Origin: Bacteroidota bacterium
Lineage (GTDB): Bacteria > Bacteroidota > Bacteroidia > 2-12-FULL-35-15
Length of the DNA: 64,000 bases
Direction of reading: 5' to 3'
Assembly: GCA_025963725.1 (NCBI GenBank)
Contig: JAOQAE010000003.1
Coordinates: 186,001-250,000 of the forward strand
Shown piece by piece: positions 1 to 64,000 of this stretch (its first letter is position 1; the number at the start of each line of letters is the position of its first letter). Made by a program: the position numbers and the translations under genes. The notes under the pieces were generated by a model. It was not told the DNA's origin. It saw only the letters and a program-made list of their open reading frames with translations, and did not search any database.

Positions 1-78
1 GATGCTGTACTGGTACACTTTGATCAGGCCAATGAACAGGTAATGTAAAGGAACTGTAATGATCTTAAGGTATTGCAT
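1..78 (-). CDS. yidD: YidD membrane protein insertion efficiency factor, N-terminal fragment
   Basis: Only the first 26 codons lie in the window; the gene runs off the left edge. The ATG at 76-78 (minus strand) opens a frame with no stop to base 1, reading MQYLKIITVPLHYLFIGLIK and then VYQYSI. An amphipathic or hydrophobic start followed by a YQ.SI motif is typical of the YidD N-terminus, just before the Cys-containing RFYPTCS region that lies outside this window. The start overlaps the end of rnpA by 14 bases, and rnpA-yidD is a widely conserved gene order. YidD assists YidC in inserting membrane proteins. The identification rests on few residues plus the gene order. Confidence 0.72.
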   Translation of the reverse strand, partial: MQYLKIITVPLHYLFIGLIKVYQYSI

Positions 79-451
79 CCGGGTTTATTTCCGCTGTTAA
101 ACGCTGCAGCAGCTTTATTATTTTCTCTTCCACTTCTTTGTATTCCGCAATGTTCCTGCCTGTATAAAGCAGCACGAGGTAAATGGCCTTCGGGCTGATG
201 GCCTCATACAACGATCCTTTATTCTTCCGGTAGGCCTCCCTGATCCTTCGCTTCAGCAGGTTGCGGTCCACCGCCCTCTTAAACGTCCTTTTCGGGACCG
301 TGATCACCACCTGCGCGGGCTGCTCCGTCTTTTCAGCGGCTTCCAGCCAGATGAGCTTGAAGGATGGGCCCGCAATAATCCTGCCTGTTTCAAACACTTT
401 ATCAATGATCACCTTGCTGCACAGGCGCTCGGATTTTGTAAATGTTTGCAT
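65..451 (-). CDS. rnpA: Ribonuclease P protein component
   Basis: Protein subunit of RNase P, which with the catalytic RNA trims the 5' leader of precursor tRNAs. At 128 residues it has the usual length. The basic signature KRAVDRNLLKRRIREAYR (about residues 58-75) is the RNR motif that contacts RNA, and the N-terminus (FTKSERLCSKVIIDKVFETG) fits the family. It overlaps yidD by 14 bases, as in the rpmH-rnpA-yidD arrangement. A weak promoter-like TACCTTTA lies on the minus strand just upstream, near 456-463, so the leader would be very short. The call is secure. Confidence 0.96.
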   Translation of the reverse strand: MQTFTKSERLCSKVIIDKVFETGRIIAGPSFKLIWLEAAEKTEQPAQVVITVPKRTFKRAVDRNLLKRRIREAYRKNKGSLYEAISPKAIYLVLLYTGRNIAEYKEVEEKIIKLLQRLTAEINPDAIP

Positions 452-539
452 GTTATAAAGGTAGAATTAATAAAGCGAAAAAACACAAAAATTGTGATGG
501 ATGAGTATTGAATTACACAAGCGGTAAAAAGCAGGCTGG

Positions 540-1292
540 TTATTTGGCTGCCTTGTTAGCCGCTACAATGTACTGTTCCAGGGCCATGGTCATGGAAGGC
601 GCCTTAGGGTTGGGCGCATGGATATCGAGGCGCAGGCCGGCTTCTTTTACCGCCTCTGCAGTGGTAGGCCCGAAGCAGGCAATGCGTGTTTTATTCTGCT
701 TGAATTTAGGAAAGTTCTTGAAGAGGGAGCGGATCCCGGCCGGACTGAAAAACACCAGGATATCGTAGTTTACATTGGCAAGGTCGCTGAGGTCGCTCGC
801 TACGGTGCGGAACATTACGGCCTTGGAATATTTGATCTTCTGCTCATCCAGCTTTTCCGCCATCTCTTCCTTAGCGATATCGGAGCAGGGCAGAAGGAAA
901 TTTTCCTGCTTGTGCTTTTTTACAACTTCCATAAGGTCGACAATGGTTTGCTTTCCGTGGAAGATCTTGCGTTTGCGGTACAGTACGTATTTCTGGAGAT
1001 AATAAGCGGTGGATTCTGAAACACAGAAATATTTCATTGTTTCGGGAACTGCGAGGCGCATTTCCTGGCACATGCGAAAATAGTGATCGACGGCATTGCG
1101 GCTGGTCATGATCACTGCGGTGTGATCGAGGATGTTTACTTTATCTTTTCGGAAATCCTGTGCGGGCACGCCTTCCACGTGTATAAAAGGACGAAAATCG
1201 ATCTTTACGTTGCATTTCTTTGCAAGATCGAAGTATGGGGATTTGTCTCCCTCCGGCTTAGGCTGACTAACGAGTAAAGTTTTTACTTTCAA
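540..1292 (-). CDS. hemD: Uroporphyrinogen-III synthase
   Basis: Closes and inverts ring D of hydroxymethylbilane to give uroporphyrinogen III in heme and siroheme synthesis; cytoplasmic. The 250-residue length fits the two-domain HemD fold. Family features include the early RPFIHVEGV stretch, TSRNAVDHYF (about residues 62-71), and a late LVFFSPAGIRSLF and ACFGPTTAEAVKEAGL (about 204-222), the part of the family where sequence is best conserved. HemD is poorly conserved overall, so these motifs carry the call. It follows the DUF4271 gene with a 53-base gap on the same strand, a pairing seen in many Bacteroidota, and may be co-transcribed from the promoter at 2130. Confidence 0.93.
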   Translation of the reverse strand: MKVKTLLVSQPKPEGDKSPYFDLAKKCNVKIDFRPFIHVEGVPAQDFRKDKVNILDHTAVIMTSRNAVDHYFRMCQEMRLAVPETMKYFCVSESTAYYLQKYVLYRKRKIFHGKQTIVDLMEVVKKHKQENFLLPCSDIAKEEMAEKLDEQKIKYSKAVMFRTVASDLSDLANVNYDILVFFSPAGIRSLFKNFPKFKQNKTRIACFGPTTAEAVKEAGLRLDIHAPNPKAPSMTMALEQYIVAANKAAK

Positions 1293-1345
1293 TTTTGTGC
1301 GTTTTATGTTTAAACAAACAAAACCTTTATCCTTTTTAACGGCCT

Positions 1346-2125
1346 CTATGCTGTATAGCGCATAAATAATTTCACCAGAATAACAAAAGGTACTATTTCA
1401 AGGGTGCAAAGATATAAAAATAAATAGAATTTAGAAACTCTATTGCTGCTAAAGCCAATTACAATTCCCCTCAGCAAGCGCATACACAGGAAACCCGCGA
1501 TAAAGAAAGCACCGGTATAAATGAACACGAGAGGGTTTACCTGCTTTACAAATTCGAGGCAGATCACCACCGGGAGCATGAACAGCCCGAGCATATTCAC
1601 GAAGATGAGCATGGCGGTGGAATAATCCTGCGCTTCCTTGCCCACCTTGAAGATAAAACCCGAAAGCCGGATGGTGATGTACTTCACAAGATACATGAGC
1701 GCAAGCCCGATCGAAATAGTACTGTACATGGCGATGCGGCTCATCCGGAGGTCGATCCCCGAATACTCGGTCACCTGGCCCAGGAACAATGGAATAGTAA
1801 AGAGGAACAGCAGCGATAACAGGAAGCCCACGCGGTTGGATGCGGAATATTCATCCCTGGTTTGCTGTCCGCCCGGGCGGTTCACATAAAAGCCCTTTAC
1901 CAGCTGGTTCAGCTTCTTCGCATTGGAAACATAAAGCCATACGAAGGTGCCGAAGGAAACAAAAAGGATGATCGCTACAAGATAATCATAGCCGGTAAGG
2001 TGAATGATGGGCTTCGCATGCCGCGGCTGAAGCTGGTGCTGCTGAAAGATGGACGGCGCCAGCGTGGTATCTGCTGCCGGCAAAACGGACATGGTATCGG
2101 GAATAGCTGGATTTGTTTCAGGCAC
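1346..2125 (-). CDS. DUF4271 integral membrane protein
   Basis: A 259-residue membrane protein of the Bacteroidota family DUF4271; function unknown. About six hydrophobic segments can be seen, beginning with YLVAIILFVSFGTFVWLYV near residue 48, after a soluble N-terminus of about 45 residues. It lies directly upstream of hemD on the same strand. A TAACTTTG promoter box sits at 2130-2137, only five bases before the annotated ATG, so the transcript would be almost leaderless. An in-frame ATG at 2090-2092 (MSVLPAAD...) would leave a more normal leader and is an alternative start. The family call is good; the start is uncertain. Confidence 0.85.
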   Translation of the reverse strand: MPETNPAIPDTMSVLPAADTTLAPSIFQQHQLQPRHAKPIIHLTGYDYLVAIILFVSFGTFVWLYVSNAKKLNQLVKGFYVNRPGGQQTRDEYSASNRVGFLLSLLFLFTIPLFLGQVTEYSGIDLRMSRIAMYSTISIGLALMYLVKYITIRLSGFIFKVGKEAQDYSTAMLIFVNMLGLFMLPVVICLEFVKQVNPLVFIYTGAFFIAGFLCMRLLRGIVIGFSSNRVSKFYLFLYLCTLEIVPFVILVKLFMRYTA

Positions 2126-2129
2126 AAGG

Positions 2130-2137
2130 CAAAGTTA
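2130..2137 (-). promoter_or_regulatory. Promoter -7 box for DUF4271-hemD
   Basis: Minus-strand TAACTTTG matches the Bacteroidota -7 consensus TAnnTTTG. It lies five bases before the annotated DUF4271 start, so either the mRNA is almost leaderless or translation starts at the inner ATG. No clear -33 element was found. Confidence 0.6.
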
Positions 2138-2225
2138 ATTCTTTTGCCGTTTTAAATGAAAAAAGGCCATTCAAAATGAAGGGAGCCTTAGTAATTAAAC
2201 GAATCATGGTCATTCCGTGCAGGAT

Positions 2226-2315
2226 GTCACTTCGAGTGCGACCAACGGGAGAGTATCGAGAAGTGGTTAGGATGCTTTGTTCTCGATACGCTCGTCCCTC
2301 GCTACTCGAACTGAC
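2226..2315. repeat. Dispersed TTCGAG palindromic element, copy 1
   Basis: The left arm starts GTCACTTCGAG and contains GTATCGAGAA; the right arm contains TTCTCGATAC and ends CTCGAACTGAC. The arms are imperfect inverted repeats, so the 90 bases can fold into a long hairpin. Related copies occur near 8963, 44619, 52188, 55819 and 61631, always between genes. It sits between the DUF4271 promoter and the end of the DUF5777 gene. No coding capacity. Confidence 0.85.
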
Positions 2316-2355
2316 GCTATAAACCTTCAGTTACGGGACACTCAAACTGACGGCA

Positions 2356-3351
2356 CTACCCCTTCGGCCCCGGAACGGCAGCGTGCTTCTTCTTCTTGGT
2401 CAGGTTGAACACCCTCGAAATGTTGAAGCCGAACTTATAGCCGCCTTTCAGCCAGTTGTCGGTGGTATTCGGAATGTAATTGTTCTCGATGATCCCTGAA
2501 GCGTTCGTAAAATTGAGGTGGAACACGTGCCCGCCGGTCTCTATTTCAACACCTATTGCGAGCGGGTTGAAGAACGGGCTTGCGCTGTTATTGGTGCGGT
2601 ATTCCGAGAAGGTGTAAAAGTAATCGGCGATGAGCGCAACGCGCTTTGTGAGCTTCAGCCTGAAGCCGCCGCCAATAGCAAAAAGGTCATTTGTTTCTTC
2701 GCTGCCATTATCGGCATTCACATTTGCCAGCACAAAATTCCGGTGCTGGTAGGTCGGGATCAGCTCGATGGATAAGCGGGAGCCGAACTTACGCGCCAGG
2801 AGCAGCTGGGTAACATACGAAAAGCGGTGAACATCGTTGTGCTTGAATTTGGAGGAGGTCTGGTCGACGCCGTTATAAAACTGGTCGGCAGTCTGCGGGT
2901 TATAGCTCATATCGCCGTACAGCGCCATGGAAAGCGGGATGTGATTGTCGGTGGTTTGCGTGAGAAAACGGTATTTCACCAATCCGTCGATCATCTCGTT
3001 CATCTTGCTGCGTGCAACACCCAGCGTGAGGTTATCGGTGATCCCGAAATCGAAGGAGATGCGGATGTCGGTGGAGTTATCAAATCCATAAAGCGTATGT
3101 CCGCCGCCGCCGCTTTCCGTCCCGATATTCCCGAAGCGGTGGGTGACCCTGAAATCCATGGTTCCCTTTTTCACTGTTTCGGTCGACTGTGCATTGATCA
3201 CCTTCGAGGTCTTGAATGTTGCGATCACCTTGTCGTGCGTTTTTGGAGCGGCCGAATCAGCGAGGCTGAGCAGGTCGTCCTGCGCAAACGCAGCAGTTAC
3301 AGGAACAGCAAAAAGGAAAGCAATAATCGTTTTTTTGTTGAAGAGCGTCAT
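2356..3351 (-). CDS. DUF5777 family beta-barrel protein
   Basis: A predicted outer-membrane beta-barrel of 331 residues. A signal peptide is visible (TIIAFLFAVPVTAAFAQD, cleavage near residue 23), followed by alternating beta-strand-like segments such as MDFRVTHRFGNIG and VALIADYFYTFSEYR. The C-terminus is basic (KKKKHAAVPGPKG) rather than ending in the usual aromatic residue. It is the third gene of a same-strand run with a cytochrome c lipoprotein and a YceI protein (eight bases from YceI), a set that recurs in Bacteroidota. It may carry or accept a lipid or redox cofactor for that set; this is inference. The family name comes from recall of sequence character. Confidence 0.8.
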   Translation of the reverse strand: MTLFNKKTIIAFLFAVPVTAAFAQDDLLSLADSAAPKTHDKVIATFKTSKVINAQSTETVKKGTMDFRVTHRFGNIGTESGGGGHTLYGFDNSTDIRISFDFGITDNLTLGVARSKMNEMIDGLVKYRFLTQTTDNHIPLSMALYGDMSYNPQTADQFYNGVDQTSSKFKHNDVHRFSYVTQLLLARKFGSRLSIELIPTYQHRNFVLANVNADNGSEETNDLFAIGGGFRLKLTKRVALIADYFYTFSEYRTNNSASPFFNPLAIGVEIETGGHVFHLNFTNASGIIENNYIPNTTDNWLKGGYKFGFNISRVFNLTKKKKHAAVPGPKG

Positions 3352-3359
3352 ACGTTTAA

Positions 3360-3905
3360 TTACTTTTTATAAGGTTCTAATATGGCATTCAGCTTAACAT
3401 CCACATCTTCTGCAATGTTCTGAACATACAGGCTTGGCACCTTGATTCCGTGGTCGGCAATGTGGATCTTAAATTTGCTGCTGATGGTGATCTCCTGTCC
3501 TTTCACCTTTACGATGCCGTCGAGGGTACGCTCTTTCTCCACACCGTGGATCATCAGCTTCCCGGTGATGGTCACCTTGTATTCGCCGTCTTTTGTCCAG
3601 TCGATCGCTTCATTGATCTTGCCCTTGAAAATAGCATTCGGGAATTTTTCGCTTTCCATGTAATTCTCATTGAAATGCTCCTGCATCAATGGCTTTTCGA
3701 ACTGGAATGCGCTGATCGCGATCTTCATCTGCACATCGTTGGTGGCGGTATTGATGATCGGCTTGCAGGCCTTGTTCACAGCTTCAATGTCTTCCAGCGG
3801 GGAAGCTGAAAAGAAGCTGATCTCGCAGCTTTTTGCAATGTAGATTTGCGCGCTCAGTGCCGAGCAGAATGCCAGCGCGACTAAGGATAATGCTACTTTT
3901 TTCAT
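3360..3905 (-). CDS. YceI family periplasmic protein
   Basis: YceI proteins are lipocalin-like beta-barrels in the periplasm that bind isoprenoid lipids such as polyprenyl chains. The protein is about 181 residues from the start chosen here. The ATG at 3903-3905 gives MKKVALSLVALAFCSALSAQ, a clean signal peptide; a longer frame to 3938 would put charged residues before it and is less likely. Family features are FEKPLMQEHFNENYM, a long strand region, KVTITGKLMIHGVEK, and a C-terminal VDVKLNAILEPYKK. It lies between the cytochrome gene and the DUF5777 barrel gene on one strand, so the three probably work together at the envelope. Confidence 0.9.
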   Translation of the reverse strand: MKKVALSLVALAFCSALSAQIYIAKSCEISFFSASPLEDIEAVNKACKPIINTATNDVQMKIAISAFQFEKPLMQEHFNENYMESEKFPNAIFKGKINEAIDWTKDGEYKVTITGKLMIHGVEKERTLDGIVKVKGQEITISSKFKIHIADHGIKVPSLYVQNIAEDVDVKLNAILEPYKK

Positions 3906-3953
3906 GTTTTCTGATTTAGGTGTGGTGTTACAAAACAACTATTGTGCCCCGCA

Positions 3954-4310
3954 TCAATTATTGGGCGCACCCTGCTTGATCCAGCAGTTGATCATCTTCC
4001 GCTGGTCTTCGCTGATGGTGGGAGAGCCCGCCTGCGGCATATCTTTCAGGTCGACCACCCTGTTCTTCAGGGAGCCGTTATCCGCTTTTTGCTTGAGCTC
4101 TGTATATGTTGTAAAGTCACCTGTTCCGCTTCCGCCTGCGGTATGACAGCTGATGCAATAGTCGGTCATGATCGGGGCAATATCGGCTGAATAGGAAATG
4201 GTGGAATCGCAGTTGTCGGTATCCTTCACCGGAACCGGGCCTTTTTCGGAGGTACAGGCGGCTATAGATCCAATGACAGGAATAAGTAAAAAGAGCTTTT
4301 TCATTTTCAT
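3954..4310 (-). CDS. Small c-type cytochrome lipoprotein
   Basis: A 118-residue exported protein. The N-terminus (LFLLIPVIGSIAACTSEK) has a lipobox with Cys about residue 19, so it is probably anchored in a membrane by lipid. One heme-c motif, CISCH, lies near residue 53, and MPQAG downstream offers a Met that could be the second axial ligand. Family relatives are short single-heme electron carriers. It is the first gene of the run with YceI and DUF5777, and a TATATTTG promoter box stands just upstream at 4322-4329. A link to electron transfer onto a YceI-bound quinone-like lipid is possible but unproven. Confidence 0.87.
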   Translation of the reverse strand: MKMKKLFLLIPVIGSIAACTSEKGPVPVKDTDNCDSTISYSADIAPIMTDYCISCHTAGGSGTGDFTTYTELKQKADNGSLKNRVVDLKDMPQAGSPTISEDQRKMINCWIKQGAPNN

Positions 4311-4321
4311 CTCAGTTTGTA

Positions 4322-4329
4322 CAAATATA
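4322..4329 (-). promoter_or_regulatory. Promoter -7 box for the cytochrome-YceI-DUF5777 run
   Basis: Minus-strand TATATTTG, an exact match to TAnnTTTG, twelve bases before the cytochrome start codon. No good -33 element is visible. Confidence 0.6.
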
Positions 4330-4406
4330 TACTATAAATGGAATAAGGAAAGTAAATCCCGATTGGATTTTTCAATGCAGTGCTTGCACTTTTCAAGCCC
4401 TGGTAA

Positions 4407-4841
4407 TTACTTTTTACCAAAATCCTTTTGCGTTGCCGGATTTCCGTTCTCATCCCAGAACACCCATTTCCCGCTTTCGAGATCCTGCGTGTAATAGCCT
4501 TCGTAGCGCTTCTTCTCGTTCTCATACCAGGTGGTGGTCTTGCCATCCTTCTTCCCGTCCTTAAAGGTGGTTTCGCTCCAGGGGGCGCCATTCTCGTAAT
4601 AGCTCTTCCAGAGCCCCTCGCGCTTACCATCTTTCATTATCCCGCGCATCTTGATCACGCCGTTGGTATAGTACTGGATGTACTCGCCGTTGCTGATCAC
4701 GGAATCTTTTTTATCCTTAGCAGGCATGTTCGAAGTTAACGTATCGCGGTGCACTGTGCCCGCATCCGCAGCCTGTCCGTTGTTTTCCTTGCAGGCAAGC
4801 AGGCAGCAGGAGAGCAGGATAAACATTGCTATTCTTCTCAT
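4407..4841 (-). CDS. MORN-repeat (YwqK-like) lipoprotein
   Basis: A 144-residue protein with a lipoprotein signal (FILLSCCLLACKEN, lipobox LLAC near residue 17). After a short linker come repeated GxYxxYYxNGxxKxxG units: GEYIQYYTNGVIKMRG, then KREGLWKSYYENGAPW, KKDGKTTTWYENEKKRYEG and ESGKWVFWDENGN. These are the MORN-like repeats of the family annotated as YwqK antitoxin, though nothing here shows antitoxin activity. It starts two bases after the stop of the polyprenyl synthase gene on the same strand, so the two are probably co-transcribed. Likely an envelope-attached binding protein; function unknown. Confidence 0.85.
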   Translation of the reverse strand: MRRIAMFILLSCCLLACKENNGQAADAGTVHRDTLTSNMPAKDKKDSVISNGEYIQYYTNGVIKMRGIMKDGKREGLWKSYYENGAPWSETTFKDGKKDGKTTTWYENEKKRYEGYYTQDLESGKWVFWDENGNPATQKDFGKK

Positions 4842-4843
4842 AG

Positions 4844-5815
4844 TTAATTTTTTCTTTCTGTGGTGTATTTTACAAGCTCCTCCAGCGAAGTGCGTGAAGC
4901 CGAGTCCTCAAAGGCTGAAAGGATCGTGAGCGCCTTTTCCTTGTATTCGTTCATCCTGCTTTCGGCATACTGAATGCCGCCGCTTTTGATCACGAATTCG
5001 ATCACGCCGGCCACCTTCTTAGGGTCGTTGTTATTGTTCTTTACAATGCTGATGATCCTTCTCTTCTCCAGCCAGGAAGCTTTATTGAGTGCATAGATCA
5101 GTGGCAGCGTCATTTTCTTTTCCTTGATGTCGATGCCGGTAGGCTTGCCGATATTGCTGCCATCGCCGTAATCGAACAGGTCGTCCTTGATCTGGAAGGC
5201 CATCCCAACGGCTTCACCGAATGCGAGCATCCTGTCCACCACCTGCTTGTCGGAGCTCACGGATGCCGCACCACAGGCGCAGCAGGAGGCAATGAGCGAT
5301 GCTGTTTTCTTCCGGATGATCTCGTAATACACTGTTTCATCAATATCGAGCTTCCGCGCTTTTTCGATCTGCAGCAATTCGCCTTCGCTCATTTCGCGCA
5401 CAGCGTTGGAGACCAGTCCCAGCAAATGAAAATCGTTGTTGTCAATGGAAAGCAGCAATCCTTTCGAGAGCAGGAAATCGCCGACAAGCACGGCGATCTT
5501 ATTTTTCCAGAGCGCATTTACGGAAAAGAACCCGCGGCGCTCGTTGCTGTCGTCCACCACATCATCGTGCACAAGCGTTGCCGTATGAAGGAGTTCGATG
5601 AGGGAAGCGGCACGGTAGGTGGATTCGTTCATTTCGCCGCATACCTTGGCGCAGAGGAACACAAACATGGGGCGCAGCTGCTTGCCTTTGCGCTTTACAA
5701 TATAGCGGGTGATCTTATCAAGCAAAGGCACTGTGCTTTTCATGGATGATTTGAATTTCACTTCAAACTCTTCCATTTCTTTTGCAACCGGCGCTTTTAT
5801 CTGGTCAACTGTCAT
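4844..5815 (-). CDS. Long-chain polyprenyl diphosphate synthase
   Basis: An all-trans prenyltransferase of 323 residues that extends an allylic diphosphate with isopentenyl diphosphate; in this phylum the product usually supplies the menaquinone side chain. The first aspartate-rich motif, LVHDDVVDDSNERR, lies at about residues 82-94 (DDVVD 84-88), and the second, QIKDDLFDYGD, at about 208-218. GKQLRP near residue 44 is the substrate-binding start of the family. Chain length cannot be read with confidence. It sits four bases downstream of rlmN and two bases upstream of the MORN lipoprotein. ispD and dxs, which feed the same isoprenoid supply, are elsewhere in this window. Confidence 0.95.
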   Translation of the reverse strand: MTVDQIKAPVAKEMEEFEVKFKSSMKSTVPLLDKITRYIVKRKGKQLRPMFVFLCAKVCGEMNESTYRAASLIELLHTATLVHDDVVDDSNERRGFFSVNALWKNKIAVLVGDFLLSKGLLLSIDNNDFHLLGLVSNAVREMSEGELLQIEKARKLDIDETVYYEIIRKKTASLIASCCACGAASVSSDKQVVDRMLAFGEAVGMAFQIKDDLFDYGDGSNIGKPTGIDIKEKKMTLPLIYALNKASWLEKRRIISIVKNNNNDPKKVAGVIEFVIKSGGIQYAESRMNEYKEKALTILSAFEDSASRTSLEELVKYTTERKN

Positions 5816-5819
5816 AAGC

Positions 5820-6905
5820 TTATTTGGGTACCTTCATCTTCCGCTTCACAAATCCTTCTTTGTTCTTGTTTGCAAGCTGTCCGCAGGCCGCATCTATATC
5901 CTTGCCGCGGCTTCTCCGTACATTCACAATAATATTTTTGCTTTCGAGGAACTTTGCAAACGCATCCAGCCTTTCGGAGGTTGTTTGCTGGAATTCCCCA
6001 TCGTCGATCGGGTTGTATTCAATGATGTTCACCTTGCAGGGGACGTGCTTGCAGAACTTCGCAAGGTCGCGGGCGTCCTCTATGCTGTCGTTAAAATCCT
6101 TGAACGCGATGTACTCGTAGGTAACGCGCGTTCCGGTCTTCTCATAAAAGTATTTAAGCGCTTCGGCCAGGGCTTCGAGGCTGTTGCTTTCATTGATGGG
6201 CATGATGTGGTTGCGCTTCGCATCGTTGGCGGCATGCAGCGAAAGGGCAAGATTGAACTTCGCGCCGTCGTCGGCCAGCTTTATGATCATTTTTGCAACA
6301 CCGGCGGTGCTTACAGTGATCCGCTGCGGCGACATGTTCAGGCCTTCCGGCGATGTGATCTTATGGATGGATTCCATCACGTTCTTATAATTGAGCAATG
6401 GCTCGCCCATGCCCATGTATACGATGTTTGTAAGCGGTGTTTTATATTTCTGCTCCGCCTGGTTGCGGATCAGCACCACCTGGTCGTAGATCTCATCTGC
6501 ATTCAGGTTCCTCAACCGCTCCAGCCTGCCGGTAGCGCAGAACTTACAGGTAAGGCTACAGCCCACCTGCGAGGAGATGCAGGCGGTCATCCGCGTAGTG
6601 CTGGGGATCAGCACGCCTTCCACGATATTGCTGTCGTATAATTTAAATGCATTTTTAATGGTGCGGTCGCTGCTCACCTGCATATCGTCCACCTCCACGG
6701 CATTGATCACAAAATGCTTGTCGAGGAGCTCGCGTGTGGCTTTGGAAAGGTTGGTCATTTCCTCGAAGGTGCGTGCCGACTTCTTCCAGAGCCATTCATA
6801 TACCTGCTTGGCGCGAAAGGCCTGGTCGCCGTTCTCTGTAAAAACGGTTTTCAGCTCTTCGAGCGATAAGGCGCGTATGTCTTTTTTTGTGCTCAATTCA
6901 ATCAT
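5820..6905 (-). CDS. rlmN: Dual-specificity 23S rRNA/tRNA A2503-type methyltransferase RlmN
   Basis: Radical SAM enzyme that methylates C2 of adenine 2503 in 23S rRNA and A37 in some tRNAs. The 361-residue length is typical. The iron-sulfur motif CSLTCKFC places its three cysteines at 116, 120 and 123. The catalytic cysteine that forms the methyl-transfer intermediate is in DIDAACGQL (Cys341). VYMGMGEPLLN and ISLHA-type NLALSLHAAND segments match the SAM-binding barrel. A TAAATTTG promoter box lies ten bases upstream (6915-6922). The polyprenyl synthase gene follows after four bases. Confidence 0.97.
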   Translation of the reverse strand: MIELSTKKDIRALSLEELKTVFTENGDQAFRAKQVYEWLWKKSARTFEEMTNLSKATRELLDKHFVINAVEVDDMQVSSDRTIKNAFKLYDSNIVEGVLIPSTTRMTACISSQVGCSLTCKFCATGRLERLRNLNADEIYDQVVLIRNQAEQKYKTPLTNIVYMGMGEPLLNYKNVMESIHKITSPEGLNMSPQRITVSTAGVAKMIIKLADDGAKFNLALSLHAANDAKRNHIMPINESNSLEALAEALKYFYEKTGTRVTYEYIAFKDFNDSIEDARDLAKFCKHVPCKVNIIEYNPIDDGEFQQTTSERLDAFAKFLESKNIIVNVRRSRGKDIDAACGQLANKNKEGFVKRKMKVPK

Positions 6906-6914
6906 TTATAGATA

Positions 6915-6922
6915 CAAATTTA
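6915..6922 (-). promoter_or_regulatory. Promoter -7 box for rlmN
   Basis: Minus-strand TAAATTTG, exact to TAnnTTTG, ten bases before the rlmN start. It would drive rlmN, the polyprenyl synthase and the MORN lipoprotein. Confidence 0.6.
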
Positions 6923-7030
6923 CGAATATTAATCCGATAATCCCGCGGCTGCGCCTCAGGTAAAGAAAACAACCTGCAAGCCGGAACAGCTCATCTTTAT
7001 TTTTGTAATTTCGCCCGCAATCATTGAATT

Positions 7031-8257
7031 ATGCGCAAGATCTCCGCCGACCTTATTTACACTATTTCTTCCGACCCGATCCCGAACGGCATCGTTACCA
7101 TCGACGATGACGGGACCATCCTCGATGTAAGCCCGGCCTCTAACGAAGAGCACAGCGATGCTGAGTATTACACGGGCATCATCTGCCCGGGATTCATCAA
7201 TACACACTGCCACCTCGAGCTCTCGCATTTCCGCGGGCAGATCGCTGAAAAAGCAGGCATGACGGGCTTTATAAAAGAGCTGCTGTCGAAGCGCCCGGGA
7301 TTCTCCGCGGAAGAGATCAGCAGGGGAATTGAGGAGGCGGAAGCGGAAATGATCCGCAACGGCATTGTGGCGGTGGGCGATATTTCCAATGATAACAGCA
7401 GCTTCAGCCAAAAGGCAAAAGGAAACCTTTGCTATCATACGTTTATCGAAGTGTTCGACCTGCATCCTTCGCAGGCTGAAAAAGTGTTCGGGAATGCGCT
7501 TGCGCTGAAAGCGGAGCTGAAGTCGCTTGAAAGCACGCACGCCAGCCTTTCCTGTTCCATTGTGCCGCATGCGCCTTACACGGTTTCTGAAAAGCTGTTT
7601 GCGCTTGTCGCGGAAGAAGCGGCAAAAAGCCCATTCCCGCAAAGCATCCACAACCAGGAAAGCGCCGGTGAAAGCGAGCTGTTCCTTTCCGGCTCGGGGC
7701 CAATGTTTGAAGCCTTCCAGCGGATGAACGTTGATATGCAGTTTTTTCCGGCAACAGGATTAAACTCGTTAAGGACAACCTTTCCGAGATTATCAAAGCA
7801 GCAGAACCTCCTGCTCGTACACAATACATTCACTTCCTTTGAAGACCTGCAATGGGCGCAGGAACAAATGAAAAGCTCCATTACCTCCGGCCTCCAGCCT
7901 CCAGCCTCCCAGCTCTACTGGTGCACCTGCCCGAATGCCAATCTTTACATTGAAGACAAGCTTCCCGATTATCATGCTTTTATCAGGGCACATGCGAAAA
8001 TGACGATCGGCACCGACAGCCTTGCATCCAACCATAGCTTATCCGTGCTGGATGAATTAAAGGCGATCGAAAGCCATCAGCCGGGAATTCCTTTAAAGGC
8101 GCTGCTTACATGGGCCACAAAGAATGGCGCGGAATTATTAGGGCTTGATAAAAATTTAGGGACAATTGAAAAAGGAAAAAAACCGGGATTGAATTTGCTG
8201 AGCAATATAGAAAAGGAAACTATCTCGGCAGGCACACAGGTGCTGAAGCTGATCTAA
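7031..8257 (+). CDS. Amidohydrolase family protein (deaminase-like)
   Basis: Metal-dependent hydrolase of the amidohydrolase superfamily, 408 residues, related to S-adenosylhomocysteine/guanine-type deaminases. The metal-binding motif is GFINTHCHLELSHF (about residues 54-67); further ligands are in SIVPHAPYTVS (about 178-188) and IHNQESAGE (about 218-226), and the late aspartate is in IGTDSLASNHS (about 324-334). The true substrate cannot be told. Residues near 285-295 come from a run of tandem GCCTCCA units (7885-7915) that looks like a small insertion just before the conserved WCTCPNANLYIE. The stop codon overlaps the stop of the convergent ispD gene by three bases. A TAATTTCG sequence upstream is a weak promoter candidate. 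Confidence 0.88.
   Translation: MRKISADLIYTISSDPIPNGIVTIDDDGTILDVSPASNEEHSDAEYYTGIICPGFINTHCHLELSHFRGQIAEKAGMTGFIKELLSKRPGFSAEEISRGIEEAEAEMIRNGIVAVGDISNDNSSFSQKAKGNLCYHTFIEVFDLHPSQAEKVFGNALALKAELKSLESTHASLSCSIVPHAPYTVSEKLFALVAEEAAKSPFPQSIHNQESAGESELFLSGSGPMFEAFQRMNVDMQFFPATGLNSLRTTFPRLSKQQNLLLVHNTFTSFEDLQWAQEQMKSSITSGLQPPASQLYWCTCPNANLYIEDKLPDYHAFIRAHAKMTIGTDSLASNHSLSVLDELKAIESHQPGIPLKALLTWATKNGAELLGLDKNLGTIEKGKKPGLNLLSNIEKETISAGTQVLKLI
7885..7915. repeat. Short tandem GCCTCCA repeat inside the amidohydrolase gene
   Basis: Three imperfect copies of a 7-base unit related to GCCTCCA, read as SGLQPPASQ in frame. It lies in what appears to be a surface loop, just before a conserved motif, so it has been tolerated. 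Confidence 0.6.
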
Positions 8258-8922
8258 GGCTGCTGCATTAATGCTTCCGCGAGCAGCAGGTCCTGCGGCG
8301 TGGTGATCTTGATGTTTTCCCTGTTGCCTTCCACAAGGTTTATTTTTTCTCCGAAGGCTTCCAGCACGGTGGCATCGTCGGTAAATTCGGGCTTGTACTC
8401 TTTCAGGAATGCTTTGCGCAGCAGGTCGGAATGGAAGCATTGCGGCGTTTGCACGATGCTGTAATGACTGCGGTCGACAGCGGTATTCTCTTTTCCCCTT
8501 ACCGATCTTAATGAATCGCTCACAGGAACGACAGGCGTTGCATTTCCCCATTTTTCAGCCGTTTCAAAGGCTCTCAGAATGGTGTCTTTGCTTACCAAAG
8601 GGCGCGCTGCATCGTGAATTCCCACGAGGCAGGCATCCGGAACAAGCGCCAGCCCGTTCTTCACAGAATGATAACGCGTTTCCCCTCCTGCAGCGAGCTC
8701 ATGCGCAATGCTGAAATTATGCTTTGTGCAAAGGGCTTTCCACTCAGCGTTCAGGCTCTCCGGTAAAACAATGATGATCTTGGCGTCGGGAAATGTATTC
8801 GTGAATTTTTCAACCGTATGCATCAGCACAGGCTTTCCCTTCAGCTCCATGAACTGTTTCGGAACGGCGCTGTTCATGCGTGTTCCGCTTCCTCCTGCAA
8901 CTATGATAATGTATTTTTTCAC
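8254..8922 (-). CDS. ispD: 2-C-methyl-D-erythritol 4-phosphate cytidylyltransferase
   Basis: Third step of the MEP pathway to isoprenoids: joins CTP and methylerythritol phosphate. The 222-residue length is standard. The nucleotide-binding loop IIVAGGSGTRM is at about residues 6-16, with PKQF following; VGIHDAARPLV (about 120-130) and VPVSDSLR (about 152-159) are the other family motifs. dxs, the first step of the same pathway, is at 53730-55661. It is convergent with the amidohydrolase gene and overlaps it by four bases. A dispersed hairpin repeat occupies the upstream space, so the promoter is not obvious. Confidence 0.96.
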   Translation of the reverse strand: MKKYIIIVAGGSGTRMNSAVPKQFMELKGKPVLMHTVEKFTNTFPDAKIIIVLPESLNAEWKALCTKHNFSIAHELAAGGETRYHSVKNGLALVPDACLVGIHDAARPLVSKDTILRAFETAEKWGNATPVVPVSDSLRSVRGKENTAVDRSHYSIVQTPQCFHSDLLRKAFLKEYKPEFTDDATVLEAFGEKINLVEGNRENIKITTPQDLLLAEALMQQP

Positions 8923-8962
8923 GGACTATGTATTAGTTTATGAATTGAAGCAAGATGTTTAA

Positions 8963-9049
8963 GTCACTTCGAGTTCGACCGAAGGGAGAGTATCGAGAAG
9001 TACCAGTTCTCGATACTTTCGCCAGAAAAAGGCGAAAACTCGAACTGAC
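8963..9049. repeat. Dispersed TTCGAG palindromic element, copy 2
   Basis: Starts GTCACTTCGAG with TATCGAGAAG in the left arm and TTCTCGATAC in the right arm, ending CTCGAACTGAC; same layout as the copy at 2226-2315. An inner TTTCGCC...GGCGAAA adds a second small stem. It separates ispD from the end of queA. Confidence 0.85.
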
Positions 9050-9127
9050 GTATCGACATTCTCCAAAAAGAAAAATGGTCAATGATCATTCATTGCTGAA
9101 TAACCATTAACCATTTGCTTTAATTTA

Positions 9128-10177
9128 CTACAGGATCAGCATGGCATCGCCATACGAGTAGAAATGATATTTTTCCTTGATCGCTTCCTTGTATGCTTTC
9201 ATGATCAGCTCATATCCGCCGAACGCGCAAACCATCATCAGCAATGTGGATTCAGGCGTATGGAAGTTGGTGATCATACAATTTGCAACACTGAAATCGT
9301 AAGGAGGAAAAATGAACTTATTGGTCCAGCCGGCGTATGGCTTCACGTAACCGTCGGTAGACACCGATGTTTCGATCGCACGCATGGTGGTTGTTCCAAC
9401 GGCACATACTTTCTTTTTATTCTCACGGGCCTTGTTCACAATCGCGCATTCCTTGTCGGTGATCAGCACCTGCTCGGAATCCATTTTGTGCTTGGTAAGG
9501 TCTTCCACCTCAACGGTGCGGAATGTTCCAAGCCCCACGTGAAGCGTTACTGTTGCGAAGTTCACGCCTTTCAATTCGAGGCGCTTCAGCAATTCGCGGC
9601 TGAAGTGCAAACCAGCGGTAGGAGCTGCAACAGCGCCTTCGTTCTTTGCATAAACCGTTTGGTAACGGTCTTTATCATCTTCGGTAGGCTTGCGCTTGAT
9701 GTATTTCGGAAGCGGTGTTTCGCCCATCTCCTCGAGTGTCTGGCGGAACTCTTCATAAGAGCCGTCGAACAGGAAACGCAGCGTGCGGCCGCGTGAAGTG
9801 GTATTGTCAATTACTTCTGCAACCAATGTATCATCGTCGCCAAAGTATAATTTATTTCCGATCCTGATCTTACGCGCAGGGTCTACAAGCACATCCCAGA
9901 GGCGGCTTTCGGCATTGAGCTCACGCAGCAGGAACACTTCGATCTTTGCGCCTGTTTTTTCCTTGTTGCCGTACATACGTGCAGGAAAAACCTTGGTGTC
10001 ATTCAGGATCATGCAATCGCCATCATTAAAGTAGCTTAATACATCCTTGAACTTTTTGTGCTCGATCTTTCCTGTTTTACGGTGGATCACCATCAGCTTC
10101 GCTTCATCGCGGTTCTTTGATGGGGTTTCTGCCAGTAATTCTTTCGGAAGATTGAATTTGAATTGGGATAACTTCAT
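9128..10177 (-). CDS. queA: tRNA preQ1(34) S-adenosylmethionine ribosyltransferase-isomerase
   Basis: Transfers and rearranges the ribosyl part of SAM onto 7-aminomethyl-7-deazaguanine in tRNA, making epoxyqueuosine. The 349-residue length is normal. Family motifs seen are [20 protein letters not shown] at the start, [15 protein letters not shown] (about residues 53-67), [11 protein letters not shown] (about 183-193), [11 protein letters not shown] (about 212-222) and [13 protein letters not shown] (about 305-317). It belongs to the ftsX-DUF3098-uppP-truB-queA order, but has its own promoter (TTG 20 bases before TACATTTG at 10280-10310) and a leader near 100 bases. No queuosine-type riboswitch was seen in that leader. 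Confidence 0.97.
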
Positions 10178-10279
10178 ACGGGGTGTTTTTGTATAAGAAG
10201 TTATGGAATTTGCAGAACGGGGGATGTCCTAACGCCTTTCATAAATCTTACGGGATTAATGATTATTTAAACAAGGGCG

Positions 10280-10310
10280 CAAATGTACTATCAAAAAGAG
10301 GGGATGTCAA
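10280..10310 (-). promoter_or_regulatory. Promoter for queA
   Basis: Minus-strand TTG (10308-10310), 20-base spacer, then TACATTTG (10280-10287). This fits the Bacteroidota sigma-A pattern well. The predicted leader to the queA ATG is about 95-100 bases. Confidence 0.72.
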
Positions 10311-10375
10311 TAAAAATCGCGTTTATTTTACCAGGCGGCATTGCAGCGATCTTATTATTCCTGCACATTACGACA

Positions 10376-11077
10376 TTAACCTAATATGCTTTTCTCAAAT
10401 TCTTCCAGCGACAGCGCATCCTCCAGCCTGTATTGCCCGATCCTCGTGCGGCACAAAGCTGTTAAATGCGCACCGCTTTTTAATGCCTCGCCGAAATCCC
10501 TTGCGAGTGAACGGATGTAGGTGCCTTTGCTGCAAACTACTTTAAAATCCACTTCCGGCAATGCAATGCGCGTGATCGTAAACTCCGTGATCGTTACTTC
10601 CTTCGGCTTGATTTCCGCCGTTTTGCCCGCCCTTGCAATGTCATAAGCGCGCTTGCCATCTATCTTGATGGCCGAATACAAAGGCGGCGTTTGCTGGATC
10701 GCTCCCGTGAATTGTTTGGTGGTTTCCTTTATCAGCTCGTCGGTGATGTGCTCCGTGGGATAATGCGCATCTATTTCCTTTTCGAGGTCATAGCAGGGTG
10801 TTGTTGCCCCAATGTAAAACGTTCCGGTATATTCCTTTTCCTGCGCCTGGTAGCTTTCGATGTTGCGCGTTTGCTTGCCGGTGCAGACAATGAGGAGCCC
10901 TGTAGCCAGCGGATCAAGAGTGCCCGCATGGCCGATCTTCAGCCAGGCTTTTTCCCCGCCTTCCATTTTCCGCTCACCGTTCCGGATCAGGTACTTCATT
11001 TTATTGACCACCTGGAAGGATGTCCAGGTAAGCGGCTTATTAATAAGGACAACCTGCCCTGCTCTGAAATCTTTCAT
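10376..11077 (-). CDS. truB: tRNA pseudouridine(55) synthase
   Basis: Makes pseudouridine 55 in the T-loop of tRNAs. It is 233 residues, the short form lacking a C-terminal PUA extension. The catalytic segment KIGHAGTLDPLATGLL (about residues 47-62) carries the essential Asp, preceded by INKPLTWTSFQVVNK; LYSAIKIDGKRAYDIAR (about 134-150) and KGTYIRSLARDFGEAL (about 188-203) are the other family motifs. It starts 13 bases after uppP on the same strand, which supports co-transcription within the ftsX to queA run. Confidence 0.97.
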   Translation of the reverse strand: MKDFRAGQVVLINKPLTWTSFQVVNKMKYLIRNGERKMEGGEKAWLKIGHAGTLDPLATGLLIVCTGKQTRNIESYQAQEKEYTGTFYIGATTPCYDLEKEIDAHYPTEHITDELIKETTKQFTGAIQQTPPLYSAIKIDGKRAYDIARAGKTAEIKPKEVTITEFTITRIALPEVDFKVVCSKGTYIRSLARDFGEALKSGAHLTALCRTRIGQYRLEDALSLEEFEKSILG

Positions 11078-11090
11078 GGGATGTAAATTA

Positions 11091-11882
11091 TCAGGCGGTC
11101 AGCTCCATTCCCGTGTACAACGCATACACAAGAAATAACACACCCAGCACAATCCGGTAGTAGCCGAAATGCTTAAAGCCGTATTTATTCAGGAAAGCAA
11201 TGAAGCCTTTAACGGCCACAATTGCCACAACAAAGGCCACAAATGCGCCTAACAGAAGAATTGTAATGTCATCGTGGTGAATATTGTCCTTTTCCTTTAA
11301 CAGGTCGTACCCCGATGCCGCGAACATGGTTGGGATGGCCAGTAAAAAGGAGAACTCTGCCGCCTGCCTGCGGTCGAAGCCGGAAAACACACCGCCGAAG
11401 ATGGTTGCTGCTGCGCGCGACACGCCGGGGATCATGGATACGCACTGGATCAGCCCGATCTTCACTGCGCCGGCATAGCTGATGTCTTCCACCTCCTTGT
11501 ACTCCGATCTTTTTTGTTCGCTCCATTTGTCGAGCAGGATCAGCACCACCCCGCCAATGATCAGCGAAATGCTCACCGTAAAGGGATTGAACAGGTAATG
11601 CTTAATGGCCTTGTATGCGAGCAGCCCGATAATGCCTGTTGGTAAAAAGGCAACGGCCAGCTTAAGGTAAATGTTGATGCCGACAAAAAAGCGCTTGATG
11701 TATAGGAGGAGCACCGCCATGATGGCGCCGAGCTGGATCACGATCTCGAATGTTTTGGCGAAATTGGGATCCTGCACTTTCATCAGCGATTGTGCAAGGA
11801 TCATGTGGCCGGTGGAAGAAACAGGAAGGAATTCCGTAATTCCCTCGATGATCGCAATAATAATGGCCTGGATGTATGTCAT
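11091..11882 (-). CDS. uppP: Undecaprenyl-diphosphate phosphatase
   Basis: Integral membrane enzyme of the BacA/UppP family that recycles undecaprenyl diphosphate to the monophosphate carrier for peptidoglycan; loss gives bacitracin sensitivity. The 263-residue length fits, with about seven to eight membrane segments. The family active-site motifs are EGITEFLPVSSTGHM (residues 13-27) and the PGVSRAAATIFGGVFSG segment (about 155-171) with its conserved Arg. It lies between DUF3098 and truB. uppS, which makes the lipid, is at 37780 in this window. A 32-bp repeat fills the gap before it. Confidence 0.97.
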   Translation of the reverse strand: MTYIQAIIIAIIEGITEFLPVSSTGHMILAQSLMKVQDPNFAKTFEIVIQLGAIMAVLLLYIKRFFVGINIYLKLAVAFLPTGIIGLLAYKAIKHYLFNPFTVSISLIIGGVVLILLDKWSEQKRSEYKEVEDISYAGAVKIGLIQCVSMIPGVSRAAATIFGGVFSGFDRRQAAEFSFLLAIPTMFAASGYDLLKEKDNIHHDDITILLLGAFVAFVVAIVAVKGFIAFLNKYGFKHFGYYRIVLGVLFLVYALYTGMELTA

Positions 11883-11900
11883 GGTATGAAGCTCAATCTT

Positions 11901-11932
11901 CTCCCTCTCCTTTGGAGAGGGCCGGGGTGAGG
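11901..11932. repeat. 32-bp CTCCCTCTCC dispersed repeat, copy 1
   Basis: Begins CTCCCTCTCC, with a CTCTCC/GGAGAG palindrome in the middle (TCTCCTTTGGAGAG), and ends GGGGTGAGG. Copies with one or two changes are at 14463-14494 (inside leuS) and 34415-34446. Located between DUF3098 and uppP. Confidence 0.9.
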
Positions 11933-11936
11933 TAGT

Positions 11937-12179
11937 TTAGTCTTTCGGGCGTTTCATGATCCCGAAAAGCACCACAACAAACCCTGCTAAGATCACGATC
12001 GGGGAAAGGGTGATCCTTCTGAAGCTGAAGATCTCATCTGCATTGAATTTGGTAGGGTCATCCGAGCCGCCGCCGATCATCAGGCAATAGCCGATCACCA
12101 CTATCACAACACCTGCGATCAGGATCTGGTAATTCTCTCTTCCAAATGCAAAACCCGGTTTTTTAGTCTCTTTGCTCAT
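11937..12179 (-). CDS. DUF3098 small membrane protein
   Basis: An 80-residue Bacteroidota protein of family DUF3098, function unknown. It has two membrane segments: YQILIAGVVIVVIGYCLMIGG (about residues 17-37) and TLSPIVILAGFVVVLFGIM (about 57-75), ending with a basic tail. The gene lies between ftsX and uppP in a conserved order. Its constant place next to ftsX suggests an envelope or division role, but that is context only. Confidence 0.9.
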   Translation of the reverse strand: MSKETKKPGFAFGRENYQILIAGVVIVVIGYCLMIGGGSDDPTKFNADEIFSFRRITLSPIVILAGFVVVLFGIMKRPKD

Positions 12180-12266
12180 TACTTCAGTTTTTTTTAGTAT
12201 CGCAAATGTAATTAAATTTAGGAAATGGGATTGTTAAAAAAAGTTAGTGCGAACAGCCCACGTTCC

Positions 12267-12368
12267 ACCACCCCTGTCCCCTCCTTCGAGGAGGGGAATG
12301 CATCGCGTAAAGAAGTAGCATATCAGTTAGCAGAATGAGCTCCCTCCTTTTAGGAGGGTTGGGGTGGT
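12267..12368. repeat. Bipartite ACCACCCC palindromic element, copy 1
   Basis: Two hairpin-forming halves: ACCACCCCTGTCCCCTCC with GGAGGGGAAT, then about 40 bases later CTCCCTCCTTTTAGGAGGG with GGGGTGGT at the end. The outer ends are inverted repeats of each other (ACCACCCC / GGGGTGGT). Related copies are at 33501, 43387 and 44086. It lies between ftsX and DUF3098. Confidence 0.85.
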
Positions 12369-12372
12369 ACTT

Positions 12373-13242
12373 TTAAAAATACAACTCATCCGACTTCAAC
12401 CGCAAATACTTCCTCACGGCCAATGAAGTGCTGATCCAGGAGATCAGGATCCCCAAAATGATCACCAGCCCGAAAAGCGTTGCCAGCATGTTCTGGTCCT
12501 GCAGCTCCGCAAGCTCCGGCATCTGCTTCTGTGCAAAATACAGCACGCCGATCAGCATCAGGATCGCGATGATGGCGCCGTAAATGCCGTGCTTGATGCC
12601 ATTGAGCACGAAAGGCCGCCGGATGAATCCCTGCGTTGCCCCTACCAGCTGCATGGTTTTTATAATAAAGCGCTTGCTGTAAATGGAGAGCCGGATGGTA
12701 TTGTTGATCAGCGCCAGCGCAATGATCATAAGCAGCGAGCTGAAGCCGAGGATCACAAGGCTGATCTTCTGCACGTTTTCATTGATGATGCTTACCAGCG
12801 ATTTCTGGTAGATCACCTCTTTCACCAGCTTGGTATCAAGCATATCTTTTTCGATCCAGGCGAGACTGTCGGCATTGGCATATTCCGCCTTTAAATGCAC
12901 ATTGATGGACGAAAGCAATGGATTGAAGCCGAGGAAATCGATAAAATCTTCGCCAAGGTCTTTCTGTAAACGGGCCGCAGCCTCCTCCTTCGTAATGAAC
13001 TCTGTGGATTTCACATAGACTGAAGCATCCAGTGTTTTCTGCATTTTCGCCACATCCACATCCTTCACACTGTCGTTCAGGATCACCTGGAAACCAATGT
13101 TCTCCTTCACATTATTGGAAAGCTGCCGGGTATTTAAAATGATGATCCCCAGCAAGCCCAGCATGAACAGCACCAGCGAAAGGCTTACTATTGTTGTGAT
13201 GGATGCCCCCGTTAACCTGCGCTTTGAATATTTATCTGACAC
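12373..13242 (-). CDS. ftsX: Cell division permease FtsX
   Basis: Membrane partner of FtsE in the complex that activates peptidoglycan hydrolases at the septum. It is 289 residues with an N-terminal membrane segment (TTIVSLSLVLFMLGLLGIII, about residues 16-35), a periplasmic domain of about 120 residues, then three membrane segments from about residue 165. The ending LRLKSDELYF and the central YSKRFIIKTMQLVGATQGFI segment (about 188-207) are family marks. It opens the run ftsX-DUF3098-uppP-truB-queA; ftsE is not in this window. Confidence 0.95.
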   Translation of the reverse strand: MSDKYSKRRLTGASITTIVSLSLVLFMLGLLGIIILNTRQLSNNVKENIGFQVILNDSVKDVDVAKMQKTLDASVYVKSTEFITKEEAAARLQKDLGEDFIDFLGFNPLLSSINVHLKAEYANADSLAWIEKDMLDTKLVKEVIYQKSLVSIINENVQKISLVILGFSSLLMIIALALINNTIRLSIYSKRFIIKTMQLVGATQGFIRRPFVLNGIKHGIYGAIIAILMLIGVLYFAQKQMPELAELQDQNMLATLFGLVIILGILISWISTSLAVRKYLRLKSDELYF

Positions 13243-13335
13243 GTTCTTTATTTTTCTGCCACTAAATTAAGTGATAAACCCGCCTGCATTTTTAACAAGG
13301 CAAATTGAAATAAACAATCGGACGTTAATAACCCA

Positions 13336-13833
13336 TTATTTATTTCCTTTCCCTTTACCGGCCTTCTTATTGCCACTGCCGTTGCTACTGCCACTTCCCT
13401 TACTATTACCTTTCCCACTACTTCCACCTTTCGAGCCTTTTGATTTCATCGACTTTTTCATGGCGTGAAATTCTGCCGAGCCGGGCTTTATTCCCATCTC
13501 TTTCGCAATTGCTCCCCATCCTTTGGCCTTGTTGGTCTTGTAGGTCTCAACAACGGTTTCAAAAGGCCTGCCGATGCTTATCGATAGCTGCGCCGCCATA
13601 AAAAGATCACCCGGGCTCAGGATCCTGATCGCCTGCTCTATCTGCGATTTCGCAATGTTGAACTGCAGGGCAACATCATTCTTAAAAACATTGATGTCGA
13701 GCCTCGCACGGGCATCAACATCCGTAAGGATGCCATCCATTTCAACATCTCCTGTACTTGCTTTAAAGCTTAAAAGCTGCGCCTGCGCCATCGTTGCAAA
13801 ACTCACAAGTAATACCAGCATCATCTTTTTCAT
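13336..13833 (-). CDS. Exported hypothetical protein with Gly/Ser/Lys tail
   Basis: Not recognised. The ATG at 13831-13833 gives MKKMMLVLLVSFATMAQAQ, a signal peptide; a longer frame to 13920 is possible but would bury it. About 165 residues. The mature domain has predicted helices, including LSPGDLFMAAQLSISIGRPF and WGAIAKEMGIKPGSAEFH, which resemble small secreted helical domains of this phylum. The last 40 residues are low-complexity Gly, Ser, Lys and Asn (starting near MKSKGSKGGSSGKGNSKG), strongly basic and probably disordered. It lies between ftsX and leuS, transcribed away from leuS. Confidence 0.75.
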   Translation of the reverse strand: MKKMMLVLLVSFATMAQAQLLSFKASTGDVEMDGILTDVDARARLDINVFKNDVALQFNIAKSQIEQAIRILSPGDLFMAAQLSISIGRPFETVVETYKTNKAKGWGAIAKEMGIKPGSAEFHAMKKSMKSKGSKGGSSGKGNSKGSGSSNGSGNKKAGKGKGNK

Positions 13834-13962
13834 TTTTCTGATTTTAAGGGGTTCGGTCAAATGTAGCCTTTCTTCAATCGGCTTGAAGCCCTCCCGGCTT
13901 TTTTTATAAACAAAATCCATTTCGCTTTTCGTATATTCGCAATCTTAAAAATTTGAAACAAA

Positions 13963-16746
13963 ATGGAATACAATTTCAGGGAAACAGAAAAGAACTGGCA
14001 GGATTACTGGGCGAAAAATAAAACCTTCAAAGCGGAAAATGATTCCTCCAAGCCAAAATACTATGTGCTTGATATGTTCCCGTACCCAAGCGGTGCCGGC
14101 TTGCATGTAGGCCACCCGCTGGGCTACATCGCCTCCGATATATTTGCGCGCTACAAACGCCTGAAAGGCTTCAACGTGCTTCACCCGATGGGCTACGATT
14201 CATTCGGGCTTCCTGCCGAGCAATATGCCATCCAAACCGGGCAGCATCCCGAGATCACCACAAAAACAAACATTGCGCGCTACCGCGAGCAGCTTGATAA
14301 AATAGGCTTTTCCTTCGATTGGGGCCGCGAGGTGCGCACGTCTGATCCCTCGTATTACAAATGGACGCAGTGGATCTTCATCCAGCTCTTCAACTCCTGG
14401 TACAACCCCGAAACAAACAAAGCGGAGAACATCAGCACATTGATAGATAAGTTTCGGAACAACTCCCTCTCCTTTGGAGAGGGCCGGGCTGAGGCCTGGG
14501 ACAACCTTTCTGAAAAAGAGCAATCCGGCCTCTTGCTCGAATACCGCCTCGCATTCCTGAGCGATACCATGGTAAACTGGTGCCCGCAGCTGGGCACTGT
14601 ATTAGCCAATGAAGAAGTGAAGGACGGCGTTTCGGAACGCGGCGGCTATCCCGTGGAACGCAAGCTGATGAAGCAATGGAGCCTCCGCATTACGGCTTAT
14701 GCCGAGCGACTGCTGAACGACCTGGAGGGCATCGATTGGACAGAAAGCATCAAGGAAGCGCAGCGCAACTGGATCGGGAAATCGGAAGGAACATCCTTAA
14801 AGTTCAGGATCGAAAACTCAGATTCGGAGATCGAAGTGTTTACCACGCGACCGGATACGATCTTCGGAGTTTCTTTCGTAACGCTGGCTCCCGAGCATGA
14901 GCTGGTTGCAGCTGTTACAACGGCAGAACAGAAAAAAGCTGTGGAAGAATACATCACCTTTGCAAAGAACCGCAGCGAACGGGAACGGATGGCCGATGTT
15001 AAAAAGATCACTGGCGTGTTCACCGGCGGCTATGTGCTCCATCCCTTTACAGGAAAAAAAGTCCCGATCTGGATTGGCGATTACGTATTGGCCGGCTACG
15101 GAACAGGCGCTGTAATGGCAGTTCCGGGGCACGACTCCCGCGATTATGCCTTTGCAAAGCATTTCGACCTGCCCATCATTGAAGTGGTTGCAGGCGGCGA
15201 TCTTTCAAAAGAATCGTATGATGCCAAAGAAGGCAAGCTCATCAATTCCGATTTCTTAAACGGGCTCGAAGTGAAGGATGCGGTTAAAAAAGCGATCGCA
15301 GCCATCGGGGAAAAAGGCTTGGGCAAAGGCAAAACGAACTTCCGCCTGCGCGATGCGATCTTCGGCCGCCAACGCTACTGGGGCGAGCCGATCCCTGTTT
15401 ACTACACCGAAGACGGCATCCCGAAAGTGCTGGATGAAACCGAGCTGCCGCTGATCCTCCCGGAAGTGGATAAATACCTGCCGACCGAAACAGGCGAGCC
15501 GCCGCTGGCACGCGCAAAAGACTGGAAATACAAAGGCAAATTCGAATACGAATATTCCACCATGCCGGGCTGGGCTGGCTCTTCCTGGTACTTCCTGCGC
15601 TACATGGATGCGCATAACGATAAGGAATTTGCATCCCGCAAGGCAATTGACTACTGGCAGAACGTGGATCTCTACATCGGCGGCGCAGAGCATGCTACCG
15701 GGCATTTGCTGTATATCCGCTTCTGGACAAAATTCCTGTACGACCTCGGATTGATCCCCGTGACAGAACCCGCGAAAAAACTGATCAACCAGGGAATGAT
15801 CCAGGGTGTGAGCAGTTTTGTTTACCGCATCGGCCAGCGTGTTTTTATTTCAAAGAACAGGATTGGAAGCAAATTGTCGGAAGAAGAAATGAGCATGATA
15901 AATCCGGATGAAGACAACTTAACTCCACTGCCAATCCATGTGGATGTAAACATTGTAAACAACAATGTGCTCGACATTGAAGCCTTTAAAAACTGGCGGG
16001 AAGAATATAAAAATGCTGAATTTATTTTAGAAGACGGAAAATACATCTGCGGAAGCGAAGTGGAAAAAATGTCCAAATCAAAATGGAACGTTGTTTCCCC
16101 CGACACCATGGTGGAACAGTACGGCGCCGATGCATTGCGCCTGTATGAGATGTTCCTCGGTCCGCTGGAGCTTTCCAAGCCCTGGAACACCAACGGCATT
16201 TCCGGTGTTTCCAACTTCATGCGCAAGCTCTGGAGATTATATCACAATGGAGATACGCTGAACATCTCCGATGAAGCTCCTGCTAAGCCGGAATTGAAAG
16301 TGCTTCATAAAACCATCAAAAAGATCGTTCACGACATTGAAAATTTCTCCTTCAATACTTCCGTGAGCAATTTCATGATCTGCGTGAACGAGCTTACCGA
16401 ATTAAAATGCAACAAGCGCGCGATCCTGGAGCCGCTCGCCATCATCATCGCCCCTTATGCACCTCACATGGCGGAAGAGCTCTGGAAAAGGCTCGGACAT
16501 ACGGAGAGCATTACTTATGCGGCCTTCCCGGAATTCAGGGAAGAATACCTCGTGGAAAGCGCTTTCAATTATCCTGTTTCCATTAACGGCAAAACACGCT
16601 TCTTCCAGGAATACGATCTTTCCCTGTCGAAGGAAGATATTGAAAAAGAAGTACTTAATCTTGAGCAGACCCAGAAATACCTCGAGGGTAAAACCCCGAA
16701 GAAGATAATTGTGGTCCATAACAGGATCGTAAACATTGTGGTATAA
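13963..16746 (+). CDS. leuS: Leucyl-tRNA synthetase
   Basis: Charges tRNA-Leu with leucine. The 927 residues fit the bacterial enzyme. The HIGH-type motif is in [15 protein letters not shown] (HVGH at 48-51) and the KMSKS motif at about 702-706. An editing domain (about residues 225-420) includes TTRPDTIFG and [16 protein letters not shown]. Residues 168-178 ([11 protein letters not shown]) are translated from a copy of the 32-bp dispersed repeat at 14463-14494, inserted in frame within a stretch that is variable between relatives. A TATATTCG sequence at about 13932 may be the promoter. A strong terminator follows at 16787. Confidence 0.98.
14463..14494. repeat. 32-bp CTCCCTCTCC dispersed repeat, copy 2, within leuS
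   Basis: Matches the copy at 11901-11932 with one visible change (GGGG to GGGC near the end). It is read in frame as leucyl-tRNA synthetase residues 168-178. The surrounding gene is intact. Confidence 0.88.
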
Positions 16747-16786
16747 TACCGCAGCTGAGTTGCAAAAGAATTTTGATTCATTTATC

Positions 16787-16824
16787 CGGATAACGCAATG
16801 ATTAGTATTGCGTTATCCGTTTTT
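16787..16824 (+). terminator. Rho-independent terminator after leuS
   Basis: Perfect 13-bp stem CGGATAACGCAAT / ATTGCGTTATCCG (16787-16799 and 16807-16819), 7-base loop, then TTTTT. It is 40 bases after the leuS stop. Confidence 0.88.
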
Positions 16825-16854
16825 ATTTTGTATTTTAGCTGAAAATATGCTAAG

Positions 16855-18309
16855 ATGAAAAAATTACTCTCCGGACTCCTTTTGTCCTTCTTACTGATAA
16901 CTTCACATGCTGGTGCACAGAATGTTGCGATCAACACTACCGGCGCTGCCGCAGTTGCATCTGCGATCCTCGACATCAGCTCAACCTCTGCCGGGCTTTT
17001 GATCCCGAGAATGACCGCAGGACAGCGCGCGGCCATCGCCGCTCCTGCAACAGGGCTTATTGTATACCAGACAGATGCAGGCACCATGGGTGCAGGCTTT
17101 TATTTCTATAACGGTGCTGCCTGGACTCCATGGAGCACGAACTCCGGCGGCTGGGGACTGGCAGGAAATGCCGGAACTGCAATTGCAACCAATTTTATAG
17201 GAACCACCGACAACGTGGCCTTTGCCGTAAGATCAAATAATGTGGAACGTTTCCGCTTCAATACAAACGGTGAAGTAATAGCCGGCAATACCGCATCTCC
17301 TTATGTAGGCGACCTGCTGATCGGATACGGGACTGCCGCTAATCCATTCGGTGTGAACGGCTATACAGCCCTTGACGGCTCGGGAACATGGGGTGAAGTA
17401 CTTACAGGTTCAGCTACTAACTATTCTGCAGTACAGGGTGTTTACGGAGGTTCCGGCGTAGGATCCGGTGCCTTTGGTAACTATGCAGGTAGCAATACCA
17501 ATGTTTTACGCGCGGGCGTATCCGGTGTGGTTACAACTCCCGCGGCCACAGGGGGAGGTACTGGTGTGTACGGTGCCAACCAGCTCACCAGCGGGAACCA
17601 GCACATGGGTATCTATGGTACCTACAACGGATTGTCCTACGGCCTCGCAGTTGTAGGTGTTGCCTTTGGCGGCGGGATCCCTGGCGGAAACAATGACATT
17701 GCCGTAGTTGGCTGGAGGTCCAACAACGCGAACTACAGCGGCTATTACAATGGTAACCACGTGATCGCCAATGGTACAAAATCCGCATCGGTTGGTACAA
17801 GCAAGGGAAACCAATTGCTGTACTGTGCTGAAAGCCCTGAAGTATGGTTCGAGGATATCGGGAGCGGACAATTAATAAACGGCGAAGTAACGATCAATCT
17901 CGATCCTTTATTCCTTGAAACAATTGTAGTGGATGAAAAGCACCCGATGCACGTGTTCATCCAGATGGAAGGCGAATCAAACGATGTATATGTGGTTCCG
18001 GGAACAACCAGCTTCACTGTAAAAGAACGCAACCACGGAACTTCCAACGCAAAATTCTCCTACAGGATCATGGCAAAACGCATGAACTTCCAGGATCACC
18101 GCTTCGGCAACGACCCGGTGTGGGGCGCAGGAGATACCCGCCAGTACTCACAATACGCAACACCTCCTCCTGTAGATTATTCTGAAAATGTAAAATTCCA
18201 GGAAGAGCAGAAAAAGAACTACAAGCCTACACCAATGCCGCAGGGCTTCATCGATTATTTCCAGCTGCAGAAAGAGGGAGCACAACTTGAGCTGATCAAG
18301 CATAAATAG
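16855..18309 (+). CDS. Secreted repeat-rich surface protein, function unknown
   Basis: A 484-residue exported protein. Signal peptide: [19 protein letters not shown] (to about residue 22). Next comes the phylum-typical block [20 protein letters not shown] with [15 protein letters not shown] and GLIVYQTD, found in secreted Bacteroidota proteins with tail-fibre-like organisation. A Gly/Asn-rich central region (about residues 140-300) is followed by a compact C-terminal domain ([20 protein letters not shown] to about 435) and a tail ending QLELIKHK. No T9SS sorting domain was seen at the C-terminus, unlike the next gene. The two genes, 19 bases apart, probably form an operon. Confidence 0.8.
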
Positions 18310-18328
18310 AATGCATATAGTTTTAAAA

Positions 18329-19582
18329 ATGAAGAAATTAATCTCGTTTATCCTTTTCCTGCTTCCCTTGCTTGCGTTTCCGCAGGCGCAGGTGATCATG
18401 ACGGACGACGCATATATCCGCATCGGCACAGGAACATTCCTGGTGCTCGATAACGGCAATGCAAATGCCCTTACCCAAACAGGCACCGGCGGCAGGATCA
18501 TCACCGAAGGCGAAACAAATGTGGTCCGCTGGAACATCACCAATAACACCGGAACGTACATTGTCCCTTTCTTTGATGACGACAATGCGCTGGAAATGCC
18601 TTTGACGGTTACTATCGGCACGGCGGGTTCAGCAGGCGGACGGATCGACTTTTCCACCTACGACGGCGCCACATGGGATAACAACACCTACCGCCCGAGC
18701 GATGTTACCAACATGAACAGCGCCATCGGGGGAGCCAACAACTCCGCAAAGGTGATCGACCGCTTCTGGATCATCGACGCAAGCTCTTACGGAACAAAGC
18801 CTGCTGCAACGCTGGCATTCACCTATATCGACGCGGAATGGAACCCCGCGGGCAACTCGATCACGGAAGGCAACCTCGGCGCGCAGCGCTTTAACACGCC
18901 TGCGGGGAACTGGGATGCCTATACGCCGCAGGGAACTATCAATACAGGCGCAAATACAGTAGTAAGCGTTCCGGCCGCCGCTGCCGACTTCTTCCGCTCC
19001 TGGACGCTGAGCGACATCACCTCGCCGCTCCCTATCGAGCTGCTGAAGCTGGAAGGCAACTGCTCCGCCGGAAAAGCGCTCATTAGCTGGGCCACGGCCA
19101 CTGAAACAAACAATCATTTCTTTACCATCGAAAAAAGCACGGATGGCATCAGCTTCGAAGCCATTGCCACAGTAAGCGGCGCCGGCAACAGCAGCAGCCA
19201 GCAAAGCTATTCGTATACCGATAATACCGGGCTTGCTGCCGGAAGCTATTACCGGCTGAAGCAAACCGACTTTAACGGACAAAGCCGCTCTTTCCCAATG
19301 GTGTATGTTTCGGGCTGTTCCGACCCCAATTCGGGAATCGAAGTATATAACCAGGGATCGGATGAATTTACCGTGCTGATCAACAGCGAAGTGGCGGGAG
19401 ACTACCTCATCACTATTTACAATACTCTCGGGCAGGTTGTTACTTCTTCCAGCGTGTATGCTGCCGATGGCAGGTACAATGCTACCATCCGCCTCGAAAA
19501 CATGAGGGATGCCATGTATTTCGTGAACATTTCCAATGCTTCCGGCACCTCGGTAACCAAAAAGATCATCATCAATCAATAG
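18329..19582 (+). CDS. T9SS type A sorting-domain secreted protein
   Basis: The start chosen here is the ATG at 18329 (MKKLISFILFLLPLLAFPQA), which begins a signal peptide; an upstream ATG at 18311 adds six residues and also keeps frame. Total about 417 residues. The N-terminal region (TDDAYIRIGTGTFLVLDNGN) is beta-rich, and the C-terminal part holds LPIELLKLEGNCSAGKALIS and WATATETNNHFFTIEKS (about residues 236-275), a fibronectin-like stretch common before sorting domains. The last 80 residues, with FTVLINSEVAGDYLITIYN and GQVV, match the type A CTD that directs export through T9SS. No catalytic motif seen. Confidence 0.85.
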   Translation: MKKLISFILFLLPLLAFPQAQVIMTDDAYIRIGTGTFLVLDNGNANALTQTGTGGRIITEGETNVVRWNITNNTGTYIVPFFDDDNALEMPLTVTIGTAGSAGGRIDFSTYDGATWDNNTYRPSDVTNMNSAIGGANNSAKVIDRFWIIDASSYGTKPAATLAFTYIDAEWNPAGNSITEGNLGAQRFNTPAGNWDAYTPQGTINTGANTVVSVPAAAADFFRSWTLSDITSPLPIELLKLEGNCSAGKALISWATATETNNHFFTIEKSTDGISFEAIATVSGAGNSSSQQSYSYTDNTGLAAGSYYRLKQTDFNGQSRSFPMVYVSGCSDPNSGIEVYNQGSDEFTVLINSEVAGDYLITIYNTLGQVVTSSSVYAADGRYNATIRLENMRDAMYFVNISNASGTSVTKKIIINQ

Positions 19583-19600
19583 GGACTGTTAATTATTGCT

Positions 19601-19635
19601 AAAAAGCCGGATGATCCTTATCCTGCCGGCTTTTT
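19601..19635. terminator. Terminator after the T9SS cargo gene
   Basis: 10-bp stem AAAAAGCCGG / CCGGCTTTTT (19601-19610 and 19626-19635) with a 15-base loop, ending in T's. Confidence 0.82.
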
Positions 19636-19762
19636 AATATACTAAACACAGGGCGGCGGCGTTTGAATAATAAAACAAGAGTTCTGCTGAAATAGGAGTT
19701 TACAGATGGGATAAGGATTGGCATGCTTTTGGCAAATCAATAGTAGAATAAAAACTAAAACA

Positions 19763-20590
19763 ATGAAAAAACTGATTCTTTCAATATCAATCTTAGCGGC
19801 AGCAGGCCTGACGACTATGTCATTCCGCCCGCAGCAAACCTTGCCGGTGATTGCCGCTAATGGTCCCGTTAAAGAATTGCCGATGATGAACAACAGCGCG
19901 TTTAAACGCGGTGAAGTGTTATCTTTCAGGGTACACTACGGGATCTTGGATGCCGGTACGGCTACGTTGAGCGTAACCGACGAGGCAAGAGAGCTTGGCG
20001 GACGCAAAACATACCACGTGGTGGGTCTTGGCGCTTCCAAAGGAACATTTGACTGGTTCTTTAAGGTGCGCGACCGTTATGAGACCTATATAGATGAAAA
20101 GGCGCTTGTGCCTTGGTTGTTCGTACGCAGGATTGAAGAAGGCGGCTACAAATGCAGCCAGGATTACATCTTTAATCACTACAGCGAAAAGGTGAGCGTT
20201 GGGGACGGGAAAGTGTTCCCGATAGAGCCTAACATGCAGGATATGCTCTCCGCCTTTTACCAGGCGCGGAATCTGGATCTTTCCAATGCAAAGCCGGGAC
20301 AGCTGTTTTCACTGAAATGCTTTGTGGATAATGAGATCTGGCCATTACAGGTAAAATTCATCTGCAGGGAAACTGTTGAAACGGATGCAGGTACATTCAA
20401 ATGCTTGAAATTCAGGCCGATCGTTCAGAAAGGCCGCGTATTCAAAAAAGAAGAGGATTTGAACGTATGGCTTACCGACGATAAGAACCACATTCCGGTA
20501 AAAGGACAAGCTGATATTCTTGTAGGATCGATCAAAATGGAATTAACAAATTACTCAGGGTTAGCAAACCCGATCTCTAAAGTAAATTAA
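19763..20590 (+). CDS. DUF3108 family exported protein
   Basis: About 275 residues from the ATG at 19763, which gives MKKLILSISILAAAGLTTMS as a signal peptide; the longer frame from 19718 has no better start. Family DUF3108 has an uncharacterised envelope role and adopts a lipid-binding-like beta fold. Seen here are FRVHYGILDAGTATLSVTDE (about 43-62), the conserved KTYHVVGLGASKGTFDWFFK (about 68-87) and YETYIDEKALVPWLFVRRIE, then CLKFRPIVQKGRVFKKEEDL near the end. A strong terminator follows at 20609. The gene is alone, flanked by terminators. Confidence 0.85.
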   Translation: MKKLILSISILAAAGLTTMSFRPQQTLPVIAANGPVKELPMMNNSAFKRGEVLSFRVHYGILDAGTATLSVTDEARELGGRKTYHVVGLGASKGTFDWFFKVRDRYETYIDEKALVPWLFVRRIEEGGYKCSQDYIFNHYSEKVSVGDGKVFPIEPNMQDMLSAFYQARNLDLSNAKPGQLFSLKCFVDNEIWPLQVKFICRETVETDAGTFKCLKFRPIVQKGRVFKKEEDLNVWLTDDKNHIPVKGQADILVGSIKMELTNYSGLANPISKVN

Positions 20591-20608
20591 TATCCGAATT
20601 AAATAAAA

Positions 20609-20646
20609 AGCAAGAACCCCGGGAACTATCCCGGGGTTCTTGCTTT
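20609..20646. terminator. Bidirectional terminator between DUF3108 and DUF4199 genes
   Basis: Long perfect stem AAGCAAGAACCCCGGG / CCCGGGGTTCTTGCTT (20609-20624 and 20630-20645) with a 5-base loop and T-tracts on both sides, serving the two convergent genes. Confidence 0.92.
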
Positions 20647-20660
20647 TATAATTATATCTG

Positions 20661-21128
20661 TTACTCGAGGCCGGTTTTTACCCTGCCTTCCGATTTAAAG
20701 TATTGCATTGCGGAGAAAGTGATGATCGCCCCCGAAGCCATTCCTTCCATAAAGATGGAAACAAAGATCACCAGCCCGTCGAGAGAGCCGGTATAGGGAA
20801 CACGCCTGCCGATCTCATCCATAAGCCCGTGATCGAAATAGCGCAGGTAAACGGTAATGAACAACGCAAATACGACCACCGTTACCGCTGTAATGATCAT
20901 TCCCTGCGCCAGGCCTTTCAGGTAAAATTCCTGCTCATGAAGCCGCGTTTTCAGCATATTGATCCCATAGCAAACGCCCGTGGCAATGATCACGAAATTA
21001 AAGAAGCGTAATTCCACCACCTGTGCGAGGTTAAGGGCTTTCATTGCAAAGAAATAAAGAATAAGTGCCAGGGAAGTGATGAGCCCGGTTGCGAGGCCGA
21101 TCCTTTCTACGGAGATGTTTTTTTTCAT
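20661..21128 (-). CDS. DUF4199 small membrane protein
   Basis: A 155-residue integral membrane protein with four hydrophobic segments: IGLATGLITSLALILYFFAM (about residues 11-30), FFNFVIIATGVCYGINML, GMIITAVTVVVFALFITVYL and VIFVSIFMEGMASGAIITF. The architecture and Bacteroidota context point to DUF4199; no function is known. A short charged tail (SEGRVKTGLE) ends the protein. It is followed by the shared terminator and lies 64 bases from the DAHP synthase stop, so it may be the first gene of that run. The family name is a moderate call. Confidence 0.7.
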   Translation of the reverse strand: MKKNISVERIGLATGLITSLALILYFFAMKALNLAQVVELRFFNFVIIATGVCYGINMLKTRLHEQEFYLKGLAQGMIITAVTVVVFALFITVYLRYFDHGLMDEIGRRVPYTGSLDGLVIFVSIFMEGMASGAIITFSAMQYFKSEGRVKTGLE

Positions 21129-21192
21129 GACTTGATTTTTAGTGTGCAGGAAAGTCCGCTAAAAACTTATGCCATTAAAGCACGAAAAAAGG

Positions 21193-22302
21193 CTATTTGC
21201 CGGGAGTGTTTTTTTTGAAGTTCATCACCTCTGTTTGCCTGCGGATGGATTCATCATGGATGAGCTGGTACATTCCCTTTACGAACTCTTCCGGCAGCCC
21301 GAGCACATTGCCGGTGCTCAGGCTTTCCTCGAACAGCTTTTTCCAGTGCGCCACCTGCAGGATGGTTACGCTGTTATCGCGCTTATATTCGCCGATCTGC
21401 CGGGAAATAGCCATGCGCTTGGAAAGAAGCTCCAGCAGGTCGTTGTCGAGCTTGCGGATGATCGCCCTCAGCTCATCGAGCTTATCGCGAAAATCGGGAT
21501 CGTCAATGGTGGATGAGCGGATGTTGATGTCGTCGATGATCTCCTTCAGCTGGAAAGGCTTCACCTGCTGCTTAGCATCGCTCAGGGCAACGGAAGGGTC
21601 GTTGTGTGTTTCGATCATAAGTCCGTCCATATCGAGGTCCATCGCTTTCTGGGCAATATAGGGGATCAGCTCCGGCTTTCCGCTGATGTGTGATGGGTCG
21701 CAGATCATGGGCAGCTGCGGACAAGCGGTTTTCAGCTCGATGGCAAGCTCCCATTTCGGGGAGTTGCGGAAAGGGCTGTTATCGAAAGAATGAAAGCCCC
21801 GGTGAATGGCTGCCAGTTTTTTGATCCCGGCATTGTTCACGCGCTCAAGGGCGCCTGCCCAAAGCTGCAGGTCAGGGTTGATCGGGTTCTTAACAAAAAT
21901 GGGAATGTCGACGCCTTTCAACGCATCGGCGATATCCTGAACAGAGAACGGGTTTACAGTGGTTCGCGCCCCGATCCAGAGGATGTCGACACCGGCTTTC
22001 AGGCATTTCTCCACATGCTCCGCATTTGCCACTTCGGTAGCGGTAAGCAGGCCGGTTTGCTCCTTTACGGCTTTCATCCATTTCAGGCCGATATCGCCGA
22101 TCCCTTCAAACGTATTGGGGCGTGTTCTCGGCTTCCAGATGCCCGCACGGAAAATGCTGTTCGGGTAAAATGCCGCGATCTGCCTTCCCGTATCCAGCAT
22201 CTGCTCTTCGCTTTCCGCGCTGCAGGGGCCAGCGATCAGCAAAGGTTTCTGAAACCCGGGAAACCAGTCGGCAAGAGGAATTATATCGAGTTCTAATTTC
22301 AA
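21193..22302 (-). CDS. Bifunctional DAHP synthase / type II chorismate mutase
   Basis: A 369-residue fusion. The N-terminal part (residues about 1-260) is a 3-deoxy-7-phosphoheptulonate synthase of the KDO8P-like type: LLIAGPCSAESEEQMLDTGR, AGIWKPRTRPNTFEG, and LIETHNDPSVALSDAKQQ. The C-terminal part (about 275-350) is an AroQ-type helical chorismate mutase with LDELRAIIRKLDNDLLELLS and KRMAISRQIGEYKRD. Together they catalyse the first step of the shikimate route and the branch to phenylalanine and tyrosine. The fusion is common in Bacteroidota and probably lets prephenate pathway products regulate the synthase. It directly follows the Abi gene on the same strand. Confidence 0.93.
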   Translation of the reverse strand: MKLELDIIPLADWFPGFQKPLLIAGPCSAESEEQMLDTGRQIAAFYPNSIFRAGIWKPRTRPNTFEGIGDIGLKWMKAVKEQTGLLTATEVANAEHVEKCLKAGVDILWIGARTTVNPFSVQDIADALKGVDIPIFVKNPINPDLQLWAGALERVNNAGIKKLAAIHRGFHSFDNSPFRNSPKWELAIELKTACPQLPMICDPSHISGKPELIPYIAQKAMDLDMDGLMIETHNDPSVALSDAKQQVKPFQLKEIIDDINIRSSTIDDPDFRDKLDELRAIIRKLDNDLLELLSKRMAISRQIGEYKRDNSVTILQVAHWKKLFEESLSTGNVLGLPEEFVKGMYQLIHDESIRRQTEVMNFKKNTPGK

Positions 22303-22313
22303 TCGTTATTATT

Positions 22314-23210
22314 TTAGTGTGTCCATATTTCCTCTTCTCTCCATTGAGCGTGAAAGCCCATATGCTGGATATTGACAGTAGGATATTCTGAGAATAAAGT
22401 GAGTAGGCGTTCTTTAAATTTGGATTTTGGACTGATGTTGTTTATCAGGAATAACATGCAGGACAAAACTCCGTAAAGCCTCTTGTCAGTTTCAGCATCA
22501 ATAAAGGTTAAAAAGCGATTATTTTTTCTTGTAGGAATGGTAGGCTTTAATGGTATTCTTCTATTCCACAGACGCGAATGGTGCGCAGAAGCATTTCTTA
22601 TAAAATTTATACTTTTCAGCCACGATTGAAATAAGGGGACCACAACTTTATATTGTTGAGCTACCATTTTTTTTTCATCGTTGTCCTTTAAATTTTCGTA
22701 GAGGCTTGCGAGCCGTCCAAAGGTAAGAGTTTCCATTACCATCCAGGAGGGAGGCGATTTTGGATCACTGTATTTTGAATTATAGCTTCTTATAAAAGTT
22801 TCGCTTGCATCCGCACAATAAGATTGAACATTTGCTGTGAATTCGGAATGAAGCCTTTTATCATTAAACAAATCTGCGTTCAGATACCAGTGCGGGCCAT
22901 GCGCTAATGACATAATATTACACAAGGTCGCTCTTAACGAAACTTCTATCCTTTCTATATAATCCATTATTAATAAACGCAATTTTTTATCAAATAAATA
23001 ATGGTCGAGAATCAGTTCAAAGGAAACATCTTTTTTAAACGTATGTGAGCTATCCGTTTGAAAAGGATACATATAACCTGTCATACGATAATAACTGATA
23101 TGCTGAAGATATTTCAGACAGCGCGGTTTATCCTTTATTGACAATCCTCTTTTAATCAGTAACTCGTAATGATCTTCGGATGTTTTGGCAGGCTTTGTAA
23201 ATGCGGTCAT
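22314..23210 (-). CDS. Abi family protein (Abi_2, HEPN-type; AbiD/AbiF-like)
   Basis: Phage-defence family protein, 298 residues from the ATG at 23208-23210; an upstream frame start would place the T-run of the terminator within the coding region and is unlikely. Abi_2 marks: LIKRGLSIKDKPRCLKYLQH (about 18-37), the YYRMTGYMYPF block (40-50), DYIERIEVSLRATLC (83-97), GPHWYL (105-110) and the HEPN RNA-cleavage-type motif R-N-A-S-A-H (205-210, an Rx4H). The gene is visibly more AT-rich than its neighbours, suggesting transfer. Family proteins are thought to be RNases that halt growth; related AbiF proteins are held back by a small RNA. A promoter, hairpin and T-run lie immediately upstream (23214-23278). 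Confidence 0.88.
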   Translation of the reverse strand: MTAFTKPAKTSEDHYELLIKRGLSIKDKPRCLKYLQHISYYRMTGYMYPFQTDSSHTFKKDVSFELILDHYLFDKKLRLLIMDYIERIEVSLRATLCNIMSLAHGPHWYLNADLFNDKRLHSEFTANVQSYCADASETFIRSYNSKYSDPKSPPSWMVMETLTFGRLASLYENLKDNDEKKMVAQQYKVVVPLFQSWLKSINFIRNASAHHSRLWNRRIPLKPTIPTRKNNRFLTFIDAETDKRLYGVLSCMLFLINNISPKSKFKERLLTLFSEYPTVNIQHMGFHAQWREEEIWTH

Positions 23211-23213
23211 ATT

Positions 23214-23266
23214 AAAAAAAAGACCCTGCAAAGTGTGCTTGAATCAGAGGCATGCAGGGTTTGGTT
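23214..23266 (-). ncRNA. Candidate small RNA with terminator upstream of the Abi gene
   Basis: On the minus strand, after a TACTTTTG promoter box, the predicted transcript (start near 23266) holds an 8-bp stem ACCCTGCA / TGCAGGGT (23253-23260 with 23223-23230) around a 22-base loop, then eight T's (23214-23221) just three bases before the Abi ATG. A transcript of about 50-55 nt ending at the T-run would be separate from the Abi mRNA. This is the promoter-RNA-terminator-toxin order of RNA-antitoxin systems, but no RNA data exist here; a simple attenuator is the other reading. Confidence 0.6.
23223..23260 (-). terminator. Hairpin with T-run in the Abi leader
   Basis: Inverted repeat ACCCTGCA / TGCAGGGT followed on the minus strand by TCTTTTTTTT, a canonical intrinsic-terminator form, placed before rather than after a gene. 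Confidence 0.7.
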
Positions 23267-23270
23267 GATA

Positions 23271-23278
23271 CAAAAGTA
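23271..23278 (-). promoter_or_regulatory. Promoter -7 box for the Abi leader RNA
   Basis: Minus-strand TACTTTTG, exact to TAnnTTTG. Predicted start of transcription near 23265, a few bases before the hairpin. No clear -33 element. Confidence 0.6.
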
Positions 23279-23357
23279 ATAAATCTTGAACCTTTTTAAA
23301 ACATTTATTTACTATTTTATTATCAAAGTTTTCAAAAAAATTGTTGATAATTGACAA

Positions 23358-24332
23358 TTACCAGCCCAGGATCCATGCGAAGATCAGCGGCGCCACAATG
23401 GTAGCATCACTCTCCACGATGAATTTCGGAGTATGGATGTCTAATTTCCCCCAGGTGATCTTTTCATTCGGAACAGCTCCTGAATAAGAGCCGTAGCTGG
23501 TTGTTGAATCGGAGATCTGGCAGAAATAGCTCCAGAAAGGGATCTTTTCCATTTCCATATCCTGGTACAGCATCGGCACCACGCAGATCGGGAAATCTCC
23601 TGCAATACCGCCGCCGATCTGGAAAAAGCCAACGCCTTTTCCATCCGAATTCTTCACGTACCAGTCGGCAAGCCATGCCATATACTCGATCCCCGATTTC
23701 ATCGTGGAAGCTTTGATCTCATTTTTGATCACGTAGGAAGCAAAGATGTTTCCCATCGTGGAATCTTCCCAGCCTGGAACCACCATCGGCAGGTTGCGCT
23801 CTGCAGCGGCCAGCATCCAGCTGTCTTTCGGGTCGATCTCGTAATATTGCTTCAGCTCCCCGCTCATCAGGATCTTGTACATGTATTCATGCGGAAAGAA
23901 ACGCTCGCCCGCTGTGTCCGCATCTTTCCAGATCTTGTAAATATGCTTCTGCAGCCTGCGGAATGCTTCCTCTTCAGGGATGCAGGTATCGGTAACGCGG
24001 TTGTAGTGATTTTCGAGCAGGTCCCACTCATCCTGCGGCGACAGGTCGCGGTAATGCGGAACACGCTTGTAATGGCTGTGCGCAACGAGGTTCATGATAT
24101 CCTCCTCGAGGTTCGCCCCGGTGCAGGAGATAATATCGATCTTCCCTGCACGGATCATTTCCGCAAGCGATTTTCCCAGTTCGGCAGTGCTCATCGCACC
24201 CGCCAACGTTACCATCATTTTGCCACCTTCGGTAAGGTGCAGCTCGTATCCTTTTGCAGCATCCACAAGTGCGGCTGCATTAAAGTGTTTATAGTGTTTT
24301 TCAATGAAATTTGAAACAGGCCCTTTATTCAT
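23358..24332 (-). CDS. Deoxyhypusine-synthase-like protein
   Basis: A 324-residue homologue of deoxyhypusine synthase, a Rossmann-type enzyme that uses spermidine and NAD. Conserved segments: MMVTLAGAMSTAELGKSLAE (about residues 39-58), IISCTGANLEED, and the end YGSYSGAVPNEKITWGKL with DATIVAPLIFAWILGW. In the eukaryotic and archaeal enzyme a lysine in GGGVPKHH takes the aminobutyl group. Here the equivalent stretch near residue 243 reads GGGIAGDFPI, with no lysine. Bacteria generally lack the eIF5A target, so this protein probably does something else with polyamines; that is inference. A TACCTTTG promoter box lies at 24370-24377. Confidence 0.88.
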   Translation of the reverse strand: MNKGPVSNFIEKHYKHFNAAALVDAAKGYELHLTEGGKMMVTLAGAMSTAELGKSLAEMIRAGKIDIISCTGANLEEDIMNLVAHSHYKRVPHYRDLSPQDEWDLLENHYNRVTDTCIPEEEAFRRLQKHIYKIWKDADTAGERFFPHEYMYKILMSGELKQYYEIDPKDSWMLAAAERNLPMVVPGWEDSTMGNIFASYVIKNEIKASTMKSGIEYMAWLADWYVKNSDGKGVGFFQIGGGIAGDFPICVVPMLYQDMEMEKIPFWSYFCQISDSTTSYGSYSGAVPNEKITWGKLDIHTPKFIVESDATIVAPLIFAWILGW

Positions 24333-24369
24333 AATATAGTTTGATTTTTATTAGTGTAAAACAAGGCTG

Positions 24370-24377
24370 CAAAGGTA
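24370..24377 (-). promoter_or_regulatory. Promoter -7 box for the deoxyhypusine-synthase-like gene
   Basis: Minus-strand TACCTTTG, exact to TAnnTTTG, with a leader of about 30 bases to the start codon. Confidence 0.62.
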
Positions 24378-24506
24378 CGTTTTATTGACAAGGATAAAAA
24401 ATAAATCTCCCCTTAACATGTCCGTTTCATCTTCTATTTCAAGGTATTTGTCTAATTGTTGATCCTTTTTTCACCTTTGCTTTAAAGTGTTAGCGCGCTT
24501 TTGGCA

Positions 24507-24514
24507 TATCTTTG
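24507..24514 (+). promoter_or_regulatory. Promoter -7 box for the gliding-domain gene
   Basis: TATCTTTG, exact to TAnnTTTG. It lies about 25 bases before the structured leader at 24541 in the 405-base gap between the divergent deoxyhypusine-like gene and the CHU_C gene. No -33 element at the right spacing was seen. Confidence 0.6.
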
Positions 24515-24540
24515 CAACAGGAAACAAGCAGATTGTTTTT

Positions 24541-24597
24541 AAGTGAACACCCTACAGGAAGCTCTTCTCACCAGAAGAATCTATCCCAAACCACTTC
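24541..24597 (+). ncRNA. Structured 5' leader, copy A (with copy at 26731)
   Basis: Outer stem AAGTG / CACTT (24541-24545 and 24592-24596). Inside are GTGAACACCCTACA, identical in both copies, and a hairpin TCTTCT-CACC-AGAAGA (24563-24578), then AAACC just before the closing strand. AATTTTTTT follows. In copy B the outer stem is GGAGGTG / CGCCTCC: different bases, same pairing. The leader lies 140 bases before the gliding-domain protein start; the DNA between (24598-24737) shows only a small AAGCG/CGCTT hairpin at 24611-24627 and nothing coding. Matches no riboswitch class I can name. Confidence 0.68.
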
Positions 24598-24737
24598 AAT
24601 TTTTTTGATCAAGCGAAACACACGCTTAGCAATGATTTATTACAGGAATTTAACAGCCGCCTGTAGCATGATCCGGAGCCGCGCGTGAGGCCTGAAAGCC
24701 TGAATATGGCGTAAGCACTAATTTTTCTAAGTCTAAA

Positions 24738-26597
24738 ATGAGCAAATACATATATAAGCTGCTGAGCCTGGTCCTGCTTTCAAACCTTGCAACTACAGGA
24801 ATTCTGAAAGCGCAAACACCAGCAAGCTGCCTCGAGATTGAAAGCGTGCTTGCAGATGCATGCGGTTCGCCCGAAGGCGAAAACGAAATGGTGCGCTTTA
24901 AGATCGGCCCCGCGCCTATCAACATCTCCAACCTCAATGTGAACTGGCCCAACGGCAGCTTTTTAGGAATCTCGTCGGTGAACACTACCACCAACGGGAT
25001 CGTATCGGCCTTAAATGCAACGATCGTAAGCTGCGGCTATCTTGTTCAGCCGGCCGGCGGAGTGCTTCCCGCAGGAAAAACAGTGCTGCTCGTAAGCTCC
25101 ACTAACATTTCGCTCAGCGCCAATTCCTTCGCCAACCTTACCGATACGTTGATCGTGATCTTCCAGAATGCAGGGAATACAGCCGGGCATTTTGTGAACT
25201 ACAGCTCTACCCCGGGACTACGCACACTGGTCATCTCCCGCATTTCACCGGCCTGCTCCGATGCCGTTACTTATGATAAGTCGTTGCTGGTGAACCAGGC
25301 AGGCGGACACGGCGGCAGCTCCGCGCTCAATGACGGCGCCACCATCGAGTTCACATGGCCGGGTGCTGCAACTTACATCAACAATGGCTGCATGGCGCCG
25401 ATCTCCACCATCACTTCCAATGCGGGCAGTGGGGCAGCCATCTGCGCCGGCGGAACGGTTTCCCTGTCGGGAACAGCGGGCGGGAATTATACAGGTGTGA
25501 TCTGGCAGGGCGGACAAGGCAGCTTTTCCTCTTCTACAAACCTGAATACAAATTACACTGCGGCGGCGACCGAATCGGGAACGGTAGTGCTTTCACTTGG
25601 TGTGATCGGACACTGTAACGATACGGTATTCAGCACGGTGAATTTAACGATCAGCCCTTTGCCAAATGCCGCTATTACAGCAAGCGCCACAGCGATCTGT
25701 GCCGGCGACCCTGTTACGCTCAACGCTTCCGGAGCGGGAACCTACAGCTGGAGTACAGGCTCAGCAGCCTCTTCGATCACCGTGTTCTCAGCCGGAACAT
25801 ACACGCTTACGGTCACCAACAGCTGCGGATCACAAACAGCTACCCAAACAATTGCAGCCGGCAGCGCGCCTTCGGTAAGCATTCAGTCTGCATCCGCTTC
25901 TTTCTGCGCCGGGAGCAGCATGCTGCTGTATGCAACAGGCTCAGGCAGCTTTATGTGGACAGGCGGATCTGTTAACGATTCTATTCTTGTTACAACCGAA
26001 GGGCTTTACTCTGTAACCGCAAGCAACGGCTGCGGCAGCGCTTCGGATTCCGTATTTGTGAACGTTGATTCTATAACTGCATTTTTCACAGCAAGCGCGC
26101 TTACAGGCCCTGCGCCGCTGAGCGTTGATTTTACCAGCAACAGCTCCGCTTCAGCAATTGCATTATCCTGGGATTTGGGGAATGGCTCCGGCGCTTCGGG
26201 CAATCTCGCATCCACCGTTTATCAATCGCCCGGAACTTATCCTGTAACGCTTACCGCAACAAACGCCGCAGGCTGCAGCGACACCTACACGCTCACGATC
26301 GTGGTCCCTGAAGGCGCTTCCGCTTTGCAGATGCCGAATGTTTTTACGCCTAACGGCGATGGCATCAATGACCAGTTTGCGGGCATCGGCTCCGGAATAA
26401 AGGAATTCAGCTGCAAGGTATACAACCGCTGGGGAACAATGGTGACGGAGCTTTCAACATTTAAAAGCAGCTGGGACGGCCGCACTACCTCCGGCGTAAT
26501 GGCGAGCGACGGAACCTATTTCTATTTCATGGAAGCCACAGGCGCAGATGGAAAAGCATACCGGGAAAAAGGATTTGTGGAGCTGATCGGTGAATAG
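24738..26597 (+). CDS. Gliding-motility C-terminal (CHU_C) domain secreted protein
   Basis: 619 residues. A hydrophobic signal (YKLLSLVLLSNLATTGILKA) is followed by a lamin-tail-like or similar beta domain (CLEIESVLADACGSPEGENE to about residue 205). Several Ig/PKD-like repeats follow, e.g. around 225-290, 300-370, 380-445 and a PKD at about 455-525 (FTASALTGPAPLSVDFTSNS). The C-terminal 85 residues (VFTPNGDGINDQFAGIG, CKVYNRWG, DGTYFYFMEATG) are the CHU_C type B sorting domain. Probably exported by T9SS and attached to the cell surface; adhesin-like. Preceded by the structured leader shared with the next gene. Confidence 0.87.
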   Translation: MSKYIYKLLSLVLLSNLATTGILKAQTPASCLEIESVLADACGSPEGENEMVRFKIGPAPINISNLNVNWPNGSFLGISSVNTTTNGIVSALNATIVSCGYLVQPAGGVLPAGKTVLLVSSTNISLSANSFANLTDTLIVIFQNAGNTAGHFVNYSSTPGLRTLVISRISPACSDAVTYDKSLLVNQAGGHGGSSALNDGATIEFTWPGAATYINNGCMAPISTITSNAGSGAAICAGGTVSLSGTAGGNYTGVIWQGGQGSFSSSTNLNTNYTAAATESGTVVLSLGVIGHCNDTVFSTVNLTISPLPNAAITASATAICAGDPVTLNASGAGTYSWSTGSAASSITVFSAGTYTLTVTNSCGSQTATQTIAAGSAPSVSIQSASASFCAGSSMLLYATGSGSFMWTGGSVNDSILVTTEGLYSVTASNGCGSASDSVFVNVDSITAFFTASALTGPAPLSVDFTSNSSASAIALSWDLGNGSGASGNLASTVYQSPGTYPVTLTATNAAGCSDTYTLTIVVPEGASALQMPNVFTPNGDGINDQFAGIGSGIKEFSCKVYNRWGTMVTELSTFKSSWDGRTTSGVMASDGTYFYFMEATGADGKAYREKGFVELIGE

Positions 26598-26689
26598 CCC
26601 CTGTATTTTACAATTTAGCTTGCCGCGAAAGCACAGGTCAAGTTTTTGTTATCATTTCATTACCTGTGAATTACTATTAAAAACTGTGC

Positions 26690-26718
26690 TTGACGTATTG
26701 AAAAAATGAGTACATTTG
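26690..26718 (+). promoter_or_regulatory. Promoter for the lamin-tail protein gene
   Basis: TTG (26690-26692), 18-base spacer, then TACATTTG (26711-26718). This is a good Bacteroidota promoter; transcription would start near 26725, just before the structured leader. Confidence 0.75.
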
Positions 26719-26730
26719 CACAGTAAATTA

Positions 26731-26797
26731 GGAGGTGAACACCCTACACGAATTCTTCAGCCGAAGATCATTCCGAAACCGCCTCCGTTCGGCTTTT
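26731..26797 (+). ncRNA. Structured 5' leader, copy B, with possible alternative terminator stem
   Basis: Outer 7-bp stem GGAGGTG / CGCCTCC (26731-26737 and 26780-26786, one T-G pair). Shares GTGAACACCCTACA and the AAACC closing sequence with copy A, and has the inner hairpin TCTTC-AGCC-GAAGA (26754-26767). A second pairing, AGCCGAA / TTCGGCT (26759-26765 and 26788-26794) followed by TTT, excludes both stems and resembles an intrinsic terminator. The lamin-tail gene starts 28 bases later. Switching is inference; only the pairings are seen. Confidence 0.7.
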
Positions 26798-26824
26798 AAA
26801 CCTAATTTAACCTAATATAATAAC

Positions 26825-27739
26825 ATGAAAAAACTATTACTATCAGTTTTGGCATTAGCGTCTTATTTAACCAGCAGCGCACAGTGCACGGAATTATTCA
26901 TTTCCGAATACGTAGAGGGAACAGGGAACGACAAGGCCCTGGAGATCTACAACCCGACCAACGCAGCGATCAACCTGAGCGGATACCGCATCGAGCGCTT
27001 TTCCAACGGCTCTTCCTCTTCTTCGGCAGGCGGTGTTCTAAACCTTTCCGGAACCATTGCAGCGCATGATGTATTTGTGATCGCAAACGGGCAAACAACA
27101 GGAAGTACATCTTCCCCTGCCTGCAGCCCTGCTTTACAGGCGATGGCCGACCAGCTGGACGGGGTTTATCCTGCTCCTACTTACATGAACGGGAACGATG
27201 CAATTGTTCTGTACCACAACACAACCATCATCGACATCTTCGGAAAAACAGGCGATGCCGCTATGACCACTTCCAGCGGCTGGAGCGATATGTTCCCGTA
27301 CGACGGATCTGCCGGTACCATCTGGACAGAGAACCACACACTTTACCGCAAGCCGAGCGTAACACAGGGTGTTACCACCAACCCGGGAACATTCATCGTT
27401 ACCACGCAGTGGGATTCATTGCCTGTGAACACCTGGACAGGCCTTGGAACACATGCATGCGCATGCTCAAGCGTTGGAATTGCTGAAAAAGACAACTCCG
27501 TTTCTGTAGTTGTTTACCCGAACCCGTCAAGCAATGGCTTCTTTAACATCCTTACAGGCGCTGCTATCAATAGCATCCAGGTTTACAATGTTGTAGGACA
27601 GCAGGTGATCGCGCAGAAAGGCAACAACGCTGATAAATCGGCAATGGTTGAAACAGCCGGACTTCCAAAAGGCATCTACTTTGTAAAAGTGATGATGGCA
27701 AATGACAAAACAGTAACTGTAAAAATAACGATCCAGTAA
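26825..27739 (+). CDS. Lamin-tail-domain T9SS type A secreted protein
   Basis: 304 residues. Signal peptide LLLSVLALASYLTSSAQ. The lamin-tail-like domain (about residues 20-170) begins CTELFISEYVEGTGNDKALE, with IYNPTNAAINLSGYRIERFS, followed by LDGVYPAPTYMNGNDAIVLY. The C-terminal 85 residues (VVVYPNPSSNGFFNILTGAA, VYNVVGQQVIAQKG, GIYFVKVMMANDKTVTVKIT) form a type A sorting domain. Lamin-tail domains on secreted proteins often go with nucleases, and a secreted endonuclease lies downstream at 30794. Preceded by promoter and leader at 26690-26797; followed by a terminator at 27751. Confidence 0.88.
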   Translation: MKKLLLSVLALASYLTSSAQCTELFISEYVEGTGNDKALEIYNPTNAAINLSGYRIERFSNGSSSSSAGGVLNLSGTIAAHDVFVIANGQTTGSTSSPACSPALQAMADQLDGVYPAPTYMNGNDAIVLYHNTTIIDIFGKTGDAAMTTSSGWSDMFPYDGSAGTIWTENHTLYRKPSVTQGVTTNPGTFIVTTQWDSLPVNTWTGLGTHACACSSVGIAEKDNSVSVVVYPNPSSNGFFNILTGAAINSIQVYNVVGQQVIAQKGNNADKSAMVETAGLPKGIYFVKVMMANDKTVTVKITIQ

Positions 27740-27750
27740 TCTTATTCTGA

Positions 27751-27787
27751 AAGCGTCCCCTGAGCCCGGCTCCGGGGACGCTTTTTA
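27751..27787 (+). terminator. Terminator after the lamin-tail protein gene
   Basis: Stem AAGCGTCCCC / GGGGACGCTT (27751-27760 and 27774-27783), 13-base loop, then TTT. The TonB receptor gene starts only about ten bases later. Confidence 0.82.
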
Positions 27788-27796
27788 TTTTGTATT

Positions 27797-30769
27797 ATGA
27801 AACATCTTTCCGTTTTTTTCTTTTTCCTGCTCAGTACACTTTTCTCTTTCGCGCAGCCGGGCGGAGAAGTGAAAGGCACCATCAAGGATGCCACCACCGG
27901 TGAAACCATTGTGGGCGCAAGCGTTTTGTATACCGAAGGAAAAGGTACGGTAACGGACATCAACGGAAATTTCTCTCTTAAATTCGATTCTGCCGGACAG
28001 TACACACTTACCGTTTCCTATGTAGGCTACGAGGTTCAGAAGATGAAGGTAAAGGTTGGCGGCAAGCCTGTAATACTCAGCTTCAGCCTGCAGACACAAA
28101 CCCTGAACGAGGTGGAAGTGGTTGCCGATGTAGCGAAAACCCGCGAAACACCTATCGCATTCTCCAATATTTCAAGCAAGCAGATCAGCGAAGAGCTTGG
28201 CACACGCGACCTTCCGATGGTGCTGAATTCCACTCCCGGCGTATACGCAACCGAACAGGGTGGAGGAAGCGGCGATGCGCGCGTTTCCATTCGCGGCTTC
28301 GACCAGCGCAATGTTGCCGTGATGGTAGATGGTGTGCCGGTGAACGACATGGAGAACGGACAGGTTTACTGGAGCAACTGGGACGGACTTGGCGACATTA
28401 CCCGCACCATGCAGGTACAGCGCGGACTTGGAGCTTCCAAGCTGGCGGTTGCTTCTGTAGGGGGAACCATTAACATTATTACCAAAGGCATCGATCAGAA
28501 GATGAGCGCCGGTGTAAAGCAGGAAGTAAGCGATTACGGCTTAAATAAAACCTCATTCGGATTTAATACAGGCCAGCTGAAAGGCGGCTGGGGATTCACT
28601 GTTGCAGGATCCAGGAAATGGGGAAGCGGCTTTGCAGATGCAACCTTTGATGATGCCTATTCTTATTTCTTTAAAGTTCAGAAAAGATTTAAAAAGCATT
28701 TGTTCAGTCTGAGCGCAAGTGGTGCTCCCCAAAAGCACGGACAACGCCTTGACAGGCTGCCCATTGCTGTGTACAGCGAGAAACTTGCGAAGAGCCTTGG
28801 CATTAATACGGATTCCGTTTACCGGTATATGGGAACTCATGCAAACCAGTATTATACAACTTCAGCAATCGGAGAAAGAGGATTGGAGTACAACCCAAAC
28901 TGGGGACGATATCATGAAGGGCCTTTTAATAATGACCTCAACTGTGCTATTCTGGATGACAAAATCAATTATTTTCATAAACCACAAATAAATTTCTCTC
29001 ACTTTTGGTCCCCCGGTGAGAAGCTGAATGTTTCCACCGTAATTTATCTTTCGGTTGGTAAAGGCGGCGGAACAGGACTAAAAACACCTGCATCAAGAGA
29101 TGTGATAGATGGCCAGCTGAACCTCCAATCTATATATGCGGCTAATATCTCTTCTTCCGCGATATCGCCAAGCTATAGCACTACGGAACGTGCATCGAGT
29201 AATTATTTAAGAGCTGCAAACAATGACCATATCTGGTATGGAATATTATCGAGCTGGAATTATACTGTAAATAAAAACCTATCCGCATTGCTTGGTATCG
29301 ATGCGCGATATTACAAAGGCACACACTATCAAAGTGTTTACGACCTGATGGGAGGAGATTACGCTATCGAAAACCCGGGCTTTAAACCATCGAATTCAGC
29401 CCCACCTTTTGCCTACGTTACCGGCGATGCAAATCAACCGACGGGGACTTATCCAAATGATCCGAATTTACAGAACTCAATGAAACATGTAGGTGATAAA
29501 ATTTCCTATTATAATGATGCGAAAGTAATTTGGGGAGGGGTATTCGGGCAAGTGGAATATAAAAAAAACAAATGGAGCACTTTCCTCACTGGGTCTTTTT
29601 CCAATACAGGCTATCAGCGGATCGATTATTTTAAACGGAAAGATCTGGTTATCGATGGTGACGTTTTCAGCCAGGTGGTTGGATACAATGATGTATTTTA
29701 TTACAATGGCAGCGAGCATATAACCGCATATAAAGGGGCAACAACATATACTAACGGTGACACTACTTTTATTGACAATCCGGGCTCAGGGCCGATATTG
29801 TCAATAGTAAATGCGAAAGCGTATACTAACCAATCGCCTGAGGCGCGCTTTTCTACCACCAAGCTTTTATGGTTCCTTGGATATACCATAAAAGGCGGTG
29901 CAAACTATAACATCAACGATCACCATAATGTATTTATCAATCTTGGCTTCCTGAACCTTCCGCCCCGTTTTACCGCTGTTTTTGATAATGCTAATAAAAT
30001 GCTGCTGGAGATCAAAAACCAGAAAGTATACGCCATCGAAAGTGGCTATGGCTTTAAAAGCCACAAATTTGCTGCGAATGTAAATCTCTATTATACCCTT
30101 TGGAGAAATAAACCGCCACAATTCACACCTCAGTACGTTACTCCTGACGGAGAAAGGTTTTCATATAATCTTAACGGATTGGATGCGCTCCACAAAGGAA
30201 TTGAGCTTGATTTTATATATAAGCTCCTGAAAAATTTAGATGTTGAAGGAATTGTTTCTCTTGGCGACTGGAAAACGGTTTCCGGTCAAAAGATCTATAT
30301 TTATGATGAGCAAAACATCCTCCGGGATTCTGCGGATTTCAGCGCCAAAAATGTACATGTTGGAGATGCAGCACAAATTCAGTTAGGAGGAAGTATCAGG
30401 TATGAAATAATTAAGAACCTGTATATAAAGCCCCGTTTTACATACTTCGCGAAAAACTACGCTAATTTCGATCCTTTAACTCTAACTTATTCAGTAAGCT
30501 CCACAGGTGTGGTTACCGACAACAGGAACCGCGAGTCCTGGAAGATGCCAAATTATGGGATTCTTGACCTGTTCCTTGGTTACGACTTTACTGTTTGGAA
30601 GATGAAAATGGGTGTTGCTGCAGGTGTATCCAACCTTTTGAATAAAGCATACATTTCTGATGCACAAAATAACGGAGACTTAAACAACAAAAACTTCGAT
30701 GCAAACAGCGCGACTGTGTATATGGGAATGGGTACACGCTATAACGTTGCTTTAAAAATAGGATTCTAA
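27797..30769 (+). CDS. TonB-dependent receptor with carboxypeptidase-like N-terminal domain
   Basis: 990-residue outer-membrane gated channel. Signal peptide FFFFLLSTLFSFAQP; carboxypeptidase regulatory-like domain at about residues 24-100 (GEVKGTIKDATTGETIVGAS); plug at about 105-230 (IRGFDQRNVAVMVDGVPVND, IVRGL-type QVQRGLGASKLAVASVGGTI); then the barrel. There is no SusD partner next to it, so it is not a typical glycan-utilisation pair. It lies directly before a secreted endonuclease and after a lamin-tail protein, so nucleotide, phosphate or a related solute is a plausible cargo. The barrel portion (about 28700-30550) looks more AT-rich than the plug, suggesting that it has a different history. 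Confidence 0.9.
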   Translation: MKHLSVFFFFLLSTLFSFAQPGGEVKGTIKDATTGETIVGASVLYTEGKGTVTDINGNFSLKFDSAGQYTLTVSYVGYEVQKMKVKVGGKPVILSFSLQTQTLNEVEVVADVAKTRETPIAFSNISSKQISEELGTRDLPMVLNSTPGVYATEQGGGSGDARVSIRGFDQRNVAVMVDGVPVNDMENGQVYWSNWDGLGDITRTMQVQRGLGASKLAVASVGGTINIITKGIDQKMSAGVKQEVSDYGLNKTSFGFNTGQLKGGWGFTVAGSRKWGSGFADATFDDAYSYFFKVQKRFKKHLFSLSASGAPQKHGQRLDRLPIAVYSEKLAKSLGINTDSVYRYMGTHANQYYTTSAIGERGLEYNPNWGRYHEGPFNNDLNCAILDDKINYFHKPQINFSHFWSPGEKLNVSTVIYLSVGKGGGTGLKTPASRDVIDGQLNLQSIYAANISSSAISPSYSTTERASSNYLRAANNDHIWYGILSSWNYTVNKNLSALLGIDARYYKGTHYQSVYDLMGGDYAIENPGFKPSNSAPPFAYVTGDANQPTGTYPNDPNLQNSMKHVGDKISYYNDAKVIWGGVFGQVEYKKNKWSTFLTGSFSNTGYQRIDYFKRKDLVIDGDVFSQVVGYNDVFYYNGSEHITAYKGATTYTNGDTTFIDNPGSGPILSIVNAKAYTNQSPEARFSTTKLLWFLGYTIKGGANYNINDHHNVFINLGFLNLPPRFTAVFDNANKMLLEIKNQKVYAIESGYGFKSHKFAANVNLYYTLWRNKPPQFTPQYVTPDGERFSYNLNGLDALHKGIELDFIYKLLKNLDVEGIVSLGDWKTVSGQKIYIYDEQNILRDSADFSAKNVHVGDAAQIQLGGSIRYEIIKNLYIKPRFTYFAKNYANFDPLTLTYSVSSTGVVTDNRNRESWKMPNYGILDLFLGYDFTVWKMKMGVAAGVSNLLNKAYISDAQNNGDLNNKNFDANSATVYMGMGTRYNVALKIGF

Positions 30770-30793
30770 GATCAATTAAAAATAAAAAACAAA

Positions 30794-33046
30794 ATGAAAA
30801 AACTACTACTCACAGGCCTCGGATCTGCACTTGCTGCAATGATGAGCTTTGCACAAACCAGCCTGCCCACATCATGGGGCTTCGCAACAACCACGCTGCC
30901 TACCGGCTGGTCGTCGAGCGGAACAGGCTTCAGCTATTATTCGGCTTCCGGAAACCCGGCGCCTGCCGCAAAATTTGCAGCCACCGGCGATAAGCTCACT
31001 ATTTTCTTTTCCTCTTCACCGGGAAATTTAACCTATGACCTTACGGGGAATTCATTTTCCGGCGGAACATTCAAAGTGGAAGAATCGGTGAATGGAACCA
31101 CCTGGACCACGCTGCATACATTCACAACGCCGCCGGCTACCTACTCGCCGTTCACCGACGTTCCGAACTCTGCAAGCCGCTACATCCGCTTTAACTATAC
31201 CAATAAAGTTACCGGAAACGTTGGCCTTGACAATGTGAGCATTGCGCTCGGCTCTTCAACCACCCAGCAGATCAATGTAAAGCAGGGAGCCACCACCATT
31301 GTGAACGGAGGAACATACAGCCTGAGCTCGCCGGTAAGCACCAACACCCCAACCACTTTCACTATCCAGAACTTAGGCACGGTGAACACGCTCAACATTT
31401 CCGGCGTTACCATTACAGGCCCGGGAGCCGCTGATTACTCCGTAGGCTCATTTCCTGCATCTGTTGCAGCTGCATCAAGCGGAAACATGGTGATCAACTT
31501 TACGCCTTCTGTTGCGGGTACAAGAACAGCCGCCATCAATATCGCGAACGATGACCCAACAGCCAATCCATACATCATCAACCTGTACGGAGTGGGCGGA
31601 ACGCTTGCTACGGAGCCAACTACTCAGCCAACGGCATTTTCTTTCACAGCCGTTAAATCGTACCACCTGAATGGCTCCTTCACACCTGCAAGCCCTGCAC
31701 CGGATGCAGGCTATCTCGTGCTGAAAAAAGCAGGCTCGCCTGTTACCGACATCCCGGTTGACGGAGTTGTATACCAGCGCGGAGATGTGATCGGGAATTC
31801 TAAGGTCGTTTCCAGCTCAATGGCTACAGCGTTTTTTCCAAGCGAGATCGTTGCAAACACCACTTATTATTTTGCAGTGTTCTCCTACAACGGCCCGGGA
31901 ACATACCGCAATTACCTTACGGCTTCGCCTTTAACAGGAAGCGTGACCTCGTCAGCATCCATGCAGCCGGCTACGTATTACAATTCGGCTTCCCCTACAA
32001 ATGCAACCTTTGTAACCGACCTGCATAACAAGATCAACCCGCACATGATGCAGTTCTACAGCAACTACGGGTCCCTCATGGTTTCCAAATTCTATGCGCG
32101 CGATACCACCGCCGGACAACGTGTTGTTACCTGCGTGTACAGCGGATTGAACCAGGTGTACACCGAGCCGTTCGATTTCACAACCAACGATTTCAGCCGC
32201 GAGCATACCTATTGCAACAGCTGGCAGCCGAGCACCAATGCGCTCCCCGACAACAGCAACTTACCCGAGTACAACGATTATCACATGCTTACGCCTACCA
32301 ACCAAACAATGGTAAATGCCGTACGCAGCAATTATCCCTTGGGTGAAGTGGTAACGGTGATCTCCAGCTACATGGGCGCAAAACTGGGCTACAATGCCGC
32401 AGGAAAGAAAGTGTACGAGCCTCGTGATTCCGACAAAGGCGATGCAGCGCGCTGCATGATGTATGAGTCGATCTGCTATACCGGCGTTCCATACTCCGGC
32501 CCGGCAAACACCTGTGTTTACGGAGGAAGCTGGTCGTTCCCGAGCTACATCAGCACTACAATTCCATACGGACAGGATCAAAATGTGTTGAAAAAATGGC
32601 ACTACCAGGATCCTCCTGACAATTTCGAGATCGCGCGCAACGACTATGTTGACTCATTGCAGGGCAACAGGAATCCGTTCATCGACAGCGTACAGTTTGC
32701 ATGCTACATCGATTTCATGACCATGACAAAGATCAACTCTCCGATGATCCCATGCAACAGCATGACCACCGGAATTGCCGATCAGGATCCGAATGCCGAC
32801 ATGATGATGATCGCACCGAACCCGAGCAACGGAACATTTGTGCTGACCTACGTTACAGAAAGATCACAAACGCTGAACATCCGTTTGGTGGATGTGGTTG
32901 GCCGCATCGTATACACCGGCCAGGCCAAAGTAAGCAACGGCTACAACCCGATCGACTTGAGCATTCCAGGCTTAAGCAAAGGAATTTACACTCTTGAATT
33001 AACTACGGAAACCGGCAGAACAACAGAGAAGCTGGTGATCGAATAA
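30794..33046 (+). CDS. Secreted endonuclease I-family protein with T9SS type A sorting domain
   Basis: 750 residues. Signal peptide LLTGLGSALAAMMSFAQ. A beta-rich N-terminal domain (about 20-150) and a choice-of-anchor D-type domain (about 155-275, with TTFTIQNLGTVNTLNISGVT) lead to a fibronectin-like stretch. The endonuclease I domain is at about residues 400-655: DFSREHTYCNSWQP holds the catalytic Arg-Glu-His set, followed by YNDYHMLTPTNQTMVNAVRS and NPFIDSVQFACYID. The C-terminal 80 residues form a sorting domain (MIAPNPSSNGTF-type start, GRIVYTGQAKVSNGYN, GIYTLELTTETGRTTEKLVI). It is probably exported to digest nucleic acid outside the cell. It is 24 bases after the TonB receptor and likely co-transcribed with it. 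Confidence 0.9.
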   Translation: MKKLLLTGLGSALAAMMSFAQTSLPTSWGFATTTLPTGWSSSGTGFSYYSASGNPAPAAKFAATGDKLTIFFSSSPGNLTYDLTGNSFSGGTFKVEESVNGTTWTTLHTFTTPPATYSPFTDVPNSASRYIRFNYTNKVTGNVGLDNVSIALGSSTTQQINVKQGATTIVNGGTYSLSSPVSTNTPTTFTIQNLGTVNTLNISGVTITGPGAADYSVGSFPASVAAASSGNMVINFTPSVAGTRTAAINIANDDPTANPYIINLYGVGGTLATEPTTQPTAFSFTAVKSYHLNGSFTPASPAPDAGYLVLKKAGSPVTDIPVDGVVYQRGDVIGNSKVVSSSMATAFFPSEIVANTTYYFAVFSYNGPGTYRNYLTASPLTGSVTSSASMQPATYYNSASPTNATFVTDLHNKINPHMMQFYSNYGSLMVSKFYARDTTAGQRVVTCVYSGLNQVYTEPFDFTTNDFSREHTYCNSWQPSTNALPDNSNLPEYNDYHMLTPTNQTMVNAVRSNYPLGEVVTVISSYMGAKLGYNAAGKKVYEPRDSDKGDAARCMMYESICYTGVPYSGPANTCVYGGSWSFPSYISTTIPYGQDQNVLKKWHYQDPPDNFEIARNDYVDSLQGNRNPFIDSVQFACYIDFMTMTKINSPMIPCNSMTTGIADQDPNADMMMIAPNPSNGTFVLTYVTERSQTLNIRLVDVVGRIVYTGQAKVSNGYNPIDLSIPGLSKGIYTLELTTETGRTTEKLVIE

Positions 33047-33070
33047 TCACATTAGGATCAAATTAAAAAG

Positions 33071-33104
33071 AAACGTCCCGTAATAACATACGGGACGTTT
33101 TTTG
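33071..33104 (+). terminator. Terminator after the endonuclease gene
   Basis: Perfect 10-bp stem AAACGTCCCG / CGGGACGTTT (33071-33080 and 33091-33100), 10-base loop, then TTTT. Confidence 0.9.
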
Positions 33105-33129
33105 TTTTTACAGGATGTTCATTCCGGAG

Positions 33130-33500
33130 CATTCCCCTCCTCCCAAATCCGCCACAGATTCACAGATTCTTTTAATTTTTGCGGATCTGTTTTGCCCCGC
33201 CGGGGCAATGATTCTCTCTATTATTTTTTTTCTAAAAATGTTTGGCCTCTCTGAGGCCGTAGAGCAAACATTCTATCATGTTCAGGGAGCCGGATTATCG
33301 ATCCGTAAACTTCTCTTCCGGCAAAGCCACAGCATTATCAAATCATAATTTCATCATAGCTCGCGCAAGCGATCATAATACTAAACATAAAAATCTTAAA
33401 AATCAGCGTACCATTTACACTGTTTGGCCTCCTTATTATTTTCTAAATGGTTTCGCCTCTCTGAGGCCGCAGAGCAGAATTATATCATGTGCAGGGAGCA
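33130..33500. repeat. Repeat mosaic: GGCCTCTCTGAGGCC direct repeats and other palindromes
   Basis: A gene-free stretch of short repeats. Two similar 70-base units (about 33222-33290 and 33432-33499) each run TTATT..TTTCTAAA, then a palindrome around GCCTCTCTGAGGC, then AGAGC, ATATCATG or CTATCATG, and CAGGGAGC. A TTGCCCCGCCGGGGCAA palindrome is at about 33192-33208, and AATCCGCCACAGATTCACAG at 33147. No ORF with family features was seen. The rest of the gap to 33623 holds the next repeat and a GCGTCTCTGCGGTTAA-type sequence near 33606. Confidence 0.7.
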
Positions 33501-33570
33501 TTCCCCTCCTCCCAGGAGGGGTTAGGGGTGGTGTTACTGTACCACCCCGACCCTCCTAAAAGGAGGGAGC
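33501..33570. repeat. Bipartite ACCACCCC palindromic element, copy 2 (halves adjacent)
   Basis: Here the two halves are in the opposite order and only about seven bases apart: TTCCCCTCCTCCCAGGAGGG to GGGGTGGT, then ACCACCCC to CCTCCTAAAAGGAGGGAGC. The other copies have the halves 40-50 bases apart. Confidence 0.8.
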
Positions 33571-33623
33571 ACAACATCCTGCAAGCCTAAACACTTGCGC
33601 CTCCGCGTCTCTGCGGTTAAATC

Positions 33624-34388
33624 TCACTTCACAAACCGCATCACGCTCTCAAAAAACTCCTTCGGCTTTTCCGCATGCACCCAATGCCCCGAGCCTTCAA
33701 TGGTTTCCAGCATGCTTCTCGGAAATAATTCCTGGATCATGTCGATGTCGGCATCCAGCACATAATCGGCTTTAGCACCACGGATGAACAAAGCAGGCAC
33801 ATCCACGCTGCTATCGGAAGTAATTGGCGATCCCACATTCTCCATTTTTTCAAGCATCACTCCGAGGTTAAAGCGCCAGTCGAGCCGGCCATCCTCTCTC
33901 CAGTACACGTTCTTCAGCAGGAATTGTTTTGTTCCGAAATCATCAATGTACTCCGAAAGGATCGCTTCCACTTCTTTCCTTGTTTTCACCACATTGAAGT
34001 CGACCGCGCTCAATCCTTTAATAACCGAAGGATGCTGCGGCGGATAATATTTCGGAGCGATATCCACAACGATCAGCTTGTCCACGTTCCCGGGATCCTG
34101 CAGCGCGTATTGCATCACCGTTTTTCCACCCATGGAATGACCGATCAGCACAACGTTCTTTAATTGATGATCCGCGATCAGCTCCTGAAGGTCATCCGCC
34201 ATCACCTGGTAATCCCAGTCCTCACTGTGCGGTGAAAGCCCGTGGTTGCGCTGGTCTGCGGCATATACCTCAAAGCCGCTTTCACTGAATTGCTTTGCAA
34301 GGGAATTCCAGTTATCGCTCTGCCCGAACAAGCCGTGCAGGATGATCATGGGCTGGCCGGAGCCGTATTTTCTGTAGTGAAGTTTCAT
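33624..34388 (-). CDS. Alpha/beta-fold hydrolase (YbfF-like esterase)
   Basis: Esterase-type hydrolase of 254 residues. Oxyanion region LHGLFGQSDNW (about residues 18-28), nucleophile elbow GHSMGGKTVM (about 83-92, Ser in GHSMG), and the late His in SGHWVHAEKP (about 232-241); the acid is probably the Asp in the IRGAKADYVLD stretch. DQRNHGLSPHS near residue 44 resembles the YbfF/SDR-like thioesterase group. Natural substrate not known. It reads away from pdxJ on the same strand, 59 bases downstream, with a 32-bp repeat between, so a shared transcript is possible. Confidence 0.92.
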   Translation of the reverse strand: MKLHYRKYGSGQPMIILHGLFGQSDNWNSLAKQFSESGFEVYAADQRNHGLSPHSEDWDYQVMADDLQELIADHQLKNVVLIGHSMGGKTVMQYALQDPGNVDKLIVVDIAPKYYPPQHPSVIKGLSAVDFNVVKTRKEVEAILSEYIDDFGTKQFLLKNVYWREDGRLDWRFNLGVMLEKMENVGSPITSDSSVDVPALFIRGAKADYVLDADIDMIQELFPRSMLETIEGSGHWVHAEKPKEFFESVMRFVK

Positions 34389-34414
34389 TTATTATTTTCT
34401 TCGTGCCTGTTCAG

Positions 34415-34446
34415 CTCCCTCTCCTTCGGAGAGGGCCGGGGTGAGG
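34415..34446. repeat. 32-bp CTCCCTCTCC dispersed repeat, copy 3
   Basis: Same sequence as copy 1 with TTT changed to TTC at the centre (CTCCCTCTCCTTCGGAGAGG). Lies between the pdxJ stop and the hydrolase start. Confidence 0.88.
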
Positions 34447-34447
34447 T

Positions 34448-35167
34448 CTATTTCAGCTGCCTCAAATAAAGCTGGATCGTATTCTCCAACCCGTAATAGA
34501 AGGCATCGGAGATCAGCGCATGCCCGATCGATACTTCCAGCAGTCCCGGGATGTTCTTTGCAAAATAATTCAGGTTCTCCAGGCTGAGGTCGTGCCCGGC
34601 ATTAATTCCCAGCCCAAGCTCATTGGCGCGTTTTGCCGCTGCAATAAAAGGCCGGATGGCTTCTTCCCTGTTCAGCGGGAATTCCTTCGCATACGATTCG
34701 GTATACAATTCGATGCGATCGGTGCCCGTTTCCTTTGCACCTTCTATCATCCCGGCCTCTGCATCCACAAAAATGGAAGTGCGGATCCCCGCCTTCTTAA
34801 ATAGTTCAATTGTTTCAAGGAGATAATCTTTGTGCTTCACCGTATCCCAACCATGGTCGGAGGTAAGCTGCCCGGTACCATCCGGCACCAGCGTTACCTG
34901 CGCGGGTTTGATCGCCAGCACAAGGTCCATGAACTTCTGCTCTTTCGGGTTGCCTTCGATGTTGAACTCGGTGGTAAGCAACGGTTTTAGGTCATGTACG
35001 TCTTTATAGCGGATGTGGCGTTCATCCGGACGCGGATGCACCGTAATTCCCTGCGCGCCGAAACGCTCGCAGTCGGCCGCAATTTTCAGCAGGTCCGGGG
35101 TATTTCCGCCGCGCGAATTGCGAATCGTTGCGATTTTATTGATATTTACACTTAACTTTGCGTCCAT
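34448..35167 (-). CDS. pdxJ: Pyridoxine 5'-phosphate synthase
   Basis: Joins 1-deoxyxylulose 5-phosphate and 3-amino-1-hydroxyacetone phosphate to pyridoxine 5'-phosphate. 239 residues, typical. Family motifs: [20 protein letters not shown] (about residues 4-23), [20 protein letters not shown] (about 34-53), [18 protein letters not shown] (about 95-112) and [14 protein letters not shown] (about 200-213). dxs, which makes one substrate, is at 53730. It is divergent from the CBS/nadK run, separated by 113 bases with a plus-strand promoter box. Confidence 0.97.
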
Positions 35168-35202
35168 TGCTTTATAAATAAAGTGTAAAGCTAAAAAATT
35201 AG

Positions 35203-35210
35203 TAAATTTG
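35203..35210 (+). promoter_or_regulatory. Promoter -7 box for the CBS-nadK run
   Basis: TAAATTTG, exact to TAnnTTTG, 70 bases before the CBS gene start, in the pdxJ divergent gap. No -33 element was clear. Confidence 0.6.
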
Positions 35211-35280
35211 TATAATAAGTTTCTGATTTATTTGTTGGAATTACTGCCAGGATGAATATTGGAAAATCAGCTCAAAAATT

Positions 35281-35943
35281 ATGTTAGCACAAGACCTTAT
35301 CACAGACGAAATACCTCCCCTCAAAACATCCGATACCGGCCTCATGGCTATTAACTGGATGGATGAGTTCAAAGTATCCCACTTACCCATCGTAAACAAC
35401 CATGAATACCTTGGACTGATCTCCGATACCGACATACTCGACATGAACATTACCGACGATGAGCTCGGGAAATGCAAGCTGTCGCTGATCCGCCCCTTTG
35501 TGAAGGAAAGCCAGCACATTTACGAGGTGATCAAAATGGTGTCGGCAATGAAGCTTACCGTGCTGCCGGTGCTCAACGAGAGCCTGCAATACGTAGGGCT
35601 GATCCCTTCCAGCCACCTGCTCCAGCAGTTTTCCATGCTGGCTGCCACCAATGAGCCCGGCGGGATCGTAGTGCTGGAAATGAACGTGCATGATTATTCC
35701 ATGACCCAGATCGCCCAGATCATAGAAGGGAATGATGCCAAGATCCTGAGCTGCTACCTTCGCAACCTTACGGATTCCACGCAGATCGAGGTAACGCTGA
35801 AGCTGAACAAGGAAGACCTCTCGGGCATCCTGCAAACCTTTTACCGCTACAACTACAATGTAAAAGCATCGTTCCACCAGCGGGAATTCATGGACGATAT
35901 GAAGAACCGCTTCGATTCATTCATGAACTACATTAATATCTAA
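35281..35943 (+). CDS. CBS-domain protein with C-terminal ACT-like part
   Basis: A 220-residue cytoplasmic protein with two CBS motifs in tandem: the first around residues 10-60 (HLPIVNNHEYLGLISDTDIL), the second about 75-125 (LTVLPVLNESLQYVGLIPSS). After residue 130 there is an ACT-like segment (GGIVVLEMNVHDYSMTQIAQ). CBS pairs usually bind adenine nucleotides, so it may sense energy or cyclic-dinucleotide state. It ends three bases before the nadK start in a very tight operon, which suggests that the two are co-regulated. Confidence 0.88.
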   Translation: MLAQDLITDEIPPLKTSDTGLMAINWMDEFKVSHLPIVNNHEYLGLISDTDILDMNITDDELGKCKLSLIRPFVKESQHIYEVIKMVSAMKLTVLPVLNESLQYVGLIPSSHLLQQFSMLAATNEPGGIVVLEMNVHDYSMTQIAQIIEGNDAKILSCYLRNLTDSTQIEVTLKLNKEDLSGILQTFYRYNYNVKASFHQREFMDDMKNRFDSFMNYINI

Positions 35944-35946
35944 GCC

Positions 35947-36825
35947 TTGAAAGTAGCCATATACGGACGCTCCACCAGCGATAACCTCTCGGAGAACATC
36001 CAGATGCTTTTTCACAAGCTGGAGGAATGTGCTGCCGAAGTCCTTGTATATGAGCCCTTCCGCGATTTCATCAGCCAGAAGATGCAGCTTTCATCCCGGA
36101 TCAAAACATTTAATTCCCATGCCGATATCCGCGGAAAGGCCGATTACATGCTCAGCGTGGGAGGCGACGGCACTTTCCTGGAAACAGTTTCCTTTGTGCG
36201 CGACTCGAAGATCCCGATCCTCGGCATCAATACCGGCCGTCTCGGGTTCCTCGCCAACGTGGCAAAGAACGAGATCAACGCCGCCATCGATGCGCTTGCG
36301 CAGAAGAAATACAGTATTGAAACACGTGCACTGCTTTGCGTTACCAAGCCGGAGAACCTGTTCGGCGAAGTGAATTACGGCCTGAACGAGCTCACGATCC
36401 TCAAAAAGGATTCTTCCGCCATGGTCACGATCCATACTTACATCAACGGCGATTACCTGAACTCCTATTTTGCCGACGGGCTCATCGTGGCAACGCCTAC
36501 CGGCTCCACCGCCTACTCACTGAGCTGCGGCGGCCCTTTGGTAATGCCCGGCTCCGAGAATTTCGTGATCACGCCTATTGCGCCGCATAACCTCAATGTG
36601 CGCCCGCTCGTGATCTCCGACAACAGCGTGATCACACTGAAAGTACAGGGCCGCAGCCCGAATTACCTCGTAACGCTGGATTCGCGCAGCGAAACGGTTG
36701 ACGATTCCACCGAGCTCACTTTACAAAAAGCAGGGTTTTACATGCAGCTCATCAAGCTCGAAAACCAGCACTTTTTTAATACCATGCGCAACAAGCTTTT
36801 GTGGGGTTTAGACAAGCGGAATTAA
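35947..36825 (+). CDS. nadK: NAD kinase
   Basis: Phosphorylates NAD to NADP. 292 residues. The catalytic GGDGTFLE is at about residues 72-79; LGINTGRLGFLANV (about 94-107) and TPTGSTAYSLSCGGPLVMPG (about 184-203) are the other family marks. The start is a TTG (35947-35949) three bases after the CBS stop; no ATG fits upstream without losing MKVAIYG. It is followed by DUF6089, uppS, bamA, two OmpH genes and murI, a typical Bacteroidota run, but a separate promoter box lies at 36861. Confidence 0.97.
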   Translation: MKVAIYGRSTSDNLSENIQMLFHKLEECAAEVLVYEPFRDFISQKMQLSSRIKTFNSHADIRGKADYMLSVGGDGTFLETVSFVRDSKIPILGINTGRLGFLANVAKNEINAAIDALAQKKYSIETRALLCVTKPENLFGEVNYGLNELTILKKDSSAMVTIHTYINGDYLNSYFADGLIVATPTGSTAYSLSCGGPLVMPGSENFVITPIAPHNLNVRPLVISDNSVITLKVQGRSPNYLVTLDSRSETVDDSTELTLQKAGFYMQLIKLENQHFFNTMRNKLLWGLDKRN

Positions 36826-36860
36826 CTTAAATTAACACCGCCAATGAAGCAAAAATCCAT

Positions 36861-36868
36861 TATATTTG
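36861..36868 (+). promoter_or_regulatory. Promoter -7 box for the DUF6089-uppS-bamA run
   Basis: TATATTTG, exact to TAnnTTTG, 36 bases after nadK. It rules out a longer DUF6089 start at 36870, since the transcript would begin beyond it. Confidence 0.65.
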
Positions 36869-36932
36869 CTTGCTTTTAGCAAAAAATACAATAAAAAATA
36901 AGCATCAAAGTTTAACACCGGAAACAGCCCAT

Positions 36933-37775
36933 TTGAACAAGCATTTTATCATATTATTTTCCATCCTGCTCGGCGCCCTCAACGGCTCCGCTCAACGCCC
37001 TAAAGACAAGAGCGCTGAGATCGGCGTTTTCCTGGGCGGATCCTACTACATTGGCGACCTGAACCCGCTCGTGCATTTCGGCCCGATGACCAAGCCTGCC
37101 GCAGGTGCCGTTTTCAGGTACAATGTGAACCCGAGGTTCGCCCTTCGCGCCAACGCTTTCTTCGGTACCATACAGGCGGATGATGCCATTTCCCCTTCAC
37201 TTGCACAGCAGCAGCGCAACCTTAACTTCAAGTCCAAGGTTTCCGAGTTTTCGGTACAGGCCGAATTCAATTTCCTCGACTACCAGATCGGCAACGAGCG
37301 CAAAAGGTTCACACCCTACATTTTCCTGGGCATCGGCGCTTTCAGGTTCAATCCCGTTGCAACATACTACAACTACAGCTTTACGCTTCAGCCATTGGGC
37401 ACCGAAGGCCAGGGCCTCGACGGCGGGCCGAAAAAGAAGTATAAGCTTACACAGGTTTGCATCCCGTTCGGGGTGGGTATAAAAACCAACCTTTCCAAAA
37501 TGATCGGGCTTTCCATTGAATGGGGAATGCGCAAAACATTCACCGACTACCTCGACGACGTAAGCACCACCTATTACAACCCGGCGAAGCTCGCAGCCGC
37601 ACATGGCACCGTAGCGGCCGTAGCTGCAGACCCGAGCCGCGGCACCGACCCTAACTACACCAATGTAGGCAGGCAGCGCGGAAACCCTACCACCAAGGAC
37701 TGGTACTCATTTGCAGGCATTACCCTTACACTGAAATTAAAAGAAAAACGCGAAACCTGTCCGGGGGTAAATTGA
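36933..37775 (+). CDS. DUF6089 outer-membrane barrel protein
   Basis: About 280 residues. A TTG at 36933-36935 gives a signal peptide ([20 protein letters not shown]); a longer frame from 36870 would start on the promoter and is rejected. The mature protein is barrel-like: [20 protein letters not shown] at the start, [39 protein letters not shown], and a late [18 protein letters not shown]. It precedes uppS and bamA by very short gaps, as in many Bacteroidota, so it is probably an outer-membrane protein related to envelope biogenesis. No known activity. Confidence 0.86.
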
Positions 37776-37779
37776 TCCA

Positions 37780-38526
37780 ATGAGTCTGAAAGAAAACATT
37801 AACCTGTCGAAATTACCACAGCACATCGCCATTATTATGGATGGTAACGGCCGGTGGGCAAAGCAGCAGGGCGAGCAGCGGATCTTCGGCCACGAGAACG
37901 GTGTGCGCTCCGTGCGCGATACCGTGGAAGCTGCCGCAGAGCTGGGTGTTAAATACCTTACGCTTTACGCTTTTTCAACAGAGAACTGGAACCGCCCGCA
38001 GGAAGAAGTGATCGCGCTTATGCAGCTGCTTGTGCACACTATCAGCGCGGAAACAAAAACGCTCAACGAGAATAACATCCGCCTGCAGGCGATCGGTGAC
38101 CTCAAAAGCCTTCCGCAGGACTGCTTCAACGAGCTGCAGGAAGCGATGGAAAAAACAAAGTCCAACTCACGCACCACGCTTGTGCTTGCACTAAGCTACA
38201 GCTCCCGCTGGGAGATCATCGATGCAGTGAAAAGGATTGCCGAAAAGGTAACAACGAACACACTTTCCCCTCAGAATATAACAGAACAAACAATCAACGA
38301 ACATTTATGCACAGCCGGCATGCCGGAACCTGAGCTGATGATCCGCACCAGCGGCGAGCACCGCATCAGCAATTTCCTGCTGTGGCAGCTGGCTTACGCA
38401 GAACTTTACTTTACCGATAAGCTGTGGCCCGATTTCAGGAAGGAAGATTTTTACGAAGCAATCCTTGATTACCAGAACCGTGAGCGCAGGTTCGGAAAAA
38501 CAAGCGAGCAATTAATTTCAAAATAA
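37780..38526 (+). CDS. uppS: Isoprenyl (undecaprenyl) diphosphate synthase
   Basis: Cis-prenyltransferase making the lipid carrier for cell-wall synthesis. 248 residues. The substrate-binding [14 protein letters not shown] begins near residue 18 (catalytic Asp21), followed by [11 protein letters not shown] (about 37-47), [11 protein letters not shown] (about 63-73) and the late [20 protein letters not shown] (about 188-207). It lies between DUF6089 (4-base gap) and bamA (2-base gap), so is part of the operon. The companion phosphatase gene uppP is at 11091. Confidence 0.97.
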
Positions 38527-38528
38527 CA

Positions 38529-41261
38529 ATGTACAAAAAATTAGCTTTTTTACTGATTGCCTTATTGCCTGTATTTACATCAAACGCACAGCAAGCCGTA
38601 CAGGTGGGAGGCATGGACACCACCGCCATCGACTTCTCCAACCCGCAGGAATATGAGCTCGGGCCCATCATTGTTACCGGCGCAACACACCTCGATGAAA
38701 AAGTGATCATCCTGCTCACCGGCCTTAACGAAGGCGACAAGGTTTTCGTACCGGGCGATAAATTTTCCACGGCCATTGAAAACCTCTGGAAACAGGGCTT
38801 GTTTGAAGACATCCAGATCAAAGCGCGCAAGATCGAAGGCCGCACCATTTTCCTCAACATTGTTGTGCAGGAGCGCCCCCGCCTTGCCAAGTTCGCTTTA
38901 CGCGGAATGACCAAGAGCGAAGCGGATGACCTTCGCGAAAAGCTAAGCCTCAACAGGGGCAAGGTAGTTACCGATGCCCTCGTCGCTTCTACGGAATACA
39001 CGGTACGCACCTTCTTCGTCGACAAAGGCTACCTCGATGCCAAAGTAACTATTGTTAAAAGCAAGGACGAGGAAGAGGACGGGCTCATCCTTACATTCCT
39101 CGTGGAGAAGAACCACAAGGTGAAGATCAAGAACATCAACTTTATCGGCAACAAATCACTCGGAACATTCAAGCTGCGCAGGACCTTCAAGGAAACAAAG
39201 CGCAAGCGCTGGTGGAACCCGTTCAATAACGGCAAGTTCGATGAGGAAAATTACGAAAAGGATAAAAAAGCATTCATCGCCAAATACAATGGCAAAGGAT
39301 TCCGCGATGCAACGATCGTAAGGGATACGATGTACCGCAACAACGACAAGCAGAAGCTGCAATTCGGCAAATACCTCGGGGCAGGCTACAGGCGCATTGT
39401 AAAGGGAACACCAATGGTAGCGCAGGATTATCACCGGGTGAAAAAAGGCAAGCATTCGAAATTCAAGTTCTGGCAGAGCCTTAAAACATTCCATGCCGTA
39501 AGAGATACTTCGTACTACAGGCGTTTCCTCACTATCGACATGTACGTGAGCGAAGGCAACAAATATTATTTCAGGGACATCCTCTGGGTGGGTAACAGTA
39601 AATACTCCTCCAAGGACCTCAACAGCGTGCTCAACATCCACAAAGGCGATGTGTACGACCAGGAGAACCTCGACACCAAGCTGTTCAACAATCCGAACGG
39701 CAGCGACATCAGCTCATTATACATGGATGACGGCTACCTGTTCTTCAACGTGTCGCCGGTGGAAACACAGGTAACAGGCGATTCGATCGACATCGAGATG
39801 CGCATCTTTGAAGGCAAGCAGGCGACCATCAACAAGGTGAGCATTGTAGGAAATACAAAAACAAACGACCGCGTGATCATGCGCGAGATCAGGACACGCC
39901 CGGGCCAGCTCTTCCGCAGGTCGGATGTGCTCCGTACCCAGCGCCAGCTTTCACAGCTCGGCTATTTCGATCCTGAGAAAATGAACGTGGTGCCAACCCC
40001 AAATCCGGCCAACGGAACGGTTGATATTGAATACACCGTGGAAGAAAAGCCTTCCGACCAGATCGAGCTTTCCGGCGGTTACGGCGGAGGACGCATTGTT
40101 GGTACACTTGGTGTTTCCTTCAACAACTTCTCCGGAAGGAACTTCTTTAAAAAAGGCGCATGGCGTCCATTGCCTTCCGGCGACGGGCAGCGCCTGAGCA
40201 TAAGGGCACAATCCAACGGATTGTATTTCCAGTCGTACAACATTTCCTTCACCGAGCCATGGCTTGGAGGCAAGAAGCCGAACTCTTTCAGCGTAACGGC
40301 ATACTATTCCGTGCAAACGAACGGACAGAAGAAAAAGATCAATTACAACGGCGAAAAGATCGTAAATCCTGATCGCCAGTCGCTCGACATCTTCGGCGCG
40401 TCTGTAGGATTCGGAAAACAATTGAAATGGCCAGACGATTATTTCACGCTGTACCATGAATTCGATTACCAGTACTACACGCTGAATAATTTCGGGTCCA
40501 TCTTCTCCTTCAGCAACGGTTTCTCGAACAACATTTATTACAAGGCGGCATTGCAGCGTAATTCCCTGCAGGGCAATCCTATCTTCCCTTCCGGCGGATC
40601 GCAGTTTGCGCTTACCGGACAGTGGACTCCTCCGTATTCGGCATTTAACGGCGTGGATTATACAAGCCCGACCCTCACCGACCAGCAGCGCTACAAGTTC
40701 GTGGAGTACCAGAAATACAAGTTCACGGCAACATTCTACACCAACTTAACCAACAAGAAACCGAAGGAAGGGAAAGAGGCACGCAATTTGATTTTACGCA
40801 CCTCGGCAGGCTTCGGCTTCCTGAGCTCGTACAATAACAAGGTTGGACTTTCGCCATTCGAGCGCTTTTACCTCGGCGGCAGCGGCTTAACGGGATATGC
40901 GCTCGACGGCAGGGAGATCATCGCACTGAGAGGCTATGATGACCAGTCGTTATCATCGAGAACAGGATCGGCTTACATTACAAAATACTCGCTTGAATTA
41001 CGCTTCCCGATCACCACGAATCCGCAGGCAACCATTTTCATCCTTGGCTTTGCTGAAGGAGGAAATTCATGGCAGAAGGCGAAAGACTTTAACCCTTTCA
41101 ACGTGTACCGTTCAACAGGGCTTGGCGTAAGGGTTTACCTGCCAATGTTCGGCTTGCTGGGCTTCGATTACGGATGGCGACTGGATGATGTTCCGAGCAA
41201 TCCTACCATGCAGAAAGGACAGTTCCACTTTACCATCGGGGCTTCTATTGGAGAGTTATAA
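38529..41261 (+). CDS. bamA: Outer-membrane protein assembly factor BamA
   Basis: Core of the BAM complex that inserts beta-barrels into the outer membrane. 910 residues: signal peptide (LAFLLIALLPVFTSNAQ), POTRA repeats from about residue 40 to 530, and a barrel that ends IGASIGEL. The motif GLTGYALDGREIIALRGYD (about 787-805) belongs to the barrel. The third POTRA is interrupted by a basic stretch of about 55 residues (nucleotides about 39361-39525, e.g. YHRVKKGKHSKFKFWQSLKT) that I do not expect from relatives. It overlaps nothing; OmpH follows. Confidence 0.96.
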   Translation: MYKKLAFLLIALLPVFTSNAQQAVQVGGMDTTAIDFSNPQEYELGPIIVTGATHLDEKVIILLTGLNEGDKVFVPGDKFSTAIENLWKQGLFEDIQIKARKIEGRTIFLNIVVQERPRLAKFALRGMTKSEADDLREKLSLNRGKVVTDALVASTEYTVRTFFVDKGYLDAKVTIVKSKDEEEDGLILTFLVEKNHKVKIKNINFIGNKSLGTFKLRRTFKETKRKRWWNPFNNGKFDEENYEKDKKAFIAKYNGKGFRDATIVRDTMYRNNDKQKLQFGKYLGAGYRRIVKGTPMVAQDYHRVKKGKHSKFKFWQSLKTFHAVRDTSYYRRFLTIDMYVSEGNKYYFRDILWVGNSKYSSKDLNSVLNIHKGDVYDQENLDTKLFNNPNGSDISSLYMDDGYLFFNVSPVETQVTGDSIDIEMRIFEGKQATINKVSIVGNTKTNDRVIMREIRTRPGQLFRRSDVLRTQRQLSQLGYFDPEKMNVVPTPNPANGTVDIEYTVEEKPSDQIELSGGYGGGRIVGTLGVSFNNFSGRNFFKKGAWRPLPSGDGQRLSIRAQSNGLYFQSYNISFTEPWLGGKKPNSFSVTAYYSVQTNGQKKKINYNGEKIVNPDRQSLDIFGASVGFGKQLKWPDDYFTLYHEFDYQYYTLNNFGSIFSFSNGFSNNIYYKAALQRNSLQGNPIFPSGGSQFALTGQWTPPYSAFNGVDYTSPTLTDQQRYKFVEYQKYKFTATFYTNLTNKKPKEGKEARNLILRTSAGFGFLSSYNNKVGLSPFERFYLGGSGLTGYALDGREIIALRGYDDQSLSSRTGSAYITKYSLELRFPITTNPQATIFILGFAEGGNSWQKAKDFNPFNVYRSTGLGVRVYLPMFGLLGFDYGWRLDDVPSNPTMQKGQFHFTIGASIGEL

Positions 41262-41307
41262 TAATTTACTAAATTCGTTCCTTCATTGGAGCGGCAACAT
41301 TAAAAAA

Positions 41308-41871
41308 ATGAGAACAATGAAAAAGATAATCTTAACACTCGGACTGGCCCTTGCAAGCTGCTTTGTGGCATCCGCACAGAAATTCGCATACGTTGACACT
41401 GAATATATCCTCGGGCAGATCCCTGAATACAAAGCCGCACAGGCTGAGCTGGACAAGATCTCCGTTCAGTGGCAAAAAGAGATAGAGGCAAAGTACGCCG
41501 AGATCGATAAGATGTACAAGGCATACCAGGCAGAGCAGATCCTGCTTACCGAGGACATGAAGAAAAAACGCGAAGGCGACATCGTAGCGAAGGAGAAAGA
41601 GGCAAAAGACCTGCAGAAGCAGCGCTTCGGGGTAGACGGCGAGCTATTTAAAAAGCGCCAGGAGCTGGTGAAGCCGATCCAGGATAAAGTGTACAACGCC
41701 GTGAAAAGCGTTGCCGAAAAAGGTGGCTACTCGGTGATCTTCGACAAGGCAGGCGACTTAACAATGCTGTATGCAAGCCCTAAGAACGACAAGAGTGATG
41801 ATGTGCTGGAGCTGCTTGGATACAAAGGCGGAAGCGGAACCAAAACAGGTACCACTCCTAAAAAACAATAA
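41308..41871 (+). CDS. OmpH/Skp family periplasmic chaperone, first copy
   Basis: About 187 residues from MRTMKK (ATG at 41308; the ATG at 41317 is equally plausible). Signal peptide IILTLGLALASCFVASAQ. The mature part begins KFAYVDTEYILGQIPEYKAA, the OmpH start, followed by long charged helices (residues about 45-130) that form the jaws, and ends in KGGYSVIFDKAGDLTMLYAS. OmpH/Skp holds unfolded outer-membrane proteins in the periplasm and passes them to BamA, whose gene is immediately upstream. The last residues are a Lys/Gly/Thr tail (GSGTKTGTTPKKQ). Confidence 0.95.
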   Translation: MRTMKKIILTLGLALASCFVASAQKFAYVDTEYILGQIPEYKAAQAELDKISVQWQKEIEAKYAEIDKMYKAYQAEQILLTEDMKKKREGDIVAKEKEAKDLQKQRFGVDGELFKKRQELVKPIQDKVYNAVKSVAEKGGYSVIFDKAGDLTMLYASPKNDKSDDVLELLGYKGGSGTKTGTTPKKQ

Positions 41872-41914
41872 ACCAAAACCAATAATTTAAAACATAAACC
41901 AAAAAATAAATACT

Positions 41915-42463
41915 ATGAAGAATATCGTTAAGATAGCTGTTGTTTCTGCTCTTGTTGTTGTAAGCTCATTTACGGCTAATGCACAAAAAATCGCGCACAT
42001 CAACCTTGATTCACTAATTGGTGTGATGCCTGAAACAAAAGTAGCGACACAGGCTGTTCAGGATTACGCAAAACAGCTGGAGACCCAGGTTACTGCCATG
42101 CAAACCGAATTGCAGACCAAATACGAGGATTACCAGCTGCACATGAAAGATTATCCTGAGCTGGTTCGCGCTTCCAAAGAAAAGGAGCTGAACGATCTTA
42201 ACCAGCGCATCCAGGATTTCCAGCAGCAGGCACAAACCGACTACCAGAAGAAAAGCGCTGAGCTGTCGAAACCGGTTTATGAGAAAGCAAAGAAAGCGAT
42301 CGACCAGGTAGCAAAGGACAATGGCTTCAAATACGTGCTCGACACAAGCACAGGCATGGTGATCTACAACGAGCCCGCTGACGATATCTTCAACCTTGTG
42401 GTTAAAAAGCTTGGAATTACACTGCCTGCACCAGCTGCAGGAACAGGCACTCCTAAAAAATAA
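41915..42463 (+). CDS. OmpH/Skp family periplasmic chaperone, second copy
   Basis: 182 residues. Signal peptide IAVVSALVVVSSFTANAQ, mature start KIAHINLDSLIGVMPETKVA, coiled-coil jaws (about residues 45-120) and a C-terminal globular end (NGFKYVLDTSTGMVIYNEPA). Closely similar in plan to the gene just before it, with a tail APAAGTGTPKK, so probably a tandem duplication followed by divergence; the helices are shorter here. It ends before a terminator and the murI promoter. Confidence 0.95.
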   Translation: MKNIVKIAVVSALVVVSSFTANAQKIAHINLDSLIGVMPETKVATQAVQDYAKQLETQVTAMQTELQTKYEDYQLHMKDYPELVRASKEKELNDLNQRIQDFQQQAQTDYQKKSAELSKPVYEKAKKAIDQVAKDNGFKYVLDTSTGMVIYNEPADDIFNLVVKKLGITLPAPAAGTGTPKK

Positions 42464-42482
42464 TTTATTTTTAGCATGAAGG

Positions 42483-42507
42483 AAGTCCCGCAAAAGCGGG
42501 ACTTTTT
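42483..42507 (+). terminator. Terminator after the second OmpH gene
   Basis: 9-bp stem AAGTCCCGC / GCGGGACTT (42483-42491 and 42496-42504), AAAA loop, then T's; immediately followed by the murI promoter. Confidence 0.88.
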
Positions 42508-42514
42508 TATTTCC

Positions 42515-42522
42515 TATCTTTG
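42515..42522 (+). promoter_or_regulatory. Promoter -7 box for murI
   Basis: TATCTTTG, exact to TAnnTTTG. It lies inside a possible longer murI reading frame and therefore fixes the true start at the TTG at 42541. Confidence 0.68.
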
Positions 42523-42540
42523 AAGAACAAACGAAAAGAA

Positions 42541-43365
42541 TTGAGCACTAAACATCCGATCGGCGTATTTGATTCAGGCTACGGCGGCTTAACGGTTTTG
42601 AAAGAGATCGTAAAAGCGCTGCCGGGGTATGATTACATTTATCTTGGCGACAATGCCCGCGCGCCCTACGGCACCCGCTCCTTTGAAACAGTGTACGAGT
42701 ACACCCTTGCATGCGTGAAGCAGCTGTTTGAAATGGGCTGCCCGCTGGTGATCCTTGCCTGCAATACCGCTTCCGCGAAAGCATTGCGGAACATCCAGCA
42801 AAAGGACCTGCCTCATCTTGCCCCCGAGAAGCGCGTGCTTGGCGTGATCCGGCCGACCACAGAGGTGGTGGGAAAATACAGCAAAACAGGACATGTGGGC
42901 GTGCTGGGTACAAGCGGCACGGTAAGCTCCAACTCCTATCCCATCGAAATTAAAAAGTTCTATCCCGAAATAACGGTACACCAGGAAGCCTGCCCGATGT
43001 GGGTACCGCTCGTGGAGAACCATGAATTTGAAAGCGATGGGGCCGACTTCTTTATTAAGAATAACCTCAATAATTTACTTGCAAAAAACGCTGAAATAGA
43101 TACCATCATCCTCGGCTGCACGCATTATCCTTTGCTTGTGGACAAGATCAAAAAGCATTTGCCTTCCCATATCACAATATTGTCGCAGGGAGAAATTGTT
43201 GCAGGGAGCCTCAGTGATTATCTCAAGCGGCATAGCGAGATCGAGCAAACGCTCAGCAAAGGAAAGAGCCTGGAATTTTACACAACGGATTCCCCTGAAA
43301 ATTTTGACAAATCGGCGAGCCTGTTCTTTGGAAAGGAAGTAAAGTCGACGCACCTTGGGTGGTAA
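42541..43365 (+). CDS. murI: Glutamate racemase
   Basis: Makes D-glutamate for peptidoglycan. The start is the TTG at 42541 (reads MSTKHPIGVFDSG), because a promoter box covers the earlier TTG at 42520. About 274 residues. The two catalytic cysteines are in ILACNTASAKAL (about residue 77) and ILGCTHYPLL (about 190). GVFDSGYGGLTVLKEI (about 8-23) and YLGDNARAPYGTRS (about 35-48) are the other family marks. It follows the OmpH terminator, so it has its own transcript. Confidence 0.95.
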   Translation: MSTKHPIGVFDSGYGGLTVLKEIVKALPGYDYIYLGDNARAPYGTRSFETVYEYTLACVKQLFEMGCPLVILACNTASAKALRNIQQKDLPHLAPEKRVLGVIRPTTEVVGKYSKTGHVGVLGTSGTVSSNSYPIEIKKFYPEITVHQEACPMWVPLVENHEFESDGADFFIKNNLNNLLAKNAEIDTIILGCTHYPLLVDKIKKHLPSHITILSQGEIVAGSLSDYLKRHSEIEQTLSKGKSLEFYTTDSPENFDKSASLFFGKEVKSTHLGW

Positions 43366-43386
43366 TCGATTAAGCAATTCGTTAAT

Positions 43387-43488
43387 ACCACCCCAACCCT
43401 CCTTAAAGGAGGGAGCTGATCCTGCTAACTAATATCATTATTTTTTACGGCGGCCATCCCCCTCCTCGCAGGAGGGGACAGGGGTGGT
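43387..43488. repeat. Bipartite ACCACCCC palindromic element, copy 3
   Basis: ACCACCCCAACCCTCC with TTAAAGGAGGGAGC, a spacer of about 45 bases, then CCCCCTCCT with AGGAGGGGACAGGGGTGGT. It separates the convergent ends of murI and the gamma carbonic anhydrase gene. Confidence 0.87.
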
Positions 43489-43540
43489 GAAACGATAGAG
43501 TACACTGATTCGCAACATTCGTAAAGATCAGCGATCCGTA

Positions 43541-44062
43541 CTATTTCTCTTCCTTGAACCAGCTGCTATACATAATATAATTATTCGCGATGCGGTTGAT
43601 CTCACCATTGATCAGCTCCTGGTTGATGTCCTTCACCTTCCTGGCGGGCACGCCTGCGTAGATCACGCCTGATTCCACTTTCGTATTCTCCAGCACCACG
43701 GCTCCTGCCGCAATGATGGTATTGCTGCCGATCTCGCAGTTGTCCATCACGATCGCACCCATGCCAATGAGCACATTATCGGCGATCTTACAGCCATGCA
43801 CAAGCGCGTTGTGCCCGATGGAAACATTGTTGCCGATCTCCACTTTTGTTTTTTCATAGGTGCAATGGATCACGGCGCCATCCTGCACATTCACCTTGTT
43901 CCCCATGCGGATGGAGTTCACATCGCCCCTCACCACCGCATTGAACCAGATGCTGCACTGGTCGCCCATTACCACATCGCCTACAATGGTTGAATTCTCT
44001 GCCAGATAGCAATCGTTCCCGAATGTAGGGTGAATGCCTTTTACCGGTTTAATTAGTGCCAT
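43541..44062 (-). CDS. Gamma carbonic anhydrase family protein
   Basis: 173 residues of left-handed beta-helix hexapeptides, probably a trimer. Repeats are visible throughout: AVVRGDVNSIRMGNKVNVQD, GAVIHCTYEKTKVEIGNNVS, IGHNALVHGCKIADNVLIGM, GAIVMDNCEIGSNTIIAAGA, and VVLENTKVESGVIYAGVPAR. The three histidines that hold zinc in this family correspond to H in VIHCTYE, IGHN and LVHG. Whether it hydrates CO2 or acts as an acetyltransferase-like protein cannot be told from sequence alone. It is flanked by bipartite repeats on both sides. Confidence 0.93.
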   Translation of the reverse strand: MALIKPVKGIHPTFGNDCYLAENSTIVGDVVMGDQCSIWFNAVVRGDVNSIRMGNKVNVQDGAVIHCTYEKTKVEIGNNVSIGHNALVHGCKIADNVLIGMGAIVMDNCEIGSNTIIAAGAVVLENTKVESGVIYAGVPARKVKDINQELINGEINRIANNYIMYSSWFKEEK

Positions 44063-44085
44063 GGTTTTAAATTATTGGTTATTGT

Positions 44086-44187
44086 ACCACCCCAACCCTC
44101 CTACAAGGAGGGAGCCGATACTGCTGAATTCTTATTTCCGTTTTTCCACGGAGCATTCCCCTCCTTTAAGGAGGGGTCAGGGGTGGT
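44086..44187. repeat. Bipartite ACCACCCC palindromic element, copy 4
   Basis: ACCACCCCAACCCTCC with CAAGGAGGGAGC, a spacer near 45 bases, then ATTCCCCTCC with AAGGAGGGGTCAGGGGTGGT. Near-identical in layout to copy 3, only 600 bases away, on the other side of the gamma carbonic anhydrase gene. Confidence 0.87.
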
Positions 44188-44218
44188 ATCCCCTCCAAAA
44201 ATAACGATTATTCTCACG

Positions 44219-44581
44219 CTACTTCCCATCCGTGCACACTTTCCCTTTCTTGCAGCAATCGTCCAGCTTTTTATACGCCTTTGGATCTGCGGGCACCTCA
44301 TCGGCATCGTAGCCGATCTTCGAGATCGCGATGCGGATCTTTTCAGGTGTTGTTTTCTCAGGGTTGTAGGTAACGGTCAGCACCTTTGTATCAACATCCA
44401 GCACCGATTTTTTAATCCCCTTTTCAAAAGCGAGGTTCTTCTCTATTGTTTCCTTGCACATATCGCAGGTGGCGGAGGTTTTTATTTTGATCTCTGCTAC
44501 CTGTGCATTGGCTTTTTCTGCGGATACCATCATTACGATCATGATCAGTAATGAGGTTGAAATTGTTTTTAGTGTTTTCAT
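44219..44581 (-). CDS. Exported heavy-metal-associated (HMA) domain protein
   Basis: 120 residues: signal peptide (LKTISTSLLIMIVMMVSAEK, to ANAQ near residue 26), then an HMA-like fold with a CDMC metal motif near residue 39-42 (CxxC), and helices IRIAISKIGYDADEVP. A second Cys cluster (DDCCKKGKVCTDGK) ends the protein. Such domains bind copper, silver or similar metals. It is the last gene of a same-strand run HYC_CC_PP, TonB receptor, HMA, with a TTCGAG hairpin between it and the receptor. The metal is not identifiable from sequence. Confidence 0.9.
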   Translation of the reverse strand: MKTLKTISTSLLIMIVMMVSAEKANAQVAEIKIKTSATCDMCKETIEKNLAFEKGIKKSVLDVDTKVLTVTYNPEKTTPEKIRIAISKIGYDADEVPADPKAYKKLDDCCKKGKVCTDGK

Positions 44582-44618
44582 GTTAGATTAATTTTTTTTG
44601 TTGTTAAATGTAAATTAG

Positions 44619-44708
44619 GTCAGTTCGAGTTTTCGGCCCTTCTGCCGAAAGTATCGAGAACCGGCCTACTTCTCGATACGCTTCACTCTGTTCCGCACTC
44701 GAAGTGAC
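44619..44708. repeat. Dispersed TTCGAG palindromic element, copy 3
   Basis: Starts GTCAGTTCGAG, has GTATCGAGAA and TTCTCGATAC, and ends CTCGAAGTGAC; 90 bases. Inside there is an extra CGGCC / GGCCG-like stem. Lies between the TonB receptor and HMA genes. Confidence 0.85.
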
Positions 44709-44732
44709 CCGTTCAATCACTCCATTACGGCT

Positions 44733-46949
44733 TTACTTTATCTCCAGCCTCAGCCCTGCATAGATCACGCGGCCATCAACGGGCGCATAGATCATCGATG
44801 CATCAAAATTGGGTCCGAAAGGATCATTTGCCGCAACTATCGGATTCTTCTGCGTGTAGTTCAGGATATTCTCGCTGCCAAGATACACCTCAAACTTTTT
44901 GAATTTTTTGGTGACCTGTGCCTGCAGCAGGAAATAGCTTTTCGAATGTGTTGGCAAACGGTATTCCAGCGGGCTCAGCACGGTGCTCGGGATCCTGCTT
45001 TGTCCGAACCAGTTGGTGGTGAAGTCAAACTTCCAGATCTCCATGTACGTTGAGTATGCCATGTTCAGCATTACGCGGTGCTTCGGCACATAGGGCTTGT
45101 CCAGCAATTCATAGTTATAGGTTGTTTTAACATCGTACCATTTGTAGGCAAGCTTCAGTGCAAATTCCTCCAAAGGCTCAAAGCCGAGATCCACCTGCAG
45201 GCTGTGCGAGTACGACTTCCCCGCAAGGTTATAGAACACCACCCTGTTCACATGCTGATCGAGGTCCATGATCACCTGGTTCTGGAAATCGGTGCGGAAG
45301 AAATCGATGTTCACGAACGCTTCATTCGAGAACAGCTTAAACTGCTGGTTGATGCTCACACCGTAATTCCATGCGACCTCCGGCCGCAGCTTTTCCCTGA
45401 ACACAACCTGTCTCGAGCTGGCAAACACCGACTGGTTCTCTACGAACACGTTGGCGGTGCGGAAGCCTCTTCCGCCCGACAGGCGCAAGGTTGTTTTCTT
45501 CCCGGGGTTGTAGCGCAGATGCAAGCGCGGCGTGAACTGGAATCCGTACGCGGTATGATGATCTTCGCGGACGCCGGCCACCATTGAAAAGTTCTCCGCA
45601 TGCGTATAGGTGTATTCCGCAAACACGCCCGGGATGCTTTCCGTGCGGGCAAATGCCGAATCGTTGAACCGCTCGCTGTAAGCATCCAGCATGTAGCTTG
45701 CACCCACTTTGTATTTATGGTCCGTGGTTTTTATGATGTTCGCGTAGATCAGGTTTGCATAAAAGCTTTTCTGCTCCCCATTGTATTTCCGCAGTCCGAA
45801 GTACATATCCTGCTGCTGGTATTTCCCGGCTGTTTGGATCCCGATACTCTTGTACGGCGCAGAAGGGAACATAAATCCGGTCTTGGAAAAATACTCCAGC
45901 TGCCGTGTGTTGATCCCGATGCCATACGCATTCGTGGTGCCGTTATCGTTCTTATACCGGAAGCGGCTTTGTCCGCCCTGCCGTGTTTCATACAAGCCTT
46001 TTACGCCGAACTGCGCTTCAAAATTCTTCTGGTTGTTATAGTCCCAGCGGTTGAATGCGTTGTACTGCTGCGTGAGCGGCATATCGAGGAAGCCATCCTT
46101 GTTCATGTCCTGCTTCATGGCGTTGGAGCTTGCATGTGTAAAAAGCATAGTGCTCCATTTTTCATTCAGCTTCGATGCCGCATGTACATTGGCTTCTGCC
46201 CTTCCCTTGTGATTACCGTACAGGTTGATAAAGAACCTTTTCTTCTGCTCCGCAGGCTTCAGGAACTCGAGGTTGATCTGGCCGGAGATGCTTTCATAGC
46301 CGTTCACCACGGAGCCTGTTCCTTTGGTCACCATGATGTTCTCGATCCAGGTACCAGGGATATAATTGAGTCCGTATGCGGCAGAAAGCCCTCTCAGCAT
46401 CGGCATGTTCTCTGAAAGCACCTGTGTATATACACCGTCGAGGCCAAGCATCTGGATCTTCTTGGCTCCGGAAACGGCATCGGTGAATGCAACATCTACA
46501 GAGGCATTGGTGCTGAAGCTTTCGGAAAGATTGCAGCAGGCGGCTTTGAGCAGCTCTTTCTTGCCAAGCGTTTCGGTGCCGATCGGCTTGATGGTGGAAT
46601 ACATGGTGGAGTTCTGCTTCACTTCCACCTGCACTTCGTTCAGCATCACGCTGTTCTTTAAAACGATGCGCAGGTCCATTTGTCCTGCCGACTTAACGAT
46701 CAGCGTATCGGGAGCATAGCCCACCATGCTGACCACCAGCTTTGCAGGAAGGGTATCGGGATCGGGGACCTGGAACATGCCGTTCGCATCGGTAGCCGAG
46801 CCGGTAGTTGTTCCAAGCCAGTATACATTAGCGCCGGGCAGGGCTTCTGATGATCCGTTCGCGGTTGTTCCAAGCACTTTGCCCATGGTATGCTGGGCAA
46901 GGAGCGGTGCGCCGGATAGGATCACAATGAATAATAGAAAACGTTTCAT
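44733..46949 (-). CDS. TonB-dependent receptor, probably metal-linked
   Basis: 738 residues. Signal peptide FLLFIVILSGAPLLAQ; carboxypeptidase-like domain (about 22-105; TANGSSEALPGANVYWLGTT); plug (about 125-235; IQMLGLDGVYTQVLSENMPM, and GTGSVVNGYESISGQINLEF), then the barrel ending VIYAGLRLEIK. The plug contains an unusual CC pair (LLKAACCNLSESF). Between HYC_CC_PP and an HMA protein, its cargo is more likely a metal, perhaps copper, than a sugar; no SusD is present. Cargo is inference from neighbours. Confidence 0.9.
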   Translation of the reverse strand: MKRFLLFIVILSGAPLLAQHTMGKVLGTTANGSSEALPGANVYWLGTTTGSATDANGMFQVPDPDTLPAKLVVSMVGYAPDTLIVKSAGQMDLRIVLKNSVMLNEVQVEVKQNSTMYSTIKPIGTETLGKKELLKAACCNLSESFSTNASVDVAFTDAVSGAKKIQMLGLDGVYTQVLSENMPMLRGLSAAYGLNYIPGTWIENIMVTKGTGSVVNGYESISGQINLEFLKPAEQKKRFFINLYGNHKGRAEANVHAASKLNEKWSTMLFTHASSNAMKQDMNKDGFLDMPLTQQYNAFNRWDYNNQKNFEAQFGVKGLYETRQGGQSRFRYKNDNGTTNAYGIGINTRQLEYFSKTGFMFPSAPYKSIGIQTAGKYQQQDMYFGLRKYNGEQKSFYANLIYANIIKTTDHKYKVGASYMLDAYSERFNDSAFARTESIPGVFAEYTYTHAENFSMVAGVREDHHTAYGFQFTPRLHLRYNPGKKTTLRLSGGRGFRTANVFVENQSVFASSRQVVFREKLRPEVAWNYGVSINQQFKLFSNEAFVNIDFFRTDFQNQVIMDLDQHVNRVVFYNLAGKSYSHSLQVDLGFEPLEEFALKLAYKWYDVKTTYNYELLDKPYVPKHRVMLNMAYSTYMEIWKFDFTTNWFGQSRIPSTVLSPLEYRLPTHSKSYFLLQAQVTKKFKKFEVYLGSENILNYTQKNPIVAANDPFGPNFDASMIYAPVDGRVIYAGLRLEIK

Positions 46950-47038
46950 ATTGATGATCTGTTAAAATGATAATAATGCAGGCATGAAGATCATGCTGCA
47001 TAAATTAATTCCGCGGAATGATCGCCGCGAATTACAGA

Positions 47039-47440
47039 TCAGATGATAAGGGTGGAAATAAAGGAAAGCAATGCCCTTCCATGCCGTGGCGGCGGAAGGC
47101 CTGCAAATGAAAGCGTTGCCGTTTTTGAAAACGAATGTGCAGCAGGAATAAAAATACGGGATGTAAAAAGATACTGTACTACAAAGGGCTGCACGATCTC
47201 TGTTTTCTGGCTCATGCGAAGATCACCAAGATCGAAGTACGTATTGGTGATGTCGCAGCAATCGGATTTAACAACAGGAATGGAAGATGTTTCGTCGGGG
47301 CAGCAATCCTTCACATGCAGCAACGACAATTTTGTTTTGCAGCTTTTTAAACACACTATTTTATTCACAGTGAAACCAAGGCTCGAAACGAGGAAGGTGA
47401 CTGCTAAAAAAACGGATGTTATTTTCTGAAGGGCTTTCAT
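47039..47440 (-). CDS. HYC_CC_PP family exported protein
   Basis: 133 residues. Signal peptide ITSVFLAVTFLVSSLGFTVN; Cys-rich first half (CLKSCKTKLSLLHVKDCCPD, then KSDCCDIT) and the two-proline motif FAGLPPPRHGRALLS near the end. These are the marks of the HYC_CC_PP family, small envelope proteins of Bacteroidota that often sit next to metal genes. A TATCTTTG promoter box lies at 47449-47456, only a few bases before the start, so the message is nearly leaderless. The TonB receptor gene follows after 89 bases on the same strand. Confidence 0.85.
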   Translation of the reverse strand: MKALQKITSVFLAVTFLVSSLGFTVNKIVCLKSCKTKLSLLHVKDCCPDETSSIPVVKSDCCDITNTYFDLGDLRMSQKTEIVQPFVVQYLFTSRIFIPAAHSFSKTATLSFAGLPPPRHGRALLSFISTLII

Positions 47441-47448
47441 TGCTGTTA

Positions 47449-47456
47449 CAAAGATA
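47449..47456 (-). promoter_or_regulatory. Promoter -7 box for the HYC_CC_PP-TonB-HMA run
   Basis: Minus-strand TATCTTTG, exact to TAnnTTTG, eight bases before the HYC_CC_PP start, so the transcript would be almost leaderless. Confidence 0.62.
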
Positions 47457-47466
47457 CGGAATTTGT

Positions 47467-47760
47467 TTATGATTTGCTTTTTACCCTTGAAATCCCTGTT
47501 GTACGGTTAAAGATGTACTGGAAGAAGAGGGCCCAGAAGAGGGCTAAAATAACATTCGCCGAAAGGCTCACATAAAAGGAATCTTCCTGCATTATAATTT
47601 CACTGGAAGCTACAGGATTCAGATGAATGAATAGTTTCGTTGCAAGCGTAAGCGTAAATACAATTGTTCCCGAGGCGAGATAAGTGAGAAACACTTTCTT
47701 GAGCCGGAAAAATTTAAACACCTGGCAGACGAGCAGCGGCAGCAAAATGTAAATGATCAT
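47467..47760 (-). CDS. Small hypothetical membrane protein
   Basis: Not recognised. About 97 residues from the ATG at 47758-47760 (MIIYILLPLLVCQVFKFFRL), which has an AAAGGAA-like ribosome site just upstream; a longer frame to 47808 also exists. Three hydrophobic segments are visible: the start, VFLTYLASGTIVFTLTLAT (about residues 23-41), and SLSANVILALFWALFFQYIF (about 64-83), with a basic end (SRVKSKS). It lies between the metal run and the cystathionine gamma-synthase gene, divergent from the latter. Confidence 0.6.
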   Translation of the reverse strand: MIIYILLPLLVCQVFKFFRLKKVFLTYLASGTIVFTLTLATKLFIHLNPVASSEIIMQEDSFYVSLSANVILALFWALFFQYIFNRTTGISRVKSKS

Positions 47761-47808
47761 TATGTAAAGTTCCTTTAAAAAAATCAAAGTCCCAAATACT
47801 GAAAACAT

Positions 47809-47816
47809 TACCTTTG
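47809..47816 (+). promoter_or_regulatory. Promoter -7 box for cystathionine gamma-synthase
   Basis: TACCTTTG, exact to TAnnTTTG, 20 bases before the start codon. Confidence 0.65.
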
Positions 47817-47835
47817 CTTCTCAAATTCAAAAGCA

Positions 47836-48993
47836 ATGAGCGATTCAACAAACTACGGCTTTGGGACCAAAGCGATACATGCCGGGCAGGAGCCCGATCC
47901 TACCACCGGTGCGATCATGACCCCGATCTACCAGACGTCCACCTACTGGCAGGAAAGTCCGGGCAAGCACAAAGGCTACGCTTATGCACGCGGCAAGAAC
48001 CCTACACGCAGCGCGCTGGAAAAATGCCTTGCCGAGCTGGAAGGCGCAAAATACGGCCTCTGCTTTTCAAGCGGGATGGGCGCTACCGATGCTGTGATCA
48101 AATTATTACGCCCCGGCGATGAAGTGATCACCGGCGACGACCTGTACGGGGGCACGTTCCGCATGTTCACCAAAGTGTTTGCAAACTTCGGCATCAAGTT
48201 CCATTTCATTGATATGAAGGATGTGAACAACATTAAAAACTACATCAATGAGAACACAAAGCTGATCTGGCTGGAAACGCCTACCAATCCTACCATGCAG
48301 ATCGTAGACATTGAAGCCTGCGCCATGCTTGCAAAAGAGCACAAGATCATCTGCGCTGTCGACAACACGTTCGCATCTCCATACCTTCAGAATCCATTAG
48401 CGCTTGGTGCCGACATTGTAATGCATTCGGTGACCAAATACCTGGGCGGGCACAGCGATGTGATCATGGGCGCGCTCTGCGTAAGTGACGAAAGCCTGTA
48501 CACGCAGCTTGCATTCATCCACAACAGCTGCGGCGCCACGCCGGGCCCGATGGACAGCTTCCTTGTACTGCGCGGCATTAAAACGCTGCACATCCGAATG
48601 GAGCGCCATTGCTTCAACGGCCGCAAGATCGCCGAGTTCCTGAAAGGGCATCCAAAGATCGATAAGCTGTACTGGCCGGGCTTTCCCGACAGCCACAACC
48701 ATGATATTGCTAAAAAGCAGATGCGCGACTTCGGCGGCATGATCTCCTTTTCACTGAAAGGGAACAGCCAGGAAGAAGCATTTAAAATTGCATCGAGCAT
48801 GAAAGTGTTCTCGCTTGCAGAATCGCTGGGAGGCGTGGAATCGCTGATCAATCACCCGGCAAGTATGACGCATGCTTCCATCCCGAAGGAAGAGCGCGAC
48901 AAGGCGGGTGTGGTGGAATCGCTGCTGCGACTGAGCGTGGGCATCGAGGATATTGAGGACCTGATCGCGGACCTGAAGCAGGCATTGGCATAA
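47836..48993 (+). CDS. Cystathionine gamma-synthase-type PLP enzyme
   Basis: PLP enzyme of the Cys/Met metabolism class, 385 residues. The cofactor lysine is in HSVTKYLGGHSDV (Lys about 201); TKAIHAGQEPDPTTGAIMTP (about residues 11-30), GKNPTRSALEKCLAELEGAK (about 54-73) and SLGGVESLINHPASMTH (about 334-350) are the class marks. The likely reaction is joining O-succinyl- or O-acetylhomoserine with cysteine, or the reverse lyase step; the sequence alone does not fix which. Followed by a strong terminator. Confidence 0.93.
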   Translation: MSDSTNYGFGTKAIHAGQEPDPTTGAIMTPIYQTSTYWQESPGKHKGYAYARGKNPTRSALEKCLAELEGAKYGLCFSSGMGATDAVIKLLRPGDEVITGDDLYGGTFRMFTKVFANFGIKFHFIDMKDVNNIKNYINENTKLIWLETPTNPTMQIVDIEACAMLAKEHKIICAVDNTFASPYLQNPLALGADIVMHSVTKYLGGHSDVIMGALCVSDESLYTQLAFIHNSCGATPGPMDSFLVLRGIKTLHIRMERHCFNGRKIAEFLKGHPKIDKLYWPGFPDSHNHDIAKKQMRDFGGMISFSLKGNSQEEAFKIASSMKVFSLAESLGGVESLINHPASMTHASIPKEERDKAGVVESLLRLSVGIEDIEDLIADLKQALA

Positions 48994-49015
48994 CCCCGTA
49001 GTTAACATGATTTTA

Positions 49016-49050
49016 AAGAAAGCAAGAGCATAAAAAGTTCTTGCTTTCTT
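49016..49050 (+). terminator. Terminator after cystathionine gamma-synthase
   Basis: Perfect 12-bp stem AAGAAAGCAAGA / TCTTGCTTTCTT (49016-49027 and 49039-49050), 11-base loop. Confidence 0.85.
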
Positions 49051-49093
49051 CGTTTTGATTCGTTATTTTTATATTCCTTTAAAAAACGGCATT

Positions 49094-49837
49094 TTGAATT
49101 ATTACTATATTACAGGTACAAGCAGGGGGATCGGGAAGGCATTTGCAGATCATTTATTGAAGAACCCGGCCAATTATGTGATCGGGATCTCGCGGCAGAA
49201 AACAATCGAACATCCGAACTATACGCATGTGTATGTCGACCTTACCGATGCTGCTGCGATCAGCGCATTTAAATTCGACCTGCATGCAAATGCACAGAAG
49301 ATCTACCTGATCAACAATGCCGGTGCGCTGGGCTTCATAAAGCCTGTAGGGAAGCTGAACGCAGATACGATCATTAAGAACTATACGCTTAACCTCATCG
49401 CGCCAAGCGTGCTTACCAACGCGTTCATTGAATGTTACAATACCATCGACTGTGAAAAGGTGATCCTTAACATCAGCTCCGGCGCGGGAAAAAATCCGAT
49501 CGACGGCTGGGCTGTATATTGCTCCTCGAAAGCGGGACTGGATATGTTCAGCCGCGTGGTGGATGCAGAGCAGAAAGTACGTGCCGAACATCCGCTCGAA
49601 AACATACACAAGGGTTTCAGGATCTTCTCCATTGCACCGGGAGTGGTGAATACCGAAATGCAATCGGGCATCCGCTCCGCGGAACGGGAAGATTTCAGCC
49701 GGCTGGAGGATTTTATCTCTTACAAAGTAAACAACCAGCTGTCGGAGCCTGCGGTGGTTTCCGAAAAATACATGAAGCTGATGGAGAACCTGAACAGCAT
49801 CAAGGATGTGCTCTCCTCGATCAAAGATTACGATTAA
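49094..49837 (+). CDS. Short-chain dehydrogenase/reductase
   Basis: NAD(P)-dependent oxidoreductase of the SDR family. The TTG at 49094 gives MNYYYITGTSRGIGKAFADH, a normal start (an earlier TTG at 49055 adds an unlikely hydrophobic leader). About 247 residues. The cofactor glycine motif is TGTSRGIG (about residues 7-14), the NNAG motif is about 76-79, and the active site is ISSGAGKNPIDGWAVYCSSK, with YCSSK as the YxxxK pair (about 148-152). The sequence is close to benzil reductase-type and serine 3-dehydrogenase-like SDRs; substrate unknown. It stands alone between a terminator and the M43 protease. Confidence 0.9.
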   Translation: MNYYYITGTSRGIGKAFADHLLKNPANYVIGISRQKTIEHPNYTHVYVDLTDAAAISAFKFDLHANAQKIYLINNAGALGFIKPVGKLNADTIIKNYTLNLIAPSVLTNAFIECYNTIDCEKVILNISSGAGKNPIDGWAVYCSSKAGLDMFSRVVDAEQKVRAEHPLENIHKGFRIFSIAPGVVNTEMQSGIRSAEREDFSRLEDFISYKVNNQLSEPAVVSEKYMKLMENLNSIKDVLSSIKDYD

Positions 49838-49886
49838 CACGCCTCTCTCTAAACAATTATATAATTATTAAAAAACGCTACGATCA

Positions 49887-51986
49887 ATGAAAAAAATTAC
49901 CAAACTGTTTTGTGCAGGCCTTGCAATGATTGCATTTGCAGGCAATGCGCTTGCCCAGGATCCCATCTTCTGCCATACCGATGAAATGGTGCGGCGCTCA
50001 CTGGACCTTAACCCTGCATTAAGGAGTGAATACCTCGCGGAGCAGGCACGCCTCGAGGCCGCTGACGCGGAAGCATTCCGGAACGGCTACAGGGAAAACA
50101 CCACAAGGGAAATGGAAATGCCCCCGGTGTACACCATCCCCGTAGTGTTCCACATCCTTCACCAGAATGGCCCTGAGAACATTTCAGACGCCCAGATCCT
50201 GGACCAGGTGCGCATCCTGAATGAAGATTACAGGAAGCTGAACGCCGACATCTCCGCTGTTGTTCCTTCGTTTACAGGTGTTACCGCCGACTGCGAGATC
50301 GAATTCCGCTTAGCGAAAAAAGACCCTTCAGGGAACTGCACCAACGGCATCGACCGTATTTTCACTCCTTTAACAAATGCTGCCGACGATGGCTCCAAGC
50401 TCAATCCGTGGCCAAGAAATAAATACCTTAATGTATGGGTGGTGAAAACCATCGGTACGGCAGGCGTTGCAGGGTATGCCTACCTCCCGGGAACAGCATT
50501 TCCTACTGCTACCGACGGGATCCTGATCCTCTCTTCCTATATCGGGAGCATCGGAACAGGCAACCCTACAACCTCAAGGGCGCTCACACATGAGATCGGG
50601 CACTTCCTGAACCTGCAGCATACATGGGGCAACACCAACAACCCCGGCGTAGCATGCGGCAATGATGGCGTTACCGATACACCTAACACAAAAGGACACA
50701 CTTCCTGCCCTCTTTCCGATGCAACCTGCACCGCAGGCGTGATCGAGAATGTGCAGAACTTCATGGAATATTCCTACTGCTCCAATATGTTCACTGCCGG
50801 ACAAAAAACACGGATGAGAGCCGCGCTGAATGCAACTGCCGGACAGCGTAACCAGCTCTGGACAACATCCAATTTAACGGCAACAGGCGTGAGCACACCG
50901 GCGGTATTATGCCTTGCCGATTTTGCATCCGACAACGCTACCAACACCGTTTGCCAGGGCAATTCCCTTACGTTCTCCGACCTTTCCTGGAATGGCAACC
51001 CAACCAGCTGGAGCTGGTCGTTCCCCGGAGGAACACCATCCACATCAACCGATTCGGTGCCTGTGGTCCAGTACAACACTCCCGGCATTTACGATGTAAC
51101 ACTTACCGTGAGCAATGCTTCCGGCTCGGTAAACACTACAAAAACAAATTACGTTACGGTTAATTCAAATACAGCATCCTTCAGCGGAAGCATTTACCAG
51201 GAAGGCTTTGAGAGCACCACGGTACCGGGTACCGGCTGGGTGGTCCGCAACCAGTCGCCGGGCGGAAACACATGGGTACAAACAAGCTCAGCGGGAGCCA
51301 CCGGCTCCAAATCGGTGATGATCACCAACCTGAGCACTGCCGGTGCTTACGTGGATGAGCTCATCGGGCCTTCCATCGACATGACGGCAATTGCCGGATC
51401 CGCACCGACCATGACATTCAAAACAGCGTATGCACAGCGTACTTCCACAGATGCCGATAAGCTGCAGCTGTATGTTTCCACGAACTGCGGGATCTCCTGG
51501 ACACTGAGAAAAAGCATGACAGGCGCGGCCCTCACTTCCGGCGGCGTTGTTACAGGCAGCTTTGTGCCTACTGCCACGCAATGGACCAACCAAACGGCAA
51601 ACCTTGCGGGATACACTTCACAGGACAACCTGTATTTCATGTTCCGCTTTACCAGCGACGGCGGCAATAACATTTACATCGACGACATTAACATCAGCGG
51701 AACCACCGGAATTGCAGAAGACGCAACAAGCAGCGGCTTCAACATCTACCCGAACCCGATCGACGAGAACACTGTTGTTGATTTCAGCCTCGGCTCGAAG
51801 CAGGATGTGAATGTAAAAGTGCTGGATGTTCTCGGAAGAGAGATCATCACGCTGTTTGACGGCAGCCTCAACGAAGGCGACCACCAGTTTGCTATTGGAG
51901 AACAGTCGAAATTAAGCGCAGGCGTTTACTTTGTGAAAGTGACCATGAACGGAAAAGCTTACACGAAGAAGCTGATCGTGAATTAA
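49887..51986 (+). CDS. Secreted M43-family zinc metalloprotease with PKD and T9SS sorting domains
   Basis: 699 residues. Signal peptide (LFCAGLAMIAFAGNALAQ), propeptide to about residue 80, and the pappalysin-like M43 catalytic domain about 85-315. The zinc motif is LTHEIGHFLNLQHTWG (about 230-245; HEIGH...H), with a Met-turn region at NFMEYSYCSNMFTAGQ (about 291-306). Next are a PKD domain (about 345-430), a jelly-roll/choice-of-anchor domain (about 435-605, FEGSTT-type opening EGFESTTVPGTGWVV) and a type A CTD (STSSGFNIYPNPIDENT-like opening, then VLDVLGREIITLFDG). Released or surface-bound protease for protein digestion. Followed by a terminator. Confidence 0.92.
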   Translation: MKKITKLFCAGLAMIAFAGNALAQDPIFCHTDEMVRRSLDLNPALRSEYLAEQARLEAADAEAFRNGYRENTTREMEMPPVYTIPVVFHILHQNGPENISDAQILDQVRILNEDYRKLNADISAVVPSFTGVTADCEIEFRLAKKDPSGNCTNGIDRIFTPLTNAADDGSKLNPWPRNKYLNVWVVKTIGTAGVAGYAYLPGTAFPTATDGILILSSYIGSIGTGNPTTSRALTHEIGHFLNLQHTWGNTNNPGVACGNDGVTDTPNTKGHTSCPLSDATCTAGVIENVQNFMEYSYCSNMFTAGQKTRMRAALNATAGQRNQLWTTSNLTATGVSTPAVLCLADFASDNATNTVCQGNSLTFSDLSWNGNPTSWSWSFPGGTPSTSTDSVPVVQYNTPGIYDVTLTVSNASGSVNTTKTNYVTVNSNTASFSGSIYQEGFESTTVPGTGWVVRNQSPGGNTWVQTSSAGATGSKSVMITNLSTAGAYVDELIGPSIDMTAIAGSAPTMTFKTAYAQRTSTDADKLQLYVSTNCGISWTLRKSMTGAALTSGGVVTGSFVPTATQWTNQTANLAGYTSQDNLYFMFRFTSDGGNNIYIDDINISGTTGIAEDATSSGFNIYPNPIDENTVVDFSLGSKQDVNVKVLDVLGREIITLFDGSLNEGDHQFAIGEQSKLSAGVYFVKVTMNGKAYTKKLIVN

Positions 51987-52005
51987 GAGAAAATATTATA
52001 ATGAG

Positions 52006-52037
52006 AACGCCGCTTCGTAATTGAAGCGGCGTTTTTT
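52006..52037 (+). terminator. Terminator after the M43 protease gene
   Basis: Perfect 10-bp stem AACGCCGCTT / AAGCGGCGTT (52006-52015 and 52024-52033), 8-base loop, then TTTT. Confidence 0.88.
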
Positions 52038-52075
52038 ATTTGGGAAATTGACGGTGCCTGATCAGTATTGTATTT

Positions 52076-52129
52076 TGGGCTAAAGCCCATTCTACCTTCT
52101 GCATTTCAACCACGACCTGAAGGTCGTGG
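52076..52129. repeat. Paired palindromes TGGGCTAAAGCCCA and CCACGACCTGAAGGTCGTGG
   Basis: Two perfect or near-perfect palindromes, 14 and 20 bases, at 52076-52089 and 52110-52129. The spacing and form resemble REP-type elements moved by RAYT transposases (inference; no transposase is in the window). Located in the 322-base gap between the M43 gene and a lipoprotein-linked gene pair. Confidence 0.7.
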
Positions 52130-52187
52130 CAACTGCAGAGTACATCCCTCGCGATGCACCGCGCGTTGTGAGGCGGAAGGCTAAATT

Positions 52188-52294
52188 GTCGAAGTCTACT
52201 TCTCGACTCCGCTCGAAGTGACATTCGATTTTCCTCTATATCGACCCGAATGATATTAGCGTCAGTTCGAGTGCGAGGTACGAGCGTATCGAGA
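52188..52294. repeat. Split TTCGAG element, two half copies
   Basis: One half (52188-52222) reads GTCGAAGTCTACTTCTCGAC to CTCGAAGTGAC, the other (52261-52294) GTCAGTTCGAGTGCGAGGTA to GTATCGAGA. The halves point away from each other and are separated by about 38 bases, unlike the intact copies. Confidence 0.75.
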
Positions 52295-52308
52295 CAAGCA
52301 TACTGCTT

Positions 52309-52755
52309 CTAATCCTTCTTAAATCCTACCAAAACCGAAACACATCCGCTTGGCGGCGTGGAGCTGGAGGAGGCGGATGCAGGAATAGTTACCTGGACGA
52401 TGAGCTGCTGTGTGTTCTTCATTTTGAAATCCCAGAAATCCGGGGAATCGTTCTCCTTGCTGTCGAACACCACTTTACGCGACTGGTCGAGCACCCTGAA
52501 GGAAACTTCGCCAAGCACAGGCTCGGCGCCAACAAGGATCCTGTAGGCCTGACCGGCATAAAATGTAAAATTGTATTCGGAGTTCTGTCCCGCAGAAAGC
52601 GTGGAAGTGTTCACCTGCCCGTTATGGGTAAAGGGCTGGATTTTGGGCATGCATTTCTTCTTCACGAAAGTGGTGCACTGTGAGGTGGCGGAAGCGCATG
52701 GTAAAGCCATTATTAAACTAAGAACAACAGCTTTGGAGATGTAAGTGTGTTTCAT
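52309..52755 (-). CDS. Exported hypothetical protein
   Basis: Not recognised. 148 residues with a signal peptide (YISKAVVLSLIMALPCASAT, to about residue 24), then CTTFVKKKCMPKIQPFTHNG and a beta-rich domain with QNSEYNFTFYAGQAYRILVG (about 58-77) and VLDQSRKVVFDSKENDSPDF (about 88-107). Three cysteines in the mature protein (about residues 26, 34 and near the C-terminus) may form disulfides. A similar fold is seen in small envelope proteins of this phylum. It starts 17 bases after the lipoprotein gene and is probably co-transcribed with it. Confidence 0.68.
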   Translation of the reverse strand: MKHTYISKAVVLSLIMALPCASATSQCTTFVKKKCMPKIQPFTHNGQVNTSTLSAGQNSEYNFTFYAGQAYRILVGAEPVLGEVSFRVLDQSRKVVFDSKENDSPDFWDFKMKNTQQLIVQVTIPASASSSSTPPSGCVSVLVGFKKD

Positions 52756-52772
52756 ACAAGCATGTTATACGC

Positions 52773-53669
52773 TTACTGTATGATTTTGTTTCTTATTTGG
52801 GAAGCTTTGTCGGTAATCGCTTTCAGCTGCTCAGGAGTGAGCTTGTAGCTGCTTTTGTTATCGATGGTGGTAACGCCGTCCTTTTTATCGGTTGAAACCT
52901 GTGTTTCAGCGCTTTTTACCTCGATGCCGTCATAGATCTGCTTCAGCTCTTTCAGCTGGTTCAGCGTGGTGTTTACACCGTCGTTGGAGGTTTTATAGGT
53001 GTCCAGCAATGCAACGAGGTTATCCAGGGATAATTTCTGCTCGCCGATGCGTGTGGCAATGTCGTCGTTCTTGGTCGCATTTGCGATCTGTGTGGCAATG
53101 TACAATCCTTCGAGCCAGCCGCCTGCAATGATAAGGGCGGAAACCCCCGGCTGTCCGTTCTCCTTCAGATACGTATCGGCATTCCAGTAGGAGTCGGAAA
53201 TGATCGTGAGCAATGAATCCCTGTTCTCGAGGTTGGCCTCGATGCGTGATGTGGTGGCTTCATCAAAAGCGCCGCTGATGCCGAGGCTTGTTGCCAGCTT
53301 GTTGGTGCAGCGCAGGTACAGCATGGATTCCTGGGTCTGGTCAAAAATGCTTGTGAAGCTAAGGTCGGAGCCATATACCCCAAGGTTCAGCGCCCTTGAA
53401 GCGGCGGTGGAATATTTGGAAACATTCTCGATCGGGTTGAGGTAGCTCGCGTTGTATTTTGCGCCTGCACCTTTCAGCAGGGAAGTGGTTTCGATCGGGG
53501 AAGGGATCGAATAAAATACGTTCTGTGCCTTGGTGTCCTTTTCCACGTTCGCTGTGGCGGCAGTATCGTTGGTGGTTACATTGTCGTTATCTGCAGAATT
53601 ACCGCAGGAAGAAACTGTTGCTGCAACTGCAACCGCAAATGCGAAACGGATAGTGGAAGTAAAGTTCAT
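52773..53669 (-). CDS. Hypothetical lipoprotein
   Basis: Not recognised. 298 residues. Signal with lipobox (FAFAVAVAATVSSCGNSADN, Cys about residue 22). After a Thr/Asn-rich linker comes a mainly helical region, with YFSIPSPIETTSLLKGAGAK-like YSIPSPIETTSLLKGAGAKY (about 52-71), RALNLGVYGSDLSFTSIFDQ (about 91-110), and a long helical C-terminus (EQKLSLDNLVALLDTYKTSN, LTPEQLKAITDKASQIRNKI). A very good promoter stands at 53692-53721. It pairs with the exported protein just downstream. Confidence 0.7.
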   Translation of the reverse strand: MNFTSTIRFAFAVAVAATVSSCGNSADNDNVTTNDTAATANVEKDTKAQNVFYSIPSPIETTSLLKGAGAKYNASYLNPIENVSKYSTAASRALNLGVYGSDLSFTSIFDQTQESMLYLRCTNKLATSLGISGAFDEATTSRIEANLENRDSLLTIISDSYWNADTYLKENGQPGVSALIIAGGWLEGLYIATQIANATKNDDIATRIGEQKLSLDNLVALLDTYKTSNDGVNTTLNQLKELKQIYDGIEVKSAETQVSTDKKDGVTTIDNKSSYKLTPEQLKAITDKASQIRNKIIQ

Positions 53670-53691
53670 GGCTCAGTGTTTAATTAACAGT

Positions 53692-53721
53692 CAAATATAC
53701 AAATAATTCACTCCGTGTCAA
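53692..53721 (-). promoter_or_regulatory. Promoter for the lipoprotein pair
   Basis: Minus-strand TTG (53719-53721), 19-base spacer, TATATTTG (53692-53699). The best promoter match in the window. Confidence 0.8.
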
Positions 53722-53729
53722 GGCGGCGC

Positions 53730-55661
53730 TTATCCTGTCATGGTATTCTTTTTTACGCCTACCATTCCGCTTGCTGTGCGCACTATGCTGTCGGTATCAA
53801 AACCGCATTCAATGTGCAGCTCCAGCTGTTCGCCATGCTCGATGTATTTATCGGGGATGCCGAGGCGCTTCACCTGTGCAGTGTAATTATTATCGGCCAT
53901 GAACTCCAGCACCGCGCTGCCCATTCCGCCCATGATACAGCCATCTTCCACGGTGATCACCTTTGTATGTTTTGCAAACACTTCGTGCAGCAGCGCTTCA
54001 TCGATCGGCTTCACAAAGCGCATATCGTAGTGCGCAGCCTTAATGCCTTTTTCTTCCAGCTTTTTGCAGGCTGCCACCGCGTAATTCCCGATGTGCCCGA
54101 TGGTAAGGATCGCGATGTCATCACCATTCTGAATTCTTCTGCCCTTCCCGATCGTGATCTTCTGGAAGGGTTGCTTCCAGTCGGTCATTACGCCATTCCC
54201 CCGCGGATAACGGATAGAGAACGGCACTGCATTTTCGGCCAGCTGCGCGGTGTACATAAGGTTGCGCAGCTCCTCCTCGTTCATAGGGGCCGAAACCACC
54301 ATGTTCGGGATGCAGCGGAAAAATGCAAGGTCGTATGCGCCGTGATGCGTTGGCCCGTCTGCTCCTGCGAGTCCGCCCCGGTCGAGACAGAACACCACAT
54401 GCAGGTTCTGCAGCGCCACATCGTGGATCACCTGATCGTAGGCGCGCTGCATGAACGATGAATAAATATTACAGAAGGGAACAAGCCCCTGTGTTGCTAA
54501 TCCTGCCGAGAAGGTAACCGCATGCTGTTCCGCGATGCCCACATCGAAAGCCCTGTCGGGCATGGCCTTCATCATGATGTTCAGCGAGCAGCCTGTTGGC
54601 ATGGCTGGCGTGATGCCCATGATCTTTTCATTCTTTTCCGCCAATTCAACAATGGTATAGCCGAACACATCCTGGTATTTAGGAGGCTGCGGCACTTTCG
54701 GAACAATTTTAATGATCTCCCCGGTATCTTTATTGAACAGCCCGGGAGCATGCCATACGGTTTGGTTTCCTTCTTCGGAAAACTTATATCCTTTTCCTTT
54801 TTGAGTAAGGATATGAAGAATTTTAGGCCCCGGAATATCTTTCAGATCCTGCAATACTTTCGTAAGGCGCTCCACATCGTGGCCGTCAACCGGCCCGAAA
54901 TAGCGGAACTTGAGCGACTCGAACATATTGCTTTGCTTGAGCAGCGAAGTTTTTACGCCATTCTCGATCTTGGAAGCGATCTCCTGCGCATTCGGGCCGA
55001 ATTTACTGATCTTTCCAAGGAGGTTCCAGATCTCATCCTTCACTTTGTTGTAAGTATGGGAAGTGGTGATATCTGTTAAGTATTCTTTTAAAGCACCCAC
55101 GTTAGGGTCGATGCTCATGCAGTTGTCGTTGAGCACCACCAGCAGGTTGGAATTGGTGATCCCGGCATGGTTGAGGGCTTCGAAAGCCATCCCGGCTGTC
55201 ATAGCTCCATCGCCGATCACGGCAATGTGCTGCCGTTCCTTTTCGCCCTTATATGCGGAAGCTACCGCCATTCCGAGCGCTGCGCCAATGGATGTGGATG
55301 AATGCCCTACGCCGAATGTGTCGTATTCGCTTTCGGAGCGTTTCGGGAATCCGCTGATGCCTTTGTAAACACGGTTGGTATCGAAGGTTTTCCTGCGTCC
55401 GGTGAGGATCTTGTGGCCGTAAGCCTGGTGGCCTACATCCCAGACTACCTGGTCGTATGGAGTATTGAAAACATAATGAAGCGCGACGGTAAGCTCAACA
55501 ACGCCGAGGCTGGCGCCGAAATGTCCGCCTTTCTGGGAAACCACGTCAATGATGAATTGCCGGAGCTCAGAACTGATCTGGGGAAGCTCTTCTGCTTTGA
55601 ATTTTCTAAGATCGGCCGGATATTCTATTTTATCCAGCAATTTTCCGGCTTTAAATTCCAT
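53730..55661 (-). CDS. dxs: 1-deoxy-D-xylulose-5-phosphate synthase
   Basis: Condenses pyruvate and glyceraldehyde 3-phosphate, the first step of the MEP isoprenoid pathway; the product also feeds thiamine and pyridoxine synthesis. 643 residues. Thiamine-diphosphate-binding motif GDGAMTAGMAFEALNHAG (about residues 148-165) with NDNCMSIDPNVG after it; transketolase-like central region with YSSFMQRAYDQVIHDVAL and LDRGGLAGADGPTHHGAY. The late FVKPIDEALL and VEDGCIMGGMGSAV segments complete the family. Promoter box at 55689-55696. Confidence 0.97.
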   Translation of the reverse strand: MEFKAGKLLDKIEYPADLRKFKAEELPQISSELRQFIIDVVSQKGGHFGASLGVVELTVALHYVFNTPYDQVVWDVGHQAYGHKILTGRRKTFDTNRVYKGISGFPKRSESEYDTFGVGHSSTSIGAALGMAVASAYKGEKERQHIAVIGDGAMTAGMAFEALNHAGITNSNLLVVLNDNCMSIDPNVGALKEYLTDITTSHTYNKVKDEIWNLLGKISKFGPNAQEIASKIENGVKTSLLKQSNMFESLKFRYFGPVDGHDVERLTKVLQDLKDIPGPKILHILTQKGKGYKFSEEGNQTVWHAPGLFNKDTGEIIKIVPKVPQPPKYQDVFGYTIVELAEKNEKIMGITPAMPTGCSLNIMMKAMPDRAFDVGIAEQHAVTFSAGLATQGLVPFCNIYSSFMQRAYDQVIHDVALQNLHVVFCLDRGGLAGADGPTHHGAYDLAFFRCIPNMVVSAPMNEEELRNLMYTAQLAENAVPFSIRYPRGNGVMTDWKQPFQKITIGKGRRIQNGDDIAILTIGHIGNYAVAACKKLEEKGIKAAHYDMRFVKPIDEALLHEVFAKHTKVITVEDGCIMGGMGSAVLEFMADNNYTAQVKRLGIPDKYIEHGEQLELHIECGFDTDSIVRTASGMVGVKKNTMTG

Positions 55662-55688
55662 TAATTACGAGTAGCATATAATACAAAG

Positions 55689-55696
55689 CAAAGATA
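55689..55696 (-). promoter_or_regulatory. Promoter -7 box for dxs
   Basis: Minus-strand TATCTTTG, exact to TAnnTTTG, 27 bases before the dxs start. Confidence 0.65.
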
Positions 55697-55818
55697 AGAT
55701 AATTATTTGTACTGGATTTAACATCCGGCTAACGTGAATGTTCATTTTTTGTTTTGCAGGTTGTAGGAATTGTGTTTTTTTAACGTTTAAATTTGCCGGG
55801 GTACATGGAACGCGCGCC

Positions 55819-55992
55819 GTCATTTCGAGTGTTCTTCCCTTTTCGGGAAGAATGTATCGAGAAAGTGCGGGGCTTAGAAATATTTTCTCGCAAAGGCGCA
55901 AGGCACGCAAAGGTTTTCTCGCAGAGGCGCGGAGAACGCAGAGATTGACGTACTGCGTGCGCTGTCAGTTCGAGCGAAGTCGAGAACGTGGT
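55819..55992. repeat. Composite repeat: TTCGAG half elements around a CGCAGAGGCGC tract
   Basis: In the 454-base gap between dxs and the DUF4421 gene. Left half GTCATTTCGAG to ATGTATCGAGA (55819-55862) and right half GTCAGTTCGAGCGAAGTCGA (55963-55982) surround a tract with TTTCTCGCAAAGGCGCAAGG and CGCAGAGGCGCGGAGAACGC. A direct repeat TTATGATTGA occurs twice at about 56060-56079. No coding sign. Confidence 0.68.
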
Positions 55993-56115
55993 CTGGCAAG
56001 CGGTGCGCTGATCTTCGCGGATTTTTATGATGAAAAATGATTCTGATCGTCTTCGACGAGTTATGATTGATTATGATTGAAGTACAGTGTATTTTTTAAA
56101 CCTAATTTTTACTAC

Positions 56116-57246
56116 GTGCTAAAAAGAGCCGCATTTATTCTTCTCCTCCTCTCCTGCTCTTTCCGCATGATGGCAGGTGGCGATACGGATACCAATTATG
56201 TTCAAACCTTCAAGAACCTTTTTGCGATCAAGCTGTTCCTGATCGATAACGGCTTTACCTATTCGCTCAGTCCGAAAAACAACCCACTGTTCACTGCAGG
56301 GGAGCTGAAGGATGCAAAGCTGGTGTACAATCCGTACATCCCGGCAACCGCCGGCGTATCGCTGAACATCAAAGGCATCGGCGCTTCGTATGTTTTTAAG
56401 TTCACGAACGATTACCTCGATACCACCGGGCAGGCCAAATCGGCCTTCAAGCAATTCCAGATGAATATCTACGGAACAAAGTTCGGCTTTGAATCATATT
56501 ACCAGGACTACCAGCGCTTTTACTATCACTACAAAGGCGATGACTCGCTCTCTGCAAATCTTAAGAACTACAACTCCGACATTCGTGCCTACCAGTTCGG
56601 GGCGAGTGCGATCATGATCTTCAACGGAAAAAGATTCTCCTACAATGCCGCATTCAACCAAACGGTGCTGCAAAAGAAAAGTGCGGGATCATGGATGCTT
56701 GCCTTTTGCCTGAAGTTCAATGAGCTGAATGCACATGACCTGATCCCGGATTATGTAAAACCTTATTACGGCATTTACACCGGCCTGCAGCGCAACCGAA
56801 ATTATGCATTCCTGATCCAGACTGGCTATGCATTCAACCTGACGAAAAGCAATTTCTATTTTTCGGGTGCGTTGCTGGGTGGCGCCGGCATTCAAAACCA
56901 AACGTATTCCTTTCCTGCGGGGAAGTTTTACAGGATCGCCTTTCCGCTTGTGGGCCGCGCAAAAACGAGCCTTGGGTACAACGGCAAAATTTTCTTCACG
57001 GGTGTTTTCGCAAATGCCGATGTGAGCCAGTCGTCGATCAGGGCAATCCGCACACAGCAGATGGTTTCTTCATATGGCGTTTATGTGGGATTCCGGGCAG
57101 TACAGTTCACCAAATCGAAAGGACAGCTGAAAGCGGAAGCGCGAAGAAAAAAAGAAGCGGAGATAGCGGCGAAGAAAAAGGCGGAAGATGATAAGAAGGC
57201 TGCCGCGAAAGCTGCGAAGGAAGCGAAAAAGAAAAAGAAGAAATGA
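56116..57246 (+). CDS. DUF4421 family outer-membrane-type protein
   Basis: About 376 residues. The start is a GTG at 56116 (then LKRAAFILLLLSCSFRMMAG, a signal peptide); no ATG fits. The mature part is barrel-like, beginning KNLFAIKLFLIDNGFTYSLS and then LVYNPYIPATAGVSLNIKGI, with AFLIQTGYAFNLTKSNFYFS; family DUF4421 has no known function. The last 40 residues are an Ala/Lys-rich helix (EAEIAAKKKAEDDKKAAAKA, then KEAKKKKKK), unusual for a barrel end. The next gene overlaps by four bases (ATGA). Confidence 0.83.
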   Translation: MLKRAAFILLLLSCSFRMMAGGDTDTNYVQTFKNLFAIKLFLIDNGFTYSLSPKNNPLFTAGELKDAKLVYNPYIPATAGVSLNIKGIGASYVFKFTNDYLDTTGQAKSAFKQFQMNIYGTKFGFESYYQDYQRFYYHYKGDDSLSANLKNYNSDIRAYQFGASAIMIFNGKRFSYNAAFNQTVLQKKSAGSWMLAFCLKFNELNAHDLIPDYVKPYYGIYTGLQRNRNYAFLIQTGYAFNLTKSNFYFSGALLGGAGIQNQTYSFPAGKFYRIAFPLVGRAKTSLGYNGKIFFTGVFANADVSQSSIRAIRTQQMVSSYGVYVGFRAVQFTKSKGQLKAEARRKKEAEIAAKKKAEDDKKAAAKAAKEAKKKKKK

Positions 57247-57824
57247 GAATAACAACTATAAAAAGAACCTGCATCTGCACGCTGATCTTCATTGCTTTTT
57301 CAGGCATTGGGATCGCACAGAACAATCCGGATAAGCCAAACCTGGGATCTGAAATGAAAAGGCTGAAGGTTGAAACTGTATTAATCGTCAACTCCCAGGC
57401 AATTGATGAATACCCGTTATGGTCGCCAAATTCAGACTATATCGCCTGTAATATAGAAGGCAAGGGATACAAATTCAGGTTGAGCGATATTGAATTGATC
57501 AAAGGGAAGTGGCACGGTAAGAAAATTGGTGTTTTATCAACACAGGACGCGTATTCCCCTTTGACAGAAAGCGAACAAAAAGAGTACGAGAAAGTATCAG
57601 TGTTTAATGCGCGGGAAGTTGTGACTGCCGACGGGACGAAAATTGAACTTAAACAGACGGATGGATTTTCCATTTCCCTTATTGTTACTAAAAAGGATGA
57701 AAGCCCCAAAACTTTGTGGACCTCGGAAGGTGAGAACTGTCACAGCCTGGTAATTTCCCCGGACGGTAACTATGTTGCTTACTTATGTGAAATGAATGGC
57801 CTGTTGGTCATGAAGATCAAATAA
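57243..57824 (+). CDS. Hypothetical exported protein, TolB-like repeats
   Basis: 193 residues, starting with the ATG that overlaps the stop of DUF4421 (ATGA), so translation is probably coupled. Signal peptide CICTLIFIAFSGIGIAQ (to about residue 25). The mature part has beta-propeller-like units: YPLWSPNSDYIACNIEGKGY (about 58-77) and HSLVISPDGNYVAYLCEMNG (about 168-187), typical of WD40/TolB-like blades, but only two clear ones. Function unknown. Confidence 0.72.
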   Translation: MRITTIKRTCICTLIFIAFSGIGIAQNNPDKPNLGSEMKRLKVETVLIVNSQAIDEYPLWSPNSDYIACNIEGKGYKFRLSDIELIKGKWHGKKIGVLSTQDAYSPLTESEQKEYEKVSVFNAREVVTADGTKIELKQTDGFSISLIVTKKDESPKTLWTSEGENCHSLVISPDGNYVAYLCEMNGLLVMKIK

Positions 57825-57904
57825 CCCGGGTATTTAAGATTCATTTCAATCATCCCATTTTATTTTTTTAAGATTTTTCTTGCATTGCGCCTCAATTTGT
57901 ATTT

Positions 57905-57934
57905 ACTTTGCATTTCAAAGTACTTTTAAAAGTA
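57905..57934. promoter_or_regulatory. Possible operator: two palindromes before the membrane-protein run
   Basis: ACTTTG-CATTT-CAAAGT (57905-57921, 6-bp arms) and the 14-base perfect palindrome TACTTTTAAAAGTA (57921-57934) sit back to back 25 bases before the first gene. They overlap the promoter position. Typical of sites for a dimeric repressor such as an HxlR- or MarR-type protein (inference; no regulator gene is adjacent). Confidence 0.55.
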
Positions 57935-57959
57935 AAAATTAAATTTAAAAATCAACATC

Positions 57960-58298
57960 ATGACACACGGAAATTTAACCACACAGCCCGCTCATAAAGG
58001 TTCATTAGCCAAGCCAATGGCGATCGGCGCAGGCATCGCCTTCATCCTCATCACCCTTTTCCTGTTCCCGGTTTTCGGGCTTCCTCATCCCGAATGGAGC
58101 AAGCTGTGGATGATCAGGCCGCTTATTGTAGTTCCGCTGGCCGGTGCAACAGGCGGGTTATTTTATCACCTGCTGGAGAATCTGCGTTACCGCGGCGGCT
58201 CGAAAAGAGTACTGGCAAATGTGCTGAGCCTGGTGATCTACGTTTTCGGGCTCTGGATCGGCACTGTTTTAGGGCTGGCTGGAACGTTGTGGCATTAA
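57960..58298 (+). CDS. Small membrane protein (KefB-annotated family)
   Basis: 112 residues with three hydrophobic segments: MAIGAGIAFILITLFLFPVF (about residues 20-39), MIRPLIVVPLAGATGGLFYH (about 51-70), and VLSLVIYVFGLWIGTVLGLA (about 88-107). Relatives in Bacteroidota are often labelled potassium transporter KefB, but it is far shorter than true KefB and lacks its domains, so transport is unproven. First gene of a seven-gene same-strand run to 61375. Confidence 0.68.
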   Translation: MTHGNLTTQPAHKGSLAKPMAIGAGIAFILITLFLFPVFGLPHPEWSKLWMIRPLIVVPLAGATGGLFYHLLENLRYRGGSKRVLANVLSLVIYVFGLWIGTVLGLAGTLWH

Positions 58299-58310
58299 TG
58301 CTTTATAGCG

Positions 58311-58769
58311 ATGAGCATTTCCTCCACACTCGACCGCCTGCATTCAAAGGCAAAGCAGAATAAATGGCTCCGGTACTTTGCTGTATTTAACCGCGTAGGC
58401 CTTGCAGCAGGCTTCCTGCCTTCGGGCATTGTGAAGATCACGGGTGAGCGCTTCACCTCTTTATCCGCAATGCACCCGATGGGCAATTACCTGGAAGCCC
58501 TGCACCGCACCGGTTATTATTACACATTCATCGGCATCATGCAGGTAACGGCGGCAATTCTGCTGCTGATCCCCCGCACGGCAACACTTGGGGCAATGAT
58601 CTATTTTCCGATCATCCTGAACATTTGCATTCTCTCGTTAGCTGTTCGCTTTGAAGGATCATGGGTCTCCTCACCACTGATGGTGCTGGCTAACCTGTAC
58701 CTGCTTTGCTGGGACTATGACAAATTAAAATTCATTCTACCTTTTTCACCAGATAAAAAAGCACCATGA
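58311..58769 (+). CDS. DoxX family membrane protein
   Basis: 152 residues with about four membrane segments after a charged start (STLDRLHSKAKQNKWLRYFA). Segments include YYYTFIGIMQVTAAILLLIP (about residues 68-87) and LGAMIYFPIILNICILSLAV (about 92-111); KITGERFTSLSAMHPMGNYL precedes them. Fits the DoxX family, proteins linked to redox stress and quinone or terminal oxidase function. It overlaps the next gene by four bases. Confidence 0.82.
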   Translation: MSISSTLDRLHSKAKQNKWLRYFAVFNRVGLAAGFLPSGIVKITGERFTSLSAMHPMGNYLEALHRTGYYYTFIGIMQVTAAILLLIPRTATLGAMIYFPIILNICILSLAVRFEGSWVSSPLMVLANLYLLCWDYDKLKFILPFSPDKKAP

Positions 58770-58993
58770 ATAAAACCATAGCGGTGATCTTCATTGCAGC
58801 GCTGGGATTTCTCAGCGCCTGCGAGATCATGCCCCGCAATACTTTAAAAGATTGCAGGTCGCAATGCAAGGACAGCAAAAAATCCAAAGCCTGCTACGAT
58901 TTCTGTGACTGCATCCACAAGTACGGGCATTCGCTCGACAGCTGCCTGGAGGCATACGACATGGCGCCGGAAGATTCTGTACAGGCGCAATGA
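58766..58993 (+). CDS. Small Cys-rich lipoprotein with twin CX3C motif
   Basis: 75 residues. Signal peptide with lipobox (IAVIFIAALGFLSACEIMPR, Cys about residue 19). The mature part has CRSQC and CYDFC (C-x3-C twice, eight residues apart), then CDC-type Cys and a final Cys in LDSCLEAYD. Twin CX3C pairs form two disulfides in a helical hairpin, as in small chaperones of mitochondria. Function unknown. Starts inside the DoxX stop (ATGA). Confidence 0.72.
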   Translation: MNKTIAVIFIAALGFLSACEIMPRNTLKDCRSQCKDSKKSKACYDFCDCIHKYGHSLDSCLEAYDMAPEDSVQAQ

Positions 58994-59096
58994 TCATTTT
59001 ATCCCATTATTTTCAGATCAGGTATTTATATATTTTCTTCCAATAAATGGTTTGCTGAGATGTTGTTTGTATCTTTCATGCCACAGCATACAAACA

Positions 59097-59483
59097 ATGA
59101 CAAACAGAACAGCGCATAAAATAATAAGCTGCTGCATCGCAGCGATCTGGCTCGCAAACGGACTTTTCTGCAAAGTGCTGAACCTTGTCCCGCGGCACGA
59201 ACAGATTGTCGCAGCGATCACAGGCAGCGATCATTCAAGGCTTTTGACCATCCTGATCGGGCTTTCGGAGATCGTGATGGCAGCCTGGATCCTAAGCGGA
59301 TTTAAGCCGCGGCTAAATGCCATTGCCCAGATCATTGTTATTGCAGCCATGAACACGCTTGAATTTATTCTTGTTCCCGACCTGCTGCTCTGGGGAAAAT
59401 TCAATTCAGTGTTTGCGCTGCTGCTGATCCTGGCCATTTACTTTAACGAATTTACGCTCAACAAAAAAACGGTAAAGCCCTAA
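59097..59483 (+). CDS. DoxX-like small membrane protein
   Basis: 128 residues from the ATG at 59097 (MTNRTAHKIISCCIAAIWLA); the upstream frame does not look like protein. Four hydrophobic segments: the start, LLTILIGLSEIVMAAWILSG (about 48-67), IAQIIVIAAMNTLEFILVPD (about 75-94) and FNSVFALLLILAIYFNEFTL (about 101-120). Similar to DoxX-like proteins. Its stop overlaps the start of the DUF2071 gene by one base (TAATG). Confidence 0.72.
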   Translation: MTNRTAHKIISCCIAAIWLANGLFCKVLNLVPRHEQIVAAITGSDHSRLLTILIGLSEIVMAAWILSGFKPRLNAIAQIIVIAAMNTLEFILVPDLLLWGKFNSVFALLLILAIYFNEFTLNKKTVKP

Positions 59484-60220
59484 TGCTCGCATTTCTAAAA
59501 GATCATCCCTTTGCCGTTGAAGCGTTTTTTGAAAGCTCGCTTGTGCTTACATTCGCAGTGCCGAAAGAGCAGCTGCAGGCCCTGATCCCCGAATGCCTGG
59601 AACTCGACACCTTCCAGGATAAATGGGCTTTTGTGGCTGTTGCCATGGTCCAGACAAAAGGCCTGCGCCCGAAAGGCTTCCCGAAATTCATGGGCAATGA
59701 TTTTTTCCTGATCGGCTACCGCGTATTTGTGCGGTATACCAACAACGCAGGAAAAAGCCTGCGCGGCTTATACATCCTTAAATCGGAAACCGACAAAAAG
59801 AAAATGGAGTTTGCCGGTAACATCTTCACACATTATAATTACACGACAACCGACATCATCCAGACTGAACACGCCAACACAAAGGAAATAATTTCGGTAA
59901 GGTCCAAATTTAAAGTTGCCATACGCACAACAGCTGAAAACATTGCCTTACCAAGCCATTCGCCATTTGCCGACTGGAAGGAAGCGCGCAGGTTTGCAGG
60001 CCCTTTGCCGTTTACCTTTACATACAACAGCGCAGCTAAGCAAGTGCTGATCATCGAGGGTGTGCGGCAGAACTGGAAGCCAGATCCCGTAAGCGTAGTT
60101 GAATATGATTTTGATTTTTTAAATTCAATGAAGCTTGAAAATGCGGTTTTAGCAAATGCTTTTATTATCAGGAACGTTCCATATTACTGGAAGAAAGGAA
60201 AGATCGAACAATGGAAATAA
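59483..60220 (+). CDS. DUF2071 family protein
   Basis: 245 residues, cytoplasmic. Family DUF2071 (YqjF-like) has a beta-rich fold of unknown role. Seen here are AFVAVAMVQTKGLRPKGFPK (about residues 50-69), FFLIGYRVFVRYTNNAGKSL, RGLYILKSETDKKKMEFAGN (about 94-113) and a C-terminal PDPVSVVEYDFDFLNSMKLE. The last bases overlap the methyltransferase gene by ten bases, so the two are translated together. Confidence 0.83.
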   Translation: MLAFLKDHPFAVEAFFESSLVLTFAVPKEQLQALIPECLELDTFQDKWAFVAVAMVQTKGLRPKGFPKFMGNDFFLIGYRVFVRYTNNAGKSLRGLYILKSETDKKKMEFAGNIFTHYNYTTTDIIQTEHANTKEIISVRSKFKVAIRTTAENIALPSHSPFADWKEARRFAGPLPFTFTYNSAAKQVLIIEGVRQNWKPDPVSVVEYDFDFLNSMKLENAVLANAFIIRNVPYYWKKGKIEQWK

Positions 60221-60963
60221 AAAGAAGGCCTTTCCAGGGAGTCTTAAATATATTAAGCTTCAACCGGCACTTTTATGTGGCCGGCCTTGCCGTTCTTGCG
60301 ATGATCATTGCAAGCCGGCAGCTCATCGGTTGGCCGGAACCGCTGTACTGGCTCACAATAGCGGCCTTTCTCTACGGACTTATCATGCCGCTGATCGTAT
60401 CGGCGTATGTGTATGATTTCTCCGGGTATTATGATTTTCAGTGGTTAAAAAACATCGGCCTGCATGGCGCAAATGCAGATCAGCTCCTCAACATCAACGC
60501 CGGCTTTGATGAAACCAGCTTTATTATAAAGGAACATTTTCCGGAAGCAAATCTGCGGGTGTTCGATTTTTACAATGCAAAGCAGCATACCGAGCCCGCT
60601 ATCATCAGGGCACGAAAAGTAAGCCTGGTATATCCCGGCACGCAACAGATAGCATCTAATGCAATTCCTTTAAATGATAGCTCGGCCGACATTATTTTCC
60701 TTCTCTCCGCCGCGCATGAAATAAGATCGCACAAGGAAAAGGTGCAGTTCTTAAAAGAATGCCGCCGGGTTTGCAAGCCAGGCGGGAAAGTAATTATGGT
60801 GGAGCACCTGCGTGACTTCCCTAATTTCCTTGCCTTCTCGATCGGGTTCACGCACTTTTTTTCACGCGCTGCATGGAAAAAGGCTTTCAGTGAAGCAGGC
60901 TTCCTTTCCTTTAACGAAACCAAGTTCACGCCATTTATGTCGATCTTCAGTTGCGGCGCTTAA
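60211..60963 (+). CDS. Membrane-anchored class I SAM methyltransferase
   Basis: 250 residues. Two N-terminal hydrophobic segments (FYVAGLAVLAMIIASRQLIG, about 22-41, and LYWLTIAAFLYGLIMPLIVS, about 46-65) followed by a methyltransferase-like part (about 95-245): LRVFDFYNAKQH, DIIFLLSAAHEIRSHKEKVQ (about 158-177) and CKPGGKVIMVEHLRDFPNFL (about 188-207). The first glycine motif is poor (LLNINAGFDETSFI), so SAM binding may be altered. It is near the end of the seven-gene run. Confidence 0.8.
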   Translation: MEIKRRPFQGVLNILSFNRHFYVAGLAVLAMIIASRQLIGWPEPLYWLTIAAFLYGLIMPLIVSAYVYDFSGYYDFQWLKNIGLHGANADQLLNINAGFDETSFIIKEHFPEANLRVFDFYNAKQHTEPAIIRARKVSLVYPGTQQIASNAIPLNDSSADIIFLLSAAHEIRSHKEKVQFLKECRRVCKPGGKVIMVEHLRDFPNFLAFSIGFTHFFSRAAWKKAFSEAGFLSFNETKFTPFMSIFSCGA

Positions 60964-60979
60964 AGCTCTCTAACCTCTA

Positions 60980-61375
60980 ATGGAAACTCACTTTAAAATA
61001 ACGGGCGTACTTCTGATCATGCTGTCATTGGTTCACCTGGTGTTCCCGAAGTATTTTAACTGGAAAAAAGAGCTCAGCGCACTGAGCCTGATCAACCGGC
61101 AAATGATGTATGTGCATACGTTCTTCATTGCGCTGGTTGTGTTCCTTACGGGATTATTGTGCTTCACATGTGCGGAGGAGCTCGTCTCCACCGATCTTGG
61201 TAAAAAGATCACGCTGGGGCTTGGAATATTCTGGGCTGCCCGGCTCTACATACAGTATGGCGGGTATTCGACGGTACTGTGGAAAGGCAAGCGGCTGGAA
61301 ACCACGATCCATGTGCTGTTTACGATGCTCTGGACCTATTTAAGCATTCTCTTCCTGGGAAATTACTTTGCCTGA
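60980..61375 (+). CDS. Hypothetical membrane protein
   Basis: Not recognised. 131 residues with four hydrophobic segments: ITGVLLIMLSLVHLVFPKYF (about residues 7-26), MMYVHTFFIALVVFLTGLLC, ITLGLGIFWAARLYIQYGGY, and HVLFTMLWTYLSILFLGNYF at the end. The second segment is followed by FTCAEELVSTDLGKK. Last gene of the 57960-61375 run, 16 bases after the methyltransferase. Confidence 0.68.
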   Translation: METHFKITGVLLIMLSLVHLVFPKYFNWKKELSALSLINRQMMYVHTFFIALVVFLTGLLCFTCAEELVSTDLGKKITLGLGIFWAARLYIQYGGYSTVLWKGKRLETTIHVLFTMLWTYLSILFLGNYFA

Positions 61376-61390
61376 CACTAACGGCAGCGC

Positions 61391-61585
61391 TTATTTTACC
61401 TCATCATTTTCCTCCGAAAGATCGGGCAGGAAGAAAAGAATAAACGTTGCGATCACGGGAAGCAACAGTCCGATCACAAACCATTTCTTTGGATCGCGGC
61501 CCATGCGTTTCGCGAGGCGTGATGTGATAATAGGAATGCTCAACAGGAACATTATTCCCATGCTTATAAAGAGTGCTGCGCCCAT
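61391..61585 (-). CDS. Small hypothetical membrane protein
   Basis: 64 residues, two membrane segments (ALFISMGIMFLLSIPIITSR, about 4-23; KKWFVIGLLLPVIATFILFF, about 33-52) and an acidic end (PDLSEENDEVK). The hydrophobic pattern and codon use suggest a real gene, but no family was recognised. Convergent with the run before it, 15 bases away. Confidence 0.5.
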   Translation of the reverse strand: MGAALFISMGIMFLLSIPIITSRLAKRMGRDPKKWFVIGLLLPVIATFILFFLPDLSEENDEVK

Positions 61586-61630
61586 TGTTTAAAAGTATAT
61601 ATTTTATATAGAAAAATGTTGAAGCATTCC

Positions 61631-61748
61631 GTCAGTTCGTCCCGATAGTTATCGGGATGACCGCCCTTCGGCGAAAGTATTGAGAACTGGTCTACTTCTC
61701 GAGAAGTTTATCCTGAGCGAAGTCGAAGGGCTTCGCACTCGAAGTGAC
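61631..61748. repeat. Composite TTCGAG element with extra modules
   Basis: Left end GTCAGTTCGT followed by a CCCGATAGTTATCGGGA palindrome, a GCGAAAGTATTGAGAA half, then CTTCTCGAGAAG, a CCTGAGCGAAGTCGAAGG unit, and CACTCGAAGTGAC at the right end. Longer than the other copies because two further short repeats have been inserted. Lies before the RND gene stop. Confidence 0.75.
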
Positions 61749-61804
61749 TTGATCCTTCGATCTATATATCAACATTTTTTACAAACATTTTAATGACAAA
61801 CGAA

Positions 61805-61830
61805 AAAGGGCTTCACGAATGAAGCCCTTT
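61805..61830 (-). terminator. Terminator after the RND transporter gene
   Basis: 10-bp stem AAAGGGCTTC / GAAGCCCTTT (61805-61814 and 61821-61830), 6-base loop; on the minus strand it is followed by TTTTT. Confidence 0.82.
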
Positions 61831-61835
61831 AATTT

Positions 61836-64000
61836 TTACCGGTCTAAATTTCCATACTCGAGCTTTGTTCCTTTGATGCGGAGCACAAGCCGTGTGAATA
61901 AAATAAAGAATGGAATATACATCAGCACATGCGACAATCCGAAATGATCGAGGATCACTTCCGATTTACGCTTGAGGCGCTCCGACATCAGGTACATTGC
62001 CGGAACCAGCAGCAGCGTTAATAATGTGGCAAAGCTAAGCCCGAAGATCATTGTCCAGGATAAAGGCCCCCAGAACACCACGTTATCGCCGCCGAAATAC
62101 AGCTGCGGGTTACCGCTTGCAAACAATGTTTCAAAGTCGATGTTCAAACCTACAGCAAGCGGGATCAGTCCGAGGATGGCTGCCGTAGCCGTTAAGATCA
62201 CAGGCGTCATACGCGTACGTCCGGCTTCAACAGTGGCTTCGTAAAGCGACATGCCCTCGGCCCTCGACATTTCCGCGAACTCAATGAGCAGGATCCCGTT
62301 CCGGACGACCACTCCTCCCAAGGCGATGATCCCTACCATGGTCATGATAATGCTCACGCTCATGTGGAAGATCGCTGTGCCCAGCAACACGCCGATGATG
62401 CTGAACAGGATCTCCGACAGGATAATGATCGGCTTGCCCACAGAATTGAACTGCAATACAAGAATGAAAAGCATCAGTCCGAACGACATAAGCAGCGCGC
62501 CGTTCAGGAAAGCCTGCGTTTCGGCCTGCTCCTCCTGCTGCCCGGTCATTGCCACTTCCACTTTTCCGTTTGGCTTAAATCCTTTCATCGCCTGCTTCAC
62601 TTTATCAACCACAGCATTTTCATTTTTGCTGAACTCCGCGGTTACGCCGGAAGAAATAGTGATCACACGCTTCTGCATCTTACGCTTGATGCCTCCGTAT
62701 GTATTGCTGTATTCAACCGTTGCGAAGGATGATAAAGGCACGCTGCGAAGGATCCCGCCCATGTTCATATCGCGGAAGGTGATCTTTAAGTTCCGGAGCG
62801 CTTCAATGTTATTGCGCTGGTCATATTTATAGCGGAGCTGGATCGGGTACTGGTCGTTCTCATCGCGGAACTTGCTCACTTCCGCACCAAATACCGCATT
62901 CCTGATCTCCATTCCCACTGTTGCGGTGCTGATGCCCTCGCGGTTTGCACGCTCACGGTCGATGTTAAAAACGATCTCCGGCTTGATGGTCTCGAAATCG
63001 GATTTAAGGCCGACAATCCCGTTGATGTTCTGCTGCTCGAGGTAGCGCTTCAGCCTGATGGAGTTGGAAACGATCTCATCAAAATTATCGCCGCGCACCT
63101 CGATGTTGATCGGCTTGGATACCGGCGGGCCGGCCTGTTCCTTCGATACGGTGATCTCGGCGCCCGGTATGTTCCAGTTTAAATCCTGCAGCTTTTTGAG
63201 GTAATCGGAAGTCGACTGCCCATCGCGGTCTTTAAAATCAACGAAGGAGATCGCGATCTTTCCGCGGTTGGTATAATCGCTCTGATCCTGGTCCTGCGGA
63301 TCGGTTGTTCCCTTTGTTACGTTTGTAATAACTGACTTCACCACTTTATTGGAATCGCCGATCACGCTGTTCACACGCTGTTCCGCGATCATCATCACCG
63401 CATTTGTTTTAGCAGGGTCGGTTCCCACCGGGAGCTTTACATATACATATACAAAGTTCGGATCGCCCTGCGGGAAGAACTCTACATTGGGCTTGCTTGC
63501 CACAAATGCGAAGATGGAGATAAAGAAGAGCACAAACACGCCTACCAGCGCCATGCCCGGACGCTTCAGCACTTTTACGAGAAGTGAAGAATAGCCGCGC
63601 TGCACGGCAGGCCACAGCTTGTTCTGGAACTTATCAAATACTTTGTAGAGATAGAATTTATTGAGCAGGGAGAACAGGAGCACGAACAAAACAACATTTG
63701 CCATTGCATGCGAGCCCGAACTGTGCATGAGCACAGCGATCAATCCCAGCGTTACTGCCATGCCTGTTGTTTTGCCCGTCCAGCGCGGCTTATCCGCATG
63801 GTCGCTGTGCGGCTTCATGAAGTCGACGGCAAACACAGGATTAATGATATACGCTACGAACAGCGATGCCACAAGCGAAATGATGAGTGTGATCGGCAGG
63901 TAGAACATGAACTTACCGATGATCCCGCTCCAGAACAATAAAGGAACGAATGGCGCAAGCGTTGTTGCCGTTCCGCTCAGCACGGGCAGAAATACCTCAC
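61836..64000 (-). CDS. RND efflux permease (AcrB/HAE1 type), C-terminal part, cut by window edge
   Basis: Inner-membrane pump subunit driven by protons, working with a periplasmic adaptor and outer-membrane channel. About 721 residues are visible; full-length relatives are about 1,050-1,200. The reading frame stays open to base 64000 and begins with VFLPVLSGTATTLAPFVPLL, a segment known to lie near the middle of the first half, so the N-terminus is missing. VYMGGLRV-like pore-domain segments are replaced here by EIRNAVFGAEVSKFRDENDQ; the second-half TM block includes LMSFGLMLFILVLQFNSVGK, MTMVGIIALGGVVVRNGILL and the LTATAAILGLIPLAVGLNID segment. Followed by a terminator at 61805. Confidence 0.92.
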   Translation of the reverse strand, partial: EVFLPVLSGTATTLAPFVPLLFWSGIIGKFMFYLPITLIISLVASLFVAYIINPVFAVDFMKPHSDHADKPRWTGKTTGMAVTLGLIAVLMHSSGSHAMANVVLFVLLFSLLNKFYLYKVFDKFQNKLWPAVQRGYSSLLVKVLKRPGMALVGVFVLFFISIFAFVASKPNVEFFPQGDPNFVYVYVKLPVGTDPAKTNAVMMIAEQRVNSVIGDSNKVVKSVITNVTKGTTDPQDQDQSDYTNRGKIAISFVDFKDRDGQSTSDYLKKLQDLNWNIPGAEITVSKEQAGPPVSKPINIEVRGDNFDEIVSNSIRLKRYLEQQNINGIVGLKSDFETIKPEIVFNIDRERANREGISTATVGMEIRNAVFGAEVSKFRDENDQYPIQLRYKYDQRNNIEALRNLKITFRDMNMGGILRSVPLSSFATVEYSNTYGGIKRKMQKRVITISSGVTAEFSKNENAVVDKVKQAMKGFKPNGKVEVAMTGQQEEQAETQAFLNGALLMSFGLMLFILVLQFNSVGKPIIILSEILFSIIGVLLGTAIFHMSVSIIMTMVGIIALGGVVVRNGILLIEFAEMSRAEGMSLYEATVEAGRTRMTPVILTATAAILGLIPLAVGLNIDFETLFASGNPQLYFGGDNVVFWGPLSWTMIFGLSFATLLTLLLVPAMYLMSERLKRKSEVILDHFGLSHVLMYIPFFILFTRLVLRIKGTKLEYGNLDR

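Follow-up and report, generated by a model that had tools for sequence, protein, structure and literature searches.

A predicted AbiF toxin-antitoxin unit of compact layout in a Bacteroidota bacterium, and solitary abiF RNAs in viruses and bacteria

Introduction

What does a short hairpin do when it stands directly ahead of the gene for a predicted abortive-infection ribonuclease, on the same strand and within a few bases of its start codon? It might be an antitoxin RNA that restrains the protein, a cis-acting attenuator of the gene, or the terminator of whatever lies upstream. We addressed this question for a locus in a Bacteroidota bacterium (assembly GCA_025963725.1), using a stretch of 64,000 nucleotides (contig JAOQAE010000003.1, positions 186,001 to 250,000) that we call the window. 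A preliminary description of this DNA had proposed an RNA antitoxin ahead of an Abi_2 protein, perhaps as a mobile defence unit. The features of the locus are as follows.

23271..23278, minus strand: TACTTTTG, predicted Bacteroidota-type -7 box (TAnnTTTG) of the RNA promoter (sequence; recurrence of the box in homologue leaders)
23214..23266, minus strand: predicted abiF-type small RNA (antitoxin) of about 53 nt (fold, Rfam and model R2; 5′ end inferred from the box)
23223..23260, minus strand: abiF hairpin with outer stem, inner UGC/GCA stem, CUCUGAUUCAA loop and CACUU bulge, doubling as terminator stem (fold, covariation)
23214..23221, minus strand: run of eight T's (terminator), 3 nt (AAT) short of the start codon (sequence)
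22314..23210, minus strand: abiF gene for a predicted Abi_2/AbiF HEPN ribonuclease of 298 aa, with its ATG at 23210 and a stop codon that ends at 22314 (Pfam, PADLOC, 8VZ6, fold)
22581..22598, minus strand: codons of RNASAH, the HEPN Rx4H motif at residues 205-210 (sequence; aligned to R210/H215 of PbAbiF)

A hairpin directly ahead of a predicted HEPN ribonuclease

TAnnTTTG is the promoter box of Bacteroidota. The box, the 8-bp hairpin and the eight T's ending three bases before the start codon are all present on the minus strand, as first described, and the small RNA, put at 50-55 nt in that account, comes to about 53 nt (23266 to 23214) if its 5′ end is placed by the box. RNAfold gives the hairpin 8 outer pairs (ACCCUGCA/UGCAGGGU), 3 inner pairs (UGC/GCA), a loop of 11 nt and a bulge of 5 nt in the 3′ arm, with 12 nt from the stem to the ATG of AbiF. 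The same hairpin is predicted in stretches of 56, 65 and 130 nt. Its fold is better than that of most shuffled sequences in the 56-nt stretch (z -2.55; 1 of 200 shuffles equally good) and the 65-nt stretch (z -2.30; 3 of 200), and not above shuffles in the 130-nt stretch, which includes the AT-rich promoter region (z only -1.08; 33 of 200 as good). We infer that this one hairpin acts in the window as antitoxin, as terminator and as a hindrance to ribosome loading.

A TTG start within the hairpin, preferred by the listing of open reading frames, was considered and rejected: in most homologues an ATG located after the U-run precedes the beginning of the protein match by 0-15 nt. A comparable annotation exists on a Bacteroides fragilis plasmid (L136, 1381): AbiF is annotated there from a start 120 nt ahead of the match, so that the abiF RNA at 1446-1492 falls within the annotated gene, likely a start-site error.

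The protein is a clear member of the Abi_2 family (PF07751; E 4.4e-57, 193.8 bits against a cut-off of 25.6, with positions 1-184 of the 184-position profile covered), and PADLOC names it AbiD (2.9e-74). Its sole relative in the PDB by sequence at E<=1 is 8VZ6 (phmmer, 2e-55), named as the structure of PbAbiF with its ncRNA (PMC12737573). Identity to PbAbiF is 34%, and R205 and H210 align on R210 and H215, the residues whose double mutant is reported inactive in the available part of PMC12373285. An AlphaFold2 model built from a five-sequence input (pLDDT 87.6) again has 8VZ6 as its one PDB match under E 0.001 (6.8e-20, TM 0.89/0.90), in agreement with a HEPN fold. The Abi_2 identity and the R205-N-A-S-A-H210 motif of the preliminary description are thereby borne out. 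The genome holds one Abi_2 match in total. Plasmids supply 424 records of relatives and phages 74, every one below 60% identity. Four genomes of the genus (G018, G010, G008 and G029) encode Abi_2-like proteins of 210-227 aa (L004-L007), without an abiF RNA match.

The hairpin as an abiF-type RNA

The Rfam family abiF (RF03085) is the top match among 4227 families at the right place and strand, at 26.3 bits and E 0.021 in 701 bases. This is short of the gathering score (37 bits), and a search of the whole window at gathering scores returned no match. The window RNA thus escapes an Rfam search at the curated cut-off. The Rfam model is sparing among related loci too: with E<=1 it matched in 13 of 395 genomes of the phylum (4 above the cut-off) and gave five matches in 17 homologue loci, the window's genome and locus being absent from these.

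We therefore rely on two models of our own. R1 includes the window sequence. R2 was built from 23 AbiF-linked hairpins, leaving out the window and L013, L031 and L043, and four of its alignment rows are one base out of register. R2 finds the window hairpin (23260-23213) at 41.6 bits and E 9.4e-10, the next place in the window scoring 17.8 bits, which identifies it as an abiF-type homologue. Scanning the genome for such hairpins gave one strong match and seven others at E 0.05-0.6.

Conservation of the hairpin beside AbiF

Homologues were drawn from the genus (3 of 36 genomes, its own included), from the phylum (40 of the 395 genomes matched at E<=1e-20) and from four loci on GTDB contigs, yielding 48 leaders of at least 130 nt. 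The comparison of upstream regions for covarying stems, proposed earlier as a check, comes out in favour of the RNA: the abiF hairpin is present in 43 of the 48 leaders, in 35 distinct forms. A strict scan passes 41 of 48 leaders against 64 of 9600 shuffled ones; L010 and L050 fail it and carry a variant found by R1 (L010 in its seed, L050 outside the seed and scoring 40.8 bits). The leaders without the hairpin are L055, which lies in a rearranged context, and those of the most distant homologues (L052, L053, L054 and L057), which together form one clade. Eight of 38 distinct leaders have an exact TAnnTTTG 9-11 nt ahead of the hairpin; 300 rounds of shuffling gave a mean of 0.11 and a maximum of 1. 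Conversely, the 395 genomes contain 46 Abi_2 domains that are 400 nt or longer; 37 have an abiF RNA within 400 nt and nine do not, one of these being cut by a contig end.

RNAalifold recovers 9 of the 10 pairs unaided. Seven of the ten pairs are altered on both sides, with a covariation score of 0.449 against at most 0.123 for slid versions; since 25 of the 27 hairpins in this count were picked by a scan that demands pairing, the percentage of paired cells is inflated. The letters of loop and bulge are conserved among homologue hairpins. The loop class (GCCUCU or GCUUCC-like) tracks the protein tree, with 4 changes against a shuffled mean of 10.6 and 0 of 500 shuffles as low, as would be expected of partners that change together; the tree is a quick one, and near-copies favour such clustering.

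These observations bear on the possibility that the hairpin is a cis-acting attenuator of the AbiF gene only, without function in trans. Its stem, U-run and nearby ATG fit such a role, and the related RNA of Clostridioides difficile, RCd22, acts in cis as well. Conserved loop and bulge letters, however, are superfluous for a terminator, and an attenuator does not account for a loop class that follows the protein tree, for hairpins in viruses that lack the gene (see below), or for the action of RCd22 in trans. We judge the attenuator improbable.

Genomic surroundings

By Pfam, the upstream neighbour of the unit is a gene of the deoxyhypusine-synthase family, and the downstream neighbour a gene for DAHP synthase/chorismate mutase; its start codon is TTG, as it often is in other genomes of the genus. 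In 18 of the 22 genus genomes that have both genes on one contig, the gap between them is 14-277 bp, too close for AbiF. Wider gaps occur in G013, G026 and G019, at 1871, 836 and 632 bp. That of G013 contains a DUF3050 gene and also an ORF that no Pfam family matches, and that of G026 an ORF resembling the DUF3050 gene by sight. The interval (22303-23357 in the window; also L131 and L132) is a variable site between deoxyhypusine-synthase-like and DAHP-synthase genes, AbiF being only one of its contents.

The nearest AbiF unit, with a protein 78% identical, is also in G013, on a contig other than that of the flanking-gene pair. G013 and the window share DNA homology that begins at the promoter box and stops no more than 8 bases from the end of the gene. 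It would seem from this that the three parts, box, RNA and gene, move as one. Loss of the hairpin from all close homologues, named in advance as a finding against the RNA, is not what we see: this nearest relative keeps it, and the two 36-nt cores differ at two bases, which make up one compensatory U-A to C-G change. The earlier suggestion of a mobile unit is upheld in part, by the tight gap in 18 of 22 genomes and by the G013 unit on another contig; neither a mobile gene nor a target-site repeat was recognised among the ORFs inspected by reading.

That the hairpin is the ordinary terminator of the upstream deoxyhypusine-synthase-like gene, its nearness to AbiF accidental, is very hard to credit. 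Several relatives do have a plain terminator-like hairpin in the same gap, but relatives whose gap lacks AbiF do not show the abiF hairpin in it, the hairpin accompanies the AbiF unit on the unrelated G013 contig, and the counts for leaders against shuffles tell against accident. A chance hairpin is excluded by those counts and by the G013 comparison.

A proposed mode of action

Taken together, the window unit is very probably an AbiF RNA-protein toxin-antitoxin defence unit of type III-like kind. An RNA gene with its terminator directly upstream of the toxin gene, on the same strand, can be read from the sequence alone. The unit differs from classical type III systems of the ToxIN kind in having a single hairpin without tandem repeats and an Abi_2/HEPN toxin that is not of the ToxN type. 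The antitoxin reading of the preliminary description is thus supported by the Abi_2 identity, HEPN motif, promoter box, abiF-type RNA and terminator, and by analogy with published neutralisation in C. difficile. Its statement that related AbiF proteins are inhibited by a small RNA also holds, as far as the accessible text of PMC12373285 goes: the C. difficile abiF RNA neutralises AbiF, and an ncRNA is bound in the PbAbiF structure.

From the sequence and the example of RCd22, the unit's own promoter would yield mostly the hairpin RNA of about 53 nt, ending at its own terminator, while occasional read-through would produce AbiF mRNA. With the start codon 12 nt past the stem, the same hairpin may limit expression of the toxin. 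AbiF is likely a HEPN dimer with R205/H210 as its active site, the fold and residues being assigned by comparison and the dimer and activity presumed. The RNA would bind AbiF and block RNA cutting, binding and neutralisation being known from C. difficile. A phage that shuts down host transcription, or removes the short RNA, might then free the toxin and so stop growth. Phages might answer with solitary copies of the antitoxin RNA; such copies do occur, as set out next, and this role for them is conjectural.

abiF RNAs without AbiF in viruses

IMG/VR was searched with three motif patterns, which gave 46, 7 and at least 120 stretches, 80 of those for pattern P3 being listed and passed to R1. Among the matches listed, R1 finds 66 abiF RNAs at E<=1e-3 in 53 + 80 viral loci; AbiF follows within 2.2 kb downstream in four of the 66, and none is seen in the available sequence for 62 (10 nt of it at L230). 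Because the loci were picked by motif, these E-values are uncalibrated, and we therefore turned to the outer stem, where the patterns fix nothing but the last G's of P1 and P2. An outer stem of at least 5 pairs occurs in 34 of 42 (P2) and 6 of 7 (P1), against flank-swap means of 11.4 and 2.3 and maxima of 18 and 5, and, among the matches listed for P3, a short pattern with many chance matches, in 41 of 88 (mean 8.1, maximum 17). For 22 viral hairpins of one length, picked by eye for equal length and via R1, so that pairing is favoured, 8 of 10 pairs are altered on both sides, with 49 double changes, 98.6% of cells paired and a covariation score of 0.669 against at most 0.141 for slid versions.

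Abi_2 is absent from all 49 records searched whole, comprising 47 viral contigs, most of them fragments, and the complete genomes of Acj61 and CRP-143; the contigs represent 47 of the 57 viral loci with an orphan RNA. Of 42 loci scanned, eight have an abiF RNA no more than 20 nt away from a tRNA gene, L243 and L249 being near-copies; the match at L245 overlaps a predicted tmRNA. Three sets of viral contigs (L243/L249, L285/L303 and L300) carry tandem arrays of differing abiF RNA variants, which in L243, L249 and L300 immediately follow tRNA genes:

581-712, minus strand: array in L243
4411-4542, plus strand: array in L249
4332-4431, minus strand: array in L285
726-849, minus strand: array in L300

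Straboviridae and Autographiviridae are usually lytic. Each provides an example: in Acinetobacter phage Acj61 (Straboviridae; L387, 3001-3041) the RNA lies between p143 and p142, the same region holding tRNAs, vs and rI, and in Roseobacter phage CRP-143 (Autographiviridae; L388, 3001-3043) between the scaffolding and capsid genes. Both are unannotated and exceed the Rfam cut-off, at 58.0 and 50.8 bits. We rejected the idea that the Acj61 RNA is a copy of Acinetobacter plasmid AbiF RNAs, its loop differing from both plasmid RNAs examined. BLAST searches of INPHARED gave no match for the window hairpin; 17 records for a GCCUCU-type query, of which only Acj61 (two accessions) and CRP-143 fall below E 1e-6, the others lying at E 0.8-9; and 11 records, all at E 9, for a GCUUCC-type query.

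The closest viral counterpart to the window RNA is in a 75-kb contig (L305; IMGVR_UViG_3300003316_000244), where positions 4696-4731 (CCCTGCATGCCTCTGATTCAAGCACACTTTGCAGGG) match the window's 36-nt hairpin letter for letter, and the closest bacterial relative differs at two bases. This is the sole IMG/VR stretch matching the window hairpin with two free positions. It sits in a 108-nt intergenic space with different flanks; after it come C and eight T's, where the window has TC and eight T's. No Abi_2 match was found in the 75 kb, and one of six neighbouring proteins matches PHROGs, as a UvsX-like recombinase.

abiF RNAs without AbiF in bacteria

In the 395 phylum genomes, R1 finds 80 abiF RNAs in 57 genomes at E<=1e-3. 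An Abi_2 domain of at least 400 nt lies within 400 nt downstream of 37, a partial one follows six, and 37 have none. Among these orphans, L179 and L191 are cut off by the end of a contig, L182 and L190 each stand ahead of a complete AbiF as a second copy, L186, L212 and, weakly, L209 adjoin AbiF remnants, and L213 resembles a plain terminator. After these exclusions 29 remain, near-copies among them, with less than 1 kb of downstream sequence at L181, L184 and L210.

Seven loci with defence-like neighbours were checked, and ten proteins, picked as defence-looking, were sent to PADLOC:

L204: orphan abiF RNA shortly before DarT-DarG
L195: orphan abiF RNA shortly before IetA with an unmatched partner
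L201: orphan abiF RNA shortly before AbiLi-AbiLii
L192: orphan abiF RNA shortly before a type III methyltransferase
L205: orphan abiF RNA shortly before a NACHT/DUF4062 protein
L197: two orphan abiF RNAs before a type I restriction subunit (HsdR-like)
L208: SspE/GmrSD C-terminus upstream of the orphan abiF RNA

In the first six, AbiF is absent between the RNA and the defence gene. Copies of one leader (L192, L193, L194, L198, L200, L206 and L207) were considered as a mobile repeat, which was rejected in view of their partly decayed, operon-leader look. Four of these seven are followed, 46 or 54 nt on, by an ORF sharing its first residues with the L192 methyltransferase (634, 674, 258 and 251 aa); in two, such an ORF breaks off at 7 and 55 aa, and none was found after the leader of L198. 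Another solitary abiF RNA, with a loop near that of the window (L199; G144:C49:5525-5571), adjoins a gene named by sight as serine-recombinase-like.

What the orphan RNAs may mean

The solitary abiF RNAs are the part of this analysis that is new to us. It is a finely balanced question whether, in phages including usually lytic groups, they are RNA anti-defence devices that mimic the host antitoxin and silence AbiF. If so, tandem variants would cover several AbiF types, and siting in tRNA clusters would pair silencing with tRNA supply. The window unit would have a specific viral counterpart, since L305 carries its hairpin unchanged, and bacterial orphans before defence operons would give the island immunity against AbiF, or represent an attenuator module shared between defence systems.

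A serious contender, which we nonetheless do not favour, is that the orphans of phages and bacteria were left behind by AbiF genes now lost, or hitchhike in variable regions. Two or three of the 37 bacterial orphans do show AbiF remnants (L186, L212 and, weakly, L209), the Acj61 RNA is unlike the AbiF RNAs of the two Acinetobacter plasmids examined, and AbiF can sit within a type I restriction operon, so that the RNA before the HsdR-like gene (L197) may have survived from one. Against this reading stand viral stems that differ from one another and still pair (in rows chosen via R1), arrays made up of different variants, and 49 records searched whole, most of them fragments, in which Abi_2 was not found.

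In the published literature searched (partial texts, with preprints outside its scope), we found no proposal that phage abiF RNAs inhibit AbiF. The cyanophage S-CREM1 has an Rfam abiF match said, in the part of the source available, to be probably functional during infection, and the accessible text of a 2025 review calls the role of this sRNA unconfirmed (PMC12197685). An abiF RNA in phages without the toxin would give that sRNA a testable role, namely RNA-based escape from AbiF. Further, Cas13 is reported to descend from AbiF (PMC12373285 and PMC12737573, as available), and each well-resolved pair of RNA and AbiF would therefore help to show how an antitoxin RNA might become a guide.

Comparison with described systems

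On its sequence, the window unit is a known kind of system in compact layout, such systems having been described in C. difficile and for PbAbiF. In the accessible part of PMC12373285, the abiF RNA RCd22 neutralises AbiFCd by binding, in cis and in trans; it has two abiF motifs and a separate terminator, with a transcription start 168 nt before an ATG that has an RBS. AbiFCd-RCd22 resembles the unit predicted for the window in four ways: a promoter of its own, an abiF RNA that precedes the gene, transcription reading on into the toxin gene, and the Rx4H motif. Unlike RCd22, the window has a single hairpin as both motif and terminator, 12 nt from the ATG, and would represent a minimal design in which one hairpin is antitoxin, terminator and leader. 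A second terminator-like hairpin after the abiF hairpin, in 8 of 43 leaders, recalls the separate terminator of RCd22, whereas the window motif bears the U-run itself.

PbAbiF-AbiFr (8VZ6; Zilberzwige-Tal et al.) is homologous in protein over nearly the whole length, with catalytic residues aligned, and has, as described in PMC12373285 and PMC12737573, a cis-encoded short ncRNA with a single-stranded bulge whose nucleotides are reported to inhibit PbAbiF; the likeness of the RNAs is by description, and ncRNA binding is known for PbAbiF, while the window protein is 34% identical and known here from sequence. Rfam RF03085 agrees with the window RNA in fold, position and strand and in the GCCUCU that opens the loop, but the window RNA, at 26.3 bits, stays under the gathering score. 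Finally, the orphan abiF RNAs resemble the pseudo-ToxI of phage PhiTE (PMC3475682) and the Racr RNA anti-CRISPRs (PMC10651486), in which, according to the accessible parts of these papers, a virus carries a solitary copy of the RNA part of a host system. Those belong to other RNA and protein families and have been shown experimentally, whereas the phage abiF orphans are known as sequences.
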